DNA of 64,000 bases from Streptomyces celluloflavus (GTDB taxonomy: Bacteria; Actinomycetota; Actinomycetes; Streptomycetales; Streptomycetaceae): positions 1 through 64,000 of the forward strand of contig JOEL01000051.1 in assembly GCA_000720995.1 (NCBI GenBank), in the 5' to 3' direction. Made by a program: the position numbers and the translations under genes. Numbering within the stretch: position 1 is the first letter of the stretch; every line of letters begins with the position of its first letter. The notes under the pieces were generated by a model that was not told where the DNA came from, did no database searches, and saw only the letters and a list, made by a program, of their open reading frames with translations. This document shows positions 1 through 64,000 of the stretch, piece by piece.

Positions 1-1
1 C

Positions 2-106
2 GTAGCCCGTGCCCGCTACGCCAAGGGAGAGAGCGTCACCGCCATCGCCAAGGCGCTCGGAGTGCACCGGGCCACCCTCTACCGGCACCTTGCCGACAGC
101 GCCTGA
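2..106 (+). CDS. Serine recombinase/resolvase, C-terminal end only (partial at window edge)
   Basis: The reading frame is open from the window edge to a TGA at 104-106 and encodes about 34 residues. They include GESVTAIAKALGVHRATLY, the helix-turn-helix typical of the C-terminus of Hin/Tn3-type serine recombinases, which binds the recombination site. The catalytic domain would lie upstream and is not visible, so I cannot say whether the gene is intact. It sits beside an accessory gene cluster, which suggests a mobile-element edge. The family call rests on this one helix-turn-helix; another HTH protein is possible. Confidence 0.6.
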   Translation, partial: VARARYAKGESVTAIAKALGVHRATLYRHLADSA

Positions 107-129
107 GGCAGGCGCGCAGGGGCGCACCG

Positions 130-174
130 GTACGTCAAGCAGATGACGTACACGGTGTAGCGATGACGTACACG
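130..174. repeat. Direct and inverted repeats just after the recombinase end
   Basis: GATGACGTACACG occurs at 142-154 and again at 162-174, a 20-bp period. TACGTCA at 131-137 is inverted relative to TGACGTA at 144-150. Such repeats beside a recombinase gene could be a recombination or operator site. This is inference from position only. Confidence 0.4.
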
Positions 175-238
175 TTCATCACGGCCGGAACGAGCGATCG
201 GCCCCGTGTCCCGCCGACTGAGAACTGCGACACAGGCA

Positions 239-263
239 GGCCCCCGACGTGATGCCGGGGGCC
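239..263. terminator. Stem-loop, terminator-like
   Basis: GGCCCCCG (239-246) pairs with CGGGGGCC (256-263) across a 9-nt loop. It lies between the recombinase end and the converging leftward operon. It has no U tract, so termination is inferred. Confidence 0.4.
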
Positions 264-368
264 GCTGTTACGCACGAGCGTGTACGCCCGCCTGCGAGGC
301 CCGGCCACCCCGAGCCGGCCGCGAACCCACCACGGGCAAGAGAGGCCAGCACACAGGCGCACGGCAGG

Positions 369-554
369 TCAGGCGGGTGCAGGCTCCGAGTCCGGAACGG
401 AATCCGCAGGCGTCGCCCGGTTGGCGACAGTCCCACTGTCGTGCACTGCCAGGCCGAGCACGCCGAAGCCAAGCAGGTGAAGCAGGGCCCAGCTCGCGGC
501 GAGCACCGTGCCGAGTCGGTCACGGTCCGGCGGTGCGGCATGTCGAGCCGACAT
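369..554 (-). CDS. Small single-span membrane protein, last gene of the accessory operon
   Basis: This is a 61-residue protein with one hydrophobic segment (about residues 12-36, containing LLHLLGFGVLGLAV), a charged N-terminus and an acidic, proline-rich tail. The ATG at 552-554 overlaps the TGA of the HAD gene in an ATGA arrangement. That coupling is the main reason for accepting so short a gene and for preferring this start over one 39 nt upstream. I do not recognise a family. Its place at the end of the operon suggests a membrane partner or an accessory peptide, but the sequence does not establish function. Confidence 0.5.
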   Translation of the reverse strand: MSARHAAPPDRDRLGTVLAASWALLHLLGFGVLGLAVHDSGTVANRATPADSVPDSEPAPA

Positions 555-1099
555 CAAGCCGCCTCCTTCACGGTCACGAGGTTGGCAGCCCACTCCAGAG
601 CAGCCATGACGTGATCAGGCTGGATGCCCTCGTGCGGGTCAGGCTCGATCAACAGGGTCGGGTTTCCGAAGGCGGTACGGTCTGCCGCCCACCGGTGGTC
701 GAGCGGGGTGAAGTCGTCGTCGATCCACACGGCGGGAGCGGTCGCCAGCCAGTCCGCCACGTGGTTGCGCTTCCACAGGTAGCCGTCGGGGTGACTGGTC
801 TTGATCGGCAGGTTGGGCAACTCGATGTGCTCGAAGTCCGGCACGCCCATCAGCGGGGCGATGACCCGGCGGGCATCGTTTCGCCAGCTCGTGCACCACA
901 CGGGCCGGACCAGTCCGGTGCCGATGGCGTCGGTGATGAGCTTGCCGTGGTCCGGGTTGAGCCAGACATCGAACGGCTTGTCCACGTCGTCCGTGCTCAC
1001 CGTGTGGCGGGTGTGGGTTGCCGGGGTGGCGCCGTCCGGTCCGGGGAACGGGATGAAGACGCCGTCTATGTCCAACAGCAGGAACGGGGGTCGGTGCAT
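554..1099 (-). CDS. HAD-superfamily hydrolase-like protein
   Basis: A 181-residue protein. It opens with a hydrophobic strand and the DIDGV motif (residues 10-14), the HAD motif I with the nucleophilic and acid/base aspartates. CTSWRNDA near residues 89-96 fits motif II, and WIDDDF near residues 145-150 fits the acidic metal-binding motif IV. It resembles the short HAD proteins of actinobacteria whose substrates are unknown; phosphatase activity is expected of the family but not shown. It is fourth in a leftward operon, 26 nt after the methyltransferase and overlapping the next small gene. Confidence 0.75.
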   Translation of the reverse strand: MHRPPFLLLDIDGVFIPFPGPDGATPATHTRHTVSTDDVDKPFDVWLNPDHGKLITDAIGTGLVRPVWCTSWRNDARRVIAPLMGVPDFEHIELPNLPIKTSHPDGYLWKRNHVADWLATAPAVWIDDDFTPLDHRWAADRTAFGNPTLLIEPDPHEGIQPDHVMAALEWAANLVTVKEAA

Positions 1100-1125
1100 C
1101 GGTGCCTCCCGGATTCGGTCGGGTG

Positions 1126-1794
1126 TCAGGGCTTTCGTGCGGTGATGAGCAAGGTGGTCGGCCAGCGGGCGTCAGCCGGGGCGAACAGGTTGTGCACGGA
1201 CGTGATCAGCAGTCCGGCACGGTTGAGTGACCGCACCCACGCGGCCGGGTCGATGTCCCATCGGTCCACCGTGGCGGCCGTGCCGTCCGGCAAGGTCATC
1301 CGGTCGCGGGTGCGGGGGCTGACAGGGATGGTGCCGGTTCGCTGGGGGTGCGGTACCGAGAAGGCGAGCACGCCCTTGCGTCCGAGGCGGCGGGAGCAGG
1401 CGCCGAGCAGCGTCGAAGGTTCGTCCAGGCCGATCGCTCCGAAGACCGAGACGATGCCGTCCAGGCATTCGCTCTCACGGGTGAGGTAGTCCAGCGCTCG
1501 GGAGTGGACGAACTCGGTTCCGTGGCGTCCGTAGTGGGCGAGCGCTCGTTCGATCTGCCCCTTCGAACGGTCCACTCCGGTGACCTTCGCGCCGAGGCTG
1601 GTCAGGTGGGCAGCGTTGTGGCCGGGTCCGCAGCCCAGTTCTACGACCCGTCGTCCTGCCAGGTCCCCGCCGAGGATCTCGGCGCCAGGGCCGATGCCGG
1701 GGCGCTGCGTCCACTCCATCCGAGCGGACGGTTCGAGAGGGCGCAGCGGGCCGTCTGCCAGGCGCTGGGCAGCGTGGGCATCCCAGGCGTCCAC
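1126..1794 (-). CDS. Class I SAM-dependent methyltransferase
   Basis: A 222-residue protein read from a GTG at 1792-1794, one base after the TGA of the kinase gene (TGA-C-GTG), so translation is probably coupled. A longer frame upstream exists but reads through the kinase gene in another frame and looks non-genuine. VVELGCGPGHNAAHL is SAM motif I, followed by an acidic VTGVD strand end and DGIVSVFGAIG around motif II. The C-terminal half has the DRWDIDPAAWVRSL and LFAPADARWP blocks common in small-molecule methyltransferases. Substrate unknown; the neighbouring kinase and HAD protein suggest a shared small-molecule or nucleotide substrate. Confidence 0.75.
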   Translation of the reverse strand: MDAWDAHAAQRLADGPLRPLEPSARMEWTQRPGIGPGAEILGGDLAGRRVVELGCGPGHNAAHLTSLGAKVTGVDRSKGQIERALAHYGRHGTEFVHSRALDYLTRESECLDGIVSVFGAIGLDEPSTLLGACSRRLGRKGVLAFSVPHPQRTGTIPVSPRTRDRMTLPDGTAATVDRWDIDPAAWVRSLNRAGLLITSVHNLFAPADARWPTTLLITARKP

Positions 1795-1795
1795 G

Positions 1796-2710
1796 TCACG
1801 CCTCCAGCAGCCTGACGGCCGCGAGGAGGTGCTTGCGGACGACCTTGATGTAGAGCGGGTCGTCCTCGGGGTTGTTGATCCAGCGAAGCGCCTGCTCCAT
1901 GAACCACTCACTCGCCCACACCCGATGCCAGCCCAACGCCCATCGTTCGGCGGGCAGGCCACCACGCTCGGCAAGCGCGGCCTCGTCGCCACCAGCGTTC
2001 ACGTACGCCTCGATGAAGGCGCGCAACCTCTCCGGGTCCGGGTCACCAGTGGTGCCGTGCCAGGACGCAAGGTCGAGCAGGCCGGGACCAGTGAAGGCGC
2101 GGGCGAAGTCGAGCAGGCGCCAGCCGTCCTCGCCGATGTGGAGGCTGGTCGGGTGGAACTCGGAGTGCACCCAGCCGAACGGCGCCAGCTCAGCACCGGT
2201 CGCCCGCTTCTCCGCCGAGGCGACGAGGGTGCCCAGGGCCAGCGAGAGCTCGTCGGTGTCCTCGGTCCAGCGGCCGGCATCACGCAGGCGACGAAGATGG
2301 CCGAGCGCAAGCTCAGGCAGGGCGGCAAGCGCGTCCTCGTCCATCTCCCGAAGCGACGGGGCGGCGGGTGCCTGGTGCAGGGCGACAGCGGCCACGATGC
2401 CGTCAGCGTCCTGTGCCTCCCGGACCGGTTCGCCCAGGTCCTCAATGACCATGCCGAGGGTGCCCTCTCGGACGATGGAACCGATGACCTCCGGCACGGG
2501 GATGCCGGACAGGCGGGCGGCACGAAGGGTCTCGTCCTCGCTTGCGAACGGCTCGACGGCGTACTTGTAGATCGCGGTGCGCCCGCCAGGGAAGGCCAGG
2601 CGTTCGACACCCGACATGTCCCACACCCGCATCTCCTCGCGGACGGGGAGCGGCTGACCTGTGCGGGCGCAGATGTCGGCGAGGATGGTGGCGGTGAGCT
2701 TGCTGTCCAC
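1796..2710 (-). CDS. APH/choline-kinase-fold phosphotransferase
   Basis: A 304-residue protein. The N-lobe has AIYKYAV with the ATP-binding lysine. WVHSEFHPTSLHIGEDGWRLLDFARA (about residues 181-206) corresponds to the catalytic loop and metal-binding Asp. The usual HxDxxxxN loop reads HSEFHPTSL here, so the catalytic Asp and the Asn are replaced. The fold resembles aminoglycoside phosphotransferases, but the altered loop means activity is uncertain. It is second in the leftward operon, after a 93-nt gap containing a stem-loop and one base before the methyltransferase start. A resistance role should not be assumed. Confidence 0.65.
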   Translation of the reverse strand: MDSKLTATILADICARTGQPLPVREEMRVWDMSGVERLAFPGGRTAIYKYAVEPFASEDETLRAARLSGIPVPEVIGSIVREGTLGMVIEDLGEPVREAQDADGIVAAVALHQAPAAPSLREMDEDALAALPELALGHLRRLRDAGRWTEDTDELSLALGTLVASAEKRATGAELAPFGWVHSEFHPTSLHIGEDGWRLLDFARAFTGPGLLDLASWHGTTGDPDPERLRAFIEAYVNAGGDEAALAERGGLPAERWALGWHRVWASEWFMEQALRWINNPEDDPLYIKVVRKHLLAAVRLLEA

Positions 2711-2751
2711 GGGGGCGGTTCCGTTCGTTCGGGGGGCGGGTCAGGGGGCCA

Positions 2752-2786
2752 GGCCCGGGGCGACAGCGCGCTTGCCACCCCGGGCC
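2752..2786 (-). terminator. Stem-loop in the accessory operon
   Basis: GGCCCGGGG (2752-2760) pairs with CCCCGGGCC (2778-2786). It lies between the unknown protein gene and the kinase gene, so it may be a partial terminator or a processing point that sets relative expression. There is no U tract. Confidence 0.35.
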
Positions 2787-2803
2787 GTGGATCAACGCTG
2801 GGA

Positions 2804-3550
2804 TCAGGCGGCGGTCACCCGGTAGGAGTTGACCTGCTCGATCCACTTGGCCTTCATCTCGCCGAGCTCCTTGCCGAAGGTGTCCATCGACGCGCCGTAG
2901 GGGGCGACGACGCCGCCGGACTGGTCGGGCTTGGACTGGCAGCCGTGAACCAGCCGACCGCCGAGCGCGGCGTGAGCCTTGATGCCTTCGATCCGGCGGT
3001 GCTCGTTGAACCACCCGCCGTGGTAGACCTCGTCCAGCATCTGGCCGTCCTCCTCGGAGAGGTCGAAGACCACACCGGTCGCCGAGGGGAAGAACCAGCA
3101 CGGGCCCACGTTGGAGATGTGGCCGTCGAGCTCGACCTTGTTCAGGGCCATGAACGTGGCCGCCTCACGGAGCATCTTCAGGTGCGCGGCGGTGACGCCC
3201 GGCAGGCCGAGCTTGGCGAGGTGCTCGTCACGGAACAGGTACGAGTACACCTGGTAGGCGATGGCCAGGACCTCGCCCGCGTCGCTGGTCGAGCGGCCGT
3301 GGGCCTTCACGAACTCCAGCGCCATCTGCTCGACGCTCGCGGTCTCGGTCTCGTCCGCGCCCAGCAGGCCGTCCGTCACGGTCTGCCAGTCGGTGACCAG
3401 CCAGGTGTTGGCCTCGAACCGGAAGAAGTACTCGGCCGGGTCGAGGGTGATCTTCTTGCCGTCCACGGTGATGCCGGGCAGGCGGTTCCAGCGCGGGTCG
3501 AACGCGTCGGGCAGTTCGACCGTGATCGTCGCGGTGTCGACGGTGGTCAC
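2804..3550 (-). CDS. Protein of unknown function, first gene of the accessory operon
   Basis: A 248-residue soluble-looking protein with no signal peptide or membrane span, and aromatic-rich blocks such as AEYFFRFEANTW, HISNVGPCWFFP and GGWFNEHRR. I chose the GTG at 3548-3550 because GGAG lies 6 nt upstream on the coding strand; an in-frame start 87 nt earlier lacks this. I recognise no family. The gene is divergent from the HTH-TPR regulator across about 200 bp, so that regulator probably controls it. There is no visible frameshift or truncation. Confidence 0.65.
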   Translation of the reverse strand: MTTVDTATITVELPDAFDPRWNRLPGITVDGKKITLDPAEYFFRFEANTWLVTDWQTVTDGLLGADETETASVEQMALEFVKAHGRSTSDAGEVLAIAYQVYSYLFRDEHLAKLGLPGVTAAHLKMLREAATFMALNKVELDGHISNVGPCWFFPSATGVVFDLSEEDGQMLDEVYHGGWFNEHRRIEGIKAHAALGGRLVHGCQSKPDQSGGVVAPYGASMDTFGKELGEMKAKWIEQVNSYRVTAA

Positions 3551-3709
3551 CTGTTTCTCCGTTCCGGGTATGGCGCAGCACACGGCTGCACCTGTCGGCT
3601 TGGGCGGCCACACGGGGCGGAGGGGAGCTTCTGTCATCGCCCCGAGTGGTCTGACCCTGAGTCAACCGGTGTGCGCCCGCCGTGAACATGGAAGGAGCCA
3701 GGCGGTACT

Positions 3710-3726
3710 TTGAAACCCTTGAAACC
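3710..3726 (+). promoter_or_regulatory. Tandem TTGAAACC repeat between divergent accessory genes
   Basis: TTGAAACC occurs at 3710-3717 and 3719-3726, a 9-bp period, about 20 bp before the ATG of the HTH-TPR gene. In a GC-rich genome this AT-rich tandem motif stands out. It may be an operator or contain a promoter element for the divergent genes. Inference only. Confidence 0.4.
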
Positions 3727-3746
3727 TGGCCCAGGGGGGCGGCCTC

Positions 3747-5087
3747 ATGGCAGCACGCGCACGCACTCCGAACCACAAGCTCGCCGCTCTGTACGCCGAG
3801 ACCCGCTGGAATCTCGGCGAGTTCGCACGCGCGGTTAACCGTGCCGGAACCGAGGCTGGTCACCGGTTGAAGTACGACGAGTCCGCCGTCTCCCACTGGT
3901 TATCCGGCACACGCCCCATGGCCAAGTCCCAGCCCGTCGTACTGGAAACCCTCACCCGCAAACTCGGCAGGCAGGTCACCGCGTTCGAAGCTGGCTTTGC
4001 CGATCAGCCCGACATCCAACCCGAGGCGACGGATACCGTTGCAGGACTGATCGACCTCGGGAGCATGGACATGGACCCATCTCGAAGGGGAGTACTTGCA
4101 GCGGGCCTGTACTCGGTCGCGCTGACCATCCCCGGCTGGCCCGACGTGCTCTCACGCTTCGAACGGATCAAGACCAACCCGCAAACGCGTATCGGCATGG
4201 CCGAAGTTGAGTCAGTGATAGCGATGACCGAGCGCATCAGCGAGCTGGACGACCAGTTCGGCGGGCGCACTGCCCGGCCCATGGCCGCCGCGTTCCTGGT
4301 GAACAACATCGCCCCATGCCTACAGGCCACGGCATCCGACAACGTACGCAAGGCCATGCTCTCGGCCGCTGCCGATCACCTCTACCTGACGGGATACATG
4401 GCCGTTGACGAGCGCTTGGACATGCTCGGCCAGAGCTACTACATGAAGGCTCTAGAGCTGGCTGGCGCAGCCGGGGACCACCTCACCTACTGCACCACCC
4501 TGCGTGGCATGAGCGTCCAAGCGGTCGAGCTGGGCCACGGTGCAGCGGCCTTGCGGTACGCGGACGCAGCGTCCGCTGCCTCACCCGAAGCCGGACCCAG
4601 GATGCGGGCGTTCCTCGCCGGACAGCAGGCACACGCTCTCGCACAGACAGGAGACCAGCGCGGGGCGTGGGCGAAGCTCCGTGAGGCAGAGGTGGCGATG
4701 GAGAAGGCGGAGTCCAAGGCCAAGGCCCACGGCTCTTACGACCCGTCGTCACTGAGCTACCACGTCTCGCAGGTGAGCTACGAGCTTGGGGAACGAGAGG
4801 GTGCCATCCGTGCCCTTCAGCAGTCCGAGAAGGTGAGGCCCGCCGTGTACCGCCGCGCCAGGGTCCGGCACCGCTCGATGCTCGCCGAGTGGCAGCTAGA
4901 GGCTGGCCGACTGGAGGAAGCTGTCCAAACCTGGCACCTGTCCCTGGACGATTACCCCCACGTCCAGTCCGGCCGCGCCGACGACCGCTTCCGGGCGATG
5001 CTCTCTGCCGTCCGGCCGCACGGTCGGAACTCCCACGTCCGCGAGCTGATCGAACGAGCCCGCCCCTTGGCTCAGGCTCGGGTCTGA
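3747..5087 (+). CDS. HTH (XRE-like) regulator with C-terminal TPR-like domain
   Basis: A 446-residue protein. Residues 1-85 form a helix-turn-helix-like domain (NLGEFARAVNRAG, then ESAVSHWLSGTRP). The rest is alanine-rich helical repeat sequence with TPR character (for example ALELAGAAGDHLTYCTTLR, LSYHVSQVSYELGEREGAI). This layout is common among Streptomyces developmental and peptide-responsive regulators. Codon 52 (3900-3902), inside the DNA-binding domain, is TTA, so expression should depend on the bldA leucyl-tRNA. The gene is divergent from the accessory operon and is its likely regulator. Confidence 0.75.
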   Translation: MAARARTPNHKLAALYAETRWNLGEFARAVNRAGTEAGHRLKYDESAVSHWLSGTRPMAKSQPVVLETLTRKLGRQVTAFEAGFADQPDIQPEATDTVAGLIDLGSMDMDPSRRGVLAAGLYSVALTIPGWPDVLSRFERIKTNPQTRIGMAEVESVIAMTERISELDDQFGGRTARPMAAAFLVNNIAPCLQATASDNVRKAMLSAAADHLYLTGYMAVDERLDMLGQSYYMKALELAGAAGDHLTYCTTLRGMSVQAVELGHGAAALRYADAASAASPEAGPRMRAFLAGQQAHALAQTGDQRGAWAKLREAEVAMEKAESKAKAHGSYDPSSLSYHVSQVSYELGEREGAIRALQQSEKVRPAVYRRARVRHRSMLAEWQLEAGRLEEAVQTWHLSLDDYPHVQSGRADDRFRAMLSAVRPHGRNSHVRELIERARPLAQARV

Positions 5088-5280
5088 TCCAATCCGACCG
5101 CGCAATCCGTCGGGCGTAGCGGCGGGCAGACAGGCGTCTGCTGGGCGATCCCAGCCCCGAGCACCGAGGGGCGCAACGTGCACGGATAGGCCACTGACGC
5201 GGCTTCTGTGGCCGCAGGAAGCGCAGGTCAGCGAAGGGCCAGTGAGGATGCGTACCGGCTGGCGGCTGCGCGCAGACATG

Positions 5281-5312
5281 AGAGGGCCCCCGCCGTAGCG
5301 GGGGCGTCCTCT
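5281..5312. terminator. Bidirectional stem-loop between convergent genes
   Basis: AGAGG.CCCCCGC pairs with GCGGGGG...CCTCT around a CGTA loop. It sits between the end of the HTH-TPR gene and the end of the leftward mycoredoxin gene and could serve both. Confidence 0.6.
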
Positions 5313-5326
5313 ATAAAGGGCGTGGC

Positions 5327-5584
5327 TCAGACGGCGAGCGCCTGCTTCACCTGGGCAAGGCTCGGGTTCGTCATCACGATGTCGTCACCACCGTTGGGGG
5401 GAACTACCAGAACCGTCGGCACCGTCTGATTGCCGCCGTTCGCCTTCTCCACGAACGCCGCGGAATCCTCGTCATGCTCGATGTTGATCTCCGTGTACGG
5501 GATGCCTTCCCGTTCCATCTGGCCCTTCAGCCGACGGCAGTAACCGCACCAGGTGGTGCTGTACATCGTCACAGTGCCCGCCAT
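5327..5584 (-). CDS. Mycoredoxin (glutaredoxin-like)
   Basis: An 85-residue thioredoxin-fold protein starting MAGTVTMYSTTWCGYC. The CGYC active site follows the first strand, and NQTVPTVLV holds the conserved cis-proline. In actinobacteria such proteins reduce mixed disulfides using mycothiol (family knowledge). AAGGAG lies upstream of the ATG at 5582-5584; longer frames upstream are GC noise. In M. tuberculosis mycoredoxin-1 likewise lies beside uvrD2. A SigR-type promoter about 120 bp upstream fits a thiol-stress role. Confidence 0.9.
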   Translation of the reverse strand: MAGTVTMYSTTWCGYCRRLKGQMEREGIPYTEINIEHDEDSAAFVEKANGGNQTVPTVLVVPPNGGDDIVMTNPSLAQVKQALAV

Positions 5585-5706
5585 GCGTTCCGTGCTCCTT
5601 CGATAAGTCTCGGTTCGAAAACCGCCGACGCTGCGCCCGACGCCCCGATCCGACCCGGCTGACCAGGGCTCTCGGACGCCGCACCCGACATGGCGGCATG
5701 GGAAAG

Positions 5707-5732
5707 AACGTTCGCCGAGCCCGGACCATTCC
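5707..5732 (-). promoter_or_regulatory. SigR-type promoter for the mycoredoxin gene
   Basis: On the minus strand GGAAT (5732-5728) is separated by exactly 18 nt from GTT (5709-5707), the published SigR consensus. It points at the mycoredoxin gene with a leader of roughly 115 nt. The same arrangement occurs before sigR at 37013-37038. Short motif, so a chance match is possible. Confidence 0.55.
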
Positions 5733-5759
5733 CACGCGTTCCCGGACCATTCCCGCACC

Positions 5760-6300
5760 TCGGCGCCGCCCGGGGCCCACTTTGCCTCGCGGCGGCTTTT
5801 GTGGCGGTGATGGGCCTTTAGCTCTTCCGGGCTGTGGCTGGGCTTCTGCGTGGGCCTTCAGATACGGGGCCTTCTGGGTGGGCCTTCCCGCGGGGACCTA
5901 ACCACGAGGACCTTCCGCATGGGTCCTTCGCGGGAGCATTCCCATGCGGGTCTTCCTCACGGGTCTTCCTCATGGGCCTTCCTGTGCGGGCCTTACCGTG
6001 CGGGCATTCCGCCTTCCTGGGCCGTGATGGGCCTTACGTCTTCCCGGGCCTGCAGCGGCCTTCCCTGGCGTCCAGTCTTCGCCTGCGTCTGGCCTTCCCC
6101 GGTGTCCGGCCCTATCCGAGCGTCTGGCTTTCCTGGGCCTTCCGGCCTTCCGGCCTTCCGGCCTTCCTCGGCGTCGAGCCTTCCCCTGCGTCCGGCCCGA
6201 TCCGAGCGTCTGGCTTTCCCCGGCCTTCCGTCCTTCCGGTGGCTTCCCGTGCTGTGCGGGGCCTCCTTGGATGTGAGTGCCGGTCCGCCTGCCTCCTCTT
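5760..6300. repeat. Degenerate CCTTC-rich repeat tract in a 1.2-kb gene-free region
   Basis: About two dozen variants of GGGCCTTC/GGTCTTCC are packed here. There is a perfect 8-bp tandem CCGGCCTT run near 6140-6165. A 38-bp near-identical unit beginning CCGGCCC occurs at 6106-6143 and 6192-6229, 86 bp apart. Open frames cross the tract but show only repetitive, non-protein-like sequence. The remainder up to the uvrD2 start (6301-6827) is C/G-rich with no gene I can support. The next larger feature with similar character is at 58780-59575. Confidence 0.6.
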
Positions 6301-6827
6301 CGGGGGGCCCGCCCCCGCCCCGCCCCACCCCCCTGCCCCCGCCGACATGAGCTACATCACCCAGGCCGGGCCGCCCGAGCCACTGCACCCGAGCCGCTCT
6401 GCCCATGCCACCGCACCGAGTGCCCCCACCCCGGCCGTGCCCATGCCGCCGCCACCACCCTCCTACCGGCATCGGCACCGGCACCGCCAGCCCCACCCGC
6501 TCGGGCCACCCCCGCAGGCCCGAGCCGCGCCCGCCCGAGCCCGTCGGCTCCGGCGTTCCCCGAGTCCATCGGCTCCGGCCTCAGCCCGTGCCATGCCATC
6601 CCCATCACCTCCTGTCCCATCAGCCGCTTCCGGCCGCCGAACCCGGATTCCCGTCCGCCCGGCTCCGGCTGCCGGATCCGGCGATCCCGACCGCCTGGAC
6701 ACAGCAAAGCAGTGGGCGTCGACCGCAGGTCGGGGCCCCTCCACAGCGGGCGGGATAAGTACGACCGGCATCCGGACCCTGTGGACAACTTTCCCGGGCG
6801 TCTCGGTGGACCTGGCAGCATGGCGGG

Positions 6828-9080
6828 GTGACAGCAGCATCGGACTCCACTCTTTTCCCGCAGCTCTCCACGGCGACCCAGTTTCCGGCGACGCCGGAGG
6901 GGGCCGACGCGGTGCTCGACGGGCTCGACCCCGAGCAGCGCGAGGTCGCCACGGCGCTGCGCGGTCCGGTGTGTGTGCTGGCCGGCGCCGGCACGGGCAA
7001 GACCCGCGCGATCACGCACCGGATCGCGTACGGCGTGCGCGCCGGGATCCTCCAGCCCTCCAGCGTGCTCGCCGTCACCTTCACCGCCCGCGCGGCCGGC
7101 GAGATGCGCGGCCGGCTGCGCCTGCTCGGCGCGGGCGGTGTGCAGGCGAGGACCTTCCACTCCGCGGCGCTGCGGCAGCTCCAGTTCTTCTGGCCCAAGG
7201 CCGTCGGCGGTGACGTCCCGCGCCTGCTGGAGCGCAAGATCCAGCTCGTCGCCGAGGCCGCCGCCCGCTGCCGCATCCGGCTGGACCGCAACGAGCTGCG
7301 CGACGTCACCGGCGAGATCGAATGGTCCAAGGTCACCCAGACCGTGCCCGCCGACTACCCGGCCGCGATCGTCAAGGCCGGCCGCGAGGCGCCCCGCGAC
7401 CCGGCCGAGATCGGGCAGATCTACAGCACCTACGAACAGCTCAAGCGCGACCGCGGCGCCATCGACTTCGAGGACGTGCTGCTGCTGACCGTCGGTGTGC
7501 TCCAGGACCGGCACGACATCGCCGAGCAGGTCCGCGCGCAGTACCAGCACTTCGTCGTCGACGAGTACCAGGACGTCAGCCCGCTCCAGCAGCGGCTGCT
7601 GGAGCTGTGGCTGGGGGACCGCGACAGCCTGTGCGTGGTCGGCGACGCCAGCCAGACCATCTACAGCTTCACCGGTGCCACCCCCGACCACCTGCTCAAC
7701 TTCCGCACCCGCCATCCGAACGCGACCGTCGTCAAGCTGGTCCGCGATTACCGCTCCACCCCCCAGGTCGTCCACCTCGCCAACGGCCTGCTCGCCCAGG
7801 CCAGGGGCCGCGCCGCCGAGCACCGCCTGGAGCTCGTCTCGCAGCGTGAGGCCGGCGCCGAGCCCGAGTACGTCGAGTACGCCGACGAGCCCGCCGAGGC
7901 CGAGGGCACCGCCCGCCGCATTCGCGACCTCATCGCCTCCGGCGTCCCCGCCAGCGAGATCGCCGTCCTCTTCCGTATCAACGCCCAGTCCGAGGTCTAT
8001 GAACAGGCACTGGCCGACGTCGGCGTCCCCTACCAGCTGCGCGGCGCCGAGCGGTTCTTCGAGCGGCCCGAGGTGCGCGAGGCCGGCATCAAGCTGCGCG
8101 GCGCCGCCCGCTTCGGCGCCAACGACGCCCTGCTCGACGACGCCGTCGATCTGCCGTCCGAGGTGCGGGCGGTGCTCAGCGACATGGGCTGGACCGGTGA
8201 GCCGCCGTCCGGCTCAGGCTCCGCCCGCGACCGCTGGGAGTCCCTGGCAGCCCTGGTGCGGCTCGCGGAGGACTTCGCCAAGGCCCGCCCGGAGGCCACC
8301 CTCGCCGACCTCGTCGCCGAGCTGGACGAGCGCGCCAACGCCCAGCACGCCCCCACGGTCGAGGGTGTGACGCTCGCCTCACTGCACGCCGCCAAGGGCC
8401 TGGAGTGGGACGCCGTCTTCCTGGTCGGTCTCACCGAGGGCATGATGCCGATCACCTACGCCAAGACCGACGAGCAGATCGAGGAGGAACGCCGGCTCCT
8501 CTACGTCGGCGTCACTCGCGCACGGCTGCATCTGGGCCTGTCCTGGTCGCTGGCGCGCTCTCCCGGCGGCCGGGCCTCCCGCCGCGCCAGCCGGTTCCTC
8601 AGCGGCCTGCGGCCCGGCTCCGGGGCATCGGCCGTCCGCCGCCTCCCGGGCGCGGCGGCGGGCGGTGTCGAGCGCGGCGGCGAGGCCGTGGGCGCGGGCC
8701 GCCGCAAGCGCCGCGGCCCGGCCCGCTGCCGGGTCTGCGGCAAGACGCTGACGGACGCGGGCGAGATGAAGCTGATGCGCTGCGAGGACTGCCCCTCGAA
8801 CCTCGACGAAGGGCTCTACGAGCGGCTGCGGGACTGGCGGGCCGAGCAGGCCGGCCGGCTGAGCCAGCCGGCGTTCTGTGTCTTCACCGACAAGACCCTG
8901 ATGGCCATCGCCGAGACGGTGCCGACGACCGCGTCGGAGCTCGCGGGCATCTCGGGCGTGGGCCGCCGCAAGCTCGACCGGTACGGCACCGATGTCCTGG
9001 CACTCTGCGCCGGTGAGGAGCCCGCGGGGGCGCCGCAGGACGGCTCCGGAGACGCTGCGGAAAACTCGTCGGAAAAATAG
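6828..9080 (+). CDS. uvrD2: ATP-dependent DNA helicase UvrD2
   Basis: A 750-residue superfamily 1 helicase from GTG. Walker A GAGTGKT is at residues 53-59, VDEYQDVS (motif II) near residue 245, GDASQTIYSFTGA is motif III, and VTLASLHAAKGLEWD and RRLLYVGVTRA are motifs V and VI. A four-cysteine cluster (CRVCGKT, then CEDCPS) lies near residues 638-662 and an HRDC-like domain ends the protein. This layout matches the actinobacterial UvrD2 class, which unwinds DNA during repair or replication. It is followed by wblC as in mycobacteria; the wblC promoter overlaps its stop codon. Confidence 0.93.
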   Translation: MTAASDSTLFPQLSTATQFPATPEGADAVLDGLDPEQREVATALRGPVCVLAGAGTGKTRAITHRIAYGVRAGILQPSSVLAVTFTARAAGEMRGRLRLLGAGGVQARTFHSAALRQLQFFWPKAVGGDVPRLLERKIQLVAEAAARCRIRLDRNELRDVTGEIEWSKVTQTVPADYPAAIVKAGREAPRDPAEIGQIYSTYEQLKRDRGAIDFEDVLLLTVGVLQDRHDIAEQVRAQYQHFVVDEYQDVSPLQQRLLELWLGDRDSLCVVGDASQTIYSFTGATPDHLLNFRTRHPNATVVKLVRDYRSTPQVVHLANGLLAQARGRAAEHRLELVSQREAGAEPEYVEYADEPAEAEGTARRIRDLIASGVPASEIAVLFRINAQSEVYEQALADVGVPYQLRGAERFFERPEVREAGIKLRGAARFGANDALLDDAVDLPSEVRAVLSDMGWTGEPPSGSGSARDRWESLAALVRLAEDFAKARPEATLADLVAELDERANAQHAPTVEGVTLASLHAAKGLEWDAVFLVGLTEGMMPITYAKTDEQIEEERRLLYVGVTRARLHLGLSWSLARSPGGRASRRASRFLSGLRPGSGASAVRRLPGAAAGGVERGGEAVGAGRRKRRGPARCRVCGKTLTDAGEMKLMRCEDCPSNLDEGLYERLRDWRAEQAGRLSQPAFCVFTDKTLMAIAETVPTTASELAGISGVGRRKLDRYGTDVLALCAGEEPAGAPQDGSGDAAENSSEK

Positions 9081-9111
9081 TTTGCGCGCGCGGAGTACAT
9101 CCCCATAGCCT
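9071..9111 (+). promoter_or_regulatory. Probable WblC-autoregulated promoter
   Basis: An AT-rich block GGAAAAATAG (9071-9080) abuts a -35-like TTGCGC (9082-9087); TAGCCT (9106-9111) follows after 18 nt. WhiB7/WblC-dependent promoters are known for an AT-rich element directly upstream of the -35, contacted by the AT-hook. The element overlaps the uvrD2 stop codon. Predicted start of the long wblC leader lies near 9118. Confidence 0.55.
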
Positions 9112-9223
9112 GCGGGAGCACGGAGACGACGGACCTTCCGAGTTCCGATCGATCCATGCTGTACTTGAACAAGTCTGGAACGGGATTCCCGGTCCACCGA
9201 GACGCCGAGAGGAGGCGAGCCCA

Positions 9224-9550
9224 GTGATCAGCATTATCAAGACCAACAAAATGACCGATCTCTCGGTCGTCGCCACGTGCGCTCTCGGCTCTTCCCTCCT
9301 TGGCACCGGTCTGTCCGGCTCCGGCCACCTGTCCGGTACCGAGGTCGTGCGCCCCGAGCCGTTCGCCGTCCTGGCGATCAACGAGCGCAGCGCGCGACCG
9401 AGTGAGGCACCTGCGGTAGCAGCAGTGGCGGCAGAAGCGAATGCCTTTGCCCGTGCGGCGGCCAATGGCGCCGAATCCCGGAAGCAGTACCAGACGAAGC
9501 ACGCAATGTGGGCCACCCGCGGCCTCGAACCCTGGAGAGATCCAGCCTGA
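9224..9550 (+). CDS. Upstream ORF in the wblC leader
   Basis: A 108-codon frame from GTG with a strong GGAGG sequence 10 nt upstream. The product (MISIIKTNKMTDLSVVATCA...) has a hydrophobic stretch and an alanine-rich middle and resembles no enzyme. whiB7/wblC genes in actinobacteria carry an upstream ORF whose translation controls a downstream terminator (established for the family). Codons 95-105 here encode the RNA segment that can pair with the terminator's left arm, so the frame probably acts as a translation sensor rather than for its product. Confidence 0.7.
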   Translation: MISIIKTNKMTDLSVVATCALGSSLLGTGLSGSGHLSGTEVVRPEPFAVLAINERSARPSEAPAVAAVAAEANAFARAAANGAESRKQYQTKHAMWATRGLEPWRDPA

Positions 9551-9593
9551 TCGGCATGATCAGGTCGGCACCTTCCAGGGCCGCGGAACCCAC
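9508..9593 (+). promoter_or_regulatory. Antiterminator pairing in the wblC leader
   Basis: GTGGG (9508-9512), CCGCGGCC (9517-9524) and CTGGA (9532-9536) are complementary, in register, to CCCAC (9589-9593), GGCCGCGG (9579-9586) and TCCAG (9574-9578). These 18 pairs would use up the left arm of the terminator at 9578-9610, so the two structures exclude each other. The upstream strand lies inside the last codons of the upstream ORF. Confidence 0.6.
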
Positions 9594-9619
9594 ACCGGGA
9601 TCCGCGGCCCTTTTGTTTT
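9578..9619 (+). terminator. Intrinsic terminator (attenuator) in the wblC leader
   Basis: GGGCCGCGGA (9578-9587) pairs perfectly with TCCGCGGCCC (9601-9610), followed by TTTTGTTTT. The site is after the upstream ORF and before wblC, so it should stop most transcripts unless the antiterminator forms. Confidence 0.85.
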
Positions 9620-9670
9620 GCCCAAGCGTCCGGCCACCAGCCGGGCCGAACAGACGAGGAACACACCACA

Positions 9671-10024
9671 GTGCAACTCCAGACGCACGCCCCGTCCGTA
9701 GTGACCGACCTGATCCCTCCGCCCACTCCTCAGGAGAACTCCTTGCTGCCCCTCACCGAGCTCGACAACGAGATCGACCGTCTCGGCGCCGCTGTCCCGT
9801 GCCGTACCTACGACCCCGAGGTCTTCTTCGCCGAGTCCCCGGCCGACGTCGAGTACGCCAAGGCGCTGTGCCAGACCTGTCCCGTCCGTGAGGCATGCCT
9901 CGCCGGGGCCAAGGACCGGCGTGAGCCGTGGGGTGTCTGGGGTGGCGAGCTCTTCGTCCAGGGCGTCGTCGTACCGCGCAAGCGTCCGCGTGGCCGTCCG
10001 CGTAAGAACCCGGTCGCGGCATGA
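9671..10024 (+). CDS. wblC: WhiB-family regulator WblC (WhiB7 orthologue)
   Basis: A 117-residue protein from GTG. Four cysteines (CRTYD, then CQTCPVREAC) ligate the Fe-S cluster; EPWGVWGGE is the G[VI]WGG sigma-contact turn, and RKRPRGRPRK near the C-terminus is the AT-hook that marks the WhiB7/WblC subfamily. It binds the primary sigma factor and activates intrinsic resistance to ribosome-targeting antibiotics (family knowledge). Its position after uvrD2, AT-rich promoter and attenuated leader all match that group. Confidence 0.95.
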   Translation: MQLQTHAPSVVTDLIPPPTPQENSLLPLTELDNEIDRLGAAVPCRTYDPEVFFAESPADVEYAKALCQTCPVREACLAGAKDRREPWGVWGGELFVQGVVVPRKRPRGRPRKNPVAA

Positions 10025-10338
10025 ACACCCCTGGCGCAGGAACGATCGACCGTCCCGTCACACGGGATCCCAAGAAGCAGGACCCCACGATGAACCCCTC
10101 TTTCACCGATACACCCGCCCCCGCGAACTCCGGCGCGATCGAGTCGCGCCAGAACAGGAACCTCGAAATGCAACTCATGCCAGAAGACCTGGCGCGTGCG
10201 CATATGCACGAACGTCTTCAAGAAGCTGAATCGGAACGCAGAGCACATCGGCTCGCCGCCGCGCGGCGTATGCAGCGCCGCGCCGAACGCGCGTCGCTCC
10301 GCGCCCGCCGCGCGCTGGCCATAGCGGTGATGCAGTAA
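10021..10338 (+). CDS. Small basic protein co-transcribed with wblC
   Basis: A 105-residue frame whose ATG overlaps the wblC stop (ATGA). The C-terminal half is a long Arg/Ala/Glu-rich helix (HERLQEAESERRAHRLAAAR...) that could be a coiled coil or bind nucleic acid. A shorter start at 10090 (MNPSFTD) is an alternative and would give 82 residues. I recognise no family. The overlap suggests translation coupled to WblC, hence expression under antibiotic stress. Confidence 0.6.
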   Translation: MNTPGAGTIDRPVTRDPKKQDPTMNPSFTDTPAPANSGAIESRQNRNLEMQLMPEDLARAHMHERLQEAESERRAHRLAAARRMQRRAERASLRARRALAIAVMQ

Positions 10339-10360
10339 CGCGACACACCGAAGCCGCCCA

Positions 10361-10392
10361 CCACGGGGCCGTCCGACAGGGCGGCCCCGTGG
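10361..10392. terminator. Stem-loop after wblC operon
   Basis: CCACGGGGCCG (10361-10371) pairs with CGGCCCCGTGG (10382-10392). It lies after the small gene and before the converging kinase gene. I see nothing else supportable in 10393-10743. Confidence 0.6.
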
Positions 10393-10743
10393 CCGTGGTG
10401 CACCCGTTTCACAGGAAGGGTGTGGACACCGCCGGACGGCGGATCGGAAGACGTAGGAACAGGCGGGTTCGATCGCCGAGCGCACGGCGCGTGCGCGCCC
10501 GCCTGTGGCACGGTCTTCGAGGGCATCCCGCCGACCCGGATCTGCTCCGTCGAGAGCGGCGGCCGCGGCTCTGCCTGCGACGACAGCGCGGGAGAGCCCT
10601 CGGCAGTCGGAGGCTGCCCGGACGCGAACCGGTGGCGAGGTGGCACACCCGCCGACCCGGCGGTCGCACCGCTTCGTCCGGCCCCGGCCGGGCGGCCCGG
10701 GGAACACGGCCGGCCCCGAGCGGCTCGGCCGGTCCGGGCTCCG

Positions 10744-12135
10744 TCAGGCCGTGCTCTCCTCGCAGAGGTCCCCGACGGCCTCCGGTGCCGCGGTCTCCTC
10801 GGCGACGAAGCCCGGCATCCACGCCGTCAGCTCATCGCGCAGCCGCACCGTCGCCCCCAACTGGCACAGCACCCCGATGGTGCTCAACGTCACACGATGT
10901 ATCAGGAGATACGAGGGCGGCAGATTGAGCTGTTTGCCCAACTGGTGCGCGGGGGAGCGCGGATCGCCGATCCGCGTCGCCTGATGACGCATCCAGCCCC
11001 GGGTGAAGGTGAACTCCTCCACCTGCGCGGGCTCGATGATCGGCAGCAGATAGTCCAGCACCGCCTCCGGTTCCAGCGCGATGGACTCCTTGACGAAGCC
11101 CTCCTCGCACAGGTGCCGGTAGACCGCGTCCGCCTCGCCGGCCAAGGCCATCCGCAGCGATGTGCCGATCGTCGGCGGCAGCCCGTCGGGCAGCCGGTCG
11201 ACCGTGCCGAAGTCCAGCACGCCCAGCCGCCACTCCTGCGCGGGCCCGTCCGGGGCGTGGCCGGTCAGCAGCCGGAAGTTGCCCGGATGCGGATCGGCGT
11301 GCAGCAGACCCGTCCGGGCGGGACCGGAGAAGAGAAAGCGCGCCAACAGCTGCCCGGCGCGGTTCCGCTGCTCCTCGGTGCCGTTCGCGATCACCTCGGA
11401 CAGCGGCACCCCGTCCATCCACTCGGTCACCAGCACCTGATCGCCCTGATGCACCACGGCCGGCACCAGCACATCCGGATCGTCGGCGAACTCCTCGGCG
11501 TGCGCCTGCTGGGCCTCCGCCTCCAGGGCGTAGTCCAGTTCCTCCGAGACCCGGTCGCGCAGCTCGGAGATCAGCGGTTTGACGTCCATGCCTGGGATCA
11601 GCGGCCCCAGCAGCCGCGCGAACCGGCTCAGCTGTGTTAGGTCGGACAGCAGCGCCTTCCCGGCCCCCGGATACTGCACCTTGACGGCCACCGCACGGCC
11701 GTCGTGCCACACCGCCCGGTGCACCTGCCCGATCGAGGCCGCCGCCGACGGCTTGTCCTCGAACTCCTCGAACAGCTCCCGCCAGTCCTCGCCGAGGCGC
11801 TCCGCCAGCACGGAGTGCACCGTGCTCGTCGGCATCGGCGGCGCCGCCTCCTGAAGCTTGGTCAGCGCGGCGCGGTACGGTCCGGCGATCTCCTCGGGCA
11901 GCGCCGACTCGAAGACGGACAGCGCCTGCCCGAACTTCATCGCACCGCCCTTGAGCTGCCCCAGAGTCGCGAAGAGCTGTTCCGCGGTGCGCTGCTGCAA
12001 CTCGCTGGCGATGATCTCCGCCGAACGTCCGCCGATGCGTTTGCCGAGCCCGAGTGCCGTGCGTCCGGCGAACCCCAGCGGAAGAGCGGCCAGTTTGGCC
12101 GTGCGGACCACTGCCTTACGCGGCAGATCAGACAT
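10744..12135 (-). CDS. ABC1/UbiB-family atypical kinase
   Basis: A 463-residue protein starting MSDLPRKAVVRTAK, with GGAGGGG seven nt upstream of the ATG. LKGGAMKFGQALS is the family's N-terminal KxGQ-type motif, SAAASIGQVHRA the Ala-rich nucleotide loop, VAVKVQYPG holds the lysine, and LLHADPHPGNF and LDFGTV are the catalytic and metal loops. UbiB/AarF-type kinases act in lipid or quinone metabolism; the actinobacterial substrate is unknown. The M. tuberculosis gene next to whiB7 is of the same family. A partial copy of its 5' end lies immediately upstream. Confidence 0.88.
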   Translation of the reverse strand: MSDLPRKAVVRTAKLAALPLGFAGRTALGLGKRIGGRSAEIIASELQQRTAEQLFATLGQLKGGAMKFGQALSVFESALPEEIAGPYRAALTKLQEAAPPMPTSTVHSVLAERLGEDWRELFEEFEDKPSAAASIGQVHRAVWHDGRAVAVKVQYPGAGKALLSDLTQLSRFARLLGPLIPGMDVKPLISELRDRVSEELDYALEAEAQQAHAEEFADDPDVLVPAVVHQGDQVLVTEWMDGVPLSEVIANGTEEQRNRAGQLLARFLFSGPARTGLLHADPHPGNFRLLTGHAPDGPAQEWRLGVLDFGTVDRLPDGLPPTIGTSLRMALAGEADAVYRHLCEEGFVKESIALEPEAVLDYLLPIIEPAQVEEFTFTRGWMRHQATRIGDPRSPAHQLGKQLNLPPSYLLIHRVTLSTIGVLCQLGATVRLRDELTAWMPGFVAEETAAPEAVGDLCEESTA

Positions 12136-12346
12136 GTGCGCGCCCCTCCGTGGTTTCCAGTGCGCGGCGAGCGCCGTGTGCGCGGAGCGGGGGCGCGGCA
12201 CCGTGACGGCCGGCGCCGCCCGGCCCACCGGATCCCGTGAAAAACCCTGCCGCGGCGCGCTGTTGAAGTGCACGGCCGGCGAACCCCGGTGGCAGCGCGG
12301 CCGACCCGGCGGCGCGGGTGACCGTCTCGCGCGGAAGTCCAGACAT
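12128..12346 (-). pseudogene. Duplicated 5' fragment of the ABC1 kinase gene
   Basis: The frame begins MSGLPRETVTRAAGSAALPP, closely matching the kinase start MSDLPRKAVVRTAKLAALPL and continuing GFAGR in both. The similarity includes the GGAGGGGCGC ribosome-binding region. After about 27 codons it diverges into arginine/glycine-rich sequence and stops within 8 nt of the true kinase start. It looks like a remnant of a short tandem duplication. It could still act as a translated leader for the kinase gene, because the overlap would allow coupling. Confidence 0.6.
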
Positions 12347-12401
12347 GCGCCCCTCCAACTCACACTGCCCCCTGCCGGGGGTTCTCCGTCATTGTGGCGT
12401 G

Positions 12402-13523
12402 TCACGGCCGAGGATCCGAGGCAGTCGCGGCATCGGAATCCGCCGCACCGCAGCCGCACTCCGGATGCGGTGTCACCGGCACTGTCCGCAGGCTCGCACA
12501 CGGCAGCGCCAGCTCCATCCGCGCCCCCGTACAGGGCGGCAGTTCGCCGTCCAGGAACGCCAGGGCCTGGACGGCGGCGAGCCCCGCCACCATCGTGGCC
12601 AACGCGGCATCGCAGGCCGGCACCGCGGGGGAGCCGCGCCCCGACCGCCACTGCGCGAGCAGCCGCGGCCAGGCCGGTTCCGCGTCCGTACGCCGCAGTT
12701 CGTCGCAGCGGGCGCAGGCCGAGCTGCCGGGTAGCACCAGCGGTCCCACCACGCCCGTGCCCTCGACCACACCGGCGTACAGATGCGGGATACCGGCTGT
12801 CAGCAGTGGCTCGGACAGTACGGGATCGGGGGCGTAGGCGCCGAGGCCGTCGCGCGGTGTGAGCACCACGAGCGAGAGCCCTGGTTCGCCGGCATCGCTC
12901 ACCGGGCCGACCGGGCGCGGTCTGCGCGTCCAGGGGGAAGCGCGGTGGACCAACTGCCGTGCGGAGGCGTCGCGCCGCTCACCGACCCGCTCGGCGGGCA
13001 GCCCGCCCGGCACGACGTCCCACGGTTCGACCGTCCCGCCGTCCAGCACGTCCACCCGGCCGACCCCCGCGGCCGACAGCAGGGCCGCGACCGAGGCCCC
13101 CACCCGTCCCGTCCCGCGCACCCGGACGCGGACCGCCCGACGTGCCCCTATCCGGCCCAGGGCGCCCGCCGCCTCCGGATGCTGCACCGACAGCGAGGCC
13201 AGATCGGGCCGGAGCCGCTCGAACGCCGGGCCGTCCGCCCGTACGGCCTCGGCCGCCGGGCCGCCCGCGGCCGGCGCGTCCAGCAGTCCGGCCGCGCCGA
13301 GCCGGTCCACCACACCCCGCGCATGCCCGGCGGGCAGACCGAGCGCTGCGGCGTCCGCGGTCAGCCGGCTCATGCTGCGGGTGCCGTCGATCATCCCGAG
13401 GAAACTGCCGGTCGCCGTGTCGACCGGGCCGACCACCACCGCATGGGCCGGCGCCACCCCGAACCGCACCGTTTCCCTGTCCCGCCAGCCGCGCCGCAGC
13501 GCGGTCTTGAGCATCGGATGCAT
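12402..13523 (-). CDS. ThiF/E1-like adenylyltransferase-fold protein
   Basis: A 373-residue protein. The central part has VRVRGTGRVGASVAAL, a glycine-rich nucleotide-binding loop, followed by a strand ending in VLDGG, as in ThiF/MoeB/E1 folds. ACARCDEL and ECGCG near the C-terminus may bind zinc. The canonical R-finger/Asn region is poorly conserved, so activation of a ubiquitin-like partner is uncertain. The start at 13523 (MHPMLKTALRRGW) avoids an arginine-rich upstream extension. It lies 266 nt upstream of the ABC1 kinase in the same direction, an order also seen in mycobacteria. Confidence 0.7.
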   Translation of the reverse strand: MHPMLKTALRRGWRDRETVRFGVAPAHAVVVGPVDTATGSFLGMIDGTRSMSRLTADAAALGLPAGHARGVVDRLGAAGLLDAPAAGGPAAEAVRADGPAFERLRPDLASLSVQHPEAAGALGRIGARRAVRVRVRGTGRVGASVAALLSAAGVGRVDVLDGGTVEPWDVVPGGLPAERVGERRDASARQLVHRASPWTRRPRPVGPVSDAGEPGLSLVVLTPRDGLGAYAPDPVLSEPLLTAGIPHLYAGVVEGTGVVGPLVLPGSSACARCDELRRTDAEPAWPRLLAQWRSGRGSPAVPACDAALATMVAGLAAVQALAFLDGELPPCTGARMELALPCASLRTVPVTPHPECGCGAADSDAATASDPRP

Positions 13524-13717
13524 GACATCCGCCCCCGTCCTTCGCCGTCTCCTCCGTCGAACGGTTCTCAGCATGCGCCGAGTGCCGGACCGACGGAGAA
13601 AGTTGTCCACAGGCGATGGGCATTAGTCATATAAATCGTCCCCGTCATGGAGTGTTTCGGGGACGAACCGTCGGCGGGGCAGGACTTCCCGCAGTGCCAG
13701 CAGGTAACGTCGGGCGC

Positions 13718-14344
13718 GTGCCCGCCGACCCTTCCCCTCGCGGCGCCGGGGAGACCCCCCTGCGCCGCGCCGCAGACACGACACGCCGGGCTGTCCCGAG
13801 CCCGGAGGCCCGAGGGCCAGGGACGAGCGCGGTCGAGGTGCGCCGTAGCTCACGGCGCCGCAGAACGGTTTCCGCGTACCGCGAGGGCGACCGCACCGTT
13901 GTCCTGATTCCGGCCCGTATGTCCGAGGCCGAGGAACAGCGCTGGGTGACCGTCATGCTGGACCGGCTCGCCGCCCAGGAGAGCAAGCGCATGCTGGGCG
14001 ACAGCGAGCTGGCCGAGCGGGCCGAGCGGCTGGCCGGCCAGTTCCTGGACGGCCGGGCCCGCCCCGCGACGGTGCGCTGGGTCACCAACCAGAACACCCG
14101 CTGGGGATCGTGCACCCCGGCCGAGGGCAGCATCCGCCTGTCGCACCGTCTCCAGGGCATGCCCGAGTACGTCATCGACTACGTCCTGCTGCACGAGCTC
14201 GCGCATCTCCTCGTCCCCGGCCACGGCCCGCAGTTCTGGCGGCTGCTGGAGGCGTACCCGCGCACGGAACGGGCCCGCGGATACCTCGAAGGGGTCGTCG
14301 CGGCCGACCGGCTGCCGCAGCTACCCGCCGCACGCACCGAATGA
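13718..14344 (+). CDS. YgjP/SprT-like zinc metallopeptidase (DUF45 type)
   Basis: A 208-residue protein. NTRWGSC followed by LLHELAHLLVPGHGPQFW gives the HExxH zinc site and the downstream histidine of the YgjP/M48-like family. The N-terminus is arginine-rich with EVRRSSRRRRTVSAYREGD, typical of this family. GTG at 13718 is chosen because a TAACGT box lies about 7 nt upstream, the usual layout of leaderless Streptomyces transcripts; the frame is open further upstream. Substrate unknown. It diverges from the ThiF-like gene. Confidence 0.8.
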   Translation: MPADPSPRGAGETPLRRAADTTRRAVPSPEARGPGTSAVEVRRSSRRRRTVSAYREGDRTVVLIPARMSEAEEQRWVTVMLDRLAAQESKRMLGDSELAERAERLAGQFLDGRARPATVRWVTNQNTRWGSCTPAEGSIRLSHRLQGMPEYVIDYVLLHELAHLLVPGHGPQFWRLLEAYPRTERARGYLEGVVAADRLPQLPAARTE

Positions 14345-14462
14345 CGGCCCCGGCAGCCCGGATCCGTCGCGTCCCCGCGGCACCGCCGCGGCCCGGCCCG
14401 GAGACGCAGCAGCCCGCGCGCCTCCCGGGAGCCGCGCGGGCACAGACCGCCGAAGCAGACCG

Positions 14463-14993
14463 CTAGAGAAGCGCCCGGGTGCGGTCCACCAGGCGTACCA
14501 CCGACGTGTCGGCGACGCCGGCCACCTCGTCGTACGCGAACCACCGCAGGTCCAGCGACTCGTCGCTGATCGCGGCCACCGCGTCCGCGGGCGCCAGCGC
14601 CGCGTACTGCACATCCAAATGCCAGGCGCACGGCGTCTGATGGCGGTCCAGCCGCACCGGCCCGCCGGGCAGCAGCGTCAGCCCGCGGGTGATCCCGGAC
14701 TCCTCGCACGCCTCCCGCAGCGCCGCGTCCGCCAGCGTGGCGTCCCCCGGCTCACAATGGCCGCCCATCTGGAGCCACATCTTCAGCTTGCGGTGCAAGG
14801 TGAGCAGAACCCGGCCGCGGGCCGGGTCGATCACCAGCGCGCTCGCCGTGAGGTGACCCTCCGCGCAGCGCCGCCACATGCCGTCCCGGTGGTCGGCGAG
14901 ATGGTCCAGATAAGACAGCCGGAGCTGTTCCTGTTCCGGCGACGGCGCGGGCCACTCCTTGAGCACCCGCGCCGCCTCCTCGCGCAGACTCAT
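14463..14993 (-). CDS. NUDIX hydrolase
   Basis: A 176-residue protein. GGHCEPGDATLADAALREACEESG is the Nudix box (GX5EX7REUXEEXGU) with all key acidic residues. It would hydrolyse a nucleoside diphosphate linked to another group; substrate not predictable. The ATG at 14991-14993 overlaps the TGA of the DUF2342 gene (ATGA), so the two are co-translated. Confidence 0.88.
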   Translation of the reverse strand: MSLREEAARVLKEWPAPSPEQEQLRLSYLDHLADHRDGMWRRCAEGHLTASALVIDPARGRVLLTLHRKLKMWLQMGGHCEPGDATLADAALREACEESGITRGLTLLPGGPVRLDRHQTPCAWHLDVQYAALAPADAVAAISDESLDLRWFAYDEVAGVADTSVVRLVDRTRALL

Positions 14994-16534
14994 GCGCCGC
15001 CGTCGCCCTTGCCCTCGCCGGGAACGTCCGGGCCGTCGGCGCCGTCCGCCGCACCGCCGGCCGCCTCGGACCCGCCGGCCGGCGCGTCCTTCGCGGGCGC
15101 CGCCTTCAGGCCGTCGGTCTCCGTGGAACCCGCCGGCTTGGTCAGATCCGGCTTGCCGCCGCTCGCGGCCTCGCCCAGCATCTTGTCCAGCTCGGAGAAG
15201 TCCAGCTGCTCGTGGTGCACAAAGCCGTCCGGGTCGTCCAGATCGGCCGCCGTCGGCAGCATGTCCGGGTGCTCCCACAGGGCGTCGCGGCCCTCCATGC
15301 CCCGCGCATCGGCCAAGGAGGCCCACAGCCGCGAGGCGTCCCGCAGCCGCCGCGGACGCAGCTGGAGACCGATCAGCGTCGAGAACGTCTGCTCGGCCGG
15401 GCCACCGCTCGCCCGGCGCCGCCGCAGCGTCTCCCGCAGCGCGTCCGCCGCCGGCAGATGCGGCTTGGCGGCGGCGTGCACCACCGCGTCCACCCAGCCC
15501 TCGACGAGCGCCAGCGCGGTCTCCAGACGGGCCAGCGCCGCCTTCTGTTCCGGCGTGTCCTCGGGCTGGAACATGCCCTGCTGGAGAGCGTTCTGCAACT
15601 CCTCGGGATGCTGCGGGTCGAGCTGGCCGACCACATCCTCCAGCTTGCTCGTGTCGACCTTGATGCCGCGCGCATAGCCCTCGACGGCACCGAACAGATG
15701 GGAGCGCAGCCACGGCACATGGGCGAAGAGCCGCTGGTGGGCGGCCTCGCGCAGCGCCAGATACAGCCGCACCTCCTCGTCCGGTACGCCCAGGCCCGCC
15801 CCGAAGGACGCGATGTTCCCGGGCAGCAGCGCGGCCTTGCCTGCCGGACCCAGCGGCAGCCCGACGTCCGTCGAGCCGACGACCTCGCTCGCCAGGACGC
15901 CCAGCGCCTGGCCGATCTGCGTGCCAAACATCGCGCCGCCCATGGAGCGCATCATGCCGAGCAGCGGGCCCGCCATGGCCTGCATCTCGCCCGGCAGCAC
16001 ATCGCCCATGGCCGCCCCGACGCGCTCGGCGAGCGGATTCACCAGGTCCTGCCAGACCGGCAGGGTCTCCTCGACCCACTCGGCGCGGCTCCACGCCACC
16101 ACCGAGCCGGACCCCGACGGCAGCGACGTCACACCGTCCAGCCACAGGTCCGCCAGTCGCACGGCCTCCTCGACCGCGGTGCGCTCACCGGGCGACAGGC
16201 TCGCGTCCTTGCTGCCGTCCTCGGCGCCCTGCGCGACGGTCTGCCGCGCAATGTCCTTGGCCATGTCCCAGTTCACCGGGCCGCCCTCGTACGAGAGCAT
16301 CTGGCCGAGCTTCTGGAAGGCGGCGCCCAGGTCGCCAGGGTTCATCTGGCCACCGGGGCCGCCCATGCCGCCGAAGAGCGCCGCGAACGGATTGTCCGCG
16401 CCGCCGCTCCCGCCGCCGAACCCGAAGGGGTCCGCGGGGCCCTGGCTACCTCCCTGGCCGCCCTTCTTCTTGCCGTTGTCGCCGTCCTCCGGCTCCTCCG
16501 GCGGAAGGCCGAATCCAAACGGGGTGTCACTCAC
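14990..16534 (-). CDS. DUF2342 zincin-like protein
   Basis: A 514-residue protein. It has a Gly/Pro-rich N-terminus with FGFG repeats (residues 1-65), a helical core with VNWDMAKDIARQ and WLDGVTSLPSG, and REAAHQRLFAHVPWL near residue 265. The last block is the position where the actinobacterial zincin-like family carries its putative metal site, here REAAHQ rather than HExxH. The tail from about residue 455 is Ala/Gly/Asp-rich and probably disordered. This family is sometimes labelled F420-associated; function is unknown. The mycobacterial neighbour Rv3195 is of this type by my recollection. Confidence 0.75.
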   Translation of the reverse strand: MSDTPFGFGLPPEEPEDGDNGKKKGGQGGSQGPADPFGFGGGSGGADNPFAALFGGMGGPGGQMNPGDLGAAFQKLGQMLSYEGGPVNWDMAKDIARQTVAQGAEDGSKDASLSPGERTAVEEAVRLADLWLDGVTSLPSGSGSVVAWSRAEWVEETLPVWQDLVNPLAERVGAAMGDVLPGEMQAMAGPLLGMMRSMGGAMFGTQIGQALGVLASEVVGSTDVGLPLGPAGKAALLPGNIASFGAGLGVPDEEVRLYLALREAAHQRLFAHVPWLRSHLFGAVEGYARGIKVDTSKLEDVVGQLDPQHPEELQNALQQGMFQPEDTPEQKAALARLETALALVEGWVDAVVHAAAKPHLPAADALRETLRRRRASGGPAEQTFSTLIGLQLRPRRLRDASRLWASLADARGMEGRDALWEHPDMLPTAADLDDPDGFVHHEQLDFSELDKMLGEAASGGKPDLTKPAGSTETDGLKAAPAKDAPAGGSEAAGGAADGADGPDVPGEGKGDGGA

Positions 16535-16724
16535 GGGTTTCCTCGGCTCGTAAGGCCGCCGGCTCGGGCCGACGGCGACTGCCCGACATCACCTCCAGCG
16601 TAGACACCCGGACCGCCCCGGGGCTCGGTGCTTCGCTGTCCCGATGCCTGCGGCAGGATGGACGCCACCTGGTACGTACGTGTCAACACACGTGCGTACT
16701 GAAGACAACCGCTGGAGACGCCCG

Positions 16725-17864
16725 GTGAGTTCCCCAGATCCGACCGTTCGCGCTGCGCGAAACACCGCGGCCAAGACCGAGCAGACAGACGGCACCACGG
16801 ACCGGTCACGGCGCCGGCCCGTCGTCGCCGTCACCGGAGCCGCATCCGGAGTCGGTGCGCTGCTCACCCGTGCCCTCGTCGCATCCGACGAGGTCAAGCG
16901 GGTGGTGGCCATCGACGAGCGACGCGGCGACGAGGCCGAGGCGCACTGGCACGTCCTGGACGTACGGGATCCCGCTATCGCCGACAAACTGCGCGGCGTG
17001 GACGTCGTCGTCCACCTCGCGCTCGACCTCGACCTGGAGACCGACGACACCGCCCGCACCGCCTACAACGTGCGCGGCACCCAGACGGTCCTCACCGCCG
17101 CCGCGGCGGCCGGCGTCCACCGGGTCGTGCTCTGCACCTCCGCCATGGTCTACGGGGCACTGCCCGACAACGACGTGCCGCTGGCCGAGGACGCCGAACT
17201 GCGCGCCACCGCCGACGCCACCGGTGTCGGCGACCTCCTGGAGATCGAACACCTGGCGCACCGCGCCCCCCGCGCACACCCCGGCCTGAACGTCACCGTC
17301 CTGCGCCCCACCGTCCTGGTGGGCGGCACGGACACCGCCCTGACCCGCTACTTCGAGTCACCCCGCCTCCTGGTCGTCGCCGGATCCCGCCCCGCCTGGC
17401 AGTTCTGCCACGTCGAGGACCTGGTCAGCGCCCTGGAATACGCCGCCCTGGAGAAGGTCGAGGGCGAGCTCGCGGTGGGCTGCGACGGCTGGCTGGAGCA
17501 GGAGGAGGTCGAGGAGCTGTCGGGCATCAGACGCATGGAACTGCCCTCCTCGGTGGCCCTGGGCGCCGCCGCCCGGCTGCACCGCATCGGCCTGACACCG
17601 TCCCCCGCCGGGGACCTCGCCTACACGATGCATCCCTGGGTCGTCAGCGGCAGCCGCCTCCACGAGGCGGGCTGGCGGCCCCGGTGGACCAACGAAGAGG
17701 TCCTCGCCGAACTGCTGGCGGAGGTCGCGGGCCGGCACACTGTCGCCGGCCGCCGGCTGGGCCGCAAGGACGCCACCGCGGCCGGTGCGGCCGGGGCCAC
17801 CGTCGCCCTGCTGGGCACCGCGGCCCTGGTCCGGCGCGCCCGCAAGGCCCGCCGCCGCATCTGA
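16725..17864 (+). CDS. NAD-dependent epimerase/dehydratase (extended SDR)
   Basis: A 379-residue protein. VVAVTGAASGVGALLTRAL is the Rossmann glycine motif, LDVRDP and VVHLALDLD follow, and LCTSAMVYGALP holds the catalytic serine and tyrosine region, though the YxxxK lysine is not clear (VGDLLEIEHLAHR). The C-terminus has a hydrophobic span (TVALLGTAALV) followed by a basic tail, so it may be membrane-attached. GTG at 16725 has GGAG 8 nt upstream. Substrate unknown, possibly a nucleotide sugar. Confidence 0.75.
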   Translation: MSSPDPTVRAARNTAAKTEQTDGTTDRSRRRPVVAVTGAASGVGALLTRALVASDEVKRVVAIDERRGDEAEAHWHVLDVRDPAIADKLRGVDVVVHLALDLDLETDDTARTAYNVRGTQTVLTAAAAAGVHRVVLCTSAMVYGALPDNDVPLAEDAELRATADATGVGDLLEIEHLAHRAPRAHPGLNVTVLRPTVLVGGTDTALTRYFESPRLLVVAGSRPAWQFCHVEDLVSALEYAALEKVEGELAVGCDGWLEQEEVEELSGIRRMELPSSVALGAAARLHRIGLTPSPAGDLAYTMHPWVVSGSRLHEAGWRPRWTNEEVLAELLAEVAGRHTVAGRRLGRKDATAAGAAGATVALLGTAALVRRARKARRRI

Positions 17865-17960
17865 CCGGGGGCGGCCGGCCGTACGAGCCGCCCCCCGGCG
17901 ACCCGTATGCCAGGGGTGCGGCCGTTCCCCATCGCGTCCCGGGTACGGCACGATGGGGGT

Positions 17961-18440
17961 ATGTCTGGCACGCACGCCCCTCCGGTTCCCGCCCACTTCC
18001 ACCCCGGTGAGCAGGGTGCGGCGGATCCGATCCGGCTGCTCGCGATCCGCGACACCCCGCTGTCCGTGGACGAGGTCTTCGCGGCCGTCCAGGACCCCGC
18101 GGCGGGCGGCATGGCGCTGTTCGTCGGCACGGTCCGCTCACACGACGGCGGCGCCGACGTCGACGCCCTGGGCTACTCCGCGCACCCGACCGCCGAGGCG
18201 GAGATGCGCCGCGTCGCCGAGAAGACCGTCGCCGACTTCCCCGTCCGCGCGCTGGCCGCCGTCCACCGGGTGGGAGACCTGGCCATCGGCGATCTCGCCG
18301 TCATCGTCGCGGTCTCCTGCCCGCACCGCGCCGAGGCGTTCGAAGCCTGCCGCAAGCTGATCGACGACCTCAAACACGAGGTACCGATCTGGAAGCACCA
18401 GACGTTCTCCGACGGTGCAGAAGAGTGGGTCGGCGCGTAG
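17961..18440 (+). CDS. moaE: Molybdopterin synthase catalytic subunit MoaE
   Basis: A 159-residue protein. ALFVGTVRSHDGGADVDALGYSAHPTAE, AVHRVGDLAIGDLAV, CPHRAEAFEACRKLID and KHEVPIWKHQ are the standard MoaE blocks; the last carries the two conserved lysines. It transfers sulfur from thiocarboxylated MoaD to precursor Z in molybdenum cofactor synthesis. No moaD is visible next to it. A spacer of about 95 nt separates it from the SDR gene. Confidence 0.92.
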   Translation: MSGTHAPPVPAHFHPGEQGAADPIRLLAIRDTPLSVDEVFAAVQDPAAGGMALFVGTVRSHDGGADVDALGYSAHPTAEAEMRRVAEKTVADFPVRALAAVHRVGDLAIGDLAVIVAVSCPHRAEAFEACRKLIDDLKHEVPIWKHQTFSDGAEEWVGA

Positions 18441-18580
18441 CGCTGTCTTCTGGGGGTGGTGGTCGGGTGACGGGTGGGCGGGTCGGCGCCTAGCACTGCC
18501 TTTCGGGGGCGGTGGCCGTACGACGGCTGGGCGGACCGTCGCGTAGTGCCGTCTTCCCGGGACGGACGACGGGTGGGATG
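18428..18580. repeat. Three degenerate tandem copies of the moaE 3' end and flank
   Basis: The end of moaE and its flank (GTCGGCGCGTAGCGCTGTCT...) is followed by diverged copies starting near 18481 and 18534, each with the GTCGC/GGCGC(G/C)TAG motif and a G-rich GGTGG/GGACGG tail, about 53 bp per unit. The rest of the 343-bp gap up to 18783 shows no gene. Confidence 0.5.
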
Positions 18581-18783
18581 GTGGGTGCATGGCGCCGTCT
18601 TTGGAAGACGAGGCGCATGCCCGCGCCTGAGTGTCATCCGGGGCCGTCGCGCCGGTAGCGGGGCCGAATCGGTGCCGTGCGTTCCGGTTGCGTAACCCGT
18701 CCGACGGCATGAGCGTGGACCTGTCGGATGGTTAAATCTGCTTATTGGTCGATTGCGGTCGTGCAAGGGGTTGGGAGGTCGCC

Positions 18784-18966
18784 ATGGGTGCGCTCCTCTG
18801 GCTGCTGATTCCGGTTCTCGCCGCGCTCGCCGCCACCCTGTGGAGCACCTGGGTCATGCGCAACCGCAAGTCCGGGGACGTCGCGGAACTCGCAGGGTAC
18901 GCCCGGTTCCGCGCCGCGATGGAAAAGGAACCGCCCGCTCCGGACCCGGCCTCCGACACGGTCTGA
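18784..18966 (+). CDS. Small single-span membrane protein
   Basis: A 60-residue protein starting MGALLWLLIPVLAALAATLW, one transmembrane helix, followed by a short basic segment and a cytoplasmic tail (SGDVAELAGYARFRAAME). GGGAGG sits 5 nt before the ATG. It lies between moaE and the PDZ protease in the same orientation. Small proteins of this shape are conserved in Streptomyces at this position by my recollection; function unknown. Confidence 0.7.
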   Translation: MGALLWLLIPVLAALAATLWSTWVMRNRKSGDVAELAGYARFRAAMEKEPPAPDPASDTV

Positions 18967-19075
18967 CGCCCCCGGGCGGGTACGCGTACGCGGCAGGATT
19001 CCGGCGTGCGCCGGTGCGTCCCCGTACGGACGGCCCCGCGGGCGGGTTGTCATACCCGTCCCGTACTGTCGTTCC

Positions 19076-20173
19076 ATGCCCCGCCGCACCGTGACGCTGC
19101 TTGCCTCGTTCCTGATGCTGATCGTGCTGCTCTGCGTCGGGGTGTCGATCCCCGTGCCGTACGCCGAGATGTCTCCGGGCCCGACGGTGAACACCCTCGG
19201 TGATCACGAGGGTGAGCCGGTGCTCCAGATCTCCGGGCGCAAGACCTATCCGACGAGTGGTCACCTCAACATGACCACGGTCCGTGTCACCGGCCCTGAC
19301 TACAGCATGAACCTCTTCCAGGCGCTCTACGGCTGGCTGGACCGCGACAGCGCCGTGGTCCCGCACAAGACGCTCTACCCCGAGGGGCAGACGGCGGAGC
19401 AGGCCGACCAGGAGAACGCCGAGGAGTTCAGCCAGTCGCAGGAGAGCGCCAAGGTCGCCGCGCTCAACCAGCTGCACATCCCGGTCGCCGCCCAGACCGT
19501 CGTCGGCTCCGTCGTCAAGGACAAACCGGCCGACGGGCGGCTGCATGCGGGCGATGTGATCAGGGCGGTGGATGGCAAGGAGGTCAAGGAGACCGCCGAC
19601 GTCGCCAAGTTCGTCACCCAGCGGAAGCCGGGTGAGCAGACCGTCTTCACGATCATCCCCGCCAAGGTGGCGGCCGCCGCGGAGAAGAAGGGCCAGCGGC
19701 CCGAGACCGGGGAGAAGCAGGTCACCCTGACCACGGCCAAGGCGGAGGACGGCCGGGCCATCGTGGGCATCCAGGCCCGGGTCGACCACATCTTCCCGTT
19801 CACCATCGACGTCAAGCTCGCCGATGTCGGCGGCCCCAGCGCCGGGCTGATGTTCGCGCTCGGCATCGTCGACAAACTCACCCCGGGCGGAAACCTGACC
19901 GGCGGCAAGTTCGTGGCCGGTACGGGGACGATCGACGACAAGGGCAAGGTCGGCCCGATCGGCGGCATCTCGATGAAGACGATCGGGGCCCGGGACAAGG
20001 GCGCGGAGTTCTTCCTGACGCCGAAGGACAACTGCGCGACCGCCGCCAAGGACACCCCGGCCGGTCTGACGCTCGTCAAGGTCAACACCATCGGCGACGC
20101 GATCAAGGCGCTGGAGAAGATCAGCACGGGCGACACGGCCGGCCTGCCGAGCTGCAGCACGGCAGGCCGGTAG
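19076..20173 (+). CDS. PDZ-domain Lon-like (S16) secreted/membrane protease
   Basis: A 365-residue protein. The N-terminus has one membrane span (LLASFLMLIVLLCVGVSIPV). A PDZ domain follows around residues 130-210 (AGDVIRAVDGKEV). The S16 Lon-type catalytic domain contains VGGPSAGLMFALGIVD with the serine, and GPIGGISMKTIGARDKGA with the lysine of the Ser-Lys dyad. The domain order matches YlbL/Rv3194c proteins. It probably processes membrane or secreted substrates. Confidence 0.88.
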   Translation: MPRRTVTLLASFLMLIVLLCVGVSIPVPYAEMSPGPTVNTLGDHEGEPVLQISGRKTYPTSGHLNMTTVRVTGPDYSMNLFQALYGWLDRDSAVVPHKTLYPEGQTAEQADQENAEEFSQSQESAKVAALNQLHIPVAAQTVVGSVVKDKPADGRLHAGDVIRAVDGKEVKETADVAKFVTQRKPGEQTVFTIIPAKVAAAAEKKGQRPETGEKQVTLTTAKAEDGRAIVGIQARVDHIFPFTIDVKLADVGGPSAGLMFALGIVDKLTPGGNLTGGKFVAGTGTIDDKGKVGPIGGISMKTIGARDKGAEFFLTPKDNCATAAKDTPAGLTLVKVNTIGDAIKALEKISTGDTAGLPSCSTAGR

Positions 20174-20216
20174 CGGGCTCCGGCCGTGGCCGGGCCGCCG
20201 GGGCCCGGCCCGCGGG

Positions 20217-20780
20217 TCAGGACTCGAAGGTCGCGGCCAGCGCATCCGCGAGGCCGGGCACCAGCGCCGAGCCGGTGAGCACCTCGGACGTGGAGTCCTT
20301 CTCGCGCAGCCGCAGCGCCGATTCACGGGAACCGTCCCGCAGCACGGCCACCGTCATCCGCACCTCCTGCCGGTCCGGGTGCTTGGCGACCCACGTGGCG
20401 AGCTGGGCGTCGTCCATACCCTCGGGCACGGAGTCCTCGGCGGACGGCGGCAGCATCAGCCGCTCCACGGTCAGCGCGCAGCCGGCGACGGTGTCCGGCC
20501 AGGCGATGGTGGCGAGGAATTCGTCGAGCGGGGCCCCGGTGGGGATCTCGTCCTGCTCCACGGGGGTCAGGGAAGCGGTGGTGGTGTCGTCGATGCCGAG
20601 CTGGGCGGCGAGCGAGGGCTCCTGGGCACGCAGCTTGGCGGTGTCGACGAGGGCGAACAGGCGGGCGGGCTGATCCCAGCCGAGCCCGGCGCTGTACTCG
20701 TCGATTTCGAGTACGGCACGGGTCAGCGGACCGGCGGCGAGGGGGGTGCCGTCAACAGGGAGGTTGGTCATGTTCAACAT
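20217..20780 (-). CDS. PPA1309-family protein
   Basis: A 187-residue protein with [22 protein letters not shown] and [15 protein letters not shown], the blocks that mark the actinobacterial PPA1309 family, and [15 protein letters not shown] later. No enzyme motif is visible; function unknown. AAGG lies 4 nt before the ATG at 20780; an internal ATG 9 nt on is possible. It is convergent with the PDZ protease and divergent from the UPF0182 gene. Confidence 0.75.
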
Positions 20781-20896
20781 CGTGCCTTGTGGACCCCGGA
20801 AATCGGGAACCGAGTAAAGCCTTCGTAAGTTGCATCAGTGGGTCCTACTATCGCCGGGCCTGCTCCACACGACAGCGAACTTCTGAGGTGCGCACC

Positions 20897-23797
20897 TTGG
20901 CTTTCCAGATGCCGGACCGCGGCGGAGGCCCCACCGGGCCACGGATCAGGGTCGGCCGGCCATCCCGGCGGGTCCGGACCCTGCTCATGACACTGGGCGT
21001 GCTGGCGGTGCTGGCCATGCTCTTTGTGATGTTCTCCGGGTTCTGGACCGACTGGCTCTGGTACCGCTCGGTCGACTACTCCTCGGTCTTCACCACCACC
21101 CTGTGGACCAAGATCGGACTGTTCGCCTTCTTCGGTGTGCTGATGGCCGTGGCCGTCGGCGTGAACATCTGGCTGGCCCACCGGCTGCGGCCGCCGCTCA
21201 GCGCGATGTCCATGGAGCAGCAGAGCCTGGACCGCTACCGGATGGGCATCGCCCCGTTCAAGAAGTGGGCGCTGATCGCGGTCACCGCGGTGATAGGTCT
21301 GATCGCCGGGGCCTCCGCCTCCGGTGAGTGGCGCACCTGGCTCCAGTGGATCAACGGCGTGCCGTTCGGCCAGAAGGACCCGCAGTTCGGCAAGGACGTC
21401 TCGTTCTACGCCTTCGACCTGCCCTGGTACCGCTTCCTGCTGAGCTTCGGTTTCGCCTGCGCGGTGCTGTGTCTGGTCGCCGCGGCGCTGACGCACTACC
21501 TCTACGGCGGGCTGCGGCTGACGAGTCCGGGCTCCCGGGCGACCGCCGCCGCGACCGGCCATCTGTCGGTGCTGCTGGGCATCTTCGTCTCGCTCAAGGC
21601 GATCGCCTACTGGCTCGACCGGTACGGCCTCGCGGTCAAGTCCAGCGGCCTGAAGTCGGCCGACAACTGGACCGGGCTGCGTTATGTGGACGCCAACGCC
21701 TACCTCCCGGCGAAGACCATCCTGTTCTTCATCGCGGCGATCTGCGCGGTGCTCTTCTTCGCCACCCTCTGGCGCCGCACCTGGCAGCTGCCGGTGATCG
21801 GCTTCGGCCTGATGGTGCTCTCCGCGGTCCTCATCGGCGGTCTGTACCCGGCGATCGTGCAGAAGTTCCAGGTCCAGCCGAACGAGCAGGCCAAGGAAGC
21901 GCCGTACATCAAGCAGAACATCAAGGCGACCCGGGACGCGTACGACATCCAGGACACCGATGTCACGCCGTACAAGGGCGACTACAAACCCAAGAACGAC
22001 ACGGACAGCCAGCGGCTGCGGGACAACGCCGACACCACGGCCAGCATCCGGCTGCTCGACCCGAACGTGGTCTCGCCGGCCTTCCAGCAACAGCAGCAGG
22101 TGCGCGGGTACTACCAGTTCCCCTCCACCCTCGACGTCGACCGGTACAAGGACAAGAACGGCGTCGAACAGGACACCGTGATCGGTCTGCGCGAGCTGAA
22201 CATCGCCGGTATCCCCGAGCGCAACTGGATCAACGACCACTTCAAGTACACCCACGGCTACGGCGCGGTTGCCGCGAAGGGCACCGAGACCGCCGACGAC
22301 GGCGGCCCGGACTACACCGAGTCGGACCTGCCGGCCAAGGGGCAGCTCGGCACATACGAGCAGCGGGTGTACTACGGCGAGAAGACCACGCAGTACTCCA
22401 TCGTCGGCGGTCCGCAGAAGGAGCTGGACTACTCCGACGACAGCGGCGAGAAGAGCTACAGCTACCAGGGCAAGAGCGGGGTGGATCTCGCCAACCCGAT
22501 CAACCGCGCCGCGTACGCGGTGGCGTTCGGGGAGCCGCAGATCCTCTACTCCGGCGCCATCGGCGACGGCTCGCGGATCCTGTACAACCGCACGCCCAAG
22601 GAGCGCGTCGAGTCCGTCGCCCCCTGGCTGACCATCGACGGTGACGCCTATCCGGCGGTCGTCGACGGCCGCATCCAGTGGATCGTGGACGCCTACACGA
22701 CGAGCAACGGCTATCCGTACGCCTCGCGCACCACGCTCGGGGACACCACGGCCGATTCGCTCACCAACGGCCAGCGGACCGTGATGGCCCAGCAGAACCA
22801 GGTCAACTACATCCGCAACTCCGTCAAGGCGACGGTCGACGCCTACGACGGCTCGGTCAAGCTCTACCAGTGGGACACGAAGGACCCGGTCCTCAAGACC
22901 TGGATGAAGTCCTTCCCGGGCACGGTCGAGAAGCGGGAGGCCATCAGCCCGGCGCTGATGGAGCACCTGCGGTACCCGCAGGACCTCTTCAAGGTGCAGC
23001 GCCAGCTGCTGACCACCTACCACGTCACGGACCCGGGCACCTTCTACACGGGCTCCGAGCGCTGGCAGATCCCGAACGACCCGACGACCAAGTCGGGCAA
23101 CGCCGTACCGCCGTACTACCTGAGCATGAAGATGCCGGACCAGAAGGACCAGTCCTTCTCGCTGACGACGACCTTCACGCCCAACAAACGCGACAACCTC
23201 GGCGCCTTCATGGCCGTCGACGCCAACGCGACCAGCGGTGACTACGGCAAGATCAGAATCCTGAAACTGCCCTCGCAGACACCGGTGCCCGGCCCACAGC
23301 TGGTGCAGTCGAAGTTCAACTCCGATCCCAGCATCGCCAATGAGCTCAACATCCTCAAGAAACTCGGCGACTCGGAGATCGAGTACGGCAACCTGCTGAC
23401 GGTGCCACTGGACGGCGGACTCCTGTACGTCGAACCGGTCTATCTGCGCGGCGCCAACACCAACTACCCGCTGCTGAAGAAGGTGCTGGTCAGCTACGGC
23501 GACAACAAGCCCGTCCTGGAGAACACCCTCAAGGACGCGCTGGACGTCGTCTTCGGCAAGAAGGCACCGAGCACCGGCACGGAGAAGCCCCCGGGCGGTG
23601 GCGAGAAGACCCAGCCGCCGCCGGCCGGCCAGACGGTGCAGCAGGCCCTCGGCGACGCCGAGAAGGCGTACGAAGAGGGCGAGAAGGCCCGCGCCTCGGG
23701 CGACTGGGCCGGTTACGGCGAGGCCCAGAAGAAGCTCAAGGCGGCGCTGGACCGAGCTGCGAAGGCGTCCCAGAAGGGCGGCACGCCGGGCGGCTGA
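20897..23797 (+). CDS. UPF0182-family large membrane protein
   Basis: A 966-residue protein. About seven hydrophobic spans lie in the first 330 residues (for example [18 protein letters not shown] and LVRRR-like basic loops between), followed by a large extracellular domain with [22 protein letters not shown] and [12 protein letters not shown], and a charged Ala/Glu/Lys-rich tail. TTG at 20897 is preferred because GAGG lies 8 nt upstream; ATG at 20909 lacks a site. Family members occur across actinobacteria and cyanobacteria, with no established function. Confidence 0.85.
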
Positions 23798-23910
23798 CAG
23801 GCCCGGCACGGCGCAGCAGGCCGAGCGGCCGCCGGGTTCGTCCCGGCGGCCGCCCGGCAGCGGGTGGTCAGGGGTCACCCCGATGCCGTGATACCTTGAG
23901 TACACAACGA

Positions 23911-23984
23911 CGCGGGGTGGAGCAGCTCGGTAGCTCGCTGGGCTCATAACCCAGAGGTCGCAGGTTCAAATCCTGTCCCCGCTA
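23911..23984 (+). tRNA. Initiator tRNA-Met (CAU), copy 1
   Basis: All arms fold as a 74-nt tRNA with anticodon CAT. The anticodon stem CTGGG/CCCAG has the three consecutive G-C pairs of initiators, and position 1 (C) does not pair with position 72 (T). The gene has no encoded CCA. A TACCTT -10-like box lies 13 nt upstream. Confidence 0.95.
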
Positions 23985-23989
23985 CTCAA

Positions 23990-24029
23990 GACGAAGGCCC
24001 GGATTCCTCAGAGGATCCGGGCCTTCGTC
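23990..24029 (+). terminator. Terminator after tRNA copy 1
   Basis: GACGAAGGCCCGGAT pairs with ATCCGGGCCTTCGTC around a short loop. The structure is repeated almost exactly after copy 2. Confidence 0.75.
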
Positions 24030-24192
24030 ATGCGTGCGATTTCCTGCCAAGTACGGCCGGGTCGTACCGCCGATGTGGGAAAACTGTGTGCTTGAGTTTG
24101 ACAAGTCGTCGTATCGGGAAGTCGACAAACCGCTGAAGTGACCTCACTGGCTGCGGTATACCAGGTGTACGCGGGTTACGGGTGGTGCGACG

Positions 24193-26046
24193 ATGGCTCT
24201 TATGGGGGACAAGGCAAGGTTGTTGGAGACAGACCGGTTTGTACATGCGCCCGACGAGGGGCGCGAATCCGAGCTGGCGATGGACGCGATGGAAGCGGCG
24301 GAGGCCGCCGAAGCGTCGGACGCGGTGACCGAGACGGGGCACCGCCGGGCCGCCGAAGCAGGCGACACCGGGGCCATGAGTGTGCTCGGCGCGCTGCTGC
24401 TGCGGCGCGGTGATCTGGACGGCGCCGAGCCGCATCTGCGTTCCGCCACCGCGGCCGGGGACCGCGCCGCAGCGAACAATCTCGGCGTCCTGCTGCACCA
24501 GCGGGGCCAGACGGACGAGGCGGCCGGCTGGTGGCGCACCGCGGCCGTCGCGGGATCCGCCGCCGCGGCGCACGCCCTCGGCCGCCACCACCGCGAGCGC
24601 GGCGACGAGCCGGCCGCCGAGTACTGGCTGAGCCAGTCCGCGGAATCCGGTCACTGCCTGGGCGCCTACGCCCTCGCTGACCTGCTGGAGCACCGTGGCG
24701 ACACCGGCGCCGAGCGCTGGTTCCGGGCGGCCGCCGAGCGCGGCCACCGCGAGGCCGCGTACCGCCTGGCCCGGCTCATCGAGGAAGGCCGTGACACGGA
24801 CCGCCGGACGGTGCCCGCCTACGGCGAGCTGACCCGGCAGACCGAGGCCGAGCAGTGGTACCGCCAGGCCGCCGCGCGCGGTCACCGGCGGGCCGCGTTG
24901 CAACTGGGCGCGCTGCTGGAGGACCGCGGTGACATCCAGGAGGCGGGCCGCTGGTACCTGTCCGCCGCCAAGGACGGCGAGCCGCGGGCCGCCTGCGCGC
25001 TGGGCTTCCTGCTGCGCGACGCCGGCGACGAGGAGAGCGCCGCGGAGTGGTGGCGGCGCGCGGCCCAGGACGGCGACGGCAACGCCGCCAACGCGCTGGG
25101 CGCGCTCCACGCCGACCGCGGCGAACTCCAGACCGCCGAGCGCTGGTACCGCGCCGCGCTCGATGCCGGTGATGTCAACGGCGCCTACAACCTCGGGCTG
25201 CTCTGCGCCGCGCAGCGCCGGGCCGGACGCGGTGAGCAGTGGTACCGCCGGGCCGCGTACGCCGGGCACCGCGAGGCCGCCAACGCGCTCGCCATCCTGC
25301 TGCTGCAGCGTGGCGACGCCTCCGGGGCCGAGCCGTGGTTCTCCAAGGCCGCCGAGGCGGGCAGTGTGGATGCCGCCTTCAACCTCGGCATCCTGTTCGC
25401 CGGACGCGGCGAGGAGCGGATGGCGCACACCTGGTACGAGCGTGCGGCGGCGGCCGGGCACACCGAGGCGGCGTTGCAGGTCGCCATCGTGCAGCTGCGC
25501 GAGGGCGATGCGCAGGACGCGGAGCGGAATCTGCGCTGCGCGGCCGGCGGCGGCAGCGCCGAGGCGGCCTTCCGGCTCGCCGACCTCCTGGACCGCAGGT
25601 CCGCGGAGGCGGACGGCGCCGGGCGGGCGGGCGGTGCGCGGACGCCGGACGCCGAGAGCACGCAGTGGTACGAGCGGGCCGCGCGGCAGGGGCACCGGCG
25701 TGCTCAGGTCCGGGTTGGCATGTTCGCGGCGGCTCGGGGCGATGTGGTCGAGGCCGCGACCTGGTACCGCGCGGCGGCCGAGGCCGGCAGCCAGAACGGC
25801 GCCTTCAACCTCGGGCTGCTGCTGGCCCGCGAGGGGAGCCTGCCCGAGGCCGCCCTGTGGTGGCAGCGCGCCGCCGAGGGCGGGCACGGCCGCGCGGCGC
25901 TGCGGCTGGCGTTGCTCGCCGCCCGTCGGGGCGCGCTCGCGGAGGCGCAGAGCTGGTGCGCGCGGGCGGTGGAACTGGGGCCGCCGGAGGTGGCGGAGCG
26001 TGCGGCGCGGCTGCGCGCGGCGCTCCAGGAGGAGCTCAGCGCGTAG
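24193..26046 (+). CDS. Sel1-like/TPR repeat protein
   Basis: A 617-residue protein built almost entirely of about 36-residue Sel1-like repeats, each with a helix ending in AxNLGxLL or similar and a (E/D)AxxWxRxAAxxG core. I see about fifteen repeats. The first 50 residues are charged. No signal peptide or enzyme domain. Such proteins are scaffolds for protein contacts. The gene lies alone between two identical tRNA genes, each with its own terminator. Confidence 0.85.
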   Translation: MALMGDKARLLETDRFVHAPDEGRESELAMDAMEAAEAAEASDAVTETGHRRAAEAGDTGAMSVLGALLLRRGDLDGAEPHLRSATAAGDRAAANNLGVLLHQRGQTDEAAGWWRTAAVAGSAAAAHALGRHHRERGDEPAAEYWLSQSAESGHCLGAYALADLLEHRGDTGAERWFRAAAERGHREAAYRLARLIEEGRDTDRRTVPAYGELTRQTEAEQWYRQAAARGHRRAALQLGALLEDRGDIQEAGRWYLSAAKDGEPRAACALGFLLRDAGDEESAAEWWRRAAQDGDGNAANALGALHADRGELQTAERWYRAALDAGDVNGAYNLGLLCAAQRRAGRGEQWYRRAAYAGHREAANALAILLLQRGDASGAEPWFSKAAEAGSVDAAFNLGILFAGRGEERMAHTWYERAAAAGHTEAALQVAIVQLREGDAQDAERNLRCAAGGGSAEAAFRLADLLDRRSAEADGAGRAGGARTPDAESTQWYERAARQGHRRAQVRVGMFAAARGDVVEAATWYRAAAEAGSQNGAFNLGLLLAREGSLPEAALWWQRAAEGGHGRAALRLALLAARRGALAEAQSWCARAVELGPPEVAERAARLRAALQEELSA

Positions 26047-26095
26047 TACTCCGGGGCCGGGTCCAAGGGCCCGGCCCCGGAGCCGTGGAAGGGAT

Positions 26096-26125
26096 TTGCT
26101 CTGCTCGTCGGCGCCGGGTTAGAGT
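26096..26125 (+). promoter_or_regulatory. Promoter of tRNA copy 2
   Basis: TTGCTC (26096-26101) and TAGAGT (26120-26125) are 18 nt apart, 13 nt before the tRNA. Typical primary-sigma spacing. Confidence 0.6.
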
Positions 26126-26138
26126 AAAGGCACAACGA

Positions 26139-26212
26139 CGCGGGGTGGAGCAGCTCGGTAGCTCGCTGGGCTCATAACCCAGAGGTCGCAGGTTCAAATC
26201 CTGTCCCCGCTA
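26139..26212 (+). tRNA. Initiator tRNA-Met (CAU), copy 2
   Basis: Identical in sequence to the tRNA at 23911-23984, with the same ACAACGA just upstream and the same flank downstream. Confidence 0.95.
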
Positions 26213-26219
26213 CTCACAA

Positions 26220-26257
26220 ACGAAGGCCCGGATTCCTCAGGGAATCCGGGCCTTCGT
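26220..26257 (+). terminator. Terminator after tRNA copy 2
   Basis: ACGAAGGCCCGGATTCC pairs perfectly with GGAATCCGGGCCTTCGT across a TCAG loop, a 17-bp stem. Confidence 0.8.
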
Positions 26258-26322
26258 CATGTTCGGTCGGCGGTCCGGCGTCCTGCGGGGCGGCGGGCGG
26301 CCCGGACAGCCCGTCGGCGGGG

Positions 26323-26739
26323 TCAGGGAGTGGCGCAGCTGGGGCAGATGCCCCGGTAGGTCACGGTGACCTCGGAGACCTGGAAGCCGTAGCGCTCGGG
26401 CTCGGGCAGGGCGGAGAGCGGGTCGCTCTGGATGTGGACGTCCCGGATCGTGCCGCACCGCGAGCAGATGAGGTGCTGGTGGTCGTGGTGGGCGTTCGGG
26501 TCGTAGCGCTTCGCGCGGCCGTCGGTGCTCACCTCCAGTACCTCACCGAGCGAGACCAGCTCGCCGAGCGTGTTGTAGACGGTGGCGCGGGAGATCTCCG
26601 GGAGGCGGTCGGTGGCGCGGGCGTGCACTTCGTCGGCGGTGTAGTGGACGTGGTCCCCGTCGAGGACCTCGGCGACGACGCGCCGCTGCGCGGTCAGCCG
26701 CCAGCCACGTCCGCGGAGCCGTTCCAGCAGGTCACTCAT
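26323..26739 (-). CDS. catR: Fur/PerR-type repressor (CatR-like)
   Basis: A 138-residue protein. The N-terminal winged helix contains LPEISRATVYNTLGEL; HHDHQHLICSRCG and GICPSC are metal-binding histidines and the structural zinc cysteines. Fur-family proteins next to catalase usually act as peroxide-sensing repressors (PerR/CatR type). The ATG at 26739 has AGGTGA 5 nt upstream. It is divergent from the catalase gene across about 160 bp containing a matching operator. Confidence 0.88.
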   Translation of the reverse strand: MSDLLERLRGRGWRLTAQRRVVAEVLDGDHVHYTADEVHARATDRLPEISRATVYNTLGELVSLGEVLEVSTDGRAKRYDPNAHHDHQHLICSRCGTIRDVHIQSDPLSALPEPERYGFQVSEVTVTYRGICPSCATP

Positions 26740-26820
26740 GCCATTCACCTATCAGTCAGATAAAGCAAGGGTAGCAGCGGCCGGTTTGTCCCCGGATCGG
26801 GTATGAGTTTCGGGTTCTTC

Positions 26821-26848
26821 TTGACTTAGACATTGTCCAATGTAGGAT
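26821..26848 (+). promoter_or_regulatory. Catalase promoter with embedded inverted-repeat operator
   Basis: TTGACT (26821-26826) and TAGGAT (26843-26848) are 16 nt apart. ACATTG-TC-CAATGT (26830-26843), a perfect inverted repeat, fills the spacer, so a bound repressor would block RNA polymerase. This is the classic position for a Fur/PerR box. Confidence 0.7.
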
Positions 26849-26897
26849 CGGAAGCGGCGTAAGCCAAGGGCAGGCGTAAAGACTTCAGGAGGCGCAC

Positions 26898-28361
26898 GTG
26901 TCGGTAGAGAGCACCACCGGACCGCTGACCACGGAGTCCGGGGCTCCGGTCTCGGACAACCAGAACAGTGAGACGGCCGGCATCGGTGGACCCGGCCTCA
27001 TCCAGGACCAGCTGCTGATCGAGAAGCTCGCGCACTTCAACCGCGAGCGCATTCCGGAGCGCATCGTGCACGCCCGTGGCGCCGGTGCGTACGGCACCTT
27101 CACGGTGACCGCGGATGTGACCAAGTACACCCGCGCGAAGTTCCTGTCGGAGATCGGCAAGCAGACCGAGACGTTCCTGCGCTTCTCGACGGTCGCGGGC
27201 AGCCTCGGTGCGGCGGACGCGGTGCGTGACCCCCGTGGTTTCGCGCTGAAGTTCTACACCGAGGAGGGCAACTACGACCTCGTCGGCAACAACACCCCGA
27301 TCTTCTTCATCAAGGACGCCATCAAGTTCCCGGACTTCATCCACACCCAGAAGCGCGACCCGTACACCGGCTCGCAGGAGGCGGACAACGTCTGGGACTT
27401 CTGGGGCCTCTCGCCGGAGACCACCCACCAGGTGACCTGGCTGTTCGGTGACCGCGGTATCCCCGCCTCGTTCCGCCACATGAACGGCTACGGTTCGCAC
27501 ACCTTCCAGTGGGTCAACGCCGCGGGCGAAGCCTTCTGGGTCCGGTACCACTTCAAGACCGACCAGGGCATCAAGAACCTGACCCAGGCCGAGGCCGACA
27601 AGGTCGCCGGTGAGGACCCCGACAGCCACCAGCGCGACCTGCGCACCGCGATCGAGCGTGGCGACTTCCCGACCTGGACCGTCCAGGTGCAGGTCATGCC
27701 CGTCGCCGAGGCGGCCGCCTACCGCTTCAACCCGTTCGACCTGACCAAGATCTGGCCGCACGCCGACTACCCGCCGATCGTGTTCGGCAAGCTGGAGCTC
27801 AACCGCAACCCGGAGAACATCTTCGCCGAGGTCGAGCAGTCGGCCTTCTCTCCGAGCCACTTCGTGCCGGGCATCGGGCCGTCCCCCGACAAGATGCTCC
27901 AGGGCCGACTCTTCGCGTACGCCGACGCCCACCGCTACCGCGTCGGCATCAACGCCGACCACCTGCCGGTGAACCGCCCGCACGCCACCGAGGCGCGCAA
28001 CTACGGCCGGGACGGCGCGCTCTACGACGGCCGCCACGGCCGGCAGAAGAACTACGAGCCGAACAGCTTCGGCGGTCCGGTCGAGACCGGTCAGCCGCTG
28101 TGGCAGTCGGTCGCGGTGACCGGCCCGTCCGGTGAGCACGAGGCGCCCACGCACGCCGAGGACAACGACTTCGTGCAGGCGGGCGACCTCTACCGCCTGA
28201 TGACGGAGGACGAGCGGGAGCGTCTGATCAACAACCTGGCGGGCTCCCTCTCCCAGGTTTCCCGTGAGGACATCGCGCAGCGCGCGATCGAGAACTTCCG
28301 CAAGGCGGACGCGGACTACGGCAAGCGGCTGGAGGCCGCCGTCCAGGCCCTGCGCGGCTGA
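26898..28361 (+). CDS. katA: Monofunctional haem catalase
   Basis: A 487-residue protein from GTG with AGGAGG 6 nt upstream. [16 protein letters not shown] carries the essential distal histidine; [32 protein letters not shown] and [22 protein letters not shown] (the haem-ligand Tyr is in the last) are all typical. Length fits the small-subunit clade. It removes H2O2. Regulation is probably by the divergent CatR-like protein. Confidence 0.95.
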
Positions 28362-28494
28362 CGGGCGCTTGCCGTACCACCGAAGAGGCCGGACGCCAGG
28401 GGGCTCCGGCCTCTTCGTGCGTCCGGCCTCCGGTGTGCCGGGCCGTACGGTGTGCCCGGTCTCCCGGAGTGCTGCCCGCCCGGCGTGACCGGTG

Positions 28495-28902
28495 TCAGGC
28501 GGGGACGCCGCTCACGCGCTCGGTGACGGCGGACCGGCAGCGGATGATGTCGCGTACCGACACGATGCCGACCGGCTCGTACCCGTCCAGCACGATCAGA
28601 TGGCGGAATCCGCCGCGCACCATGGCGTCCGCGGCATCGTCCAGCGTCCAGTACGGTGCGGCGAAGACGACGTCCGGGGTGGTGTGGGTCTGGGCGATCT
28701 CCCGGTCGGGGTTCTCGCCGGCGCCGAGGGAGTTGAGGATGTCGCGCTCGGTGAGGATGCCGAGGCCGCTGGTGTCGGTGTCGAGGATGACGGCCGCGCC
28801 GACGCGGCGGGCCGCCATCAGCTGGGCGGCCTGGCGGAGGGTGTGAGCGGGTCCGATGGTGAGGACGACCGTGCTCATGGCGTCTTTGACGTACACGGGC
28901 AT
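28495..28902 (-). CDS. CBS-domain protein
   Basis: A 135-residue protein made of two CBS motifs. Each has the LRQAAQLMAARRVGAAVIL/DDAADAMVRGGFRHLIVL pattern and a GILTERDIL or GIVSVRDII strand. Such stand-alone CBS pairs sense adenosyl ligands. An AAGGAGG lies about 12 nt before the ATG at 28902. Ends 133 nt from catalase, which reads toward it (convergent). Confidence 0.85.
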   Translation of the reverse strand: MPVYVKDAMSTVVLTIGPAHTLRQAAQLMAARRVGAAVILDTDTSGLGILTERDILNSLGAGENPDREIAQTHTTPDVVFAAPYWTLDDAADAMVRGGFRHLIVLDGYEPVGIVSVRDIIRCRSAVTERVSGVPA

Positions 28903-29049
28903 GGAGGGGAGCCACCTCCTTGGTGTGAGTGCCTTGCGAGCGAATTCACAAGTTCACAAACGGGGGGAGTTTCATCGTCACATGCGGGTGCCGTGGTCAC
29001 AAGGGGGCAAGCGTCCGGACAGCCGTCCGACACCCGCCCCGTTCGGGCG

Positions 29050-29853
29050 TCAGCGCCGGGCGTCGCCGACGTAGGCCAGCAGATCCTCGTGGAGCAGGCC
29101 GTTGGAGGCCGCGGCGTTCCCGCTGTGCGGGCCCGGCTTGCCGTCCAGACCGGAGAAGCGGCCGCCGGCCTCCTGGACGACGACGGCGCAGGCCGCCATG
29201 TCCCACAGCGAGAGTTCCGGCTCCGCGCAGATGTCCACCGACCCTTCGGCGATCATCATGTACGGCCAGAAGTCGCCATAACCCCGGGTGCGCCAGCAGT
29301 CCCGGGTCAGATCGAGGAAGCCGGGCAGCTTGCCGCGTTCCTCCCAGCCGGTCAGCGAGGAGTAGGCGAACGACGCGTCCTGGATGCGGCCGACCTGCGA
29401 GACGCGCAGCCGGGAGGCGGAGCTCAGGCTCCGGCCCGTGAAGGCGCCCAGGCCCTCGGCGGCCCACCAGCGGCGGTTGAGCGCCGGCGCCGAGACGATG
29501 CCGACCACCGGGCGGTCGCCGCCCTCGCCGCGTTCCATCAGGGCGATCAGCGTGGCCCAGACCGGCACCCCGCGGACGTAGTTCTTCGTGCCGTCGATCG
29601 GATCGATGATCCAGCGACGCGGGCCGGAGCCCTCGCTCCCGAACTCCTCGCCGAGCACCGCATCGCGCGGCCTGGCCCGCTGGAGATGGCCACGGATCAG
29701 CTCCTCGGCGGTTTTGTCCGCCTCGCTCACCGGCGTCATATCCGGCTTGGTCTCGACCTTGAGGTCGAGCGCCTTGAACCGCTCCATGGTCGCGGCGTCC
29801 GCGGCGTCCGCGAGGACATGGCCGAGACGAAGATCATCGTGATAGTCGGGCAT
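29050..29853 (-). CDS. hisN: Histidinol-phosphatase, inositol monophosphatase fold
   Basis: A 267-residue protein. DAVLGEEFG, WIIDPIDGTKNYVRG and the C-terminal LWDMAACAVVVQEAGG are the metal and substrate motifs of the IMPase family. Sequence motifs GTKNYVRGVPVW match the actinobacterial HisN branch (histidinol phosphate to histidinol), though other IMPase substrates are possible. ATG at 29851-29853. A long frame continues upstream only because of high GC. Confidence 0.85.
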   Translation of the reverse strand: MPDYHDDLRLGHVLADAADAATMERFKALDLKVETKPDMTPVSEADKTAEELIRGHLQRARPRDAVLGEEFGSEGSGPRRWIIDPIDGTKNYVRGVPVWATLIALMERGEGGDRPVVGIVSAPALNRRWWAAEGLGAFTGRSLSSASRLRVSQVGRIQDASFAYSSLTGWEERGKLPGFLDLTRDCWRTRGYGDFWPYMMIAEGSVDICAEPELSLWDMAACAVVVQEAGGRFSGLDGKPGPHSGNAAASNGLLHEDLLAYVGDARR

Positions 29854-30042
29854 GTGCGAAGAGTATCGACTGGTTATACGCAGGAGCCACATACGGCTCC
29901 GCTCGGCACGGCGGCCACAGGACGCACAGCGCGCCGGCCCGCGCGCCCGGAACCGCCCCGCGACGGCTCTTGACAGTCCCCGGCACCGCGTCAATTCTGT
30001 GCGCACACCGGCCACATGGGCGGGCCGGGGAGGAGGCGACGG

Positions 30043-30981
30043 ATGCCCGCAGCGCGTGAATCCCTGCTGGACGCCGCCTATACGGCGCTGACCACCCGGG
30101 CGTGGGGCGCCATCCGGATGGCCGAGGTCGCGGCCGCGGCCGGGGTCTCCCGGCAGACCCTCTACAACGAGTTCGGCAGCAAGGAAGGGCTGGCCCGCGC
30201 CCTGGTGCGCCGGGAGACCGACAACTATCTGGCGGGCGTCGCACGGGCGTTGACCCGCGACGGGCGGACGGCCGCCGGGCCGCCGGGTGACGCGGCGGGC
30301 CGGGTGGCGGCCGCGGCCGCCTGGACGCTGCGCACCGCACGCGCCAATCCGCTGGTCCGGGCCGCCCTGACCGGCTGCTGGAGCGACCGGCTGCCCACCC
30401 CGCACGGGGCGGCGGACCCGGCCCCTGTACCGGCCGCGCGGACCGGCGGGCCCGCCCGGCGTACCGCGGGCGCCGGCGACGGGCCGCTGCCGGGCCCCGC
30501 CGAACTGGTCGGCGGATTCTGCGCCCGGGCGGTGGCGGCGCTGGAGGCGGACTGGCCCGCGGAGGAGCTGCCCGCCCTCGGCACCGCCTGCGAGACCGCC
30601 GCGCGGCTGACGCTCTCGTGCGTGCTCGCCCCGGCGGGTCCCGCCGCGCCCCCGGGGCCGTCCGCCGGCCCGGAGGCGGCGCCCGGACCCGGCCGGGTGG
30701 CGGAGACCACCGGGGGAGCGGTGCCGCAGCGGCGGCGGGAGGCCGAGACGGAGACGGTGTCGCGGCTGGTGCGCGGTGCGTTCGCCCGGTTGCCGGGCGA
30801 ACGGCGGCGGCCGGCGGGGGTGCCGGGAGTGCATCGTGGTGGGTGGGGGCCGCAGCGGCGGCGGGAGGCCGAGATGGAGACGGTGTCGCGGCTGGTGCGC
30901 GGTGCGTTCGCCCGGTTGCCGGGCGAACGGCGGCGGCCGGCGGGGGTGCCGGGAGTGCATCGTGGTGGGTGGGGCCGGTGA
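30043..30981 (+). CDS. TetR-family regulator with duplicated C-terminal tail
   Basis: A 312-residue protein. MAEVAAAAGVSRQTLYNEFGSKEGLARALV (residues 26-55) is the TetR helix-turn-helix. GGAGGAGG lies 7 nt before the ATG at 30043. The middle has low-complexity Ala/Pro/Gly stretches. A 42-residue block (QRRREAETETVSRLVRGAF...) occurs twice in a row at the C-terminus because of a 126-bp tandem DNA duplication (30723-30974). The gene is convergent with the damaged SMR gene; a TetR/SMR pairing suggests it once repressed that transporter. Confidence 0.75.
   Translation: MPAARESLLDAAYTALTTRAWGAIRMAEVAAAAGVSRQTLYNEFGSKEGLARALVRRETDNYLAGVARALTRDGRTAAGPPGDAAGRVAAAAAWTLRTARANPLVRAALTGCWSDRLPTPHGAADPAPVPAARTGGPARRTAGAGDGPLPGPAELVGGFCARAVAALEADWPAEELPALGTACETAARLTLSCVLAPAGPAAPPGPSAGPEAAPGPGRVAETTGGAVPQRRREAETETVSRLVRGAFARLPGERRRPAGVPGVHRGGWGPQRRREAEMETVSRLVRGAFARLPGERRRPAGVPGVHRGGWGR
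30723..30974. repeat. 126-bp tandem duplication, 99 percent identical
   Basis: Copy 1 is 30723-30848, copy 2 30849-30974, differing only at 30749 (C) versus 30875 (T). The length is 42 codons, so the TetR frame is kept. The near identity implies a recent event. Confidence 0.9.
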
Positions 30982-31006
30982 TGTCGGCGGTGCTGTGCGG
31001 GTCGGG

Positions 31007-31273
31007 CCCGGTGATCTTGAGGGTGGAGACCACATCGCCGAGGAAGACCATGCCGTAGAGCGCCGTACCGGCCGCGCCGATGCCGGTCCAGACCGCGTAC
31101 GCCGGGCCGACGTCCAGTTTCCGCAGCGCCAGCGTCAGCAGGCCGAAGCTGGCGAGGGCGAAGGACGCGAAGGCGATGGTCGGCCACAGGCGGGTGAAGC
31201 CGTGGGACAGCTTGAGGCAGACCGCGAAGCCCGTCTCCAGGATCCCCGCCACCACGACCAGCAGCCACGCCAT
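31007..31273 (-). pseudogene. Truncated small multidrug resistance (SMR) transporter
   Basis: MAWLLVVVAGILETGFAVCL (with the conserved membrane Glu), then FASFALASFGLLTLALRKL and AYAVWTGIGAAGTALYGMVFLGD match SMR helices 1-3. The product normally ends with a fourth hydrophobic helix; here the frame after STLKITG changes into a polar, proline-rich sequence with no stop for over 1.1 kb, running antisense to the TetR gene and its duplication. I read this as a rearranged, probably non-functional SMR gene. Its start codon and GGAGG site are intact. Confidence 0.6.
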
Positions 31274-31364
31274 GTCCCATTGCCTCCGTCAGCTCGGTGA
31301 CCGCTTCGCCAGCCTTGGTGTGATTATGCATTTACCTCGGACGGACGGCAGCAAACTTCGGCGA

Positions 31365-32372
31365 TCAGTCGCCCTCGCGCCGTTCCCGGGTGGCCAGCAG
31401 ACGGCGCAGCGAGTAGAGGCGGGCCGGGTCGGCGTGGCCGTCGGCCACCCACTGGTCCAGCGCGCAGTCCGGTTCGTCGTGACTGCAGGCGCGCGGACAG
31501 CCCTCGGTGCCGGGCACCAGATCGGGGAAGGCGAGCACGACCCGCGACGGATCGACATGGTGCAGTCCGAAGGACCGGACGCCCGGGGTGTCGATGACCC
31601 AGCCCGAGTCGCCGGGCAGCGGGAGCGCCAGCGCGGAGGTGGTGGTGTGCCGGCCGCGGCCGGTGACCGCGTTGACGTGGCCGGTCGCCCGGTTGCGGTC
31701 CGGGACCAGCGCGTTGACCAGGGTCGTTTTTCCGACGCCGGAGTGGCCGACGAAGGCCGTCATACGGCCCGTCAGATGGGCCCGGACCCGCTCGGCGGCG
31801 CTGCCGTCGGCCAGTTCGTCGCGGTTGGTGACCACGTACGGGACGCCCAGCGCACCGTAGGACTCCAGCAGCGGGCCGGCGGAGGCCAGATCGGACTTGG
31901 TCAGCACCAGCAGCGGTTCGAGCCCCGCGTCATAGGCGGCGACCAGGCAGCGGTCGATGAGGCGGGGGCGCGGTTCGGGGTCGGCGAGCGCGGTGACGAT
32001 CGCGAGCTGGTCGGCGTTGGCGACCACGACCCGCTCGAAGGGATCGTCGTCATCGGCCGTACGGCGCAGCGTGGAGGTGCGCGGTTCGACCCGGATGATC
32101 CGCGCGAGGGTGTCCTTGGCGCCGGTCAGATCGCCGACCACGGAGACCCGGTCGCCGACCACTGCGCTCTTGCGGCCCAGTTCGCGGGCCTTCATCGCGG
32201 TGACCGTACGGCCCTCGATCAGACAGGTCAGACGGCCCCGGTCGACGGTCAGGACCAGGCCCTCGACGGCGTTCTCGTGCTTGGGGCGGATGGAGGTGCG
32301 GGGACGGTTGCCCTTGGGGTTGGGGCGGACACGGATGTCGTCCTCGTCGGGGTTCTTGCCGTAGCGGCGCAT
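31365..32372 (-). CDS. rsgA: Ribosome-associated GTPase RsgA
   Basis: A 335-residue protein. The order LTKSD (G4-type motif, about residue 160), GHSGVGKTTLVNAL (P-loop) and DTPGVRSFGL (G3) is the circular permutation that marks RsgA/YjeQ. CPRACSHDEPDCAL gives the C-terminal zinc knuckle. It matures the 30S subunit. It begins 14 nt after aroA on the same strand, an order common in actinobacteria. Confidence 0.93.
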   Translation of the reverse strand: MRRYGKNPDEDDIRVRPNPKGNRPRTSIRPKHENAVEGLVLTVDRGRLTCLIEGRTVTAMKARELGRKSAVVGDRVSVVGDLTGAKDTLARIIRVEPRTSTLRRTADDDDPFERVVVANADQLAIVTALADPEPRPRLIDRCLVAAYDAGLEPLLVLTKSDLASAGPLLESYGALGVPYVVTNRDELADGSAAERVRAHLTGRMTAFVGHSGVGKTTLVNALVPDRNRATGHVNAVTGRGRHTTTSALALPLPGDSGWVIDTPGVRSFGLHHVDPSRVVLAFPDLVPGTEGCPRACSHDEPDCALDQWVADGHADPARLYSLRRLLATRERREGD

Positions 32373-32386
32373 GGCGGCGGTAACTC

Positions 32387-33745
32387 TCAGACGCTCCGGG
32401 CGGGGGCCGGATCGAGCATGTCCGTCCACATCGCGGGGAAGTCGGGCAGGGTCTTGGCGGTGGTCGCGACGTTCTCCACCTGCACGCCGGGGACGGCGAG
32501 GCCGATGACCGCGGCGGCGGTGGCCAGCCGGTGGTCGTCGTAGGTGTGGAAGATCCCGCCGTGCAGCGGGCGCGGCCGGATGTGCAGGCCGTCCGCGGTC
32601 TCGGTGACATCGCCGCCGAGCTCGCCCAGCTCCTTGGTGAGCGCGGCCAGCCGGTCGGTCTCGTGCAGCCGCAGATGGGCGACGCCGCGCAGCGTGGAGG
32701 GGGAGTCGGCGAGGGCGGCGACGGCGGCGATGCCCGGGGTCAGCTCGCCGACCTCGCTCAGGTCGACGTCGATGCCGTGGATCCGGCCGGTGCCGGTGAA
32801 GGTCAGGCCGTCCTCGGTCAGCTCGCAGGAACCGCCCATGGTGGTGAAGATCTCGCGCAGCGCGTCGCCGGGCTGCGTGGTGTGCGCGGGCCAGTCGGGA
32901 ATGGTGACCCGGCCGCCGGTCACCAGCGCCGCGGCCAGGAACGGCTGGGCGTTGGAGAGGTCCGGCTCCACGACCAGATCGCGGCCCAGCAGCGCGCCGG
33001 GGGTGACCCGCCAGACGTTCGGCTCGCCGCCGGACTCCGGGGCGTCCACCTGGGCGCCGACGCTGCGCAGCATGTCGACGGTCATCCGGATGTGCGGCAG
33101 GGACGGCAGCGCGGAGCCGGTGTGCCGTACCTCGACGCCCTGGTTGAAGCGCGGCGCGGACAGCAGCAGGGCGCTGACGAACTGGGAGGACGAGGAGGCG
33201 TCGATCTCGACCGGGCCGCCGTCCAGGGCGCCGCTGCCGTGCACCGTCATGGGGAGCGCGCCGCGGCCGTCGTCGTCGATCCGGGCCCCGAGGGCGCGCA
33301 GTGCGTCGATGACGCCGCCCAGCGGACGCTCGTAGGACCGCGGGTCGCCGTCGAACCGGACCGGGCCGTCGGCGAGCGCCGCGACCGGCGGGAGGAAGCG
33401 CATGACCGTGCCGGCGTTGCCGACGTCGACGGTGGCCGGGCCGTGCAGTCCCGCGGGAATCACCCGCCACGCCTCACCGCCGCCGCCCTGCGCCGTGGCG
33501 CCCGCGGAACTGGAGGAGGCGGTCTCCTCGATGCCGACGCCCAGGGTGCGCAGCGCCTCGGCCATCAGGAGGGTGTCGCGTGAGCGCAGCGGGCGGCGCA
33601 GCCAGCCGGGCTCGGAGGAGAGGGCGGCGAGTACCAGGCCGCGGTTGGTGACCGATTTCGAGCCGGGCACGGTGACGGTGGCGTCGACCGCCCCGGGTGC
33701 GAGGGGGGCGGGCCACAGGGCGGGAAGTGCGGGGCTCTCGGTCAT
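32387..33745 (-). CDS. aroA: 5-enolpyruvylshikimate-3-phosphate synthase
   Basis: A 452-residue protein. [46 protein letters not shown] and [16 protein letters not shown] are the EPSP synthase motifs binding shikimate-3-phosphate and phosphoenolpyruvate. ATG at 33743-33745. It forms an operon with rsgA. Confidence 0.95.
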
Positions 33746-33927
33746 GCCCTCACTTTAATGGCTGGGCAAGGGGCCCGATCTTGATCAAAAGCGGTGCAAC
33801 CTGTACGAAACACGGCACTGATAGTGCACCCGCCCGCCGGGGGCGCGGAGATACGGGATACGTACGGGCTGCAGGGGTGCGGACGTACGGGACCGCGTAC
33901 GCCGCCGTTCGGGACACCGGCCGCCGG

Positions 33928-34641
33928 TCAGACGCCGAGCAGCCAGCGCCCGCCGCCTATCAGGGAGCAGAGCGTCACCACATGGAAGAGGCCGAGCCAG
34001 ACGGCCGCCGGGACGTTCGTGAGGCGGGCCAGCTGGTCCGGATCGGAGTCCACCGCCCCGCCGCGCCGCCGCTTGCCCATCAGCTCGAACGGCGGCCGGA
34101 CACCGCCCAGCAGCAGGAACCAGACCACGGCGTACGCGAACGCCGCCTGGACGTCCGGTGCCGTCAGCCAGGAAACGAGGAGGAACGCGGCACCGGACAG
34201 CACGACGGTGAGCACACCGTAGGCGTTGCGGATCATGACGAGCATCACGAGGAGCAGCGCGGTGGCGCCCCACAGCAGCGCCGTGATGTGCCCCGAGGCC
34301 AGCAGCGCGGCGCCCCCCAGGCCCAGCAGGGACGGTGCGATGTAGCCGGCCGCGGCGGTCAGTATCATCCCGGGCCCGGTCGGCCGGCCGCGGGAGACGG
34401 TCAGCCCGGAGGTGTCCGAGTGGAGCCGGATGCCGTCCAGGCGGCGGCCGGTGAGCAGCGCGACCAGCCCGTGCCCGCCCTCGTGCGCGATGGTGACGGC
34501 GTTGCGCGACAGCCGCCAGGCGGTGTGCGGGACGACGGCGGCCAGCGCCAGCACCGCGGTGACGATCACCAGCCAGAACGACGGATCGGGCTGCGTCCCG
34601 AAGACTCGGCTCCATACGTCGGTGATGTGGTCGGTGTCCAT
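33928..34641 (-). CDS. M50-family membrane metalloprotease-like protein
   Basis: A 237-residue multi-span membrane protein. IAHEGGHGLVALLTG has the HExxH zinc site in the second helix, as in site-2 protease-like M50 proteins. A second metal ligand (NPDG-like) is not obvious; LTNVPAAVW lies near the end. GGGGAGAC abuts the ATG at 34641. The start is only 35 bp from the divergent SRAP start. Confidence 0.8.
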   Translation of the reverse strand: MDTDHITDVWSRVFGTQPDPSFWLVIVTAVLALAAVVPHTAWRLSRNAVTIAHEGGHGLVALLTGRRLDGIRLHSDTSGLTVSRGRPTGPGMILTAAAGYIAPSLLGLGGAALLASGHITALLWGATALLLVMLVMIRNAYGVLTVVLSGAAFLLVSWLTAPDVQAAFAYAVVWFLLLGGVRPPFELMGKRRRGGAVDSDPDQLARLTNVPAAVWLGLFHVVTLCSLIGGGRWLLGV

Positions 34642-34676
34642 GTCTCCCCTTCGTGTGGCATGGCAGTGTGGCATGC

Positions 34677-35510
34677 ATGTGCGGTAGGTATGCAGCGAGT
34701 CGCAGCCCCGAGGACCTGGTGGGACTTTTCGGGGTGCAGCGGTGGGAGCCGACGGAGACCCTGGCACCCGACTGGAACATCGCCCCGACGAAGAACGTGC
34801 ACGCGGTGCTCGAACGTCCCCTGAAAGGCGCGGCGGCCGCGGAATTCCCGCCGGGCCGTCCGGTGCGCCAGCTGCGGGCGCTGAAATGGGGGCTGGTCCC
34901 GTCGTGGTCGGCGTCGCCCGACGGCGCGGCGAAAATGATCAACGCGCGGTCCGAGACGGTGCACGAGAAGCCGTCCTTCCGGCAGGCGTTCGCGGCCCGC
35001 CGCTGTCTGCTTCCCGGTGACGGCTATTTCGAGTGGGTCACCGACGCCGCCGAACGGCAGCTGGAGGAGCAGGGCAAGAAGAAGCGGAGCCGCAAGCAGC
35101 CGTACTTCGTGACGCCCGCCGACGGCTCCGTGATGGCGATGGCCGGACTGTACGAGTTCTGGCGGGACCGCACGCTGCCCGGCGACCACCCCCTGGCGTG
35201 GTGGGCGACCTGCACCGTCCTGACCACCGAGGCCGAGACCACGCCGCTGGCCGGGGCCACCGGTGGACCCGGCCCGCGGTCGCTGTCCGAAATCCACCCC
35301 CGGATGCCGCTGGTGTTGCCGCCGGACCGCTGGGACGCCTGGCTCGACCCGGCCCACACCGACCCCGATGAGCTGCGCGCGCTGCTGGCACCGCCGCCGG
35401 CCGGGCTGATGCGCGCCTATCCCGTCCCGACGGACGTCAGCAACGTCCGCAACAACGGGCCCGAGCTGCTCAAGGAGCTGGACGGGCCGGAGGTCGGCAC
35501 GCTGTTCTGA
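34677..35510 (+). CDS. SRAP-family protein (SOS response-associated peptidase, YedK/HMCES)
   Basis: A 277-residue protein starting MCGRYAA. Cysteine 2, exposed after Met removal, makes the thiazolidine crosslink to abasic sites in single-stranded DNA. NARSETVHEKPSF, LPGDGYFEW and EIHPRMPLVLPPDRWDAWLD are the conserved family blocks with the active-site Asn, Glu and His. It protects abasic sites at replication forks. Start is divergent from the M50 gene with a 35-bp gap, so at least one transcript is leaderless. Confidence 0.93.
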   Translation: MCGRYAASRSPEDLVGLFGVQRWEPTETLAPDWNIAPTKNVHAVLERPLKGAAAAEFPPGRPVRQLRALKWGLVPSWSASPDGAAKMINARSETVHEKPSFRQAFAARRCLLPGDGYFEWVTDAAERQLEEQGKKKRSRKQPYFVTPADGSVMAMAGLYEFWRDRTLPGDHPLAWWATCTVLTTEAETTPLAGATGGPGPRSLSEIHPRMPLVLPPDRWDAWLDPAHTDPDELRALLAPPPAGLMRAYPVPTDVSNVRNNGPELLKELDGPEVGTLF

Positions 35511-35548
35511 CCGGTACGCGGCACGACGCGGTACGGGCGCGTTGCAGG

Positions 35549-36283
35549 ATGGGAGCCATGAGCGCAGGAAGCACAGGGCACCCGGAGAACGCAGGGACCA
35601 CGGGGAACACAGGCAGTCCGGGGAACACAGGCAGCACATCGCTCCCGGCGGCGTCCGGGACCGAGACGGTCGGGACGCCCGCCGGTGTGGCCCGGATCAC
35701 CTGGCACCGGGCCGGGGCGCCGCGGGCCGTACTGGCCCTGAGCCACGGTGCGGGCGGCGGTATCGAGGCCAGGGATCTGCGGGCCCTGGCCGCCGCGCTG
35801 CCGGCCCGCGGCTACACCGTCGCGCTGGTCGAGCAGCCGTGGCGGGTGGCCGGCAAGAAGGTGGCGCCCGCGCCGAAGACCCTGGACACCGGATGGACCG
35901 CGCTGTGGCCCGCGCTGGCGGAGCCGGGGCTGCCGGTGGTCGCGGGCGGCCGCAGCGCCGGTGCCCGGGTGGCCTGCCGGACGGCGCGGGAGCTGGGCGC
36001 GCACGCCGTCCTGGCGCTCGCCTTCCCGCTGCATCCGCCGGGCCGGCCGGAGAAGTCGCGGGCGGACGAGCTGACCGGCGCCGGGGTGCCGACGCTGGTC
36101 GTCCAGGGCGCCCGCGACCCGTTCGGCCGGCCCGGGGAGTTCCCGCCGGGGACGGAGCTCACCGAGGTGGCGTACGGCGACCACGGATTCGCGGTGCCGA
36201 AGTCGGCGGGCGTCACCGAGGCGGCGTCGATGGCCACGCTCACCGACGTGGTGGCCGGCTGGCTGGACGGGCTCTTCGGCTGA
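35549..36283 (+). CDS. Alpha/beta hydrolase family protein
   Basis: A 244-residue protein. ALSHGAGGGIEARDLRALA, GGRSAGARVACRTA (nucleophile elbow GxSxG) and TLVVQGARDPFG and DHGFAVP supply the Ser-Asp-His triad of the dienelactone hydrolase/KANL3-like subfamily. The N-terminal 40 residues are Gly/Ser/Thr-rich and likely disordered. An internal ATG at 35558 with GGGAG close by is an alternative start. Substrate unknown. Confidence 0.8.
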   Translation: MGAMSAGSTGHPENAGTTGNTGSPGNTGSTSLPAASGTETVGTPAGVARITWHRAGAPRAVLALSHGAGGGIEARDLRALAAALPARGYTVALVEQPWRVAGKKVAPAPKTLDTGWTALWPALAEPGLPVVAGGRSAGARVACRTARELGAHAVLALAFPLHPPGRPEKSRADELTGAGVPTLVVQGARDPFGRPGEFPPGTELTEVAYGDHGFAVPKSAGVTEAASMATLTDVVAGWLDGLFG

Positions 36284-36313
36284 CGGCGGGCGCCGGCGCG
36301 GCGCGGCGGGCGC

Positions 36314-36901
36314 TCAGCCGGCCCGGTGGTGCGGGCCGGCGCGGACATGCATCCGTTCACCCTGGCGGCCGAAGAGGCTGATGAGTTCCACCGGCCGGCC
36401 GCCGGCGGGCCCGAACCAGTGCGGCAGCCGGGTGTCGAACTCCGCCGCCTCCCCGGCCCGCAGCTCCACATCGCGGTCGGCCACCAGCAGCCGCAGCCGC
36501 CCGGACAGGACGTACAGCCATTCGTAGCCCTCGTGCGTACGCGGTTCCGGCGGGCCGGTGGCCGGCTCCATGACGAGCCGGAACGCCTGGAGGGCACCCG
36601 GTTGGCGGGTCAGCGGCAGAACGGTCAGGCCGTCGTGGTTCCGGGGCGTCGCCCGCACCCGCGGATCGCCCACCTCCGGGGCCCCCACCAGCTCGTCCAG
36701 CGGCACCTGATGGGCGTGCGCCAGCGGCAGCAGCAGCTCCAGGGTGGCCTTGCGGCCGCCCGACTCCAGCCGCGAGAGCGTGCTCACCGAGATACCGGTG
36801 GACGCCGCGAGCGCGGCCAGCGTCACGCCCCGCTCCTGCCGCAGCCGCCGCAGGCCGGGCCCCACATCGGACAGCACCCGTGCGTAGTCGTCGTCGATCA
36901 C
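36314..36901 (-). CDS. XRE-family regulator with cupin domain
   Basis: A 195-residue protein. RLRQERGVTLAALAASTGISVSTLSRLESG is an XRE helix-turn-helix (residues 17-47). The C-terminal half has the cupin pattern HEGYEWLYVLSGRLRLLV and ELRAGEAAEFDTRLPHWFG. Such HTH-cupin proteins respond to small ligands. GTG at 36899-36901 is the likely start, but its ribosome-binding site is poor. It diverges from the sigR operon. Confidence 0.8.
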   Translation of the reverse strand: MIDDDYARVLSDVGPGLRRLRQERGVTLAALAASTGISVSTLSRLESGGRKATLELLLPLAHAHQVPLDELVGAPEVGDPRVRATPRNHDGLTVLPLTRQPGALQAFRLVMEPATGPPEPRTHEGYEWLYVLSGRLRLLVADRDVELRAGEAAEFDTRLPHWFGPAGGRPVELISLFGRQGERMHVRAGPHHRAG

Positions 36902-37012
36902 CTCTCCATTGCCGAACCCGCAAGGCGGTGTGTCAAGCCGCACGGTCCGCGCGGGGCACAGCGGCTCCGGGACCGCAAGCGCCGCACGGGCCGTACGGAA
37001 CCGTGAAAGGCG

Positions 37013-37038
37013 GGAATGAGCCACGGGGCCCGGCTGTT
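37013..37038 (+). promoter_or_regulatory. SigR autoregulatory promoter (p2)
   Basis: GGAAT (37013-37017) and GTT (37036-37038) with exactly 18 nt between, the SigR consensus. It lies about 58 bp before the upstream sigR start codon, as known in S. coelicolor. Confidence 0.8.
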
Positions 37039-37095
37039 GTGCCATGCGTAGGAACGCGTACGTCCGGCGAAGCATGAGGATGGGGAGTACACCGC

Positions 37096-37959
37096 ATGGG
37101 AACCGCTTGCCTGGCCCGACGGGCCGCCGACCTGCCGTGGTCACCGACGGAGGTCCCGCAGCACGCCATGGCTGGAGCGGCGGGGGCAGTAGATCGTCGT
37201 CTATTCTCCGATTCGAGTGGATCCGCATCCGGATCCGTCACGGCGTTGGAGGAGGTGGGTCCGGTCACTGGGACCGACGCAGGGACCGACGGCACGGCTG
37301 AGGAGAGCCCTGCGAGCCGGAAGGAGAGCGACGCCGAGCGCAACGCGCGCTTCGAGCGGGACGCGCTCACCTTCCTGGACCAGATGTACTCCGCCGCGCT
37401 GCGCATGACGCGCAATCCGGCCGACGCGGAGGACCTGGTGCAGGAGACGTACGCGAAGGCGTACGCGTCCTTCCACCAGTTCCGGGAGGGCACGAACCTC
37501 AAGGCGTGGCTCTACCGCATCCTCACGAACACGTTCATCAACTCCTACCGCAAGAAGCAGCGCGAGCCGCAGCGCAGCGCCGCCGAGGAGATCGAGGACT
37601 GGCAGCTGGCGCGCGCCGAGTCGCATATGTCGACGGGGCTGCGCTCCGCCGAATCGCAGGCGCTCGACCATCTGCCCGATTCGGATGTCAAGGCCGCGCT
37701 CCAGGCGATTCCCGAAGAGTTCCGCATCGCGGTCTATCTCGCGGATGTCGAGGGCTTTGCGTACAAGGAGATCGCGGACATCATGGGGACACCTATCGGC
37801 ACGGTGATGTCCCGTCTGCACCGCGGCCGGCGCCAACTGCGCGGCATGCTGGAGGACTACGCCCGTGAGCGCGGGCTGGTCCCGGCCGGTGCGGGGGCTG
37901 CGAACACGCAGGCCGCGCAGGCGTCGGGGTCGCACGACCGGAAAGGCTCGGGATCATGA
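37096..37959 (+). CDS. sigR: ECF sigma factor SigR (thiol-oxidative stress)
   Basis: The frame encodes 287 residues from an ATG with GGGGAG upstream, or 234 from GTG at 37255. The core has [31 protein letters not shown] (region 2) and [22 protein letters not shown] (region 4). S. coelicolor makes both a short SigR and a longer SigR-prime from an upstream start under stress; the 53-codon extension here fits that. The stop overlaps rsrA (ATGA). The SigR promoter lies just upstream of the long start. Confidence 0.93.
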
Positions 37960-38363
37960 GCTGCGGAGACCCGCACGACAAAGACTGTTCAGAGGTCCTT
38001 GATCACCTCTACGAGTATCTCGACCGCGAGATGCCCGCGGGGGAGAGCGAGAAGTTCCAGGTGCACATCGACGAGTGCTCGCCGTGCCTGGCGACGTACG
38101 GCCTGGAACAGGCCGTCAAGAAGCTCGTCAAGCGGTGCTGCGGCCATGACGACGTCCCCTCCGACCTGCGCTCCAAGGTCATGGGCCGGATCGAACTGAT
38201 CCAGGCCGGCGAAGTGGTGTCCGAGGCGAGCGTGCGCGACCAGGCCGCCCGTGAACAGGCGCAGCGGGAGCGGGCGGCCGACGCCGCGAGCTCCGGCTCC
38301 GCCGCGGCCTGCGCCGACGGCGACGCGGGCGATGCACGCCCCGAGGCCGCCCGCGCCGAATAA
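37956..38363 (+). CDS. rsrA: Zinc anti-sigma factor RsrA
   Basis: A 135-residue protein. Cysteines 3, 11, 41, 44, 61 and 62 and histidines 7 and 37 (HIDECSPC) match the redox-sensing ZAS layout, in which disulfide formation expels zinc and frees SigR. The tail beyond residue 80 is Ala/Glu-rich. It is translationally coupled to sigR. Confidence 0.95.
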
Positions 38364-38524
38364 GGCGGCGCATCACCCTAAGGGGTGAGGGGCGAGGTGA
38401 TTCGTCCCGCCCGATCCGCTGATGTACCTTCTCCGGCGCCTCAGCCCCTCTATTCTCACCGAACTCACGCGTGTCACGGATGCGGACGCGTGCGACGAGC
38501 GGTGGGCACGGGGGAGGAGGCGCG

Positions 38525-40096
38525 ATGCGGGAACTTCCGGCGGCCGCGCGGGGGTACATCGCCGGCGCGGCCCTGGCCGCGGCGCTGTGCGCGGCCCCCG
38601 CGGTACTGCTCGGCGCCGAAGCCCCCTGGGCCACCGCTCTGGTACTGGCCGCCCTGTACGGACTGTGCGGGCAGGTGCGCCGCTGTGAGGTGACGGGCTG
38701 TCATCTGCCGTTCACCACGGGCTTGTTCCTCCCCGTCCTGCTGACCGCGGTCTTCCTGCTGCCCCCGCCGCTCGCCGCCCTGGTGGCGGTCCCGGGAGCG
38801 CTGATCGCCCCGGTCGAGGAACGGTCGGCCGCCGCCCGCAAGATCTGGCACGCCGCCGAGCTCGCGCTGGCGACCTGCGCGGCCGCCCACGTCTTCCGGG
38901 CCGTCGGCCACCAGCCGCTGTCCGCACCGCAGTTCCCCCTCCTGCTGCTGCCCGCGGCGGCGGCCGCCGGCACCTTCAGCGCGGTGCTCGCGGTGCTGGA
39001 CGGCGGGGTGCTGATCGCCGCCGAGCGGCACCCGGCGCGCACCGCCTGGCGCGGGCTGCTGCCCCGCTCACTGGGGCCGCATCTCGTCCACGGGCTCGCC
39101 GGGCTGATGATGGCGGTGCTGTGGCACAGCTCGTACGGGCCGCTCGCGGCGCTGCCGGTGCTGCTGCCGATGCACATCTCCTGCTGGGTCTTCGCCCAGT
39201 ACCACCGCGAACGCGCCGCCCACCGGGCCACCGTCCGCGCCCTCGTCCAGGCCGTGGACATCAAGGACCGCTACACGCGCGGACACAGTGAGCGGGTCGG
39301 CCGCGCCTCGGTGATGATCGGCCGGGAGCTGGGCCTGGCCGAGGACCGGCTGGAGGTGCTGCGCATCGCCGGCATCCTGCACGACGTGGGCAAACTCGGC
39401 GTCCCCACCCGGCTGTTGCGCAAGGACGGGCCGCTGACCCCGCAGGAGCGCGACGCCATCGAGCTGCATCCCGAGTACGGGCACGAGATCGTCCGCGGAA
39501 TCGGCTTCCTCGGCGAGGCACGGGCCGCGATCCTGCACCACCACGAGCGGGTGGACGGCCGCGGCTACCCGCACGGCCTGTCCGGAGCGCAGATCCCGGA
39601 GCTGGCCCGGGTGGTCGCGGTGGCGGACGCCTTCGACGCGATGACCTCCACCCGCTGCTACCGGCGGGCCCGCCCGGTGGCGGCCGCACTGGCGGAACTG
39701 CGTAACTGCGCCGGGGCGCAGTTCGACCCGCGGATGGTCCGGGCGCTGGCCGCGTCGCTGGAGCGGCACGGCTGGCATCCGGATCCGGTACCGCCGGCGG
39801 AGGCCGGGGCGGGCGTGGCCGGGGATGCGGCGGTGCGCGGCGCCGTGGTGCCCGTCGGCGCCGCGCAGGCGGACGCGGGCGCCGCGCCGGGCGGCAGAGG
39901 AAACGTCCCGCCCCGGCGGCCGGAGGCGGCGCCGGAGAGCACGGGGGCCCGGCCGGGCGACGACACCGGCGGGCGGGGGGACCGCACGGGCCACGCGGCG
40001 GCCGGACCGGCGGGCCGCGGCGGGCGGCCCGGTCCCGCCGGGCCCGGCCGGCGGGACGGGCGCCCGGGGCGGGCCCGGCGGGACGGTGCCAGGTGA
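38525..40096 (+). CDS. Membrane HD-GYP domain protein
   Basis: A 523-residue protein with GGAGGAGG 5 nt before the ATG. Several hydrophobic spans lie in residues 10-225. The HD-GYP domain follows with HDVGK (286-290), HPEYG (315-319), HHHERVDGRGYP (338-349) and VADAFDAMTS, all intact, so c-di-GMP phosphodiesterase activity is plausible. The last 130 residues are Gly/Pro/Arg-rich. The next gene starts within its stop (GTGA). Confidence 0.88.
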   Translation: MRELPAAARGYIAGAALAAALCAAPAVLLGAEAPWATALVLAALYGLCGQVRRCEVTGCHLPFTTGLFLPVLLTAVFLLPPPLAALVAVPGALIAPVEERSAAARKIWHAAELALATCAAAHVFRAVGHQPLSAPQFPLLLLPAAAAAGTFSAVLAVLDGGVLIAAERHPARTAWRGLLPRSLGPHLVHGLAGLMMAVLWHSSYGPLAALPVLLPMHISCWVFAQYHRERAAHRATVRALVQAVDIKDRYTRGHSERVGRASVMIGRELGLAEDRLEVLRIAGILHDVGKLGVPTRLLRKDGPLTPQERDAIELHPEYGHEIVRGIGFLGEARAAILHHHERVDGRGYPHGLSGAQIPELARVVAVADAFDAMTSTRCYRRARPVAAALAELRNCAGAQFDPRMVRALAASLERHGWHPDPVPPAEAGAGVAGDAAVRGAVVPVGAAQADAGAAPGGRGNVPPRRPEAAPESTGARPGDDTGGRGDRTGHAAAGPAGRGGRPGPAGPGRRDGRPGRARRDGAR

Positions 40097-41559
40097 GCGG
40101 CGGACCGGGGGAGCCCGCCGGGGGGCCCTTACGGGGCGCGCGCCGCCGGGGCGAGCAAGAGGAGCGGGCGGCGGACCACGGCCCGGCGGCCGGGCGCGCG
40201 GACGGCCGGACGCCGGGTGGGCGCGGTGGAGGCGGCCGGGCGGCGGACGCCCCCGGTGGCGGGCACGGGACCGGCCCCGGTACGCAGGGCCGCCGCCGCG
40301 GCGCCGCCGTCGTCGTCGCCGGTGTCCACACGGCGGCCGCGGCGCTCGTCTGCTGGGGGCTCGTCCGCACGCTCCGCGACGGCGTGGCGGAGCCCGAGAT
40401 CGCGCTGGTCTTCGGGCTGCTGATCGCGGTGGGCGAGGTGCTGCGCCGGGGGCCCGTACGGACGGCCCCGCCCGGCCGGGGATCCGGCGAGCGGGCGAGC
40501 GCGCCGCTCGGGGCGGCCGGCGCGCTCGCCTACGCGCTGCTCGGGGCGGCCGGCGGCCGGCCGACGACGCACGGGGTGGCGCAGACCGTGGCCGTGGTCG
40601 CGGCGGCCTGCCTCGCCGGGCTCGTCCCGCGGGTGGCCGGCGGCCGGGGCGCGGCCGCCGACGATCTCGTACGCCGCGTCCTGACCGCCGGATTCGCCGC
40701 CGCCTGCTTCCAACCCCTCTACAACAGCGGCACCTTGACCGGCTGGCTGGCGGACGGCCCCGCTTATCCGCTCTTCATGGTCACGGTGCTCGCGCTCGCC
40801 GCGCTCTGCGACGCGGTGCTGGCCGCCACACTCACCCGCGCCCGTACCGGCTGGCCGTACGGTCCGCTGCTGCGCGACGAGTTGCGGTCGCTGCTGGGCA
40901 TCGGCTCCGCCATCTGCGCCACGGGGGTGGTCATCTCGCTCGGCACCGCGGTCGCCGGGCTGTGGGCGCTGCCGGTGTTCTGTCTGCCGCTGCTGCTCAC
41001 CCAGTTCGCCTTCCGCAGGTACGCCGCCGTACTGGCCACCTACCGCCAGACCATCGCCTCGCTCGCCCGCGCCACCGAGATCGCCGGCTACACCCGGCCG
41101 GGCCACGCCCGCCGGGTGGCCCGGCTCAGCCGCGCGGTCGGGCGGGAACTGGGCCTGGGCGCGGCGGACTTGGACGTACTCGAATACGCCGCCCTGATGC
41201 ACGACATCGGACAGCTCTCGCTCCTGGACCCGGTGCCGGCCGGTGCGACCGCGCCGCTGGCGCCCGCGGAACAGCGCCGCATCGCGCTGCTGGGCGGCGC
41301 CGTGGTGCGGCAGACCGGGGTGCCGGAGGCGGTCGCGGTGATCGTCGAGCGGCAGGCGGATCCGTTCCGGGACCAACCGGTCACGGCGCGCATCGTCCGC
41401 ACGGTCAACGCCTACGACGATCTGGCGGCGGAGTCTGCCGGACCCGGGGGCCCGGCGCGCGCCCTGGAGCGGCTGCGGCGCGCCACCGCGCGGGAGTATG
41501 AGCCACGCGTCGTCGAGGCGCTCGCCCGGGTCCTGGCGCGCGGCGGCCGTACGGCGTGA
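40093..41559 (+). CDS. Membrane protein with degenerate HD domain
   Basis: A 488-residue protein resembling its upstream neighbour. A disordered N-terminus is followed by hydrophobic spans (residues 70-310) and a HD domain with HDIG at 370-373, but HDIGQ replaces HDxGK and the HHExxDGxGYP block is absent. It is probably catalytically dead and may bind or regulate the first protein. GTG at 40093 overlaps the preceding stop. Confidence 0.8.
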   Translation: MSGGPGEPAGGPLRGARRRGEQEERAADHGPAAGRADGRTPGGRGGGGRAADAPGGGHGTGPGTQGRRRGAAVVVAGVHTAAAALVCWGLVRTLRDGVAEPEIALVFGLLIAVGEVLRRGPVRTAPPGRGSGERASAPLGAAGALAYALLGAAGGRPTTHGVAQTVAVVAAACLAGLVPRVAGGRGAAADDLVRRVLTAGFAAACFQPLYNSGTLTGWLADGPAYPLFMVTVLALAALCDAVLAATLTRARTGWPYGPLLRDELRSLLGIGSAICATGVVISLGTAVAGLWALPVFCLPLLLTQFAFRRYAAVLATYRQTIASLARATEIAGYTRPGHARRVARLSRAVGRELGLGAADLDVLEYAALMHDIGQLSLLDPVPAGATAPLAPAEQRRIALLGGAVVRQTGVPEAVAVIVERQADPFRDQPVTARIVRTVNAYDDLAAESAGPGGPARALERLRRATAREYEPRVVEALARVLARGGRTA

Positions 41560-42037
41560 GAGGGGACCGGAGCGCGGGTGTTCGCGCGACGCGGAACAGG
41601 AATGCCGCGCTCCGCAGGGCGGGCGGCGCCCCGCCGGGAGACCGCGTCCGCCCCGTACTCCCTCAGGTGCCGTACCCGTCGTCCAGGCCCCGAGGGCGGC
41701 ACCAGAAGGCCGGGGAAGCGGCTCTGCCGCAGGTCCGGGGCGTCCTGGCCCGCGCCGGGCCCCCGGGCGTCCCCGGGTGGCGCGCGGCGGCTCGTCTCAC
41801 ATGGTGGAACCGATGGGTAATGAGCGCCCGCCGAGACGGGCATGGTTGGATGCGAAGGAAGCCCCTCCCAAGGGGGTTCAGGGGGGCGGCGGAGGGCAAG
41901 GAGCCGCACAGGGGCGCAGTTACGGGCTGACCCCGGCGGCAATCTGTGGCAGGTTGTCGAGTGAGCCCCCAAGACGGCCCCGGGCACCGCTCGGGACACC
42001 TTCGCAGCGGCATCGAGAACAACAGCAGGCGGGAATC
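41560..42037. other. 478-bp gap with no supportable gene
   Basis: I see no protein-like frame or clear RNA here. An in-frame ATG at 41813 would extend the downstream TPR protein with a Gly/Arg-rich segment, but the GTG at 42038 is the better start. Confidence 0.5.
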
Positions 42038-43024
42038 GTGAGGATCTTCGGCAAGGTACGGCACCGGCCCTCCGCCTCGTGGCGGCAGGCGACCGACCGC
42101 GCTTTCACGCTGATCGGCGACGGCCGTTACGACGACGCGGGCGCACTGCTGACCCGTGCCGCCGATATGGAGCCGTGGCTGTCGGAGTCCTGGTTCAATC
42201 TCGCGCTGCTGCACAAGTTCCGGCACGACTGGGAGCAGGCGCGGGCCGCCGGGCTGCGCGCGGTCGCGCTGCTGGACCGCGAGTCCGGGGCGCCCGACTG
42301 GTGGAATGTCGGCATCGCCGCCACCGCCCTCCAGGATTGGCCGCTGGCCCGCCGCGCCTGGCAGGCGTACGGCCTCCGGGTCCCCGGCGAGGGGTCGCCG
42401 TCCGGTGAACCGGTCGGGATGGACCTGGGCAGCGCCGCGGTCCGCCTCTCGCCCGAGGGTGAGGCCGAGGTGGTCTGGGGCCGCCGGCTGGACCCGGCCC
42501 GGATCGAGGTGCTGTCCATCCCGCTGCCGTCCTCCGGGCGGCGCTGGGGCGAGGTGGTGCTGCACGACGGCGTCCCGAACGGCGAGCGGATCACCGCGGC
42601 CGGGCCCTCGTACCCGGTGTTCGACGAGATCGAGCTGTGGGCGCCCTCACCGGTCCCCACCTGGGTGGTGCTGCTGGAGGCGGCCACCGAGGCCGACCGG
42701 GACGCCCTGGAGCGGCTGGCGGCCGACGCCGGTTTCGCCGCCGAGGACTGGTCGTCGTCGGTGCGGCTGCTGTGCCGTACGTGCTCGGAGAGCCGGATGC
42801 CCAGCGACGAGGGCGACGGCGAGCACCTGGACCCGCACGACCACAGCGAGCCGGGCCACCCCGGGCCGCTCGGGCACCGTACGGCGGGTTCCGGCTCGCT
42901 GTGGCTCCCGGAGCGCGAGTGCGGGATCGCGGCGCCCGCCGCCCTGGTGCGCGGGCTGCTGGACGGCTGGGTCGCGGACAGCCCGGACAGCAGGGAATGG
43001 CGGGACCTCGAAGAGGTCTGCTGA
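42038..43024 (+). CDS. Tetratricopeptide repeat protein
   Basis: A 328-residue protein starting with GTG (product begins VRIFGKVRHRPSASWRQATD). Residues 15-110 contain TPR-like helices (TLIGDGRYDDAGALLTRAA and WFNLALLHKFRHDWEQARAAG). The second half has a conserved WGRRLDPARIEVLSIPLPS block of unknown meaning, and CRTCSES with acidic, His-rich linker (HLDPHDHSEPGH). It precedes peptide deformylase by 58 bp. Function unknown. Confidence 0.75.
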   Translation: MRIFGKVRHRPSASWRQATDRAFTLIGDGRYDDAGALLTRAADMEPWLSESWFNLALLHKFRHDWEQARAAGLRAVALLDRESGAPDWWNVGIAATALQDWPLARRAWQAYGLRVPGEGSPSGEPVGMDLGSAAVRLSPEGEAEVVWGRRLDPARIEVLSIPLPSSGRRWGEVVLHDGVPNGERITAAGPSYPVFDEIELWAPSPVPTWVVLLEAATEADRDALERLAADAGFAAEDWSSSVRLLCRTCSESRMPSDEGDGEHLDPHDHSEPGHPGPLGHRTAGSGSLWLPERECGIAAPAALVRGLLDGWVADSPDSREWRDLEEVC

Positions 43025-43082
43025 GCGCCCCCGTAGTCTGTAGGGCGACTAATCAGGGATTTCAGGAAGGCGTACGGCGGAG

Positions 43083-43727
43083 ATGGCCCAGCAGCCTGTG
43101 TTTGACCAAGACGGTGAGCAGCGCGTGGACGACGCGTTCATCGACGACACGACGGACGCGGCAGAGCGCGAGGCCGCCCACCGCGAGCGCGGCACCTCGC
43201 GGCCGATCACGGTCGTCGGCAACCCGGTGCTCCACAAGGAGTGCAAGGACGTCACGGAGTTCGGCGACGAGCTCGCGCAGCTCATCGACGACATGTTCGC
43301 CAGCCAGCGGACCGCCGAGGGCGTGGGCCTGGCCGCGAACCAGGTCGGCGTGGACCTGAAGGTCTTCGTCTACGACTGCCCGGACGACGACGGTGTCCGG
43401 CACACCGGCGCGATCTGCAACCCCGTCCTGGACGAGCTGCCGCCCGAGCGCCGGATCCTGGACGACTCCAACGAGGGCTGCCTGTCGGTGCCCGGCGCGT
43501 ACGCCCCGCTGGCCCGCCCCGACTACGCCGTGGTGCGCGGCCAGGACGCGCAGGGCAATCCGATCGCGATCGAGGGCACCGGCTACTTCGCGCGCTGCCT
43601 CCAGCACGAGACCGATCACCTCTACGGCTACCTCTACATCGACCGGCTCTCCAAGCGTGACCGCAAGGACGCGCTCCGGCAGATGGCCGAGGGCGAACCG
43701 CGCTACCCGGTCGTCGCCAACGCCTGA
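43083..43727 (+). CDS. def: Peptide deformylase
   Basis: A 214-residue protein. [18 protein letters not shown] and QHETDHLYG are the three deformylase motifs supplying Gln, Cys and the HExxH metal ligands. It removes the formyl group from nascent proteins. The first 40 residues are an acidic extension not needed for catalysis. Confidence 0.95.
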
Positions 43728-43818
43728 CCGGCACCGCACACGCGACGCCGCCGGGCCCGGATTCCGCCGGGCGCGGCGGCGTCGCGCTGTCGTGGTGCCG
43801 CGGGTGCGGCTCAGGAGC

Positions 43819-45789
43819 TCAGGGGGTGCCCTGGTAGGCGGCCCAGATCTGGGGCGGAATGGACGTGCCCAGCTCGGTCTTGGGACCGCCCACGCCCTGC
43901 ATGGGCAGCAGCTGGGGCGCTCCCGGCTTGTTGCGGAACATGGTGATGGCGGTGGTCGGTTCGCCGGCGGTGACCGGTTCACCGGCGTCGGGCGCACCGC
44001 CGGTGGGGCCGGGGGTGCCGATGAACCACGCCGACTTCTGCCGGTCACCGGGCAGGGTGGCGCCCGCCGCGACCGGCTTGTCGTCCGGCGCGGCGGGCAC
44101 GGCCTGGCGTCCGCCCGCATCGTCGGCCGGGTCCGTGCCCTTGGCGTCCGCGGCCTCCTCAGGTTTCAGGCGCGTCGTGAGCCAGCCCAGCGACTCCAGC
44201 ACCCCGGCCATCTGCCGGGCCTGGAAGGGCGTGAGGACCTCCTTGGGCGCCGGGCGGGTGAAACCGTCCACCGGCTCGCCGTCCAGGGTCATTTTCGTCA
44301 CCGCGTACGGCTCGGAGTGCCGCCCCCCGTTGGCGAAGGTGCCGTACGCGTTCGCCAACCGGATTGCGCTGGGCGCCGAGGTGCCGAGCGGGAAGGTCTG
44401 CTCCAGGCGGGCCATGCTCTCCTTGCGCAGCCCCGCGGCCACCGCCATGTCCCGGATCTTCTCCAGCCCGAGGCTCTTCCCGGCCTGGACGAACGGCTGG
44501 CTCTTGGAGTTCAGCAGCGCCCCGCGCAGCTCCCCGAAACGGCGGTCCGCGGTCGCCATCACCGAGGGCGAACCGCTCCGCTCGCTCAACTCCTGTGCGG
44601 CGGCCGCCAGGACGAACGGTTTGAAGGCGGAACCGGCCGGGACGGCGGAGGTGTCCGCGTTGTTGATGAAGTGCTTGGTCGCGTCGGCGCCGCCGTAGAG
44701 GGCGAGGATCGCACCGTCCTTGGGCCGCACGGACGCCGCGCCGAACTCCACGAAGGTGTCGGCGGCGCGCTGCTTCGGGTCGATCGTCTTCTTGCGGACA
44801 TCGGTCACGGCCTTTTCCAGCCGGCGGGTACGCGCTTTGTCGAAGGTGGTGTAAATGCGGTAGCCGCCGCGCAGCAGGTCCTTGTCGGTCAGATCGGTGG
44901 CGCTCTTGATGAACTTGTTGGCGACGTCGATGAGATAGCCGGTCTGGCCGGCCTGGCTGGTCGGCTTGACCAAGGCGCGCGGCTCCGGGAACTCCCGGTA
45001 TTTCGCCCGCTCCGCCGCGGTCATCACACCGGTCTCCACCTCCCGGTCGAGTATCCACTTCCAACGCTCCTCGGCCCGCTCGTGGTTGGCCTTGTTCAGG
45101 CCCGGGTCGTACAGCTCGGAACCCTTCAACAGGGCGGCCAGCAAGGCGCCCTGACTGGCGTTCAACTCCTTCACGTCGACGCCGTAGTACGCGTGCGCGG
45201 CCGCCTGGACACCGTACGAATCGCGGCCGAACCAGCTGGTGTTGAGATATCCCCGCAGGATTTCCTTCTTGTCCCGCTGATTGCTCAGTTTCAGTGCGAT
45301 GAAGAATTCCTTGACCTTGCGGGTGACCGTCTGGTCCTGCGAGAGATAGGTGTTCTTCACGAACTGCTGGGTGATGGTGGAACCGCCCTGGGCGTCCTCG
45401 CCGGAGACCATGTTCACCACGGCGCGGCCGATGCCCTTGAGGGAGACGCCGGAGTCGCTGTAGAAGGTCTCGTTCTCCGCGGCGATCACGGCGCGCTGGA
45501 CGGACTCCGGCACCCGGTCGAGGGGGACGTTCTGCCGGTTGACGGCGCCGACGCTCACCATCTGGCTGCCGTCCGCCCAGTAGTAGACCGTCGCCTCCTT
45601 CCGCGCGAGGGCGTTCTCGCCCGGTATGTCGACGTTGGCGTAGATGATGGCGAACGCCGTCGCGAGGGCGAGGACCCCGCACGCGAAGACGCTGAGCCAC
45701 TGTCTCCACGACGGCAGCCAGCGGCGGGGGCCCTCCCGTCCCCGACGTGGATAGTCAATGAACCGACGACGCCCCTTCGTGCCTTTCAT
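43819..45789 (-). CDS. Class A penicillin-binding protein with altered transpeptidase site
   Basis: About 656 residues. A cytoplasmic basic N-terminus and one membrane span (FACGVLALATAFAIIYA, residues 37-53) precede a glycosyltransferase (GT51) domain with AAENETFYSDSG (105-116) and GGSTITQQF (137-145), both intact. In the transpeptidase domain SAFK (389-392) is present, but the SxN motif reads SKS (430-432) and the KTGT position reads AGAT (577-580), followed by KSAWFIG. The lysine of KTG is lost. Numbering from the GTG six bases upstream. Leftward, 173 nt after nrdB. Confidence 0.8.
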   Translation of the reverse strand: MKGTKGRRRFIDYPRRGREGPRRWLPSWRQWLSVFACGVLALATAFAIIYANVDIPGENALARKEATVYYWADGSQMVSVGAVNRQNVPLDRVPESVQRAVIAAENETFYSDSGVSLKGIGRAVVNMVSGEDAQGGSTITQQFVKNTYLSQDQTVTRKVKEFFIALKLSNQRDKKEILRGYLNTSWFGRDSYGVQAAAHAYYGVDVKELNASQGALLAALLKGSELYDPGLNKANHERAEERWKWILDREVETGVMTAAERAKYREFPEPRALVKPTSQAGQTGYLIDVANKFIKSATDLTDKDLLRGGYRIYTTFDKARTRRLEKAVTDVRKKTIDPKQRAADTFVEFGAASVRPKDGAILALYGGADATKHFINNADTSAVPAGSAFKPFVLAAAAQELSERSGSPSVMATADRRFGELRGALLNSKSQPFVQAGKSLGLEKIRDMAVAAGLRKESMARLEQTFPLGTSAPSAIRLANAYGTFANGGRHSEPYAVTKMTLDGEPVDGFTRPAPKEVLTPFQARQMAGVLESLGWLTTRLKPEEAADAKGTDPADDAGGRQAVPAAPDDKPVAAGATLPGDRQKSAWFIGTPGPTGGAPDAGEPVTAGEPTTAITMFRNKPGAPQLLPMQGVGGPKTELGTSIPPQIWAAYQGTP

Positions 45790-45913
45790 GCCCACCTAGA
45801 TGTGGTGGGAGAGGCTCCGGTTGCCACCTGACCGAATGGTCGGCTTTGGGGGCGGCCGGGTGAAGGGGCGTCGCAGCGTGGGGTGTTGAGGATTTCGGGC
45901 GGTGGGGGACGTA

Positions 45914-45954
45914 CCGGGAGAGGTCCCCCGGCACGCCCCCGGAACGTCTCCCGG
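45914..45954 (-). terminator. Stem-loop after nrdB
   Basis: CCGGGAGA (45914-45921) pairs with TCTCCCGG (45947-45954), with further GC pairing inside. It separates nrdAB from the PBP gene. Confidence 0.45.
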
Positions 45955-45962
45955 GGCGGACC

Positions 45963-47039
45963 CTAGAACTCGTCGTCGAAGGAGACCGAGCCCTCGACGG
46001 CGGTCTGGTAGGCGGAGGCCCGGCGCTCGAAGAAGTTGGTCAGCTCCTGGACGTTCTGGAGCTCCATGAAGGAGAACGGGTTCTGCGAACCGTAGACCGG
46101 CGCGAAGCCCAGCCGCTGGAGCCGCTGGTCGGCGACGCACTGGAGGTACTCGCGCATCGACTCGGTGTTCATGCCCGGCAGGCCCTCGCCGCACAGGTCC
46201 CGGCCGAACTGGAGCTCCGCCTCGACGGCCTCCTTGAGCATGTCCGTGACCTGCTGCTCCAGCGTCTCGTCGAAGAGGTCGGGCTCCTCGGCGCGCACCG
46301 TGTCGACCACCTCGAACGCGAAGTTCATGTGCATCGTCTCGTCGCGGAACACCCAGTTGGTGCCGGTCGCCAGGCCGTGCAGCAGACCGCGCGAACGGAA
46401 CCAGTAGACGTAGGCGAAGGCCCCGTAGAAGAAGAGCCCCTCGATGCAGGCCGCGAAGCAGATGAGGTTGAGCAGGAAGCGCCGGCGGTCCGCCTTCGAC
46501 TCCAGCTGGTCGATCTTCTCGACCGAATCCATCCACTTGAAGCAGAACTGCGCCTTCTCCCGGATGGACGGGATGTTCTCCACGGCCGCGAAGGCGGCGG
46601 CGCGGTCGTCCGGGTCGGGGAGGTAGGTGTCCAGCAGCGTCAGATAGAACTGGACGTGCACGGCCTCCTCGAAGAGCTGCCGGGACAGGTACAGCCGCGC
46701 CTCGGGGGAGTTGATGTGCTTGTAGAGCGTCAGCACCAGGTTGTTGGCCACGATCGAGTCGCCGGTCGCGAAGAACGCCACCAGCCGGCCGATCATGTGC
46801 TGCTCACCCGGTGAGAGCTTGGCCAGGTCGGCCACGTCGGAGTGGAGGTCCACCTCCTCCACGGTCCAGGTGTTCTTGATCGCGTCGCGGTAGCGGTCGT
46901 AGAAGTCCGGGTACCGCATGGGGCGCAGCGTCAGCTCGAAGCCCGGGTCGAGAAGGTTCTTGGTGCCGGTCGCGGGACCGTTGCCGAGGGCGGCGGCGGG
47001 GGCCGGGACGGTGGTCTGGTCGGGGGAGGGGTGGGACAT
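45963..47039 (-). CDS. nrdB: Ribonucleotide reductase beta subunit (class Ia)
   Basis: A 358-residue protein. ARLYLSRQLFEEAVHVQFY carries the iron ligands Glu and His, and FRDETMHMNFAFEVV the second set; YLQCVADQRLQRLGF and NPFSFMEL follow. It forms the diferric-tyrosyl radical cofactor. The ATG overlaps the nrdA TAA (TAATG). Confidence 0.94.
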   Translation of the reverse strand: MSHPSPDQTTVPAPAAALGNGPATGTKNLLDPGFELTLRPMRYPDFYDRYRDAIKNTWTVEEVDLHSDVADLAKLSPGEQHMIGRLVAFFATGDSIVANNLVLTLYKHINSPEARLYLSRQLFEEAVHVQFYLTLLDTYLPDPDDRAAAFAAVENIPSIREKAQFCFKWMDSVEKIDQLESKADRRRFLLNLICFAACIEGLFFYGAFAYVYWFRSRGLLHGLATGTNWVFRDETMHMNFAFEVVDTVRAEEPDLFDETLEQQVTDMLKEAVEAELQFGRDLCGEGLPGMNTESMREYLQCVADQRLQRLGFAPVYGSQNPFSFMELQNVQELTNFFERRASAYQTAVEGSVSFDDEF

Positions 47040-49486
47040 TACTGGCATGCCTCGCAGGACTCGGGGTTTTCCAGGGAGCAGGCGACGGCCTCGGGGTCGG
47101 TGGCCTGCTGCGGAACGGGGACGGTCGGGGCGGCGGTGGCGGCGGCGGTGCCGCGCGCCGACTGGGCGATCCGGGTCGCCGGGCGCGAGCGCAGGTAGTA
47201 CGTCGTCTTGATACCGCGCTTCCACGCGTAGGCGTACATCGAGCTGAGCTTGCCGATGGTCGGCGACGCCATGAAGAGGTTCAGCGACTGGCTCTGGTCC
47301 AGATAGGGCGTACGGGCCGCGGCCATGTCGATCAGGGCGCGCTGCGGGATCTCCCAGGCGGTCCGGTACCGCGCCCGGATCTCCTCGGGGATCCAACCGA
47401 GGTCCTGCACCGAGCCGTTGGCCTCGCGCAGCGCGTCACGGGTGCGCGCGTCCCACATGCCGAGCGACTTGAGTTCCTCGATCAGATACGTGTTGACCTG
47501 GAGGAACTCGCCGGACAGCGTCTCACGCTTGAAGAGGTTGGAGACCTGCGGCTCGATGCACTCGTAGACGCCCGCGATGGAGGCGATGGTGGCGGTCGGC
47601 GCGATGGCCAGGAGAAGCGAGTTGCGCATCCCGGTCGCCGCGACCCTGGTCCGCAGCGCGGCCCAGCGGTCCGCCCAGCGGGGCTCGGCGTCGGGGTAGT
47701 GGTCGGGGTGCAGCACACCGCGCGCGGTGCGGGTCGCGGACCACGCCGGGTGCGGGCCGTGCCGCTCGGCGAGGTCGGCGGACGCCTCGTACGCGGCGAG
47801 CATGATGCGCTCGGAGATCCGCGTCGACAGCTCCCGCGCCTCGGGCGAGTCGAAGGGCAGCCGCAGCCGGAAGAAGACGTCCTGGAGGCCCATCAGGCCC
47901 AGCCCGACCGGGCGCCAGCGGGAGTTGGAGGTGCCGGCCTGCTCGGTCGGGTAGAAGTTGATGTCCACGACGCGGTCGAGGAAGGTGACGGCGGTGCGGA
48001 CGGTCGCGTCCAGCCGCGCCCAGTCCATCTCGCCGTCCTCGCCCAGGTGGGCGGCCAGGTTCACGGAGCCCAGGTTGCAGACGGCCGTCTCCCCGTCGTC
48101 CGTCACCTCCAGGATCTCGGTGCACAGGTTGGACGAGTGGACGACCTTGCCGGGCTCGGCGGTCTGGTTGGCGGTGCGGTTGGCGGCGTCCTTGAACGTC
48201 ATCCAGCCGTTGCCGGTCTGCGCCAGGGTGCGCATCATGCGGGAGTACAGCAGCCGGGCCGGGATCTGCTTGAGCGCCTTGCCCTCGGCCTCGGCCCTGC
48301 GGTACGCGGCGTCGAACTCGTCGCCCCACAGGTCCACCAGCTCCGGCACGTCGGACGGCGAGAACAGCGACCAGTCGGCGTCCGTCTCGACCCGGCGCAT
48401 GAACTCGTCCGGGATCCAGTGCGCGATGTTCAGGTTGTGCGTACGGCGGGCCTCCTCACCGGTGTTGTCGCGCAGCTCCAGGAACTCCTCGATGTCGGCG
48501 TGCCAGGTCTCCAGGTAGACGCAGGCGGCGCCCTTGCGCCGGCCGCCCTGGTTCACCGCGGCCACCGAGGCGTCCAGGGTGCGCAGGAACGGCACGATGC
48601 CGTTGGAGTGGCCGTTGGTGCCGCGGATCAGCGACCCGCGGGCGCGGATCCGGGAGTACGAGAGGCCGATACCGCCGGCGTGCTTGGAGAGCCGGGCGAC
48701 CTGGTGGTAGCGGTCGTAGATCGAGTCGAGCTCGTCCAGCGGCGAGTCCAGCAGATAGCAGGAGGACATCTGCGGGTGGCGGGTGCCGGAGTTGAAGAGG
48801 GTGGGGGAGGAGGGGAGGTAGGAGAGCGAGCTGGTGAGGCGGTACAGCTCGGCGACATCGTCCAGCGCGGCCACCGAGTCGTTCTCCGCCAGACCGCAGG
48901 CCACCCGCAGCAGGAAGTGCTGGGGGGTCTCGATGACCTGCCGGGTGGTGGGGTGGCGCAGGAGGTAACGGGAGTGCAGGGTGCGCAGCCCGAAGTAGCC
49001 GAACCGGTCGTCGGCGCCGTCGGCCAGGGCCCGGCCGACGAGCGCGTCCAGGCGGGCCGCGTGGGTCCGCACGAACGCGGCGGTCGCGTCGGCGATCAGG
49101 CCCTCGCGGTGGCCGGTCTCGACCGAGGCGGAGAAGGAGACGGCGCCCTGGCCCGCGGCCTCCTCCGCGATGGCGCGGGTGAGCAGGCGCGCGGCGAGCT
49201 TGGAGTACTGCGGCTCGTCGCCGATCAGTCCTGCCGCCGCGTCGATGGCCAGTGACCGCAGCTCGGCCTCGTCGGAGCCCGGGTGCCGGCCGCGGAGCGC
49301 GGCGGCGGCCACCTTGCCGGGGTCGGTCGCGGTGAGGTCCTCGGTCAGCTCGGTCAGGGTGCGCAGCAGGGCGACCCCCGGACCGTCCTCGCCCGCTCCG
49401 GCACGGCCGGCGGGGACGCCGGGCGTGGCCACCGCGGGCTGTCCGACCTCGGCGTCTGACGCGGGCTCCGTTGGCGCGATGGTCAC
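47039..49486 (-). CDS. nrdA: Ribonucleotide reductase alpha subunit (class Ia)
   Basis: An 815-residue protein. SSCYLLDSPLDELDSIYD, LGLMGLQDVFFRLRLP, NLCTEILEV and ASIAGVYECIEPQVSN are class I alpha-subunit blocks with catalytic Cys, Asn and Glu. The C-terminal ESCEACQ supplies the redox cysteine pair. GTG at 49484-49486 has GGGAGAG about 7 nt upstream; a longer frame would run through the riboswitch region. Expression should be repressed by cobalamin through the leader. Confidence 0.94.
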   Translation of the reverse strand: MTIAPTEPASDAEVGQPAVATPGVPAGRAGAGEDGPGVALLRTLTELTEDLTATDPGKVAAAALRGRHPGSDEAELRSLAIDAAAGLIGDEPQYSKLAARLLTRAIAEEAAGQGAVSFSASVETGHREGLIADATAAFVRTHAARLDALVGRALADGADDRFGYFGLRTLHSRYLLRHPTTRQVIETPQHFLLRVACGLAENDSVAALDDVAELYRLTSSLSYLPSSPTLFNSGTRHPQMSSCYLLDSPLDELDSIYDRYHQVARLSKHAGGIGLSYSRIRARGSLIRGTNGHSNGIVPFLRTLDASVAAVNQGGRRKGAACVYLETWHADIEEFLELRDNTGEEARRTHNLNIAHWIPDEFMRRVETDADWSLFSPSDVPELVDLWGDEFDAAYRRAEAEGKALKQIPARLLYSRMMRTLAQTGNGWMTFKDAANRTANQTAEPGKVVHSSNLCTEILEVTDDGETAVCNLGSVNLAAHLGEDGEMDWARLDATVRTAVTFLDRVVDINFYPTEQAGTSNSRWRPVGLGLMGLQDVFFRLRLPFDSPEARELSTRISERIMLAAYEASADLAERHGPHPAWSATRTARGVLHPDHYPDAEPRWADRWAALRTRVAATGMRNSLLLAIAPTATIASIAGVYECIEPQVSNLFKRETLSGEFLQVNTYLIEELKSLGMWDARTRDALREANGSVQDLGWIPEEIRARYRTAWEIPQRALIDMAAARTPYLDQSQSLNLFMASPTIGKLSSMYAYAWKRGIKTTYYLRSRPATRIAQSARGTAAATAAPTVPVPQQATDPEAVACSLENPESCEACQ

Positions 49487-49654
49487 GTGGTGCTCTCCCT
49501 CACTCGGCGGGGGCCAGGAGGGGCGGGGCGCGACGGGCGCACGCGGGCATGCGGCACCCCGATACGGTTCGGGATGCGCGGGCACACCGCGCGGCGTCCA
49601 CCGGCCCAACCCGCGAGGCCCGGACGTATCGACACCCGCACCGATGGCGGCGCG

Positions 49655-49790
49655 GACGTACCGTCGGCAGGTCCTCGGACTCACGGGCGCGCGAAGGGGC
49701 CGAATGGCCATATATGCGCGCTCATACACCGTTGCGGGACAGTTCCGGATTCCCACCGGATTTCCCTGCGGCGACAGCGAGGACGAGCAT
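49655..49790 (-). ncRNA. Cobalamin riboswitch upstream of nrdAB
   Basis: On the minus strand the segments GGGAAATCCGGTGGGAATCC and GAACTGTCCCGCAACGGTG are followed by GAGTCCGAGGACCTGCCG (49682-49665). The last is the B12 box; the others are the conserved core. In S. coelicolor a B12 riboswitch shuts off class I nrdAB so that the B12-dependent class II enzyme is used. The ends are approximate. The downstream ribosome-binding site is about 165 nt away. Confidence 0.9.
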
Positions 49791-49832
49791 ACATGTGGGG
49801 GTGGCCCCTCGCGCGCACCCCCACATGTAGTG
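49787..49832 (-). promoter_or_regulatory. Pair of NrdR boxes
   Basis: CACTACATGTGGGG (minus strand, 49832-49819) and CCCCACATGTATGC (49800-49787) share the ACATGT core with centres 32 bp apart, three helical turns. NrdR represses ribonucleotide reductase genes through such paired boxes. ACATGTGGGGGTG and CACCCCCACATGT also form a 13-bp inverted repeat at 49791-49828. Confidence 0.65.
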
Positions 49833-49923
49833 AGTCGTGAGTGATGGAGCGGTATCTGTCAGTGGCCTCCGCTATCGTCGGTTCTACGATTCCTGCTCCC
49901 TCTGACAGCGAGGAGAAGGCCCC

Positions 49924-50511
49924 ATGACCGCGCTCGCCGACCGGCCGCACATCCTGCTCACCGAGCACTTCGAAGAGGCCGCCCGGATACTCGCACGCTT
50001 GGAGGAAGGCGCGCGGCTGGAGTTCATCGACGGGAAGATCAGGAGCAAGCCCATGCCGGACGGGGATCACGGGCGGATCGTCGAGTGGCTGATGCGTCAT
50101 TGCATCCAGTCGCGCCCCGAACTGTGGCTCTACCCGGACCAAGGACTCAAGGTGCAGGCGTACCGCAGCGGCCGCGCCCGTCCGGACGGCTCGCTCGCGG
50201 CCAGTGGTGCTTTCGTCGGCCAGGGCGAATGGGCCGATCCCGACCCGGTGCTGATGGTTTTCGAGGTCACCTCCTACGACTCCGACACCGACCGGCGTGA
50301 CCGGGTGGAAAAGCCCCGCGCGTACGCCGAGACCGGTATCCCGCTCTTTCTGCTGATCGACCGCGAGGCCGGTCAGGTGACGCTCCACAGCGAGCCCGAC
50401 GGCGTCCGCTACGAGGATGTGCGCACCGTGCCGTTCGGCCGGACGCTCCGTCTGCCGGACCCGGTGGGCATCACGCTCGAAACCGAGGCGCTCAAGGACT
50501 GGGTGGGCTGA
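49924..50511 (+). CDS. Uma2-family (DUF820) endonuclease-like protein
   Basis: A 195-residue protein. RPDGSLA, MVFEVTSYDSDTDRRDRVEKPRAYAETGIPLFLLID shows the PD-(D/E)xK core (ExTS...D...K...Y) of the Uma2 family, widespread in Streptomyces and cyanobacteria. Function is unknown. It is divergent from nrdA and has a good GGAGAAGG 4 nt before the ATG at 49924. Confidence 0.8.
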   Translation: MTALADRPHILLTEHFEEAARILARLEEGARLEFIDGKIRSKPMPDGDHGRIVEWLMRHCIQSRPELWLYPDQGLKVQAYRSGRARPDGSLAASGAFVGQGEWADPDPVLMVFEVTSYDSDTDRRDRVEKPRAYAETGIPLFLLIDREAGQVTLHSEPDGVRYEDVRTVPFGRTLRLPDPVGITLETEALKDWVG

Positions 50512-50607
50512 GCAGGCGCGGACGGTGCGCCTCGCTCCGGCACACCAACGGGCCGCCGCGCCCCGGAGGGGACGCGGCGGCCCGTTGACCGCGTGTGAGA
50601 TGCCGGT

Positions 50608-52290
50608 TCAGTGCCCGGCCGGGGAACTCACCGTGGCCGGGGGCAGGTCGGGGGTGGTGCCCTTGTCGCCGACGTCCGCGGTGTAGTCGGCGGGACTGGT
50701 CTCGTCGACGCCGTCGGGGGCCTTCACGGCCCGCAGGACGACCGTCAGGACCACCGTCACCAGGACGTTCAGTGCGAACGCGGTGAGGCCGATGTAGCCG
50801 ATCTGGCCGATGCCGGGGATCTCCTTGCTGGAGCCGCCGAAGTGCGCCTGGGTGGGGCTGGCCACGCCGTACGCCGCGAGGGTGCCGTAGAGCATGCCGG
50901 CCGCCCAGCCGGCCAGCAGCGCCCAGCGGTGGAACCAGCGGGTGAACAGGCCGCCGACCAGCGCCGGCATGGTCTGGAGGATCCAGATGCCGCCCAGCAG
51001 CTGGAAGTTGATCGCCACGGTCTTGTCCATGGTCAGGACGAAGATCAGCGCGCCCACCTTCACCAGCAGGGACACCAGCTTGGCGACCTTGTGCTCCTGC
51101 GCCGCCGTCGCGTCGGGCTTGAGGAAGTCCTTGTAGACGTTGCGGGTGAAGAGATTGGCGGCGGCGATCGACATGATGGCCGCGGGTACCAGCGCGCCGA
51201 TGCCGATGGCCGCAAACGCGACGCCGGCGAACCAGCTCGGGAACATGTCCGCGAACAGCTGCGGGATGGCCAGCTGCGGATTGCCCTGGATGTCCGTACC
51301 GGCCTTGATCGCCATGAAGCCGAGCAGCGCCAGGAAGCCCAGCATCAGGGAGTACAGGGGCAGGATGGTGGTGTTGCGGCGGATCACCTCGCGGCTGCGC
51401 GAGGAGAGCGTCGCGGTGATGGAGTGCGGGTACATGAAGAGCGCCAGCGCCGAGCCGAGCGCCAGCGTCGCGTACGCCCACTGGCTGCCGGCGCCGCTCA
51501 CCAGCTCGCCGCGCGGTTTGCCGGTCGGCCCCGGCTCTGCGAACGCCTTCCCGGCCGCATCGAAGATCGCGCCGAAACCGCCCAGCTTGATCGGGATGTA
51601 GATGATCGCGACCGCGATGACGAGGTAGATCAGCCCGTCCTTGACGAACGCGATCAGCGCGGGCGCCCGCAGCCCCGAGGAGTAGGTGTACGCGGCCAGT
51701 ACGGCGAACGCGATCAGCAGCGGCAGGTCCTTGACGAACCAGCCGGTGTGCTCGCCGCCACCGACGCCCAGCACGTCCAGGACGGCCTGGATGCCGACCA
51801 GTTGGAGCGCGATGTACGGCATCGTGGCCAGGATGCCGGTGAGTGCGACGGCCAGCGACAGGCCCTTGGAGCCGAAGCGGCCGCGTACGAAGTCGGAGGT
51901 GGTGACGTAGCCGTGCCGGTGCGACACCGACCAGAGCCGGGGCAGGAAGGTGAAGATGAGGGGGTAGACGAGGATCGTGTACGGGACGGCGAAGAAGCCG
52001 GCCGCGCCCGCCGCGTAGATCGCCGCCGGGACGGCGACGAAGGTGTACGCGGTGTAGAGGTCGCCGCCGAGCAGGAACCAGGTCACCCAGGTGCCGAAGC
52101 TGCGGCCGCCCAGGCCCCATTCGTCGAGGTTCGCGGACTGTTCGGCCTTGCGCCAGCGGGCGGCCAGGAAGCCCATGACCGTCACGGCCACGAAGAAGAA
52201 CACGAAGACGGCGAGCGCGACGCCGTTCACGCCCTTGGCCGCGGCGGCGGCCAGCTGGTCGGACCCGGTCGAGGGGAGTGCCGCGGTCAC
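50608..52290 (-). CDS. Sodium:solute symporter (MctP-like)
   Basis: A 560-residue multi-span protein. WGLGGRSFGTWVTWFLLGGDLYTAYTFVAVP, SHRHGYVTTSDFVRGRFGS and AFAAIGIGALVPAAIMSIAAANLFTRNVYKDF are typical SSS transporter blocks. Resemblance to monocarboxylate permease MctP suggests lactate/pyruvate/alanine uptake, but this is not proven. GTG start overlaps the DUF3311 stop. Confidence 0.85.
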   Translation of the reverse strand: MTAALPSTGSDQLAAAAAKGVNGVALAVFVFFFVAVTVMGFLAARWRKAEQSANLDEWGLGGRSFGTWVTWFLLGGDLYTAYTFVAVPAAIYAAGAAGFFAVPYTILVYPLIFTFLPRLWSVSHRHGYVTTSDFVRGRFGSKGLSLAVALTGILATMPYIALQLVGIQAVLDVLGVGGGEHTGWFVKDLPLLIAFAVLAAYTYSSGLRAPALIAFVKDGLIYLVIAVAIIYIPIKLGGFGAIFDAAGKAFAEPGPTGKPRGELVSGAGSQWAYATLALGSALALFMYPHSITATLSSRSREVIRRNTTILPLYSLMLGFLALLGFMAIKAGTDIQGNPQLAIPQLFADMFPSWFAGVAFAAIGIGALVPAAIMSIAAANLFTRNVYKDFLKPDATAAQEHKVAKLVSLLVKVGALIFVLTMDKTVAINFQLLGGIWILQTMPALVGGLFTRWFHRWALLAGWAAGMLYGTLAAYGVASPTQAHFGGSSKEIPGIGQIGYIGLTAFALNVLVTVVLTVVLRAVKAPDGVDETSPADYTADVGDKGTTPDLPPATVSSPAGH

Positions 52291-52547
52291 TTGGCCGCAC
52301 CGCCCTTGCGGGCGCGCTGCTCACGCAGCACGAGCCGGTACGCGAGCAGGGTCAGCGCGGTCGAGATCAGCACCCAGAGCATCTGGTACCAGTAGAAGAA
52401 CGGGATCCCGATGAGGGTCGGTTCGACCTTGGCGTACGAACTCACCCACAGCATCGCCACGAACGGAGCGATCAGGCATACGGCGGCCACCACACGTGTG
52501 GGGGTGACGACCTGTCCGGTATCCGGTGATTGGGCTGGCTCTGGCAT
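52287..52547 (-). CDS. DUF3311 small membrane subunit
   Basis: An 86-residue protein with two hydrophobic spans (VVAAVCLIAPFVAMLWVSSY and FFYWYQMLWVLISTALTLLAY). DUF3311 proteins usually precede an SSS transporter; here the stop overlaps the transporter start (GTGA), so they act together. Confidence 0.85.
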   Translation of the reverse strand: MPEPAQSPDTGQVVTPTRVVAAVCLIAPFVAMLWVSSYAKVEPTLIGIPFFYWYQMLWVLISTALTLLAYRLVLREQRARKGGAAK

Positions 52548-52729
52548 GGTGACGGCTCCGTCCCTGGTGATCTCCTGTGTGATCGGCTAGGAAATCTATG
52601 GCAGGGGCGTGGCGCGCGTCACTAGCTGTCCGCATATCAGTACGGACACGGCGGCTGCCGCGGTGGCGCCGTCGCCGCGTCGGCGGCGGCGGGGTCCCGG
52701 CCGGGAATCCGCCGCCGTCCGCGGGCCGT

Positions 52730-53638
<909 letters not shown>

Positions 53639-53659
53639 TTATACACCCTTGACACCCCA

Positions 53660-53675
53660 AAAGGTCTAGGCCAAG
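53660..53675 (+). promoter_or_regulatory. dre operator 1 (weak)
   Basis: AAAGGTCTAGGCCAAG matches 11 of 16 positions of the DasR consensus ACTGGTCTAGACCAGT (counted by eye). Confidence 0.55.
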
Positions 53676-53683
53676 CTGCGGGA

Positions 53684-53699
53684 ACTGGTCTAAACCATT
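53684..53699 (+). promoter_or_regulatory. dre operator 2 (strong)
   Basis: ACTGGTCTAAACCATT matches 14 of 16 consensus positions and lies 34 bp before the dasA ATG. Confidence 0.85.
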
Positions 53700-53732
53700 A
53701 AAGACCACATCCGGCCTTTAGGGGAGAGCGCA

Positions 53733-55001
53733 ATGAAGCGTGGACTCATCACAGCGACGGCAGTCGCGGGAATGCTGGTGAGTGTCGCTGCCTGTGGGTC
53801 CAGCGACACCAAGAAGGCGAGTGCCGATGGCTTCAAGGGCCAGAAGCTGACCGTCTGGGTGATGTCGGGTTCCAATCCGGAGCAGTGGACCAAGCAGGTC
53901 TCCGAGCAGTTCACGAAGAAGACCGGCGCCACCGTCGACTTCAAGGTCCAGCAGTGGAACGGCATTCAGCAGAAGCTGAGCACCGCCCTTTCCGAGGACA
54001 CTCCGCCGGACATCGTCGAAATCGGCAACACCCAGACCGCCTCGTACGCCAAGGCCGGCGCGCTCGCCGACCTCGGCGACCTGAAGAAGGAAATCGGCGG
54101 CGACTGGAACGACGCCTTCAACAAGGCCGCGATGGCGGACGGAAAGCAGTACGCGCTTCCGTGGTACGCCGGAAACCGCGTCGTGATGTACAACAAGAAG
54201 ATCTGGGCCGAGGCCGGTCTCAAGGACACGCCCAAGACCCGCACCGAGCTCTTCAAGGCATTCGACACCATCAAGCAGAAGACCGATGCCGAGCCGCTCT
54301 ACCTCCCCGGCCAGAACTGGTACTTCTTCGACGGTCTGACCATCGGCACCGGTGCGGACCTGGTGAAGAAGGACGGCGACAAATGGGTCTCCAACCTCGG
54401 TGACCCCAAGGTCTCCAAGGCCATGGACATCTACAAGCAGTACCAGGCGTTCAGCACCGCGCCGAAGAACAAGGACGAGGCCACCCCGCAGCAGGCCGAG
54501 GTCTTCGCCAAGGGCAAGACCGGCGCCGTCATCGCCATGGGCTACGAGGCCAAGACCGCCATCGCGGCCAACCCGAAGATCAAGGACGACATCGGCTTCT
54601 TCACCATCCCCGGTGAGAGCGCCGACAAGCCCGAGGGCGTCTTCCTCGGCGGCTCCAACTTCGCCGTCGCCGGTATGGGCAAGAAGCAGGACCTCGCCAA
54701 GGAGTTCCTGAAGATCGCCCTGTCCAAGGAGAACGACGGACAGATGGTCAAGGAGGTCGGCTGGACCCCCAAGTCCCCCGACCTGGCGGCCGCCGCCAAG
54801 GAGAACCCGGCCGCCGAGGCCGCCGCACCCGCCGCGGCGAAGTCCGGCGGCACCACGCCGCTGATCCCGCAGTGGGCCGCGGTGGAGAACGTGCCGAACC
54901 CGATCAAGAACTACATGACCGCGGTTCTCAACGGCAAGGCCCCGGCGGACGCCGCCAAGGACATCGAGTCCGAGATCAACTCGCGCCTCGCCAAGCAGTA
55001 G
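53733..55001 (+). CDS. dasA: Chitobiose/amino-sugar-binding lipoprotein DasA
   Basis: A 422-residue extracellular binding protein with signal peptide (MKRGLITATAVAGMLVSVA) and lipobox ending at Cys21 (SVAAC). The solute-binding fold has YALPWYAGNRVVMYNK and NWYFFDGLTIGTGAD. In S. coelicolor DasA binds N,N'-diacetylchitobiose. First gene of an operon with dasBC and a GH3 gene; 257 nt separate it from dasB. Confidence 0.92.
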   Translation: MKRGLITATAVAGMLVSVAACGSSDTKKASADGFKGQKLTVWVMSGSNPEQWTKQVSEQFTKKTGATVDFKVQQWNGIQQKLSTALSEDTPPDIVEIGNTQTASYAKAGALADLGDLKKEIGGDWNDAFNKAAMADGKQYALPWYAGNRVVMYNKKIWAEAGLKDTPKTRTELFKAFDTIKQKTDAEPLYLPGQNWYFFDGLTIGTGADLVKKDGDKWVSNLGDPKVSKAMDIYKQYQAFSTAPKNKDEATPQQAEVFAKGKTGAVIAMGYEAKTAIAANPKIKDDIGFFTIPGESADKPEGVFLGGSNFAVAGMGKKQDLAKEFLKIALSKENDGQMVKEVGWTPKSPDLAAAAKENPAAEAAAPAAAKSGGTTPLIPQWAAVENVPNPIKNYMTAVLNGKAPADAAKDIESEINSRLAKQ

Positions 55002-55258
55002 GCACCGGCCCGCCGAGGAGAGCTCGGCACGCGGTACCCGCCACGTGCCGATGACCGATACGGGATACCGATACCGGTCATCGGCGCGTGGCCACCACTT
55101 CACCAGTCACCCTGTGCTCTTCACCGAGCGGTACGCACCGGACAGCGACCGGGTACCCGCCGGACAGCGGTGACACCAGGCTGCGTACGGGCCGGCCGTC
55201 CCCGGCCCGTACGCGGTCCCAGCACGCGCACCACCGGTTCGATGGGGAGAAGACGGCC

Positions 55259-56242
55259 ATGGCAGTGCAGCTCGACGACGCGGTGGGCAAGTCCGCGCCG
55301 CGGATCGGCAAGGGCGGCGCACCGCCGGCCCGCAGCGGCTCCGGCAGCAGGCGGATCGCGCGCGGCGCCCCGTATCTGCTGCTGCTCCCGGCCGTGGCCG
55401 CCACCGCGGTCTTCCTGGGCTGGCCGATGGTGCGCAACATCCTGCTCTCCTTCCAGAACCTCAACATGAAGGAGCTGATCCAGCACCTCACCGAGTGGCG
55501 GGGGATCGGCAACTACCAGGAGGTCCTGGGCAGCGAGCAGTTCTGGCGGGTCACCCTCCGCACCATCGTCTTCACCGCCGTCAACGTCACCCTGATCATG
55601 CTGTTCGGCGTGCTGATCGGACTGCTGCTGGCCCGGCTCGGCAAGAAGATGCGGCTGACCCTGTCCGTCGCGCTGGTGCTGGCCTGGGCGATGCCGGTGA
55701 TCGCCGCCACCACCGTCTTCCAGTGGCTCTTCGACTCCCGCTACGGCGTCGTCAACTGGGTGCTGGACAAGCTCGGCTGGCACTCCATGGCCGGTTACGA
55801 CTGGGTCGGCACCCAGCTGTCGACCTTCTTCGTCATCACCGTCCTGATCGTGTGGCAGTCGCTGCCCTTCGTGGCCCTGAACCTCTACGCCGCCACCACG
55901 ACCATCCCCAAGGAGCTCTACGAGGCGGCCCGGATGGACGGCGCCGGCACCTGGAAGGTCTTCACGTCGGTGACCTTCCCTTTCCTCAAACCGTTCTTCC
56001 TGGCCACGACGTTCCTCGAAGTCATCTGGGTCTTCAAGGCGTTCCCGCAGATCTTCGCGATCAACCAGGGCGGCCCGGACCGGCTCACCGAGACCCTGCC
56101 GGTCTACGCCTTCACCGAGGGCGTCGGCAATCTGCACTTCGGCATGGGCGCCGCGATCTCGCTGCTCACGATCGTGGTGCTGCTGGCCATGACCGCGTAC
56201 TACCTGCGCCTGACGCTCAAGCAAGAGGAGGACGAGCTGTGA
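55259..56242 (+). CDS. dasB: ABC transporter permease DasB
   Basis: A 327-residue, six-span protein. YLLLLPAVAATAVFLGWPM starts the spans and EAARMDGAGTWKVFTSVTFPFLKP is the EAA loop contacting the ATPase. ATG at 55259 has GGGGAG 9 nt upstream. No ATPase gene is here; MsiK usually energises such transporters. Overlaps dasC (GTGA). Confidence 0.9.
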   Translation: MAVQLDDAVGKSAPRIGKGGAPPARSGSGSRRIARGAPYLLLLPAVAATAVFLGWPMVRNILLSFQNLNMKELIQHLTEWRGIGNYQEVLGSEQFWRVTLRTIVFTAVNVTLIMLFGVLIGLLLARLGKKMRLTLSVALVLAWAMPVIAATTVFQWLFDSRYGVVNWVLDKLGWHSMAGYDWVGTQLSTFFVITVLIVWQSLPFVALNLYAATTTIPKELYEAARMDGAGTWKVFTSVTFPFLKPFFLATTFLEVIWVFKAFPQIFAINQGGPDRLTETLPVYAFTEGVGNLHFGMGAAISLLTIVVLLAMTAYYLRLTLKQEEDEL

Positions 56243-57069
56243 AGCGCTCGTTGGCCGGCCGGATCTGGCCCAACGCGACGGCGGTCGTGCTCGCGATCGG
56301 CTTCGTCTTCCCCGTGTACTGGATGTTCAACACGGCCTTCAAGCCGACCCAGGACATCGTCACCGAGGAACCCGTGTGGTTCCCCTTCCACGGCACCTTC
56401 GAGCACTTCGTGACGGCCGTGCACGCCCCCAACTTCTGGACGCTGGCCGGCAACTCGGTCCTGGTGACCGTGCTCGCGGTGGGGCTGTCGCTGCTGATCG
56501 CGCTCTGCGGGTCGTTCGCCATCGCGCGGATGCGCTTCAAGGGGCGCAAGAGCTTCCTGCTGACCTTCATGGTCGCCCAGATGGCGCCCTGGGAGGTCAT
56601 GGTGATCTCGATCTACATGATCGTCCGGGACGCGGACATGCTCAACAGCCTGGTGCCGCTCACCTTCTTCTACATGCTGATGGTGCTGCCCTTCACCCTG
56701 CTGACGCTGCGCGGGTACGTCGCCGCGGTGCCCAAGGAGCTGGAGGAGTCCGCGATGGTCGACGGCTGCTCCCGCCGCCAGGCATTCGTCAAGGTCGTCT
56801 TCCCCCTCCTCGCCCCCGGCCTGATGGCCACTTCCCTGTTCGGCTTCATCACCGCCTGGAACGAGTTCCCGCTGGTGCTGGTGCTCAACAAGGAACCGGC
56901 CCAGGGCACCCTCCCGCTGTGGCTCTCGCAGTTCCAGAGCCAGTTCGGGGACGACTGGGGAGCCACCATGGCCGCCGCCTCGATCTTCGCCATCCCGATC
57001 CTGGTGCTCTTCCTGTTTTTGCAACGCAAGGCGGTCGGCGGTCTCACCTCCGGCGCAGTGAAGGGATGA
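56239..57069 (+). CDS. dasC: ABC transporter permease DasC
   Basis: A 276-residue permease. ESAMVDGCSRRQAFVKVVFPLLAPGL is the EAA loop; several spans include TFFYMLMVLPFTLLTL. The GTG overlaps the dasB TGA and the TGA overlaps the next ATG. Confidence 0.9.
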   Translation: MKRSLAGRIWPNATAVVLAIGFVFPVYWMFNTAFKPTQDIVTEEPVWFPFHGTFEHFVTAVHAPNFWTLAGNSVLVTVLAVGLSLLIALCGSFAIARMRFKGRKSFLLTFMVAQMAPWEVMVISIYMIVRDADMLNSLVPLTFFYMLMVLPFTLLTLRGYVAAVPKELEESAMVDGCSRRQAFVKVVFPLLAPGLMATSLFGFITAWNEFPLVLVLNKEPAQGTLPLWLSQFQSQFGDDWGATMAAASIFAIPILVLFLFLQRKAVGGLTSGAVKG

Positions 57070-58610
57070 CACCCCGCATGACCACCCTCGTACGCTCCAC
57101 CGACACCCTCACCCGCGACGCGCTCGCCGTCCTCCAGCCCGGTTTCACCGGCACCACCGCCCCCGACTGGCTGCTGCGCCGGCTCGGCGAGGGCCTGGCG
57201 GCGGTCGGCGTCTTCGGCCGCAATGTCGCAAACGCCGAGCAACTCGCGGCGCTCACTGCCCAGTTGCGCGGCGAACGCGAGGACGTCCTCGTCGCCATCG
57301 ACGAGGAGGGCGGCGACGTCACCCGCCTCGAAGTGCGCGGCGGCTCCTCCTTCCCCGGCAACCTGGCCCTCGGCACCGTCGACGACACCGCGCTGACCCG
57401 CGAGGTCGCCCGGGAACTCGGCCGCCGGCTGGCCGGCTGCGGTGTCAACCTCAACTGGGCACCGTCCGCCGACGTCAACTCCAACCCCGACAACCCCGTC
57501 ATCGGCGTCCGCTCCTTCGGCGCCGACCCGCAGCTGGTCGCCCGGCACACCGCCGCGTACGTCGAGGGCATGCAGTCCTCCGGGGTGGCCGCCTGCACCA
57601 AGCACTTCCCCGGCCACGGCGACACGGCCGTCGACTCGCACCACGACCTGCCGCGGATCGCCGCCGATCTGCCCACCCTTCAGGAACGCGAACTGGTGCC
57701 GTTCCGCGCGGCCGTCGCGGCCGGCACCAAGGCCGTGATGAGCGCGCACATCCTGCTGCCCGCCCTGGACGGCAGCCGGCCCGCCACGCTGAGCCCGGCC
57801 GCCCTGCACGGCCTGCTGCGCGCACCCGCCGACGAGGGCGGCCTCGGCTTCGACGGTCTGATCGTCACCGACGGGATCGAGATGCGGGCCATCTCCGCCA
57901 CCTACGGCATCGAACACGGCACCGTCCTGGCCATCGCGGCCGGTGCGGACGCGATCTGCGTGGGCGGCGGGCTGTCCGACGAGGACACCGTGCTCCGGCT
58001 GCGCGACGCCCTGGTGCGGGCGGTGCACGAGGGCGAACTGCCCGAGGAGCGGCTCGCCGACGCCGCGGCCCGGGTGCGCGCACTGGCCCGCTGGACCCGG
58101 AGCGCGGGCGCGGCGGCTGCGAGCGCGCCCGCACCCGAGGCCGGCCTCACCGCCGCCCGCCGCGCCCTGCGCATCACCCCCGACGGGCCGTTCGAGCCGC
58201 TGACCGCCCCGGCCTATGTCGCCGCCTTCACCCCCCTCGCCAACATCGCCGTGGGCGACGAAACGCCCTGGGGGGTCGCCGCCGAACTGGCCCGGCTTCT
58301 GCCCGGCACCGAGACCGCCGCCTACACGGCGGAGGCAGCCGTCGCGACCGGCACCCCGGCTCTGGTCACCGGCCTGCTCCAGGCCGCCGGGCACCGCCGC
58401 ATCGTCGCCGTCGTGCGCGACGTCCACCGCCACCCCTGGATGGCCGCCGCCCTGACCGCCCTCGTCGCCGCCCGCCCCGACACCGCGGTGGTGGAAATGG
58501 GCGTCCCCCGGTCACTGCCCCAGGGCGCCCCCCATATCGCCACCCACGGCGCCGCCCGCGCCTGCGGCCAGGCGGCCGCGGAGGCACTGACGGGGGTCAT
58601 TGGGAGCTGA
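57066..58610 (+). CDS. dasD: GH3 beta-N-acetylglucosaminidase
   Basis: A 514-residue protein. KHFPGHGDTAVDSHHDLP is the GH3 NagZ-type motif with the catalytic His/Asp dyad, and GLIVTDGIEMRAIS holds the nucleophilic Asp. It lacks a signal peptide, so it hydrolyses imported chitobiose inside the cell. Translationally coupled to dasC (ATGA). Confidence 0.9.
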   Translation: MTPRMTTLVRSTDTLTRDALAVLQPGFTGTTAPDWLLRRLGEGLAAVGVFGRNVANAEQLAALTAQLRGEREDVLVAIDEEGGDVTRLEVRGGSSFPGNLALGTVDDTALTREVARELGRRLAGCGVNLNWAPSADVNSNPDNPVIGVRSFGADPQLVARHTAAYVEGMQSSGVAACTKHFPGHGDTAVDSHHDLPRIAADLPTLQERELVPFRAAVAAGTKAVMSAHILLPALDGSRPATLSPAALHGLLRAPADEGGLGFDGLIVTDGIEMRAISATYGIEHGTVLAIAAGADAICVGGGLSDEDTVLRLRDALVRAVHEGELPEERLADAAARVRALARWTRSAGAAAASAPAPEAGLTAARRALRITPDGPFEPLTAPAYVAAFTPLANIAVGDETPWGVAAELARLLPGTETAAYTAEAAVATGTPALVTGLLQAAGHRRIVAVVRDVHRHPWMAAALTALVAARPDTAVVEMGVPRSLPQGAPHIATHGAARACGQAAAEALTGVIGS

Positions 58611-58779
58611 GGGCGAATGCGGGGGGAGGGAGCTGGAGCCGGGGCGCTGGGGTGGTTTAGGGCTGACGGGGTACGGGGGGCTCCTGAGGCAGGTTCCGGG
58701 GGCCGGTTCTGGGGGCTGAGGGGCTGAGGGGCGGTACGGGGGAGCTGGGGCGGCCGGGGCTCTGGGGGAGGGCCTGTCT

Positions 58780-59575
58780 CGTGTAGCAGCCCGCTGCGCC
58801 CGGGGGGCCTGCGGCTCCTGGTCTGCACGGCTGGCCTGGGGCCTGCTGCTCCAGCTTCGCCGGGGCAGCTTCGTCTTCGCCGTGGCAGGGGCCAGATGCT
58901 CCTGTCCGGCCCGGCTGCGCCGGGGTCCTGCCGCTCCCGTTCCGCCCCCGCCGTCCGGGTCCGCTCGCTTCTGCCCGGCCCGGCTGTGCCCGGGGCCTGC
59001 TGCTTCTGTTCCGCCTGAGCTGCTTCGTTTGCTCCTGCGCCGTTGTGCCCCTTCGCTCCTGCCCGGCTGCGCCGGGGCCCTACCGCTTCGGTTCCGCCGG
59101 GGCTGCTTTGGCTCCGCCGTGGGCGGGTCCCCGTGCTCTTACCTGGTCCCGCGGCGCAGGGGTCCTACCGCTCCTGTTCCGCCTCTGACGCCCCGGTCCG
59201 CTCGCTTCTGCCCGGCCCCGCTGTGCCTGGGGCCTACGGCTCCTGGTCTGCCCGGCTGGCCCGGGGCCTGCTGCTCCAGCTTCGCCTGAGCTGCTTCGTC
59301 TCTGCCATGGCCGGGTCCCGTCGTTCCTGCCCGGCCCCGCTGCGCCGGGGTCCTGCCGCTACTGTTCCGCCTCCGCTGCCCGGGGTCCGCTCGCTTCTGC
59401 CCGGCCCTGCTGTGCCCGGGGCCTGCTGCTTCTGTTCCGCCGGGGCAGCTTCGTCTTCGCCGCGGCCGGGTTCCGGTGTTCCTGTCCGGCCCCTCTGCGC
59501 CGAAGTCCTGCCGCTCCTGTCCCGCCCCCGCCGCCCAAGTCCGCTCGCTCCTGCCCTGTCCCCGCCGCTCTTTGC
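58780..59575. repeat. Irregular GC-rich repeat tract in a gene-free region
   Basis: GTCCGCTCGCTTCTGCCCGG-type units recur at 58959, 59196, 59385 and, diverged, 59539, with related GGTCCTGCCGCTCCTGTTCC units between. Unit spacing varies from about 150 to 240 bp. The 58611-58780 part is G-run-rich on the plus strand (possible quadruplex). Frames crossing the tract are repetitive and not protein-like. No gene is supported in 58611-59784. Confidence 0.6.
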
Positions 59576-59784
59576 CACGCCGCCGCGTGCGCCTAGCCCG
59601 CCCAGGGCGCGAATCCTGGCGCACGTCCGGGCATCGGCCGGGTGGCCAGCCGTCGCACCCCGGATACGACACAGCCGGGACATCCCGCAGGGACGTCCCG
59701 GCCGTTGCGCGCCGCACTCGGCCGGCCGGGCCCGTAGGGGTTCCGGTGGCCGAGCGGGGCGCGGGTGCGCGTGGTGCCCGGTGG

Positions 59785-60567
59785 CTAGAGGCCCTGCCAG
59801 GCCGGCTTGGCGGCGTAGGTGGCGCGGAAGTAGTCGGCGAGCTTCAGCTTGGAGGCCGCGGCCTCGTCGACGACGACCGTCGCGTGCCGGTGCAGTTGCA
59901 GGGCCGAGGCGGGGACCAGCGCGGCGACCGGACCCTCCACGGACTGTGCCACGGCCTCGGCCTTGCCCTCGCCGGTGGCCAGCAGGACCAGGTGACGGGC
60001 CTCCAGAATGGTGCCGATGCCCTGGGTGATGACGTGGTGCGGCACCTCGTCGGGGCTGTCGAAGAACCGGGCGTTGTCCGCCCGGGTCTGCCGGGTCAGC
60101 GTCTTGATGCGGGTACGGGACGCGAGCGAGGAGCACGGCTCGTTGAAGCCGATGTGGCCGTCGGTGCCGATGCCGAGCAGCTGGAGATCCACACCGCCGG
60201 CCTCGCTCAGCGCACGGTCGTACGCCTCGCAGGCGGCCTGGACGTCCTCGGCCGAGCCGTCGGGCCCTATGAAGGAACTCTCGTCCAGTCCGAGCGGTTC
60301 GACGACCTCGCGCAGGACCACCGAACGGTAGGACTCGGGGTGACCGGCGGGCAGGCCGACGTACTCGTCGAGCTGGCAGATGCGGGCGCGCGAGGCGTCC
60401 ACCGCACCGGCCCGGACCTTGCCCGCGAGCGCCTCGTAGATGGGCAACGGGGTCGAGCCGGTGGCCACACCGAGCAGAGCGTCGGGCTTGCGGCGCACCA
60501 GGGACGCGATGGCCTCCGCGATGAGTTCGCCGCCTGCCGTGGCGTCCGGGACGATGACAACTTCCAC
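59785..60567 (-). CDS. nagB: Glucosamine-6-phosphate deaminase
   Basis: A 260-residue protein. GVATGSTPLPIYEAL, ARICQLDEYVGLPAGHPESY and LLGIGTDGHIGFNEP are the NagB motifs. It converts glucosamine-6-phosphate to fructose-6-phosphate and ammonia, the exit from the chitobiose pathway and the step that removes the DasR inducer. GTG at 60565-60567; a dre site lies 32 bp upstream. Confidence 0.95.
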   Translation of the reverse strand: MEVVIVPDATAGGELIAEAIASLVRRKPDALLGVATGSTPLPIYEALAGKVRAGAVDASRARICQLDEYVGLPAGHPESYRSVVLREVVEPLGLDESSFIGPDGSAEDVQAACEAYDRALSEAGGVDLQLLGIGTDGHIGFNEPCSSLASRTRIKTLTRQTRADNARFFDSPDEVPHHVITQGIGTILEARHLVLLATGEGKAEAVAQSVEGPVAALVPASALQLHRHATVVVDEAAASKLKLADYFRATYAAKPAWQGL

Positions 60568-60598
60568 GCTGGGCCTGCCGTTCTGGAGAATGGACTCA

Positions 60599-60614
60599 TG
60601 TGGTATAGACCAAT
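60599..60614 (-). promoter_or_regulatory. dre operator of nagB
   Basis: ATTGGTCTATACCACA on the minus strand, about 13 of 16 consensus matches, just before nagB. Confidence 0.75.
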
Positions 60615-60773
60615 CTATCAGAGGGTGGGCCCCGAACCCCAGGAGACTTCGGGCGGCGGCCGGGCCCCGGCCCCGCGGCGCCGCGGAGGGGAAGCGGGCC
60701 CCCGCTCCGAGCGTCGCACGGGCGGCGGGCCCCGGTCCCGGCGGGACGGCGGCGGGGCCGGTTGGCACCTCCG

Positions 60774-61538
60774 CTAGAGGAACGAACCTCCCGTCGCGTC
60801 GATCCACTGACCGGTCACCCAGCGGCTGTCATCCGAGGCCAGGAAGGCCACGATGTCGCCTATGTCGGTGGCATCCGCGATCCGGCCCAGGGGTGACATC
60901 GCCCGGACGGCCTCGCGCGCACCGGCGTTCTCCTCGCCGCGCAGCCAGTCGGCGTTCATGTCCGTGTCGACCACGCCCGGGGCCACGGCGTTGACCGTGA
61001 TGCCGCGCGGGCCGAGCTCCTTGGCGAGGGTCGCGGTGAAGACGTCGATCGCGCCCTTCGTCATGGAGTAGGCGATCAGCTCGGGCATGGCCGCGCCGTG
61101 CGTCAGACCGGTGGACGTGTTGATGATCCGGCCACCGTCCCGCAGCCGGCTCAGCGCGGACCGGGTGACGAAGAACGGGGCCTTGGTGTTGAGCGCGAAG
61201 ACGCGGTCGAAGTCCGCTTCGGTGGTCCCGGAGATCGGCTCGCGGGCGCCGGCTGTGCCGGCGTTGTTGACCAGGATGTCGAGCCGGCCGTCGGACCGGG
61301 CGTCGAAGGCCGACCACAGCGCCTCGGCGCCGCCCGGCACCCCCAGCTCCGCATGCACGGTGAACGCCCGGCCGCCCGCGGCCTCGATCGCCGCCACCGT
61401 CTCCTCGGCCGCCGCCTCGTCATGGCCGTAGTGCACGGCGACCCGCGCGCCGTCCCGCGCCAGCCGCTCCGAGATCGCCCGGCCGATCCCCCTGCTGCCG
61501 CCCGTCACCAGTGCCGTCCTGCCGTCGAGTGCGCTCAT
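60774..61538 (-). CDS. SDR-family oxidoreductase
   Basis: A 254-residue classical SDR. TGGSRGIGRAISERL is the NAD(P) motif, NNAGTAG follows, and IAYSMTKGAIDVF supplies the catalytic Tyr and Lys. Substrate unknown; similar to quinone or keto-acyl reductases. Divergent from the TetR gene across 148 bp, so probably its target. Confidence 0.88.
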   Translation of the reverse strand: MSALDGRTALVTGGSRGIGRAISERLARDGARVAVHYGHDEAAAEETVAAIEAAGGRAFTVHAELGVPGGAEALWSAFDARSDGRLDILVNNAGTAGAREPISGTTEADFDRVFALNTKAPFFVTRSALSRLRDGGRIINTSTGLTHGAAMPELIAYSMTKGAIDVFTATLAKELGPRGITVNAVAPGVVDTDMNADWLRGEENAGAREAVRAMSPLGRIADATDIGDIVAFLASDDSRWVTGQWIDATGGSFL

Positions 61539-61624
61539 GATGCTTCCCCCATGTCGTCCGTACGCCGCCTGCGCAGGGTGCGCGGGCGTGACCGGTTCCC
61601 CGGTTCCGCGACGAGTGATTTATA

Positions 61625-61678
61625 TATCGCTCGCTACAGAAAAACCGTAGCACGCTTTCCCTATCGATCGCTATAGAA
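61625..61678. promoter_or_regulatory. Candidate TetR operators (direct repeat)
   Basis: TATCGCTCGCTACAGAA (61625-61641) and TATCGATCGCTATAGAA (61662-61678) are 37 bp apart and differ at two positions. They lie between the divergent SDR and TetR genes, the second ending 8 bp before the TetR ATG. AT-rich for this genome. Confidence 0.65.
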
Positions 61679-61686
61679 TTGCCGTC

Positions 61687-62415
61687 ATGGCGAGCAAGGA
61701 AACGAAGCAGCGCGGGCGGCCCCGGTCCTTCGACCGGGAGACGGCCCTGGAGCAGGCGATGCGGTCCTTCTGGGAGCAGGGCTACGAGGCCACGTCGATC
61801 TCCGACCTGACCCGCACCATGGGCATCGGTGCCCCCAGCCTCTACGCCGCCTTCGGCGACAAGCGGGCGCTGTTCGACGAGGTGGTGGCCGCGTACGGGC
61901 GGCGCCACGGCGGCTTCATCGACCGCGCGGTGGCCGAGGAGCCGACCGCCCGCCAGGGCGTCGGACGGGCGCTGCGTGAGGCCGCGGTCGAATACACCCT
62001 GCCCGGCCGCCCCCGCGGCTGCCTGGTCATCAGTGCCGCCCTGAACACCACCCCGGCCTCCGCCGAGGTCGCCGCGTCGCTGCGTGAGATGCGGCGGTCG
62101 AACATCGGGCAGATCGAGAGCCGGATCCGCGCGGACATCGTGTCCGGCGAACTCCCCGCGGACACGGACGCGAGCGCGCTGGCCCACTATGTGGGCGCCG
62201 TCATCCAGGGCATGTCGCAACAGGCGCGGGACGGTGCGGACCGGGCGATGCTGGCGGACATCGCCTCTCTCGCGATGCGGGCCTGGCCGGAGACCGCCGA
62301 GGCCGGTGAGGGGGAGGAGACGGCAGAGGAGGCCGGGGAGACCCACGGGGATCCGGCGGCCGACGGCGGCGCGCCGCATCCGCGCCGCGCGACACTCGCG
62401 CACCCCGCCCCGTAA
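61687..62415 (+). CDS. TetR-family repressor
   Basis: A 242-residue protein. SISDLTRTMGIGAPSLYAAFGDKRALFDEVV (residues 38-68) is the helix-turn-helix. The ligand domain has YTLPGRPRGCLVISAAL, common in the YcdC/AcuR-like branch. The Glu/Asp-rich tail (from about 200) is disordered. Probably autoregulated and represses the adjacent SDR. Confidence 0.85.
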   Translation: MASKETKQRGRPRSFDRETALEQAMRSFWEQGYEATSISDLTRTMGIGAPSLYAAFGDKRALFDEVVAAYGRRHGGFIDRAVAEEPTARQGVGRALREAAVEYTLPGRPRGCLVISAALNTTPASAEVAASLREMRRSNIGQIESRIRADIVSGELPADTDASALAHYVGAVIQGMSQQARDGADRAMLADIASLAMRAWPETAEAGEGEETAEEAGETHGDPAADGGAPHPRRATLAHPAP

Positions 62416-62648
62416 AACACCCGCGGGCCGCGGCGCCAGGACAGGACCCTCAACCTGTCCGGCACCGCAGCCCGGAGCTGACATCGGCCGGCCCCGTTGC
62501 CGGACGGGGGGTGCCCCGATGTGCGGTAGGGGCACGGTCCCCGTCCCGGGACCGGTCGATCGGAGGCCGCGGCGCAGTCAGGGCAGAGAGCGCCTCGGAC
62601 CTCGTTCCGCTCTCCTGTGCGGGGAGAGCGGAGGTCTGTGCCCAGCAT

Positions 62649-62664
62649 TGTGGACTAGACCATT
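62649..62664. promoter_or_regulatory. dre-like site before the PdtaS-like kinase
   Basis: TGTGGACTAGACCATT matches 13 of 16 DasR consensus positions, including the central CTAGACCA. It ends 61 bp before the kinase start. The 310-bp gap from 62416 otherwise shows no gene. Confidence 0.45.
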
Positions 62665-62712
62665 CTCATCTGTCCATGCCCTTGCGGGGACAACCGATAC
62701 ACCGTACGCCGG

Positions 62713-62718
62713 TAGGCT
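62713..62718 (+). promoter_or_regulatory. -10 element for a leaderless kinase transcript
   Basis: TAGGCT is 7 nt before the GTG start, the usual spacing for leaderless Streptomyces mRNAs. No good -35 is visible. Confidence 0.5.
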
Positions 62719-62725
62719 CCCAGAC

Positions 62726-64000
62726 GTGCCCTCCATGAACGATCTCGTACGCCAGCACACCGCTCTGAGCGACTCCGACCTCGAGTGGCTGCATCTGCTG
62801 GTCTCGGAGTGGCAGCTGCTCTCCGATCTGTCCTTCGCCGACCTCGTCCTGTGGGTGCCCACGCGCGACGGCACCCGCTATGTGTCGGTCGCCCAGATGC
62901 GGCCCAATACCGGCCCCACCTCCTACCAGGACGACATGGTTGGCCACCTCGTTCCGCGCGGCCGCCGTCCGATGCTGGACTCGGCCCTCGACGAGGGTCG
63001 GATCGTGCGCGAGGGCGACCCGGAGTGGCGCGAGGAGGTGCCGGTGCGCGTCGAGTCCATCCCGGTCCGCCGCGAGTGCCGGGTGCTCGGCGTGATCGCC
63101 CGCAACACCAACCTGCTGACCGTCCGCACCCCCAGCCGCCTGGAGCTCACCTACCTCCAGAGCGCCTCCGACCTCGCGCAGATGATCGCTGCCGGAACGT
63201 TTCCCTTCCCCGGGCAGCAGGTCGACATGGACGCCTCGCCGCGCGCGGGCGACGGCCTGATCCGGCTCGACGCGGACGGCGTCGTCCAGTACGCCAGCCC
63301 CAATGCGCTCTCCGCCTACCACCGGCTCGGCCTCGCCGCAGACCTGGTGGGCCACCACCTCGGCCAGACCACGGCGGAACTGGCGCCCGCCCGCGGCCCG
63401 GTGGACGAAGCCCTGGTCAAACTGGCCAGCGGCTGGGCCCCGCGGGAGTTCGAGGTCGAGGGCGCGGACGGCGTGATCCAGCTGCGCGCGATCCCGCTCA
63501 AGCCAAAGGGGACGCACATCGGCTCGCTCGTGCTGCTGCGCGATGTGACCGAGCTCCGCCGCCGCGAGCGGGAGCTGATCACCAAGGACGCCACCATCCG
63601 GGAGATCCACCACCGGGTGAAGAACAACCTCCAGACCGTCGCCGCACTGCTGCGGCTCCAGTCCCGCCGGATGGACTCGGAGCAGGGCCGCGAGGCGCTC
63701 AACGAGGCGGTACGCAGGGTCGGTTCGATCGCGATAGTGCACGAGACGCTGTCCCAGAACCTCGACGAGCGGGTCGAGTTCGACGAGATCGCCGACCGGG
63801 TGCTGGCCATGGTCGCGGAGATCTCCCCGGGCAGGGTGACCGCCCGCCGCACCGGCCGCTTCGGCATTCTGGACGCCGAGGTCGCCACACCGCTGTCGAT
63901 GGTGCTCACCGAGGTGCTGCAGAACGCCCTGGAACACGCCTTCGACCAGGGCGAACAGGGTGTGGTCGAGGTCGGCGCGGTGCGCGGCGGCAGCCGTACG
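62726..64000 (+). CDS. PdtaS-like sensor histidine kinase (partial, runs off the window)
   Basis: 425 residues are visible. An N-terminal GAF-like region (LVLWVPTRDGTRYVSVAQM) and a PAS-like region (GDGLIRLDADGVVQYASPNA) precede the HisKA_2 box IREIHHRVKNNLQTVAALLRLQSRR, with the phospho-histidine in EIHHR, and the start of the ATPase domain (TEVLQNALEHAF, N-box). The domain order matches soluble PdtaS of the PdtaS-PdtaR system, which signals through an antitermination ANTAR regulator. GTG at 62726 gives a leaderless mRNA; ATG at 62735 is an alternative. Confidence 0.88.
   Translation, partial: MPSMNDLVRQHTALSDSDLEWLHLLVSEWQLLSDLSFADLVLWVPTRDGTRYVSVAQMRPNTGPTSYQDDMVGHLVPRGRRPMLDSALDEGRIVREGDPEWREEVPVRVESIPVRRECRVLGVIARNTNLLTVRTPSRLELTYLQSASDLAQMIAAGTFPFPGQQVDMDASPRAGDGLIRLDADGVVQYASPNALSAYHRLGLAADLVGHHLGQTTAELAPARGPVDEALVKLASGWAPREFEVEGADGVIQLRAIPLKPKGTHIGSLVLLRDVTELRRRERELITKDATIREIHHRVKNNLQTVAALLRLQSRRMDSEQGREALNEAVRRVGSIAIVHETLSQNLDERVEFDEIADRVLAMVAEISPGRVTARRTGRFGILDAEVATPLSMVLTEVLQNALEHAFDQGEQGVVEVGAVRGGSRT

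Follow-up and report, generated by a model that had tools for sequence, protein, structure and literature searches.

In attenuators of the trp type, the position of the ribosome in a leader ORF picks between a terminator and an antiterminator. An attenuator of whiB7/wblC that depends on an upstream ORF (uORF) has reportedly been described by Lee, Lee and Roe in 2022 (Mol Microbiol 117:179), in work done in S. coelicolor. According to passages of PMC7157823 and PMC11550727, the intrinsic resistance of actinomycetes to many antibiotics that target the ribosome is under the control of WblC/WhiB7, and a passage of PMC12421871 presents WblC as regulated by ribosome-mediated attenuation. For mycobacteria, a passage of PMC10727445 cites Poulton et al. 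for a response of WhiB7 to alanine starvation. The locus analyzed here, in Streptomyces celluloflavus, is very probably the wblC (whiB7) transcription attenuator, in which translation of the uORF would choose between terminator and antiterminator. An earlier note on this DNA had drawn the analogy to whiB7/wblC elsewhere, and correctly so, as passages of PMC10727445, PMC11550727 and PMC9618640 give a uORF/terminator/antiterminator switch for whiB7/wblC or, in PMC9618640, for whiB7; Burian and Thompson 2018 is cited for it alongside Lee et al. 2022. The switch type is already known for wblC in relatives, and the reading given here is a correct reading of this known switch.

The locus lies within a 64-kb stretch of DNA, referred to as the window, of the 8.68-Mb S. 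celluloflavus genome. The leader comes after a UvrD-like helicase gene (6828-9080) and precedes the gene which we take to be wblC, a name based on similarity to related loci. In a WblC similarity search, which returned at least 585 related loci, the nearest relatives at this locus were found in Streptomyces. Eighty of these loci, from Streptomyces and near genera, were kept and form, together with the window, the Streptomyces set of 81 leaders, in all of which the end of the uORF and the terminator are present. The class-wide set comprises 40 loci with upstream DNA (6 from the order and 34 from the class) and the window, giving 41 leaders. The features of the locus, all on the forward strand, are the following.

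9073-9111, + strand: candidate wblC promoter, with an AT-rich box AAAAATAG, TTTGCG (-35, 9081-9086) and TAGCCT (-10, 9106-9111), recognized by conservation
9210-9215, + strand: Shine-Dalgarno sequence AGGAGG of the uORF, in a stretch (9200-9218) conserved at 90% identity or more across 81 regions
9224-9550, + strand: uORF of 108 codons, GTG start, Ala-rich, from the open reading frame list, with equivalents in 81/81 leaders
9507-9537, + strand: upstream strand of the antiterminator, in codons 95-105 of the uORF, from MFE pairs and covariation
9532-9545, + strand: local hairpin CUGGA-GAGA-UCCAG, a competitor of the inner antiterminator pairing, in 78/81 leaders and predicted by folding
9545-9565, + strand: hairpin within the loop of the antiterminator, spanning the stop codon of the uORF (9548-9550), stem 9545-9552/9558-9565, predicted by folding
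9573-9594, + strand: downstream antiterminator strand, which overlaps with the left arm of the terminator, from MFE pairs
9578-9619, + strand: intrinsic terminator, stem 9578-9587/9601-9610 with 3 inner pairs, T tract 9611-9619, folding energy -28.4 kcal/mol
9671-10024, + strand: wblC, WhiB-like transcription factor of 117 aa, GTG start, PF02467 at E 7.6e-16

With regard to the uORF, equivalents of 88-118 codons were found in all 81 leaders of the Streptomyces set, the search having been restricted to lengths between 80 and 140 codons. The uORF of the window contains 21 Ala in its 108 codons, and across the 81 leaders the Ala fraction reaches 0.30-0.46 in the bins located 20-50 codons before the stop. 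The best Shine-Dalgarno site scored 6/6 in 80/81 leaders, a score by which the starts had themselves been picked. A CGCC/GGCG inverted repeat (9203-9206 with 9214-9217) overlaps the Shine-Dalgarno sequence and could partly hide it. Upstream, the region 9073-9111 is the probable wblC promoter, judging from conservation: when the 81 upstream regions were aligned, the blocks 9073-9087 and 9102-9108 both showed 90% identity to the window or more, position by position. The AT-rich box ahead of the -35 element is a candidate for the WhiB7/WblC site, which is an AT-rich box in this position. A consensus sigma-70 scan of the region returned no promoter. A further conserved block, TGCTGTACT, lies at 9157-9165, between the promoter and the uORF. 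At the other end of the locus, a 105-aa ORF (10021-10338, +) overlaps the wblC stop codon (ATGA) and is present in 80/80 related loci; it matched no Pfam or NCBIfam family at E 0.001 and probably represents a conserved gene whose translation is coupled to that of wblC.

The coordinates that the earlier note had given for the terminator, the uORF and the alternative structure hold on the sequence. The alternative structure had been read as 18 pairs between 9508-9536 and 9574-9593 (GUGGG 9508-9512 with CCCAC 9589-9593, CCGCGG 9517-9522 with CCGCGG 9581-9586, and CCCUGGA 9530-9536 with UCCAGGG 9574-9580), and folding of 9494-9596, which ends before the right arm of the terminator, gave a minimum free energy (MFE) structure that is almost exactly this antiterminator. 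The MFE structure has 20 pairs in these arms (9507-9512/9589-9594, 9517-9524/9579-9586 and 9532-9537/9573-9578), that is, two extra pairs and a slightly shifted inner register. The pairing coordinates bear out that the antiterminator shares the left arm of the terminator (9578-9610), so that the two structures exclude each other, and the upstream strand 9508-9536 does lie within codons 95-105 of the 108. The link of the switch to wblC, which the earlier note had also asserted, was likewise confirmed. The duplex of 9507-9536 with 9574-9594 amounts to -31.5 kcal/mol, a value reached by 33 of 63,806 other 30-nt windows (64 kb, both strands, step 2). For 9450-9550, the observed value of -32.6 was reached by 0/1000 dinucleotide shuffles. 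The observation of a terminator with an alternative fold is thus confirmed as real; the earlier reading holds for the sequence and, very probably, for the mechanism as well.

The terminator, which is of the Rho-independent type, is located between the uORF and wblC, and its stem is followed by the T tract TTTTGTTTT (9611-9619). Its core, GGCCG[CT]G...CGGCC, is found in 41/41 class-wide leaders, including the window. A stricter scan that also requires a T-rich tail lists 36/41 of them and misses L122, L130, L136, L145 and L150, all of which are recovered with the looser core pattern. A consensus terminator scan did not list the terminator of the window at 9578-9619, which we attribute to the loop limit of 8 in that scan, as a 1x1 mismatch splits the stem here.

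When the right arm of the terminator was barred from pairing, the antiterminator formed in 81/81 leaders of the Streptomyces set and in 39/41 class-wide leaders; when it was free, the terminator was present in the MFE structure of 81/81 and 38/41, respectively. For RNA that includes the right arm, the terminator state was calculated at -62.7 versus -55.8 for the forced antiterminator. As stability favors the terminator, antitermination must, under the model, be kinetic rather than an equilibrium outcome, and the upstream strand would have to be the first to seize the left arm and then keep it. In free RNA of increasing length, the antiterminator core is predicted to prevail with 3' ends up to 9602, to be roughly balanced by the terminator at 9606 and to have disappeared at 9610. 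The effect of a ribosome was approximated by masking in an equilibrium model. Masking 9515-9545 removed the core and inner pairing, with the outer pairs remaining, and masking 9533-9563, which corresponds to a ribosome at the stop codon, removed the inner pairs only, with the core and outer pairs still forming. As each mask leaves some pairs in place, blocking would call for ribosomes standing a little farther upstream, for queued ribosomes or for a kinetic effect. We infer that it fits best with ribosomes passing codons 95-105, or queued behind a terminating ribosome, at the time the left arm appears.

Taken with the folds, the following course of events is proposed. RNA polymerase would probably start near 9118 and transcribe the uORF. 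When the uORF is translated to its end, ribosomes would cover 9508-9536 during synthesis of the terminator, the terminator hairpin would form and transcription would stop before wblC. When ribosomes are stalled or missing, be it through ribosome-targeting drugs or through amino-acid shortage, possibly of alanine, 9508-9536 would be left free and could capture the emerging 9573-9594 before the right arm exists, and polymerase would read into wblC. WblC would then activate its own promoter. The Ala-rich stretch of the uORF would fit the alanine-starvation response of WhiB7 in mycobacteria.

The earlier note had made covariation among relatives decisive for its reading, and covariation was present. 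It was assessed in A2, a MAFFT alignment made from sequence only, of 20 of the 40 class-wide loci, chosen by eye for one layout and containing neither the window nor its genus. In A2, 22 double-changed cells were still paired versus 8.0 in shuffles, a number reached by 0/500 of them. The fraction of paired cells (77.6% versus 72.4% shuffled) and the score (0.188 versus 0.118) were likewise each reached by 0/500 shuffles, and sliding the partners by one column lowered the pairing to 47%. Counted by pairs instead of cells, double changes were unexceptional (7 versus 5.2, reached by 74/500 shuffles), and some positions of A2 pair poorly, for example columns 10/84 with 5/19 cells. Another alignment, A1, of 61 class-wide leaders, was set aside, the upstream strands of Streptomyces and of the other genera being out of register in it. 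Changes of pair type can also be followed in the class-wide folds, at offset -2 (G-C 20, C-G 8, U-A 6 and G-U 1; 35/41) and at offset 9 (U-A 12, G-C 9, G-U 6 and A-U 2; 29/41), although these counts lean towards pairing, as the partners come from the individual fold of each leader, made without the right arm. The counts in A2 and the permutation of strands, which are less biased, agree with them. Over the 41 loci, the native pairs of strands had a mean of -28.5 kcal/mol versus -24.5 kcal/mol for permuted pairs (z -8.7; 0/20,000 permutations). At 12 of the 41 loci (L122, L124, L126, L129, L130, L135, L145, L148, L151, L152, L156 and L161), at least half of the swapped pairs did no worse than the native one, whether in a single direction or in both, and the evidence from swapping therefore belongs to the set and not to each locus.

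A covariance model, R1, was built from a seed taken outside the genus, with neither the window nor any Streptomyces in it. In this genome it found one strong site, 9515-9622 (E 1.1e-11), the next best match being at 0.17. A WblC-like match is present in 147/147 genomes of the order and in 259/296 sampled genomes of the class. R1 sites were found in 178 of these 296 class genomes, as a single match in 166 and with second matches in 12; seed loci match by construction. The remaining 118/296 gave no match under strict filters, and 37 of the 296 are also without a WblC match. The R1 site adjoined a WblC match on the same strand in 72/72 cases checked, namely the first 52 listed, which were inspected by eye, and 20 picked ones, at which the downstream WblC relative, on the same strand, showed 45-71% identity. 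In one family (f6), only 4/24 genomes with a WblC match had an R1 match, so the switch fold has been lost, has diverged or was missed there. At one locus (L180), a switch at E 7.4e-14 precedes a WblC relative that is weaker than in relatives (genome-level best E 2.5e-13; 47% over 77 aa). No Rfam 15 family scored above its gathering score at 9050-9700 (best E 0.1, 21.6 bits versus 94.9). Other RNA matches in the window include the Streptomyces sRNA scr5239 (RF02605, 102.7 bits, 62433-62634, -), a cobalamin riboswitch that is barely above its gathering score (49649-49794, -; 31.8 versus 31.5 bits), and two tRNA genes of equal scores about 2.2 kb apart (23911-23984 and 26139-26212, +).

Could the terminator be an ordinary one, to which the upstream strand is complementary only by chance, because the peptide end (W-A-x-R-G-x-E-P-W) is conserved and the G+C content is high? 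Synonymous recodings of the uORF end speak partly in favor of this. The total folding energy of the cut leader gave no signal against them: 144/300 recodings of the window were as stable, in 0/75 leaders was the observed value reached by 0/300 recodings, and the mean z was +0.34. Nor did the core and outer helices alone show an excess (median ranks 71 and 99 of 200), the recodings of 75 leaders still pairing these parts with means of 0.80 and 0.87. The inner pairing, however, is far above that of the recodings, with a probability of 0.885 versus 0.355. The joint probability of core and inner pairing was reached by 6/200 recodings for the window and by a median of 0/200 over 75 distinct leaders, and was below 0.5 in 8/75 leaders. 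The class-wide covariation also argues against an accident, as does the fact that the peptide end varies in other genera, where the helix is mostly kept. We therefore consider an ordinary terminator very improbable.

The same holds, to the same degree, for the proposal that the uORF end is an arrest peptide that stalls the ribosome itself, with the RNA pairing being secondary. In its favor, R99 (81/81), G100 (78), P103 (79), W104 (81) and P107 (80) are near-fixed in the 81 Streptomyces-set leaders, and codons 105-107 are rare ones. The codon choice at the uORF end is itself nearly uniform, with GCC in 81/81, CGC or CGT in 81/81 and CGG in none, CCC for 78/79 Pro at 103, AGT for 57/58 Ser and AGA for 23/23 Arg at 105, GAT for 74/75 Asp at 106 and CCA for 80/80 Pro at 107, counts which, the 81 leaders being related by descent, are not independent events. 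Among the 10,908 codons of 23 long, unannotated ORFs that were picked from the window by composition, CGG accounts for 0.37 of Arg, CCG for 0.60 of Pro and GAC for 0.90 of Asp, versus 0.10 for GAT, 0.024 for CCA, 0.054 for AGT and 0.007 for AGA. A stall at the very end would, however, cover the antiterminator strand and favor termination, which is the wrong direction for induction. Across the class, moreover, the C-terminus differs: many loci have R-[TA]-W-[SRG]-P-P-V and several others are without the tryptophan motif, yet the helix pairing mostly persists. Selection seems to have held the RNA pairing rather than the peptide. The least probable alternative, to which we give hardly any weight, is that the untranslated leader is controlled by Rho or by an RNase instead of by an intrinsic-terminator switch. 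Against it stand the strong intrinsic terminator with its T tract in the window, the presence of the core in 41/41 leaders class-wide and the arm shared with the uORF strand. A uORF-dependent switch between terminator and antiterminator is the reading that we retain.

Two additional hairpins accompany this switch. The first, at 9532-9545, corresponds to a motif CTGGA-4 nt-TCCA found in 78/81 leaders of the Streptomyces set, with the loops GUGA (51), GAGA (21), GUUA (4), GCGA (1) and GUCA (1). Its predicted probability is 1.0 with the 3' end at 9565, 0.0 at 9580 and 0.80 at 9625, with the terminator; it is thus predicted to form first, to be displaced once 9574-9578 emerges and to return with the terminator. 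The second hairpin covers the uORF stop codon, all three bases of which are paired in 78/81 local folds; in A2, where it is helix 2, both sides are changed in 3/7 pairs. These structures suggest a tentative extension, which we consider possible but somewhat doubtful: the Streptomyces switch may have a third selected element, the 9532-9545 hairpin (codons 104-108, where the synonymous codons used are rare ones in the long ORFs of the window), which would form first and hold the inner strand, so that 9573-9578 could capture that strand only by displacement. This element and the stop-codon hairpin, which is conserved more widely, might jointly set the threshold or the timing, for example by making the polymerase pause, and alanine shortage could become an input by way of the Ala-rich stretch farther upstream.

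When compared with known systems, the closest counterpart is the whiB7/wblC attenuator itself, which, as described in passages of PMC10727445, PMC11550727 and PMC9618640, shares the gene, the uORF, the Rho-independent terminator and an antiterminator that overlaps uORF and terminator sequence. The same passages make no mention of the stop-codon hairpin, of the 9532-9545 hairpin or of class-wide covariation. The likeness is drawn from descriptions in citing papers. Our literature search, in a collection with few subscription journals, found no published covariation analysis of the whiB7 uORF leader. The present analysis contributes the covariation across the class, the argument from kinetics and the two additional hairpins. 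The covariation provides independent, sequence-based support for the published switch and establishes which register the pairing takes in this strain, and the R1 model could found an RNA family, Rfam 15 having returned none here.

Trp-type attenuators resemble the wblC leader in that the position of the ribosome in a leader ORF decides the fold. They differ in that the wblC antiterminator strand lies inside a long uORF of 108 codons and in that a general failure of translation would be sensed, albeit with an Ala-rich stretch in the uORF. The attenuators of ARE-ABCF genes (are5sc, tiaA and others) are also similar, as antibiotic-blocked translation of a uORF is proposed, in a passage of PMC12421871, to flip a terminator into an anti-terminator. 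In contrast to the wblC leader, the uORFs described in that passage comprise only a few codons, the stall occurs at the start codon, and the gene under control encodes a resistance ABCF protein rather than a transcription factor.
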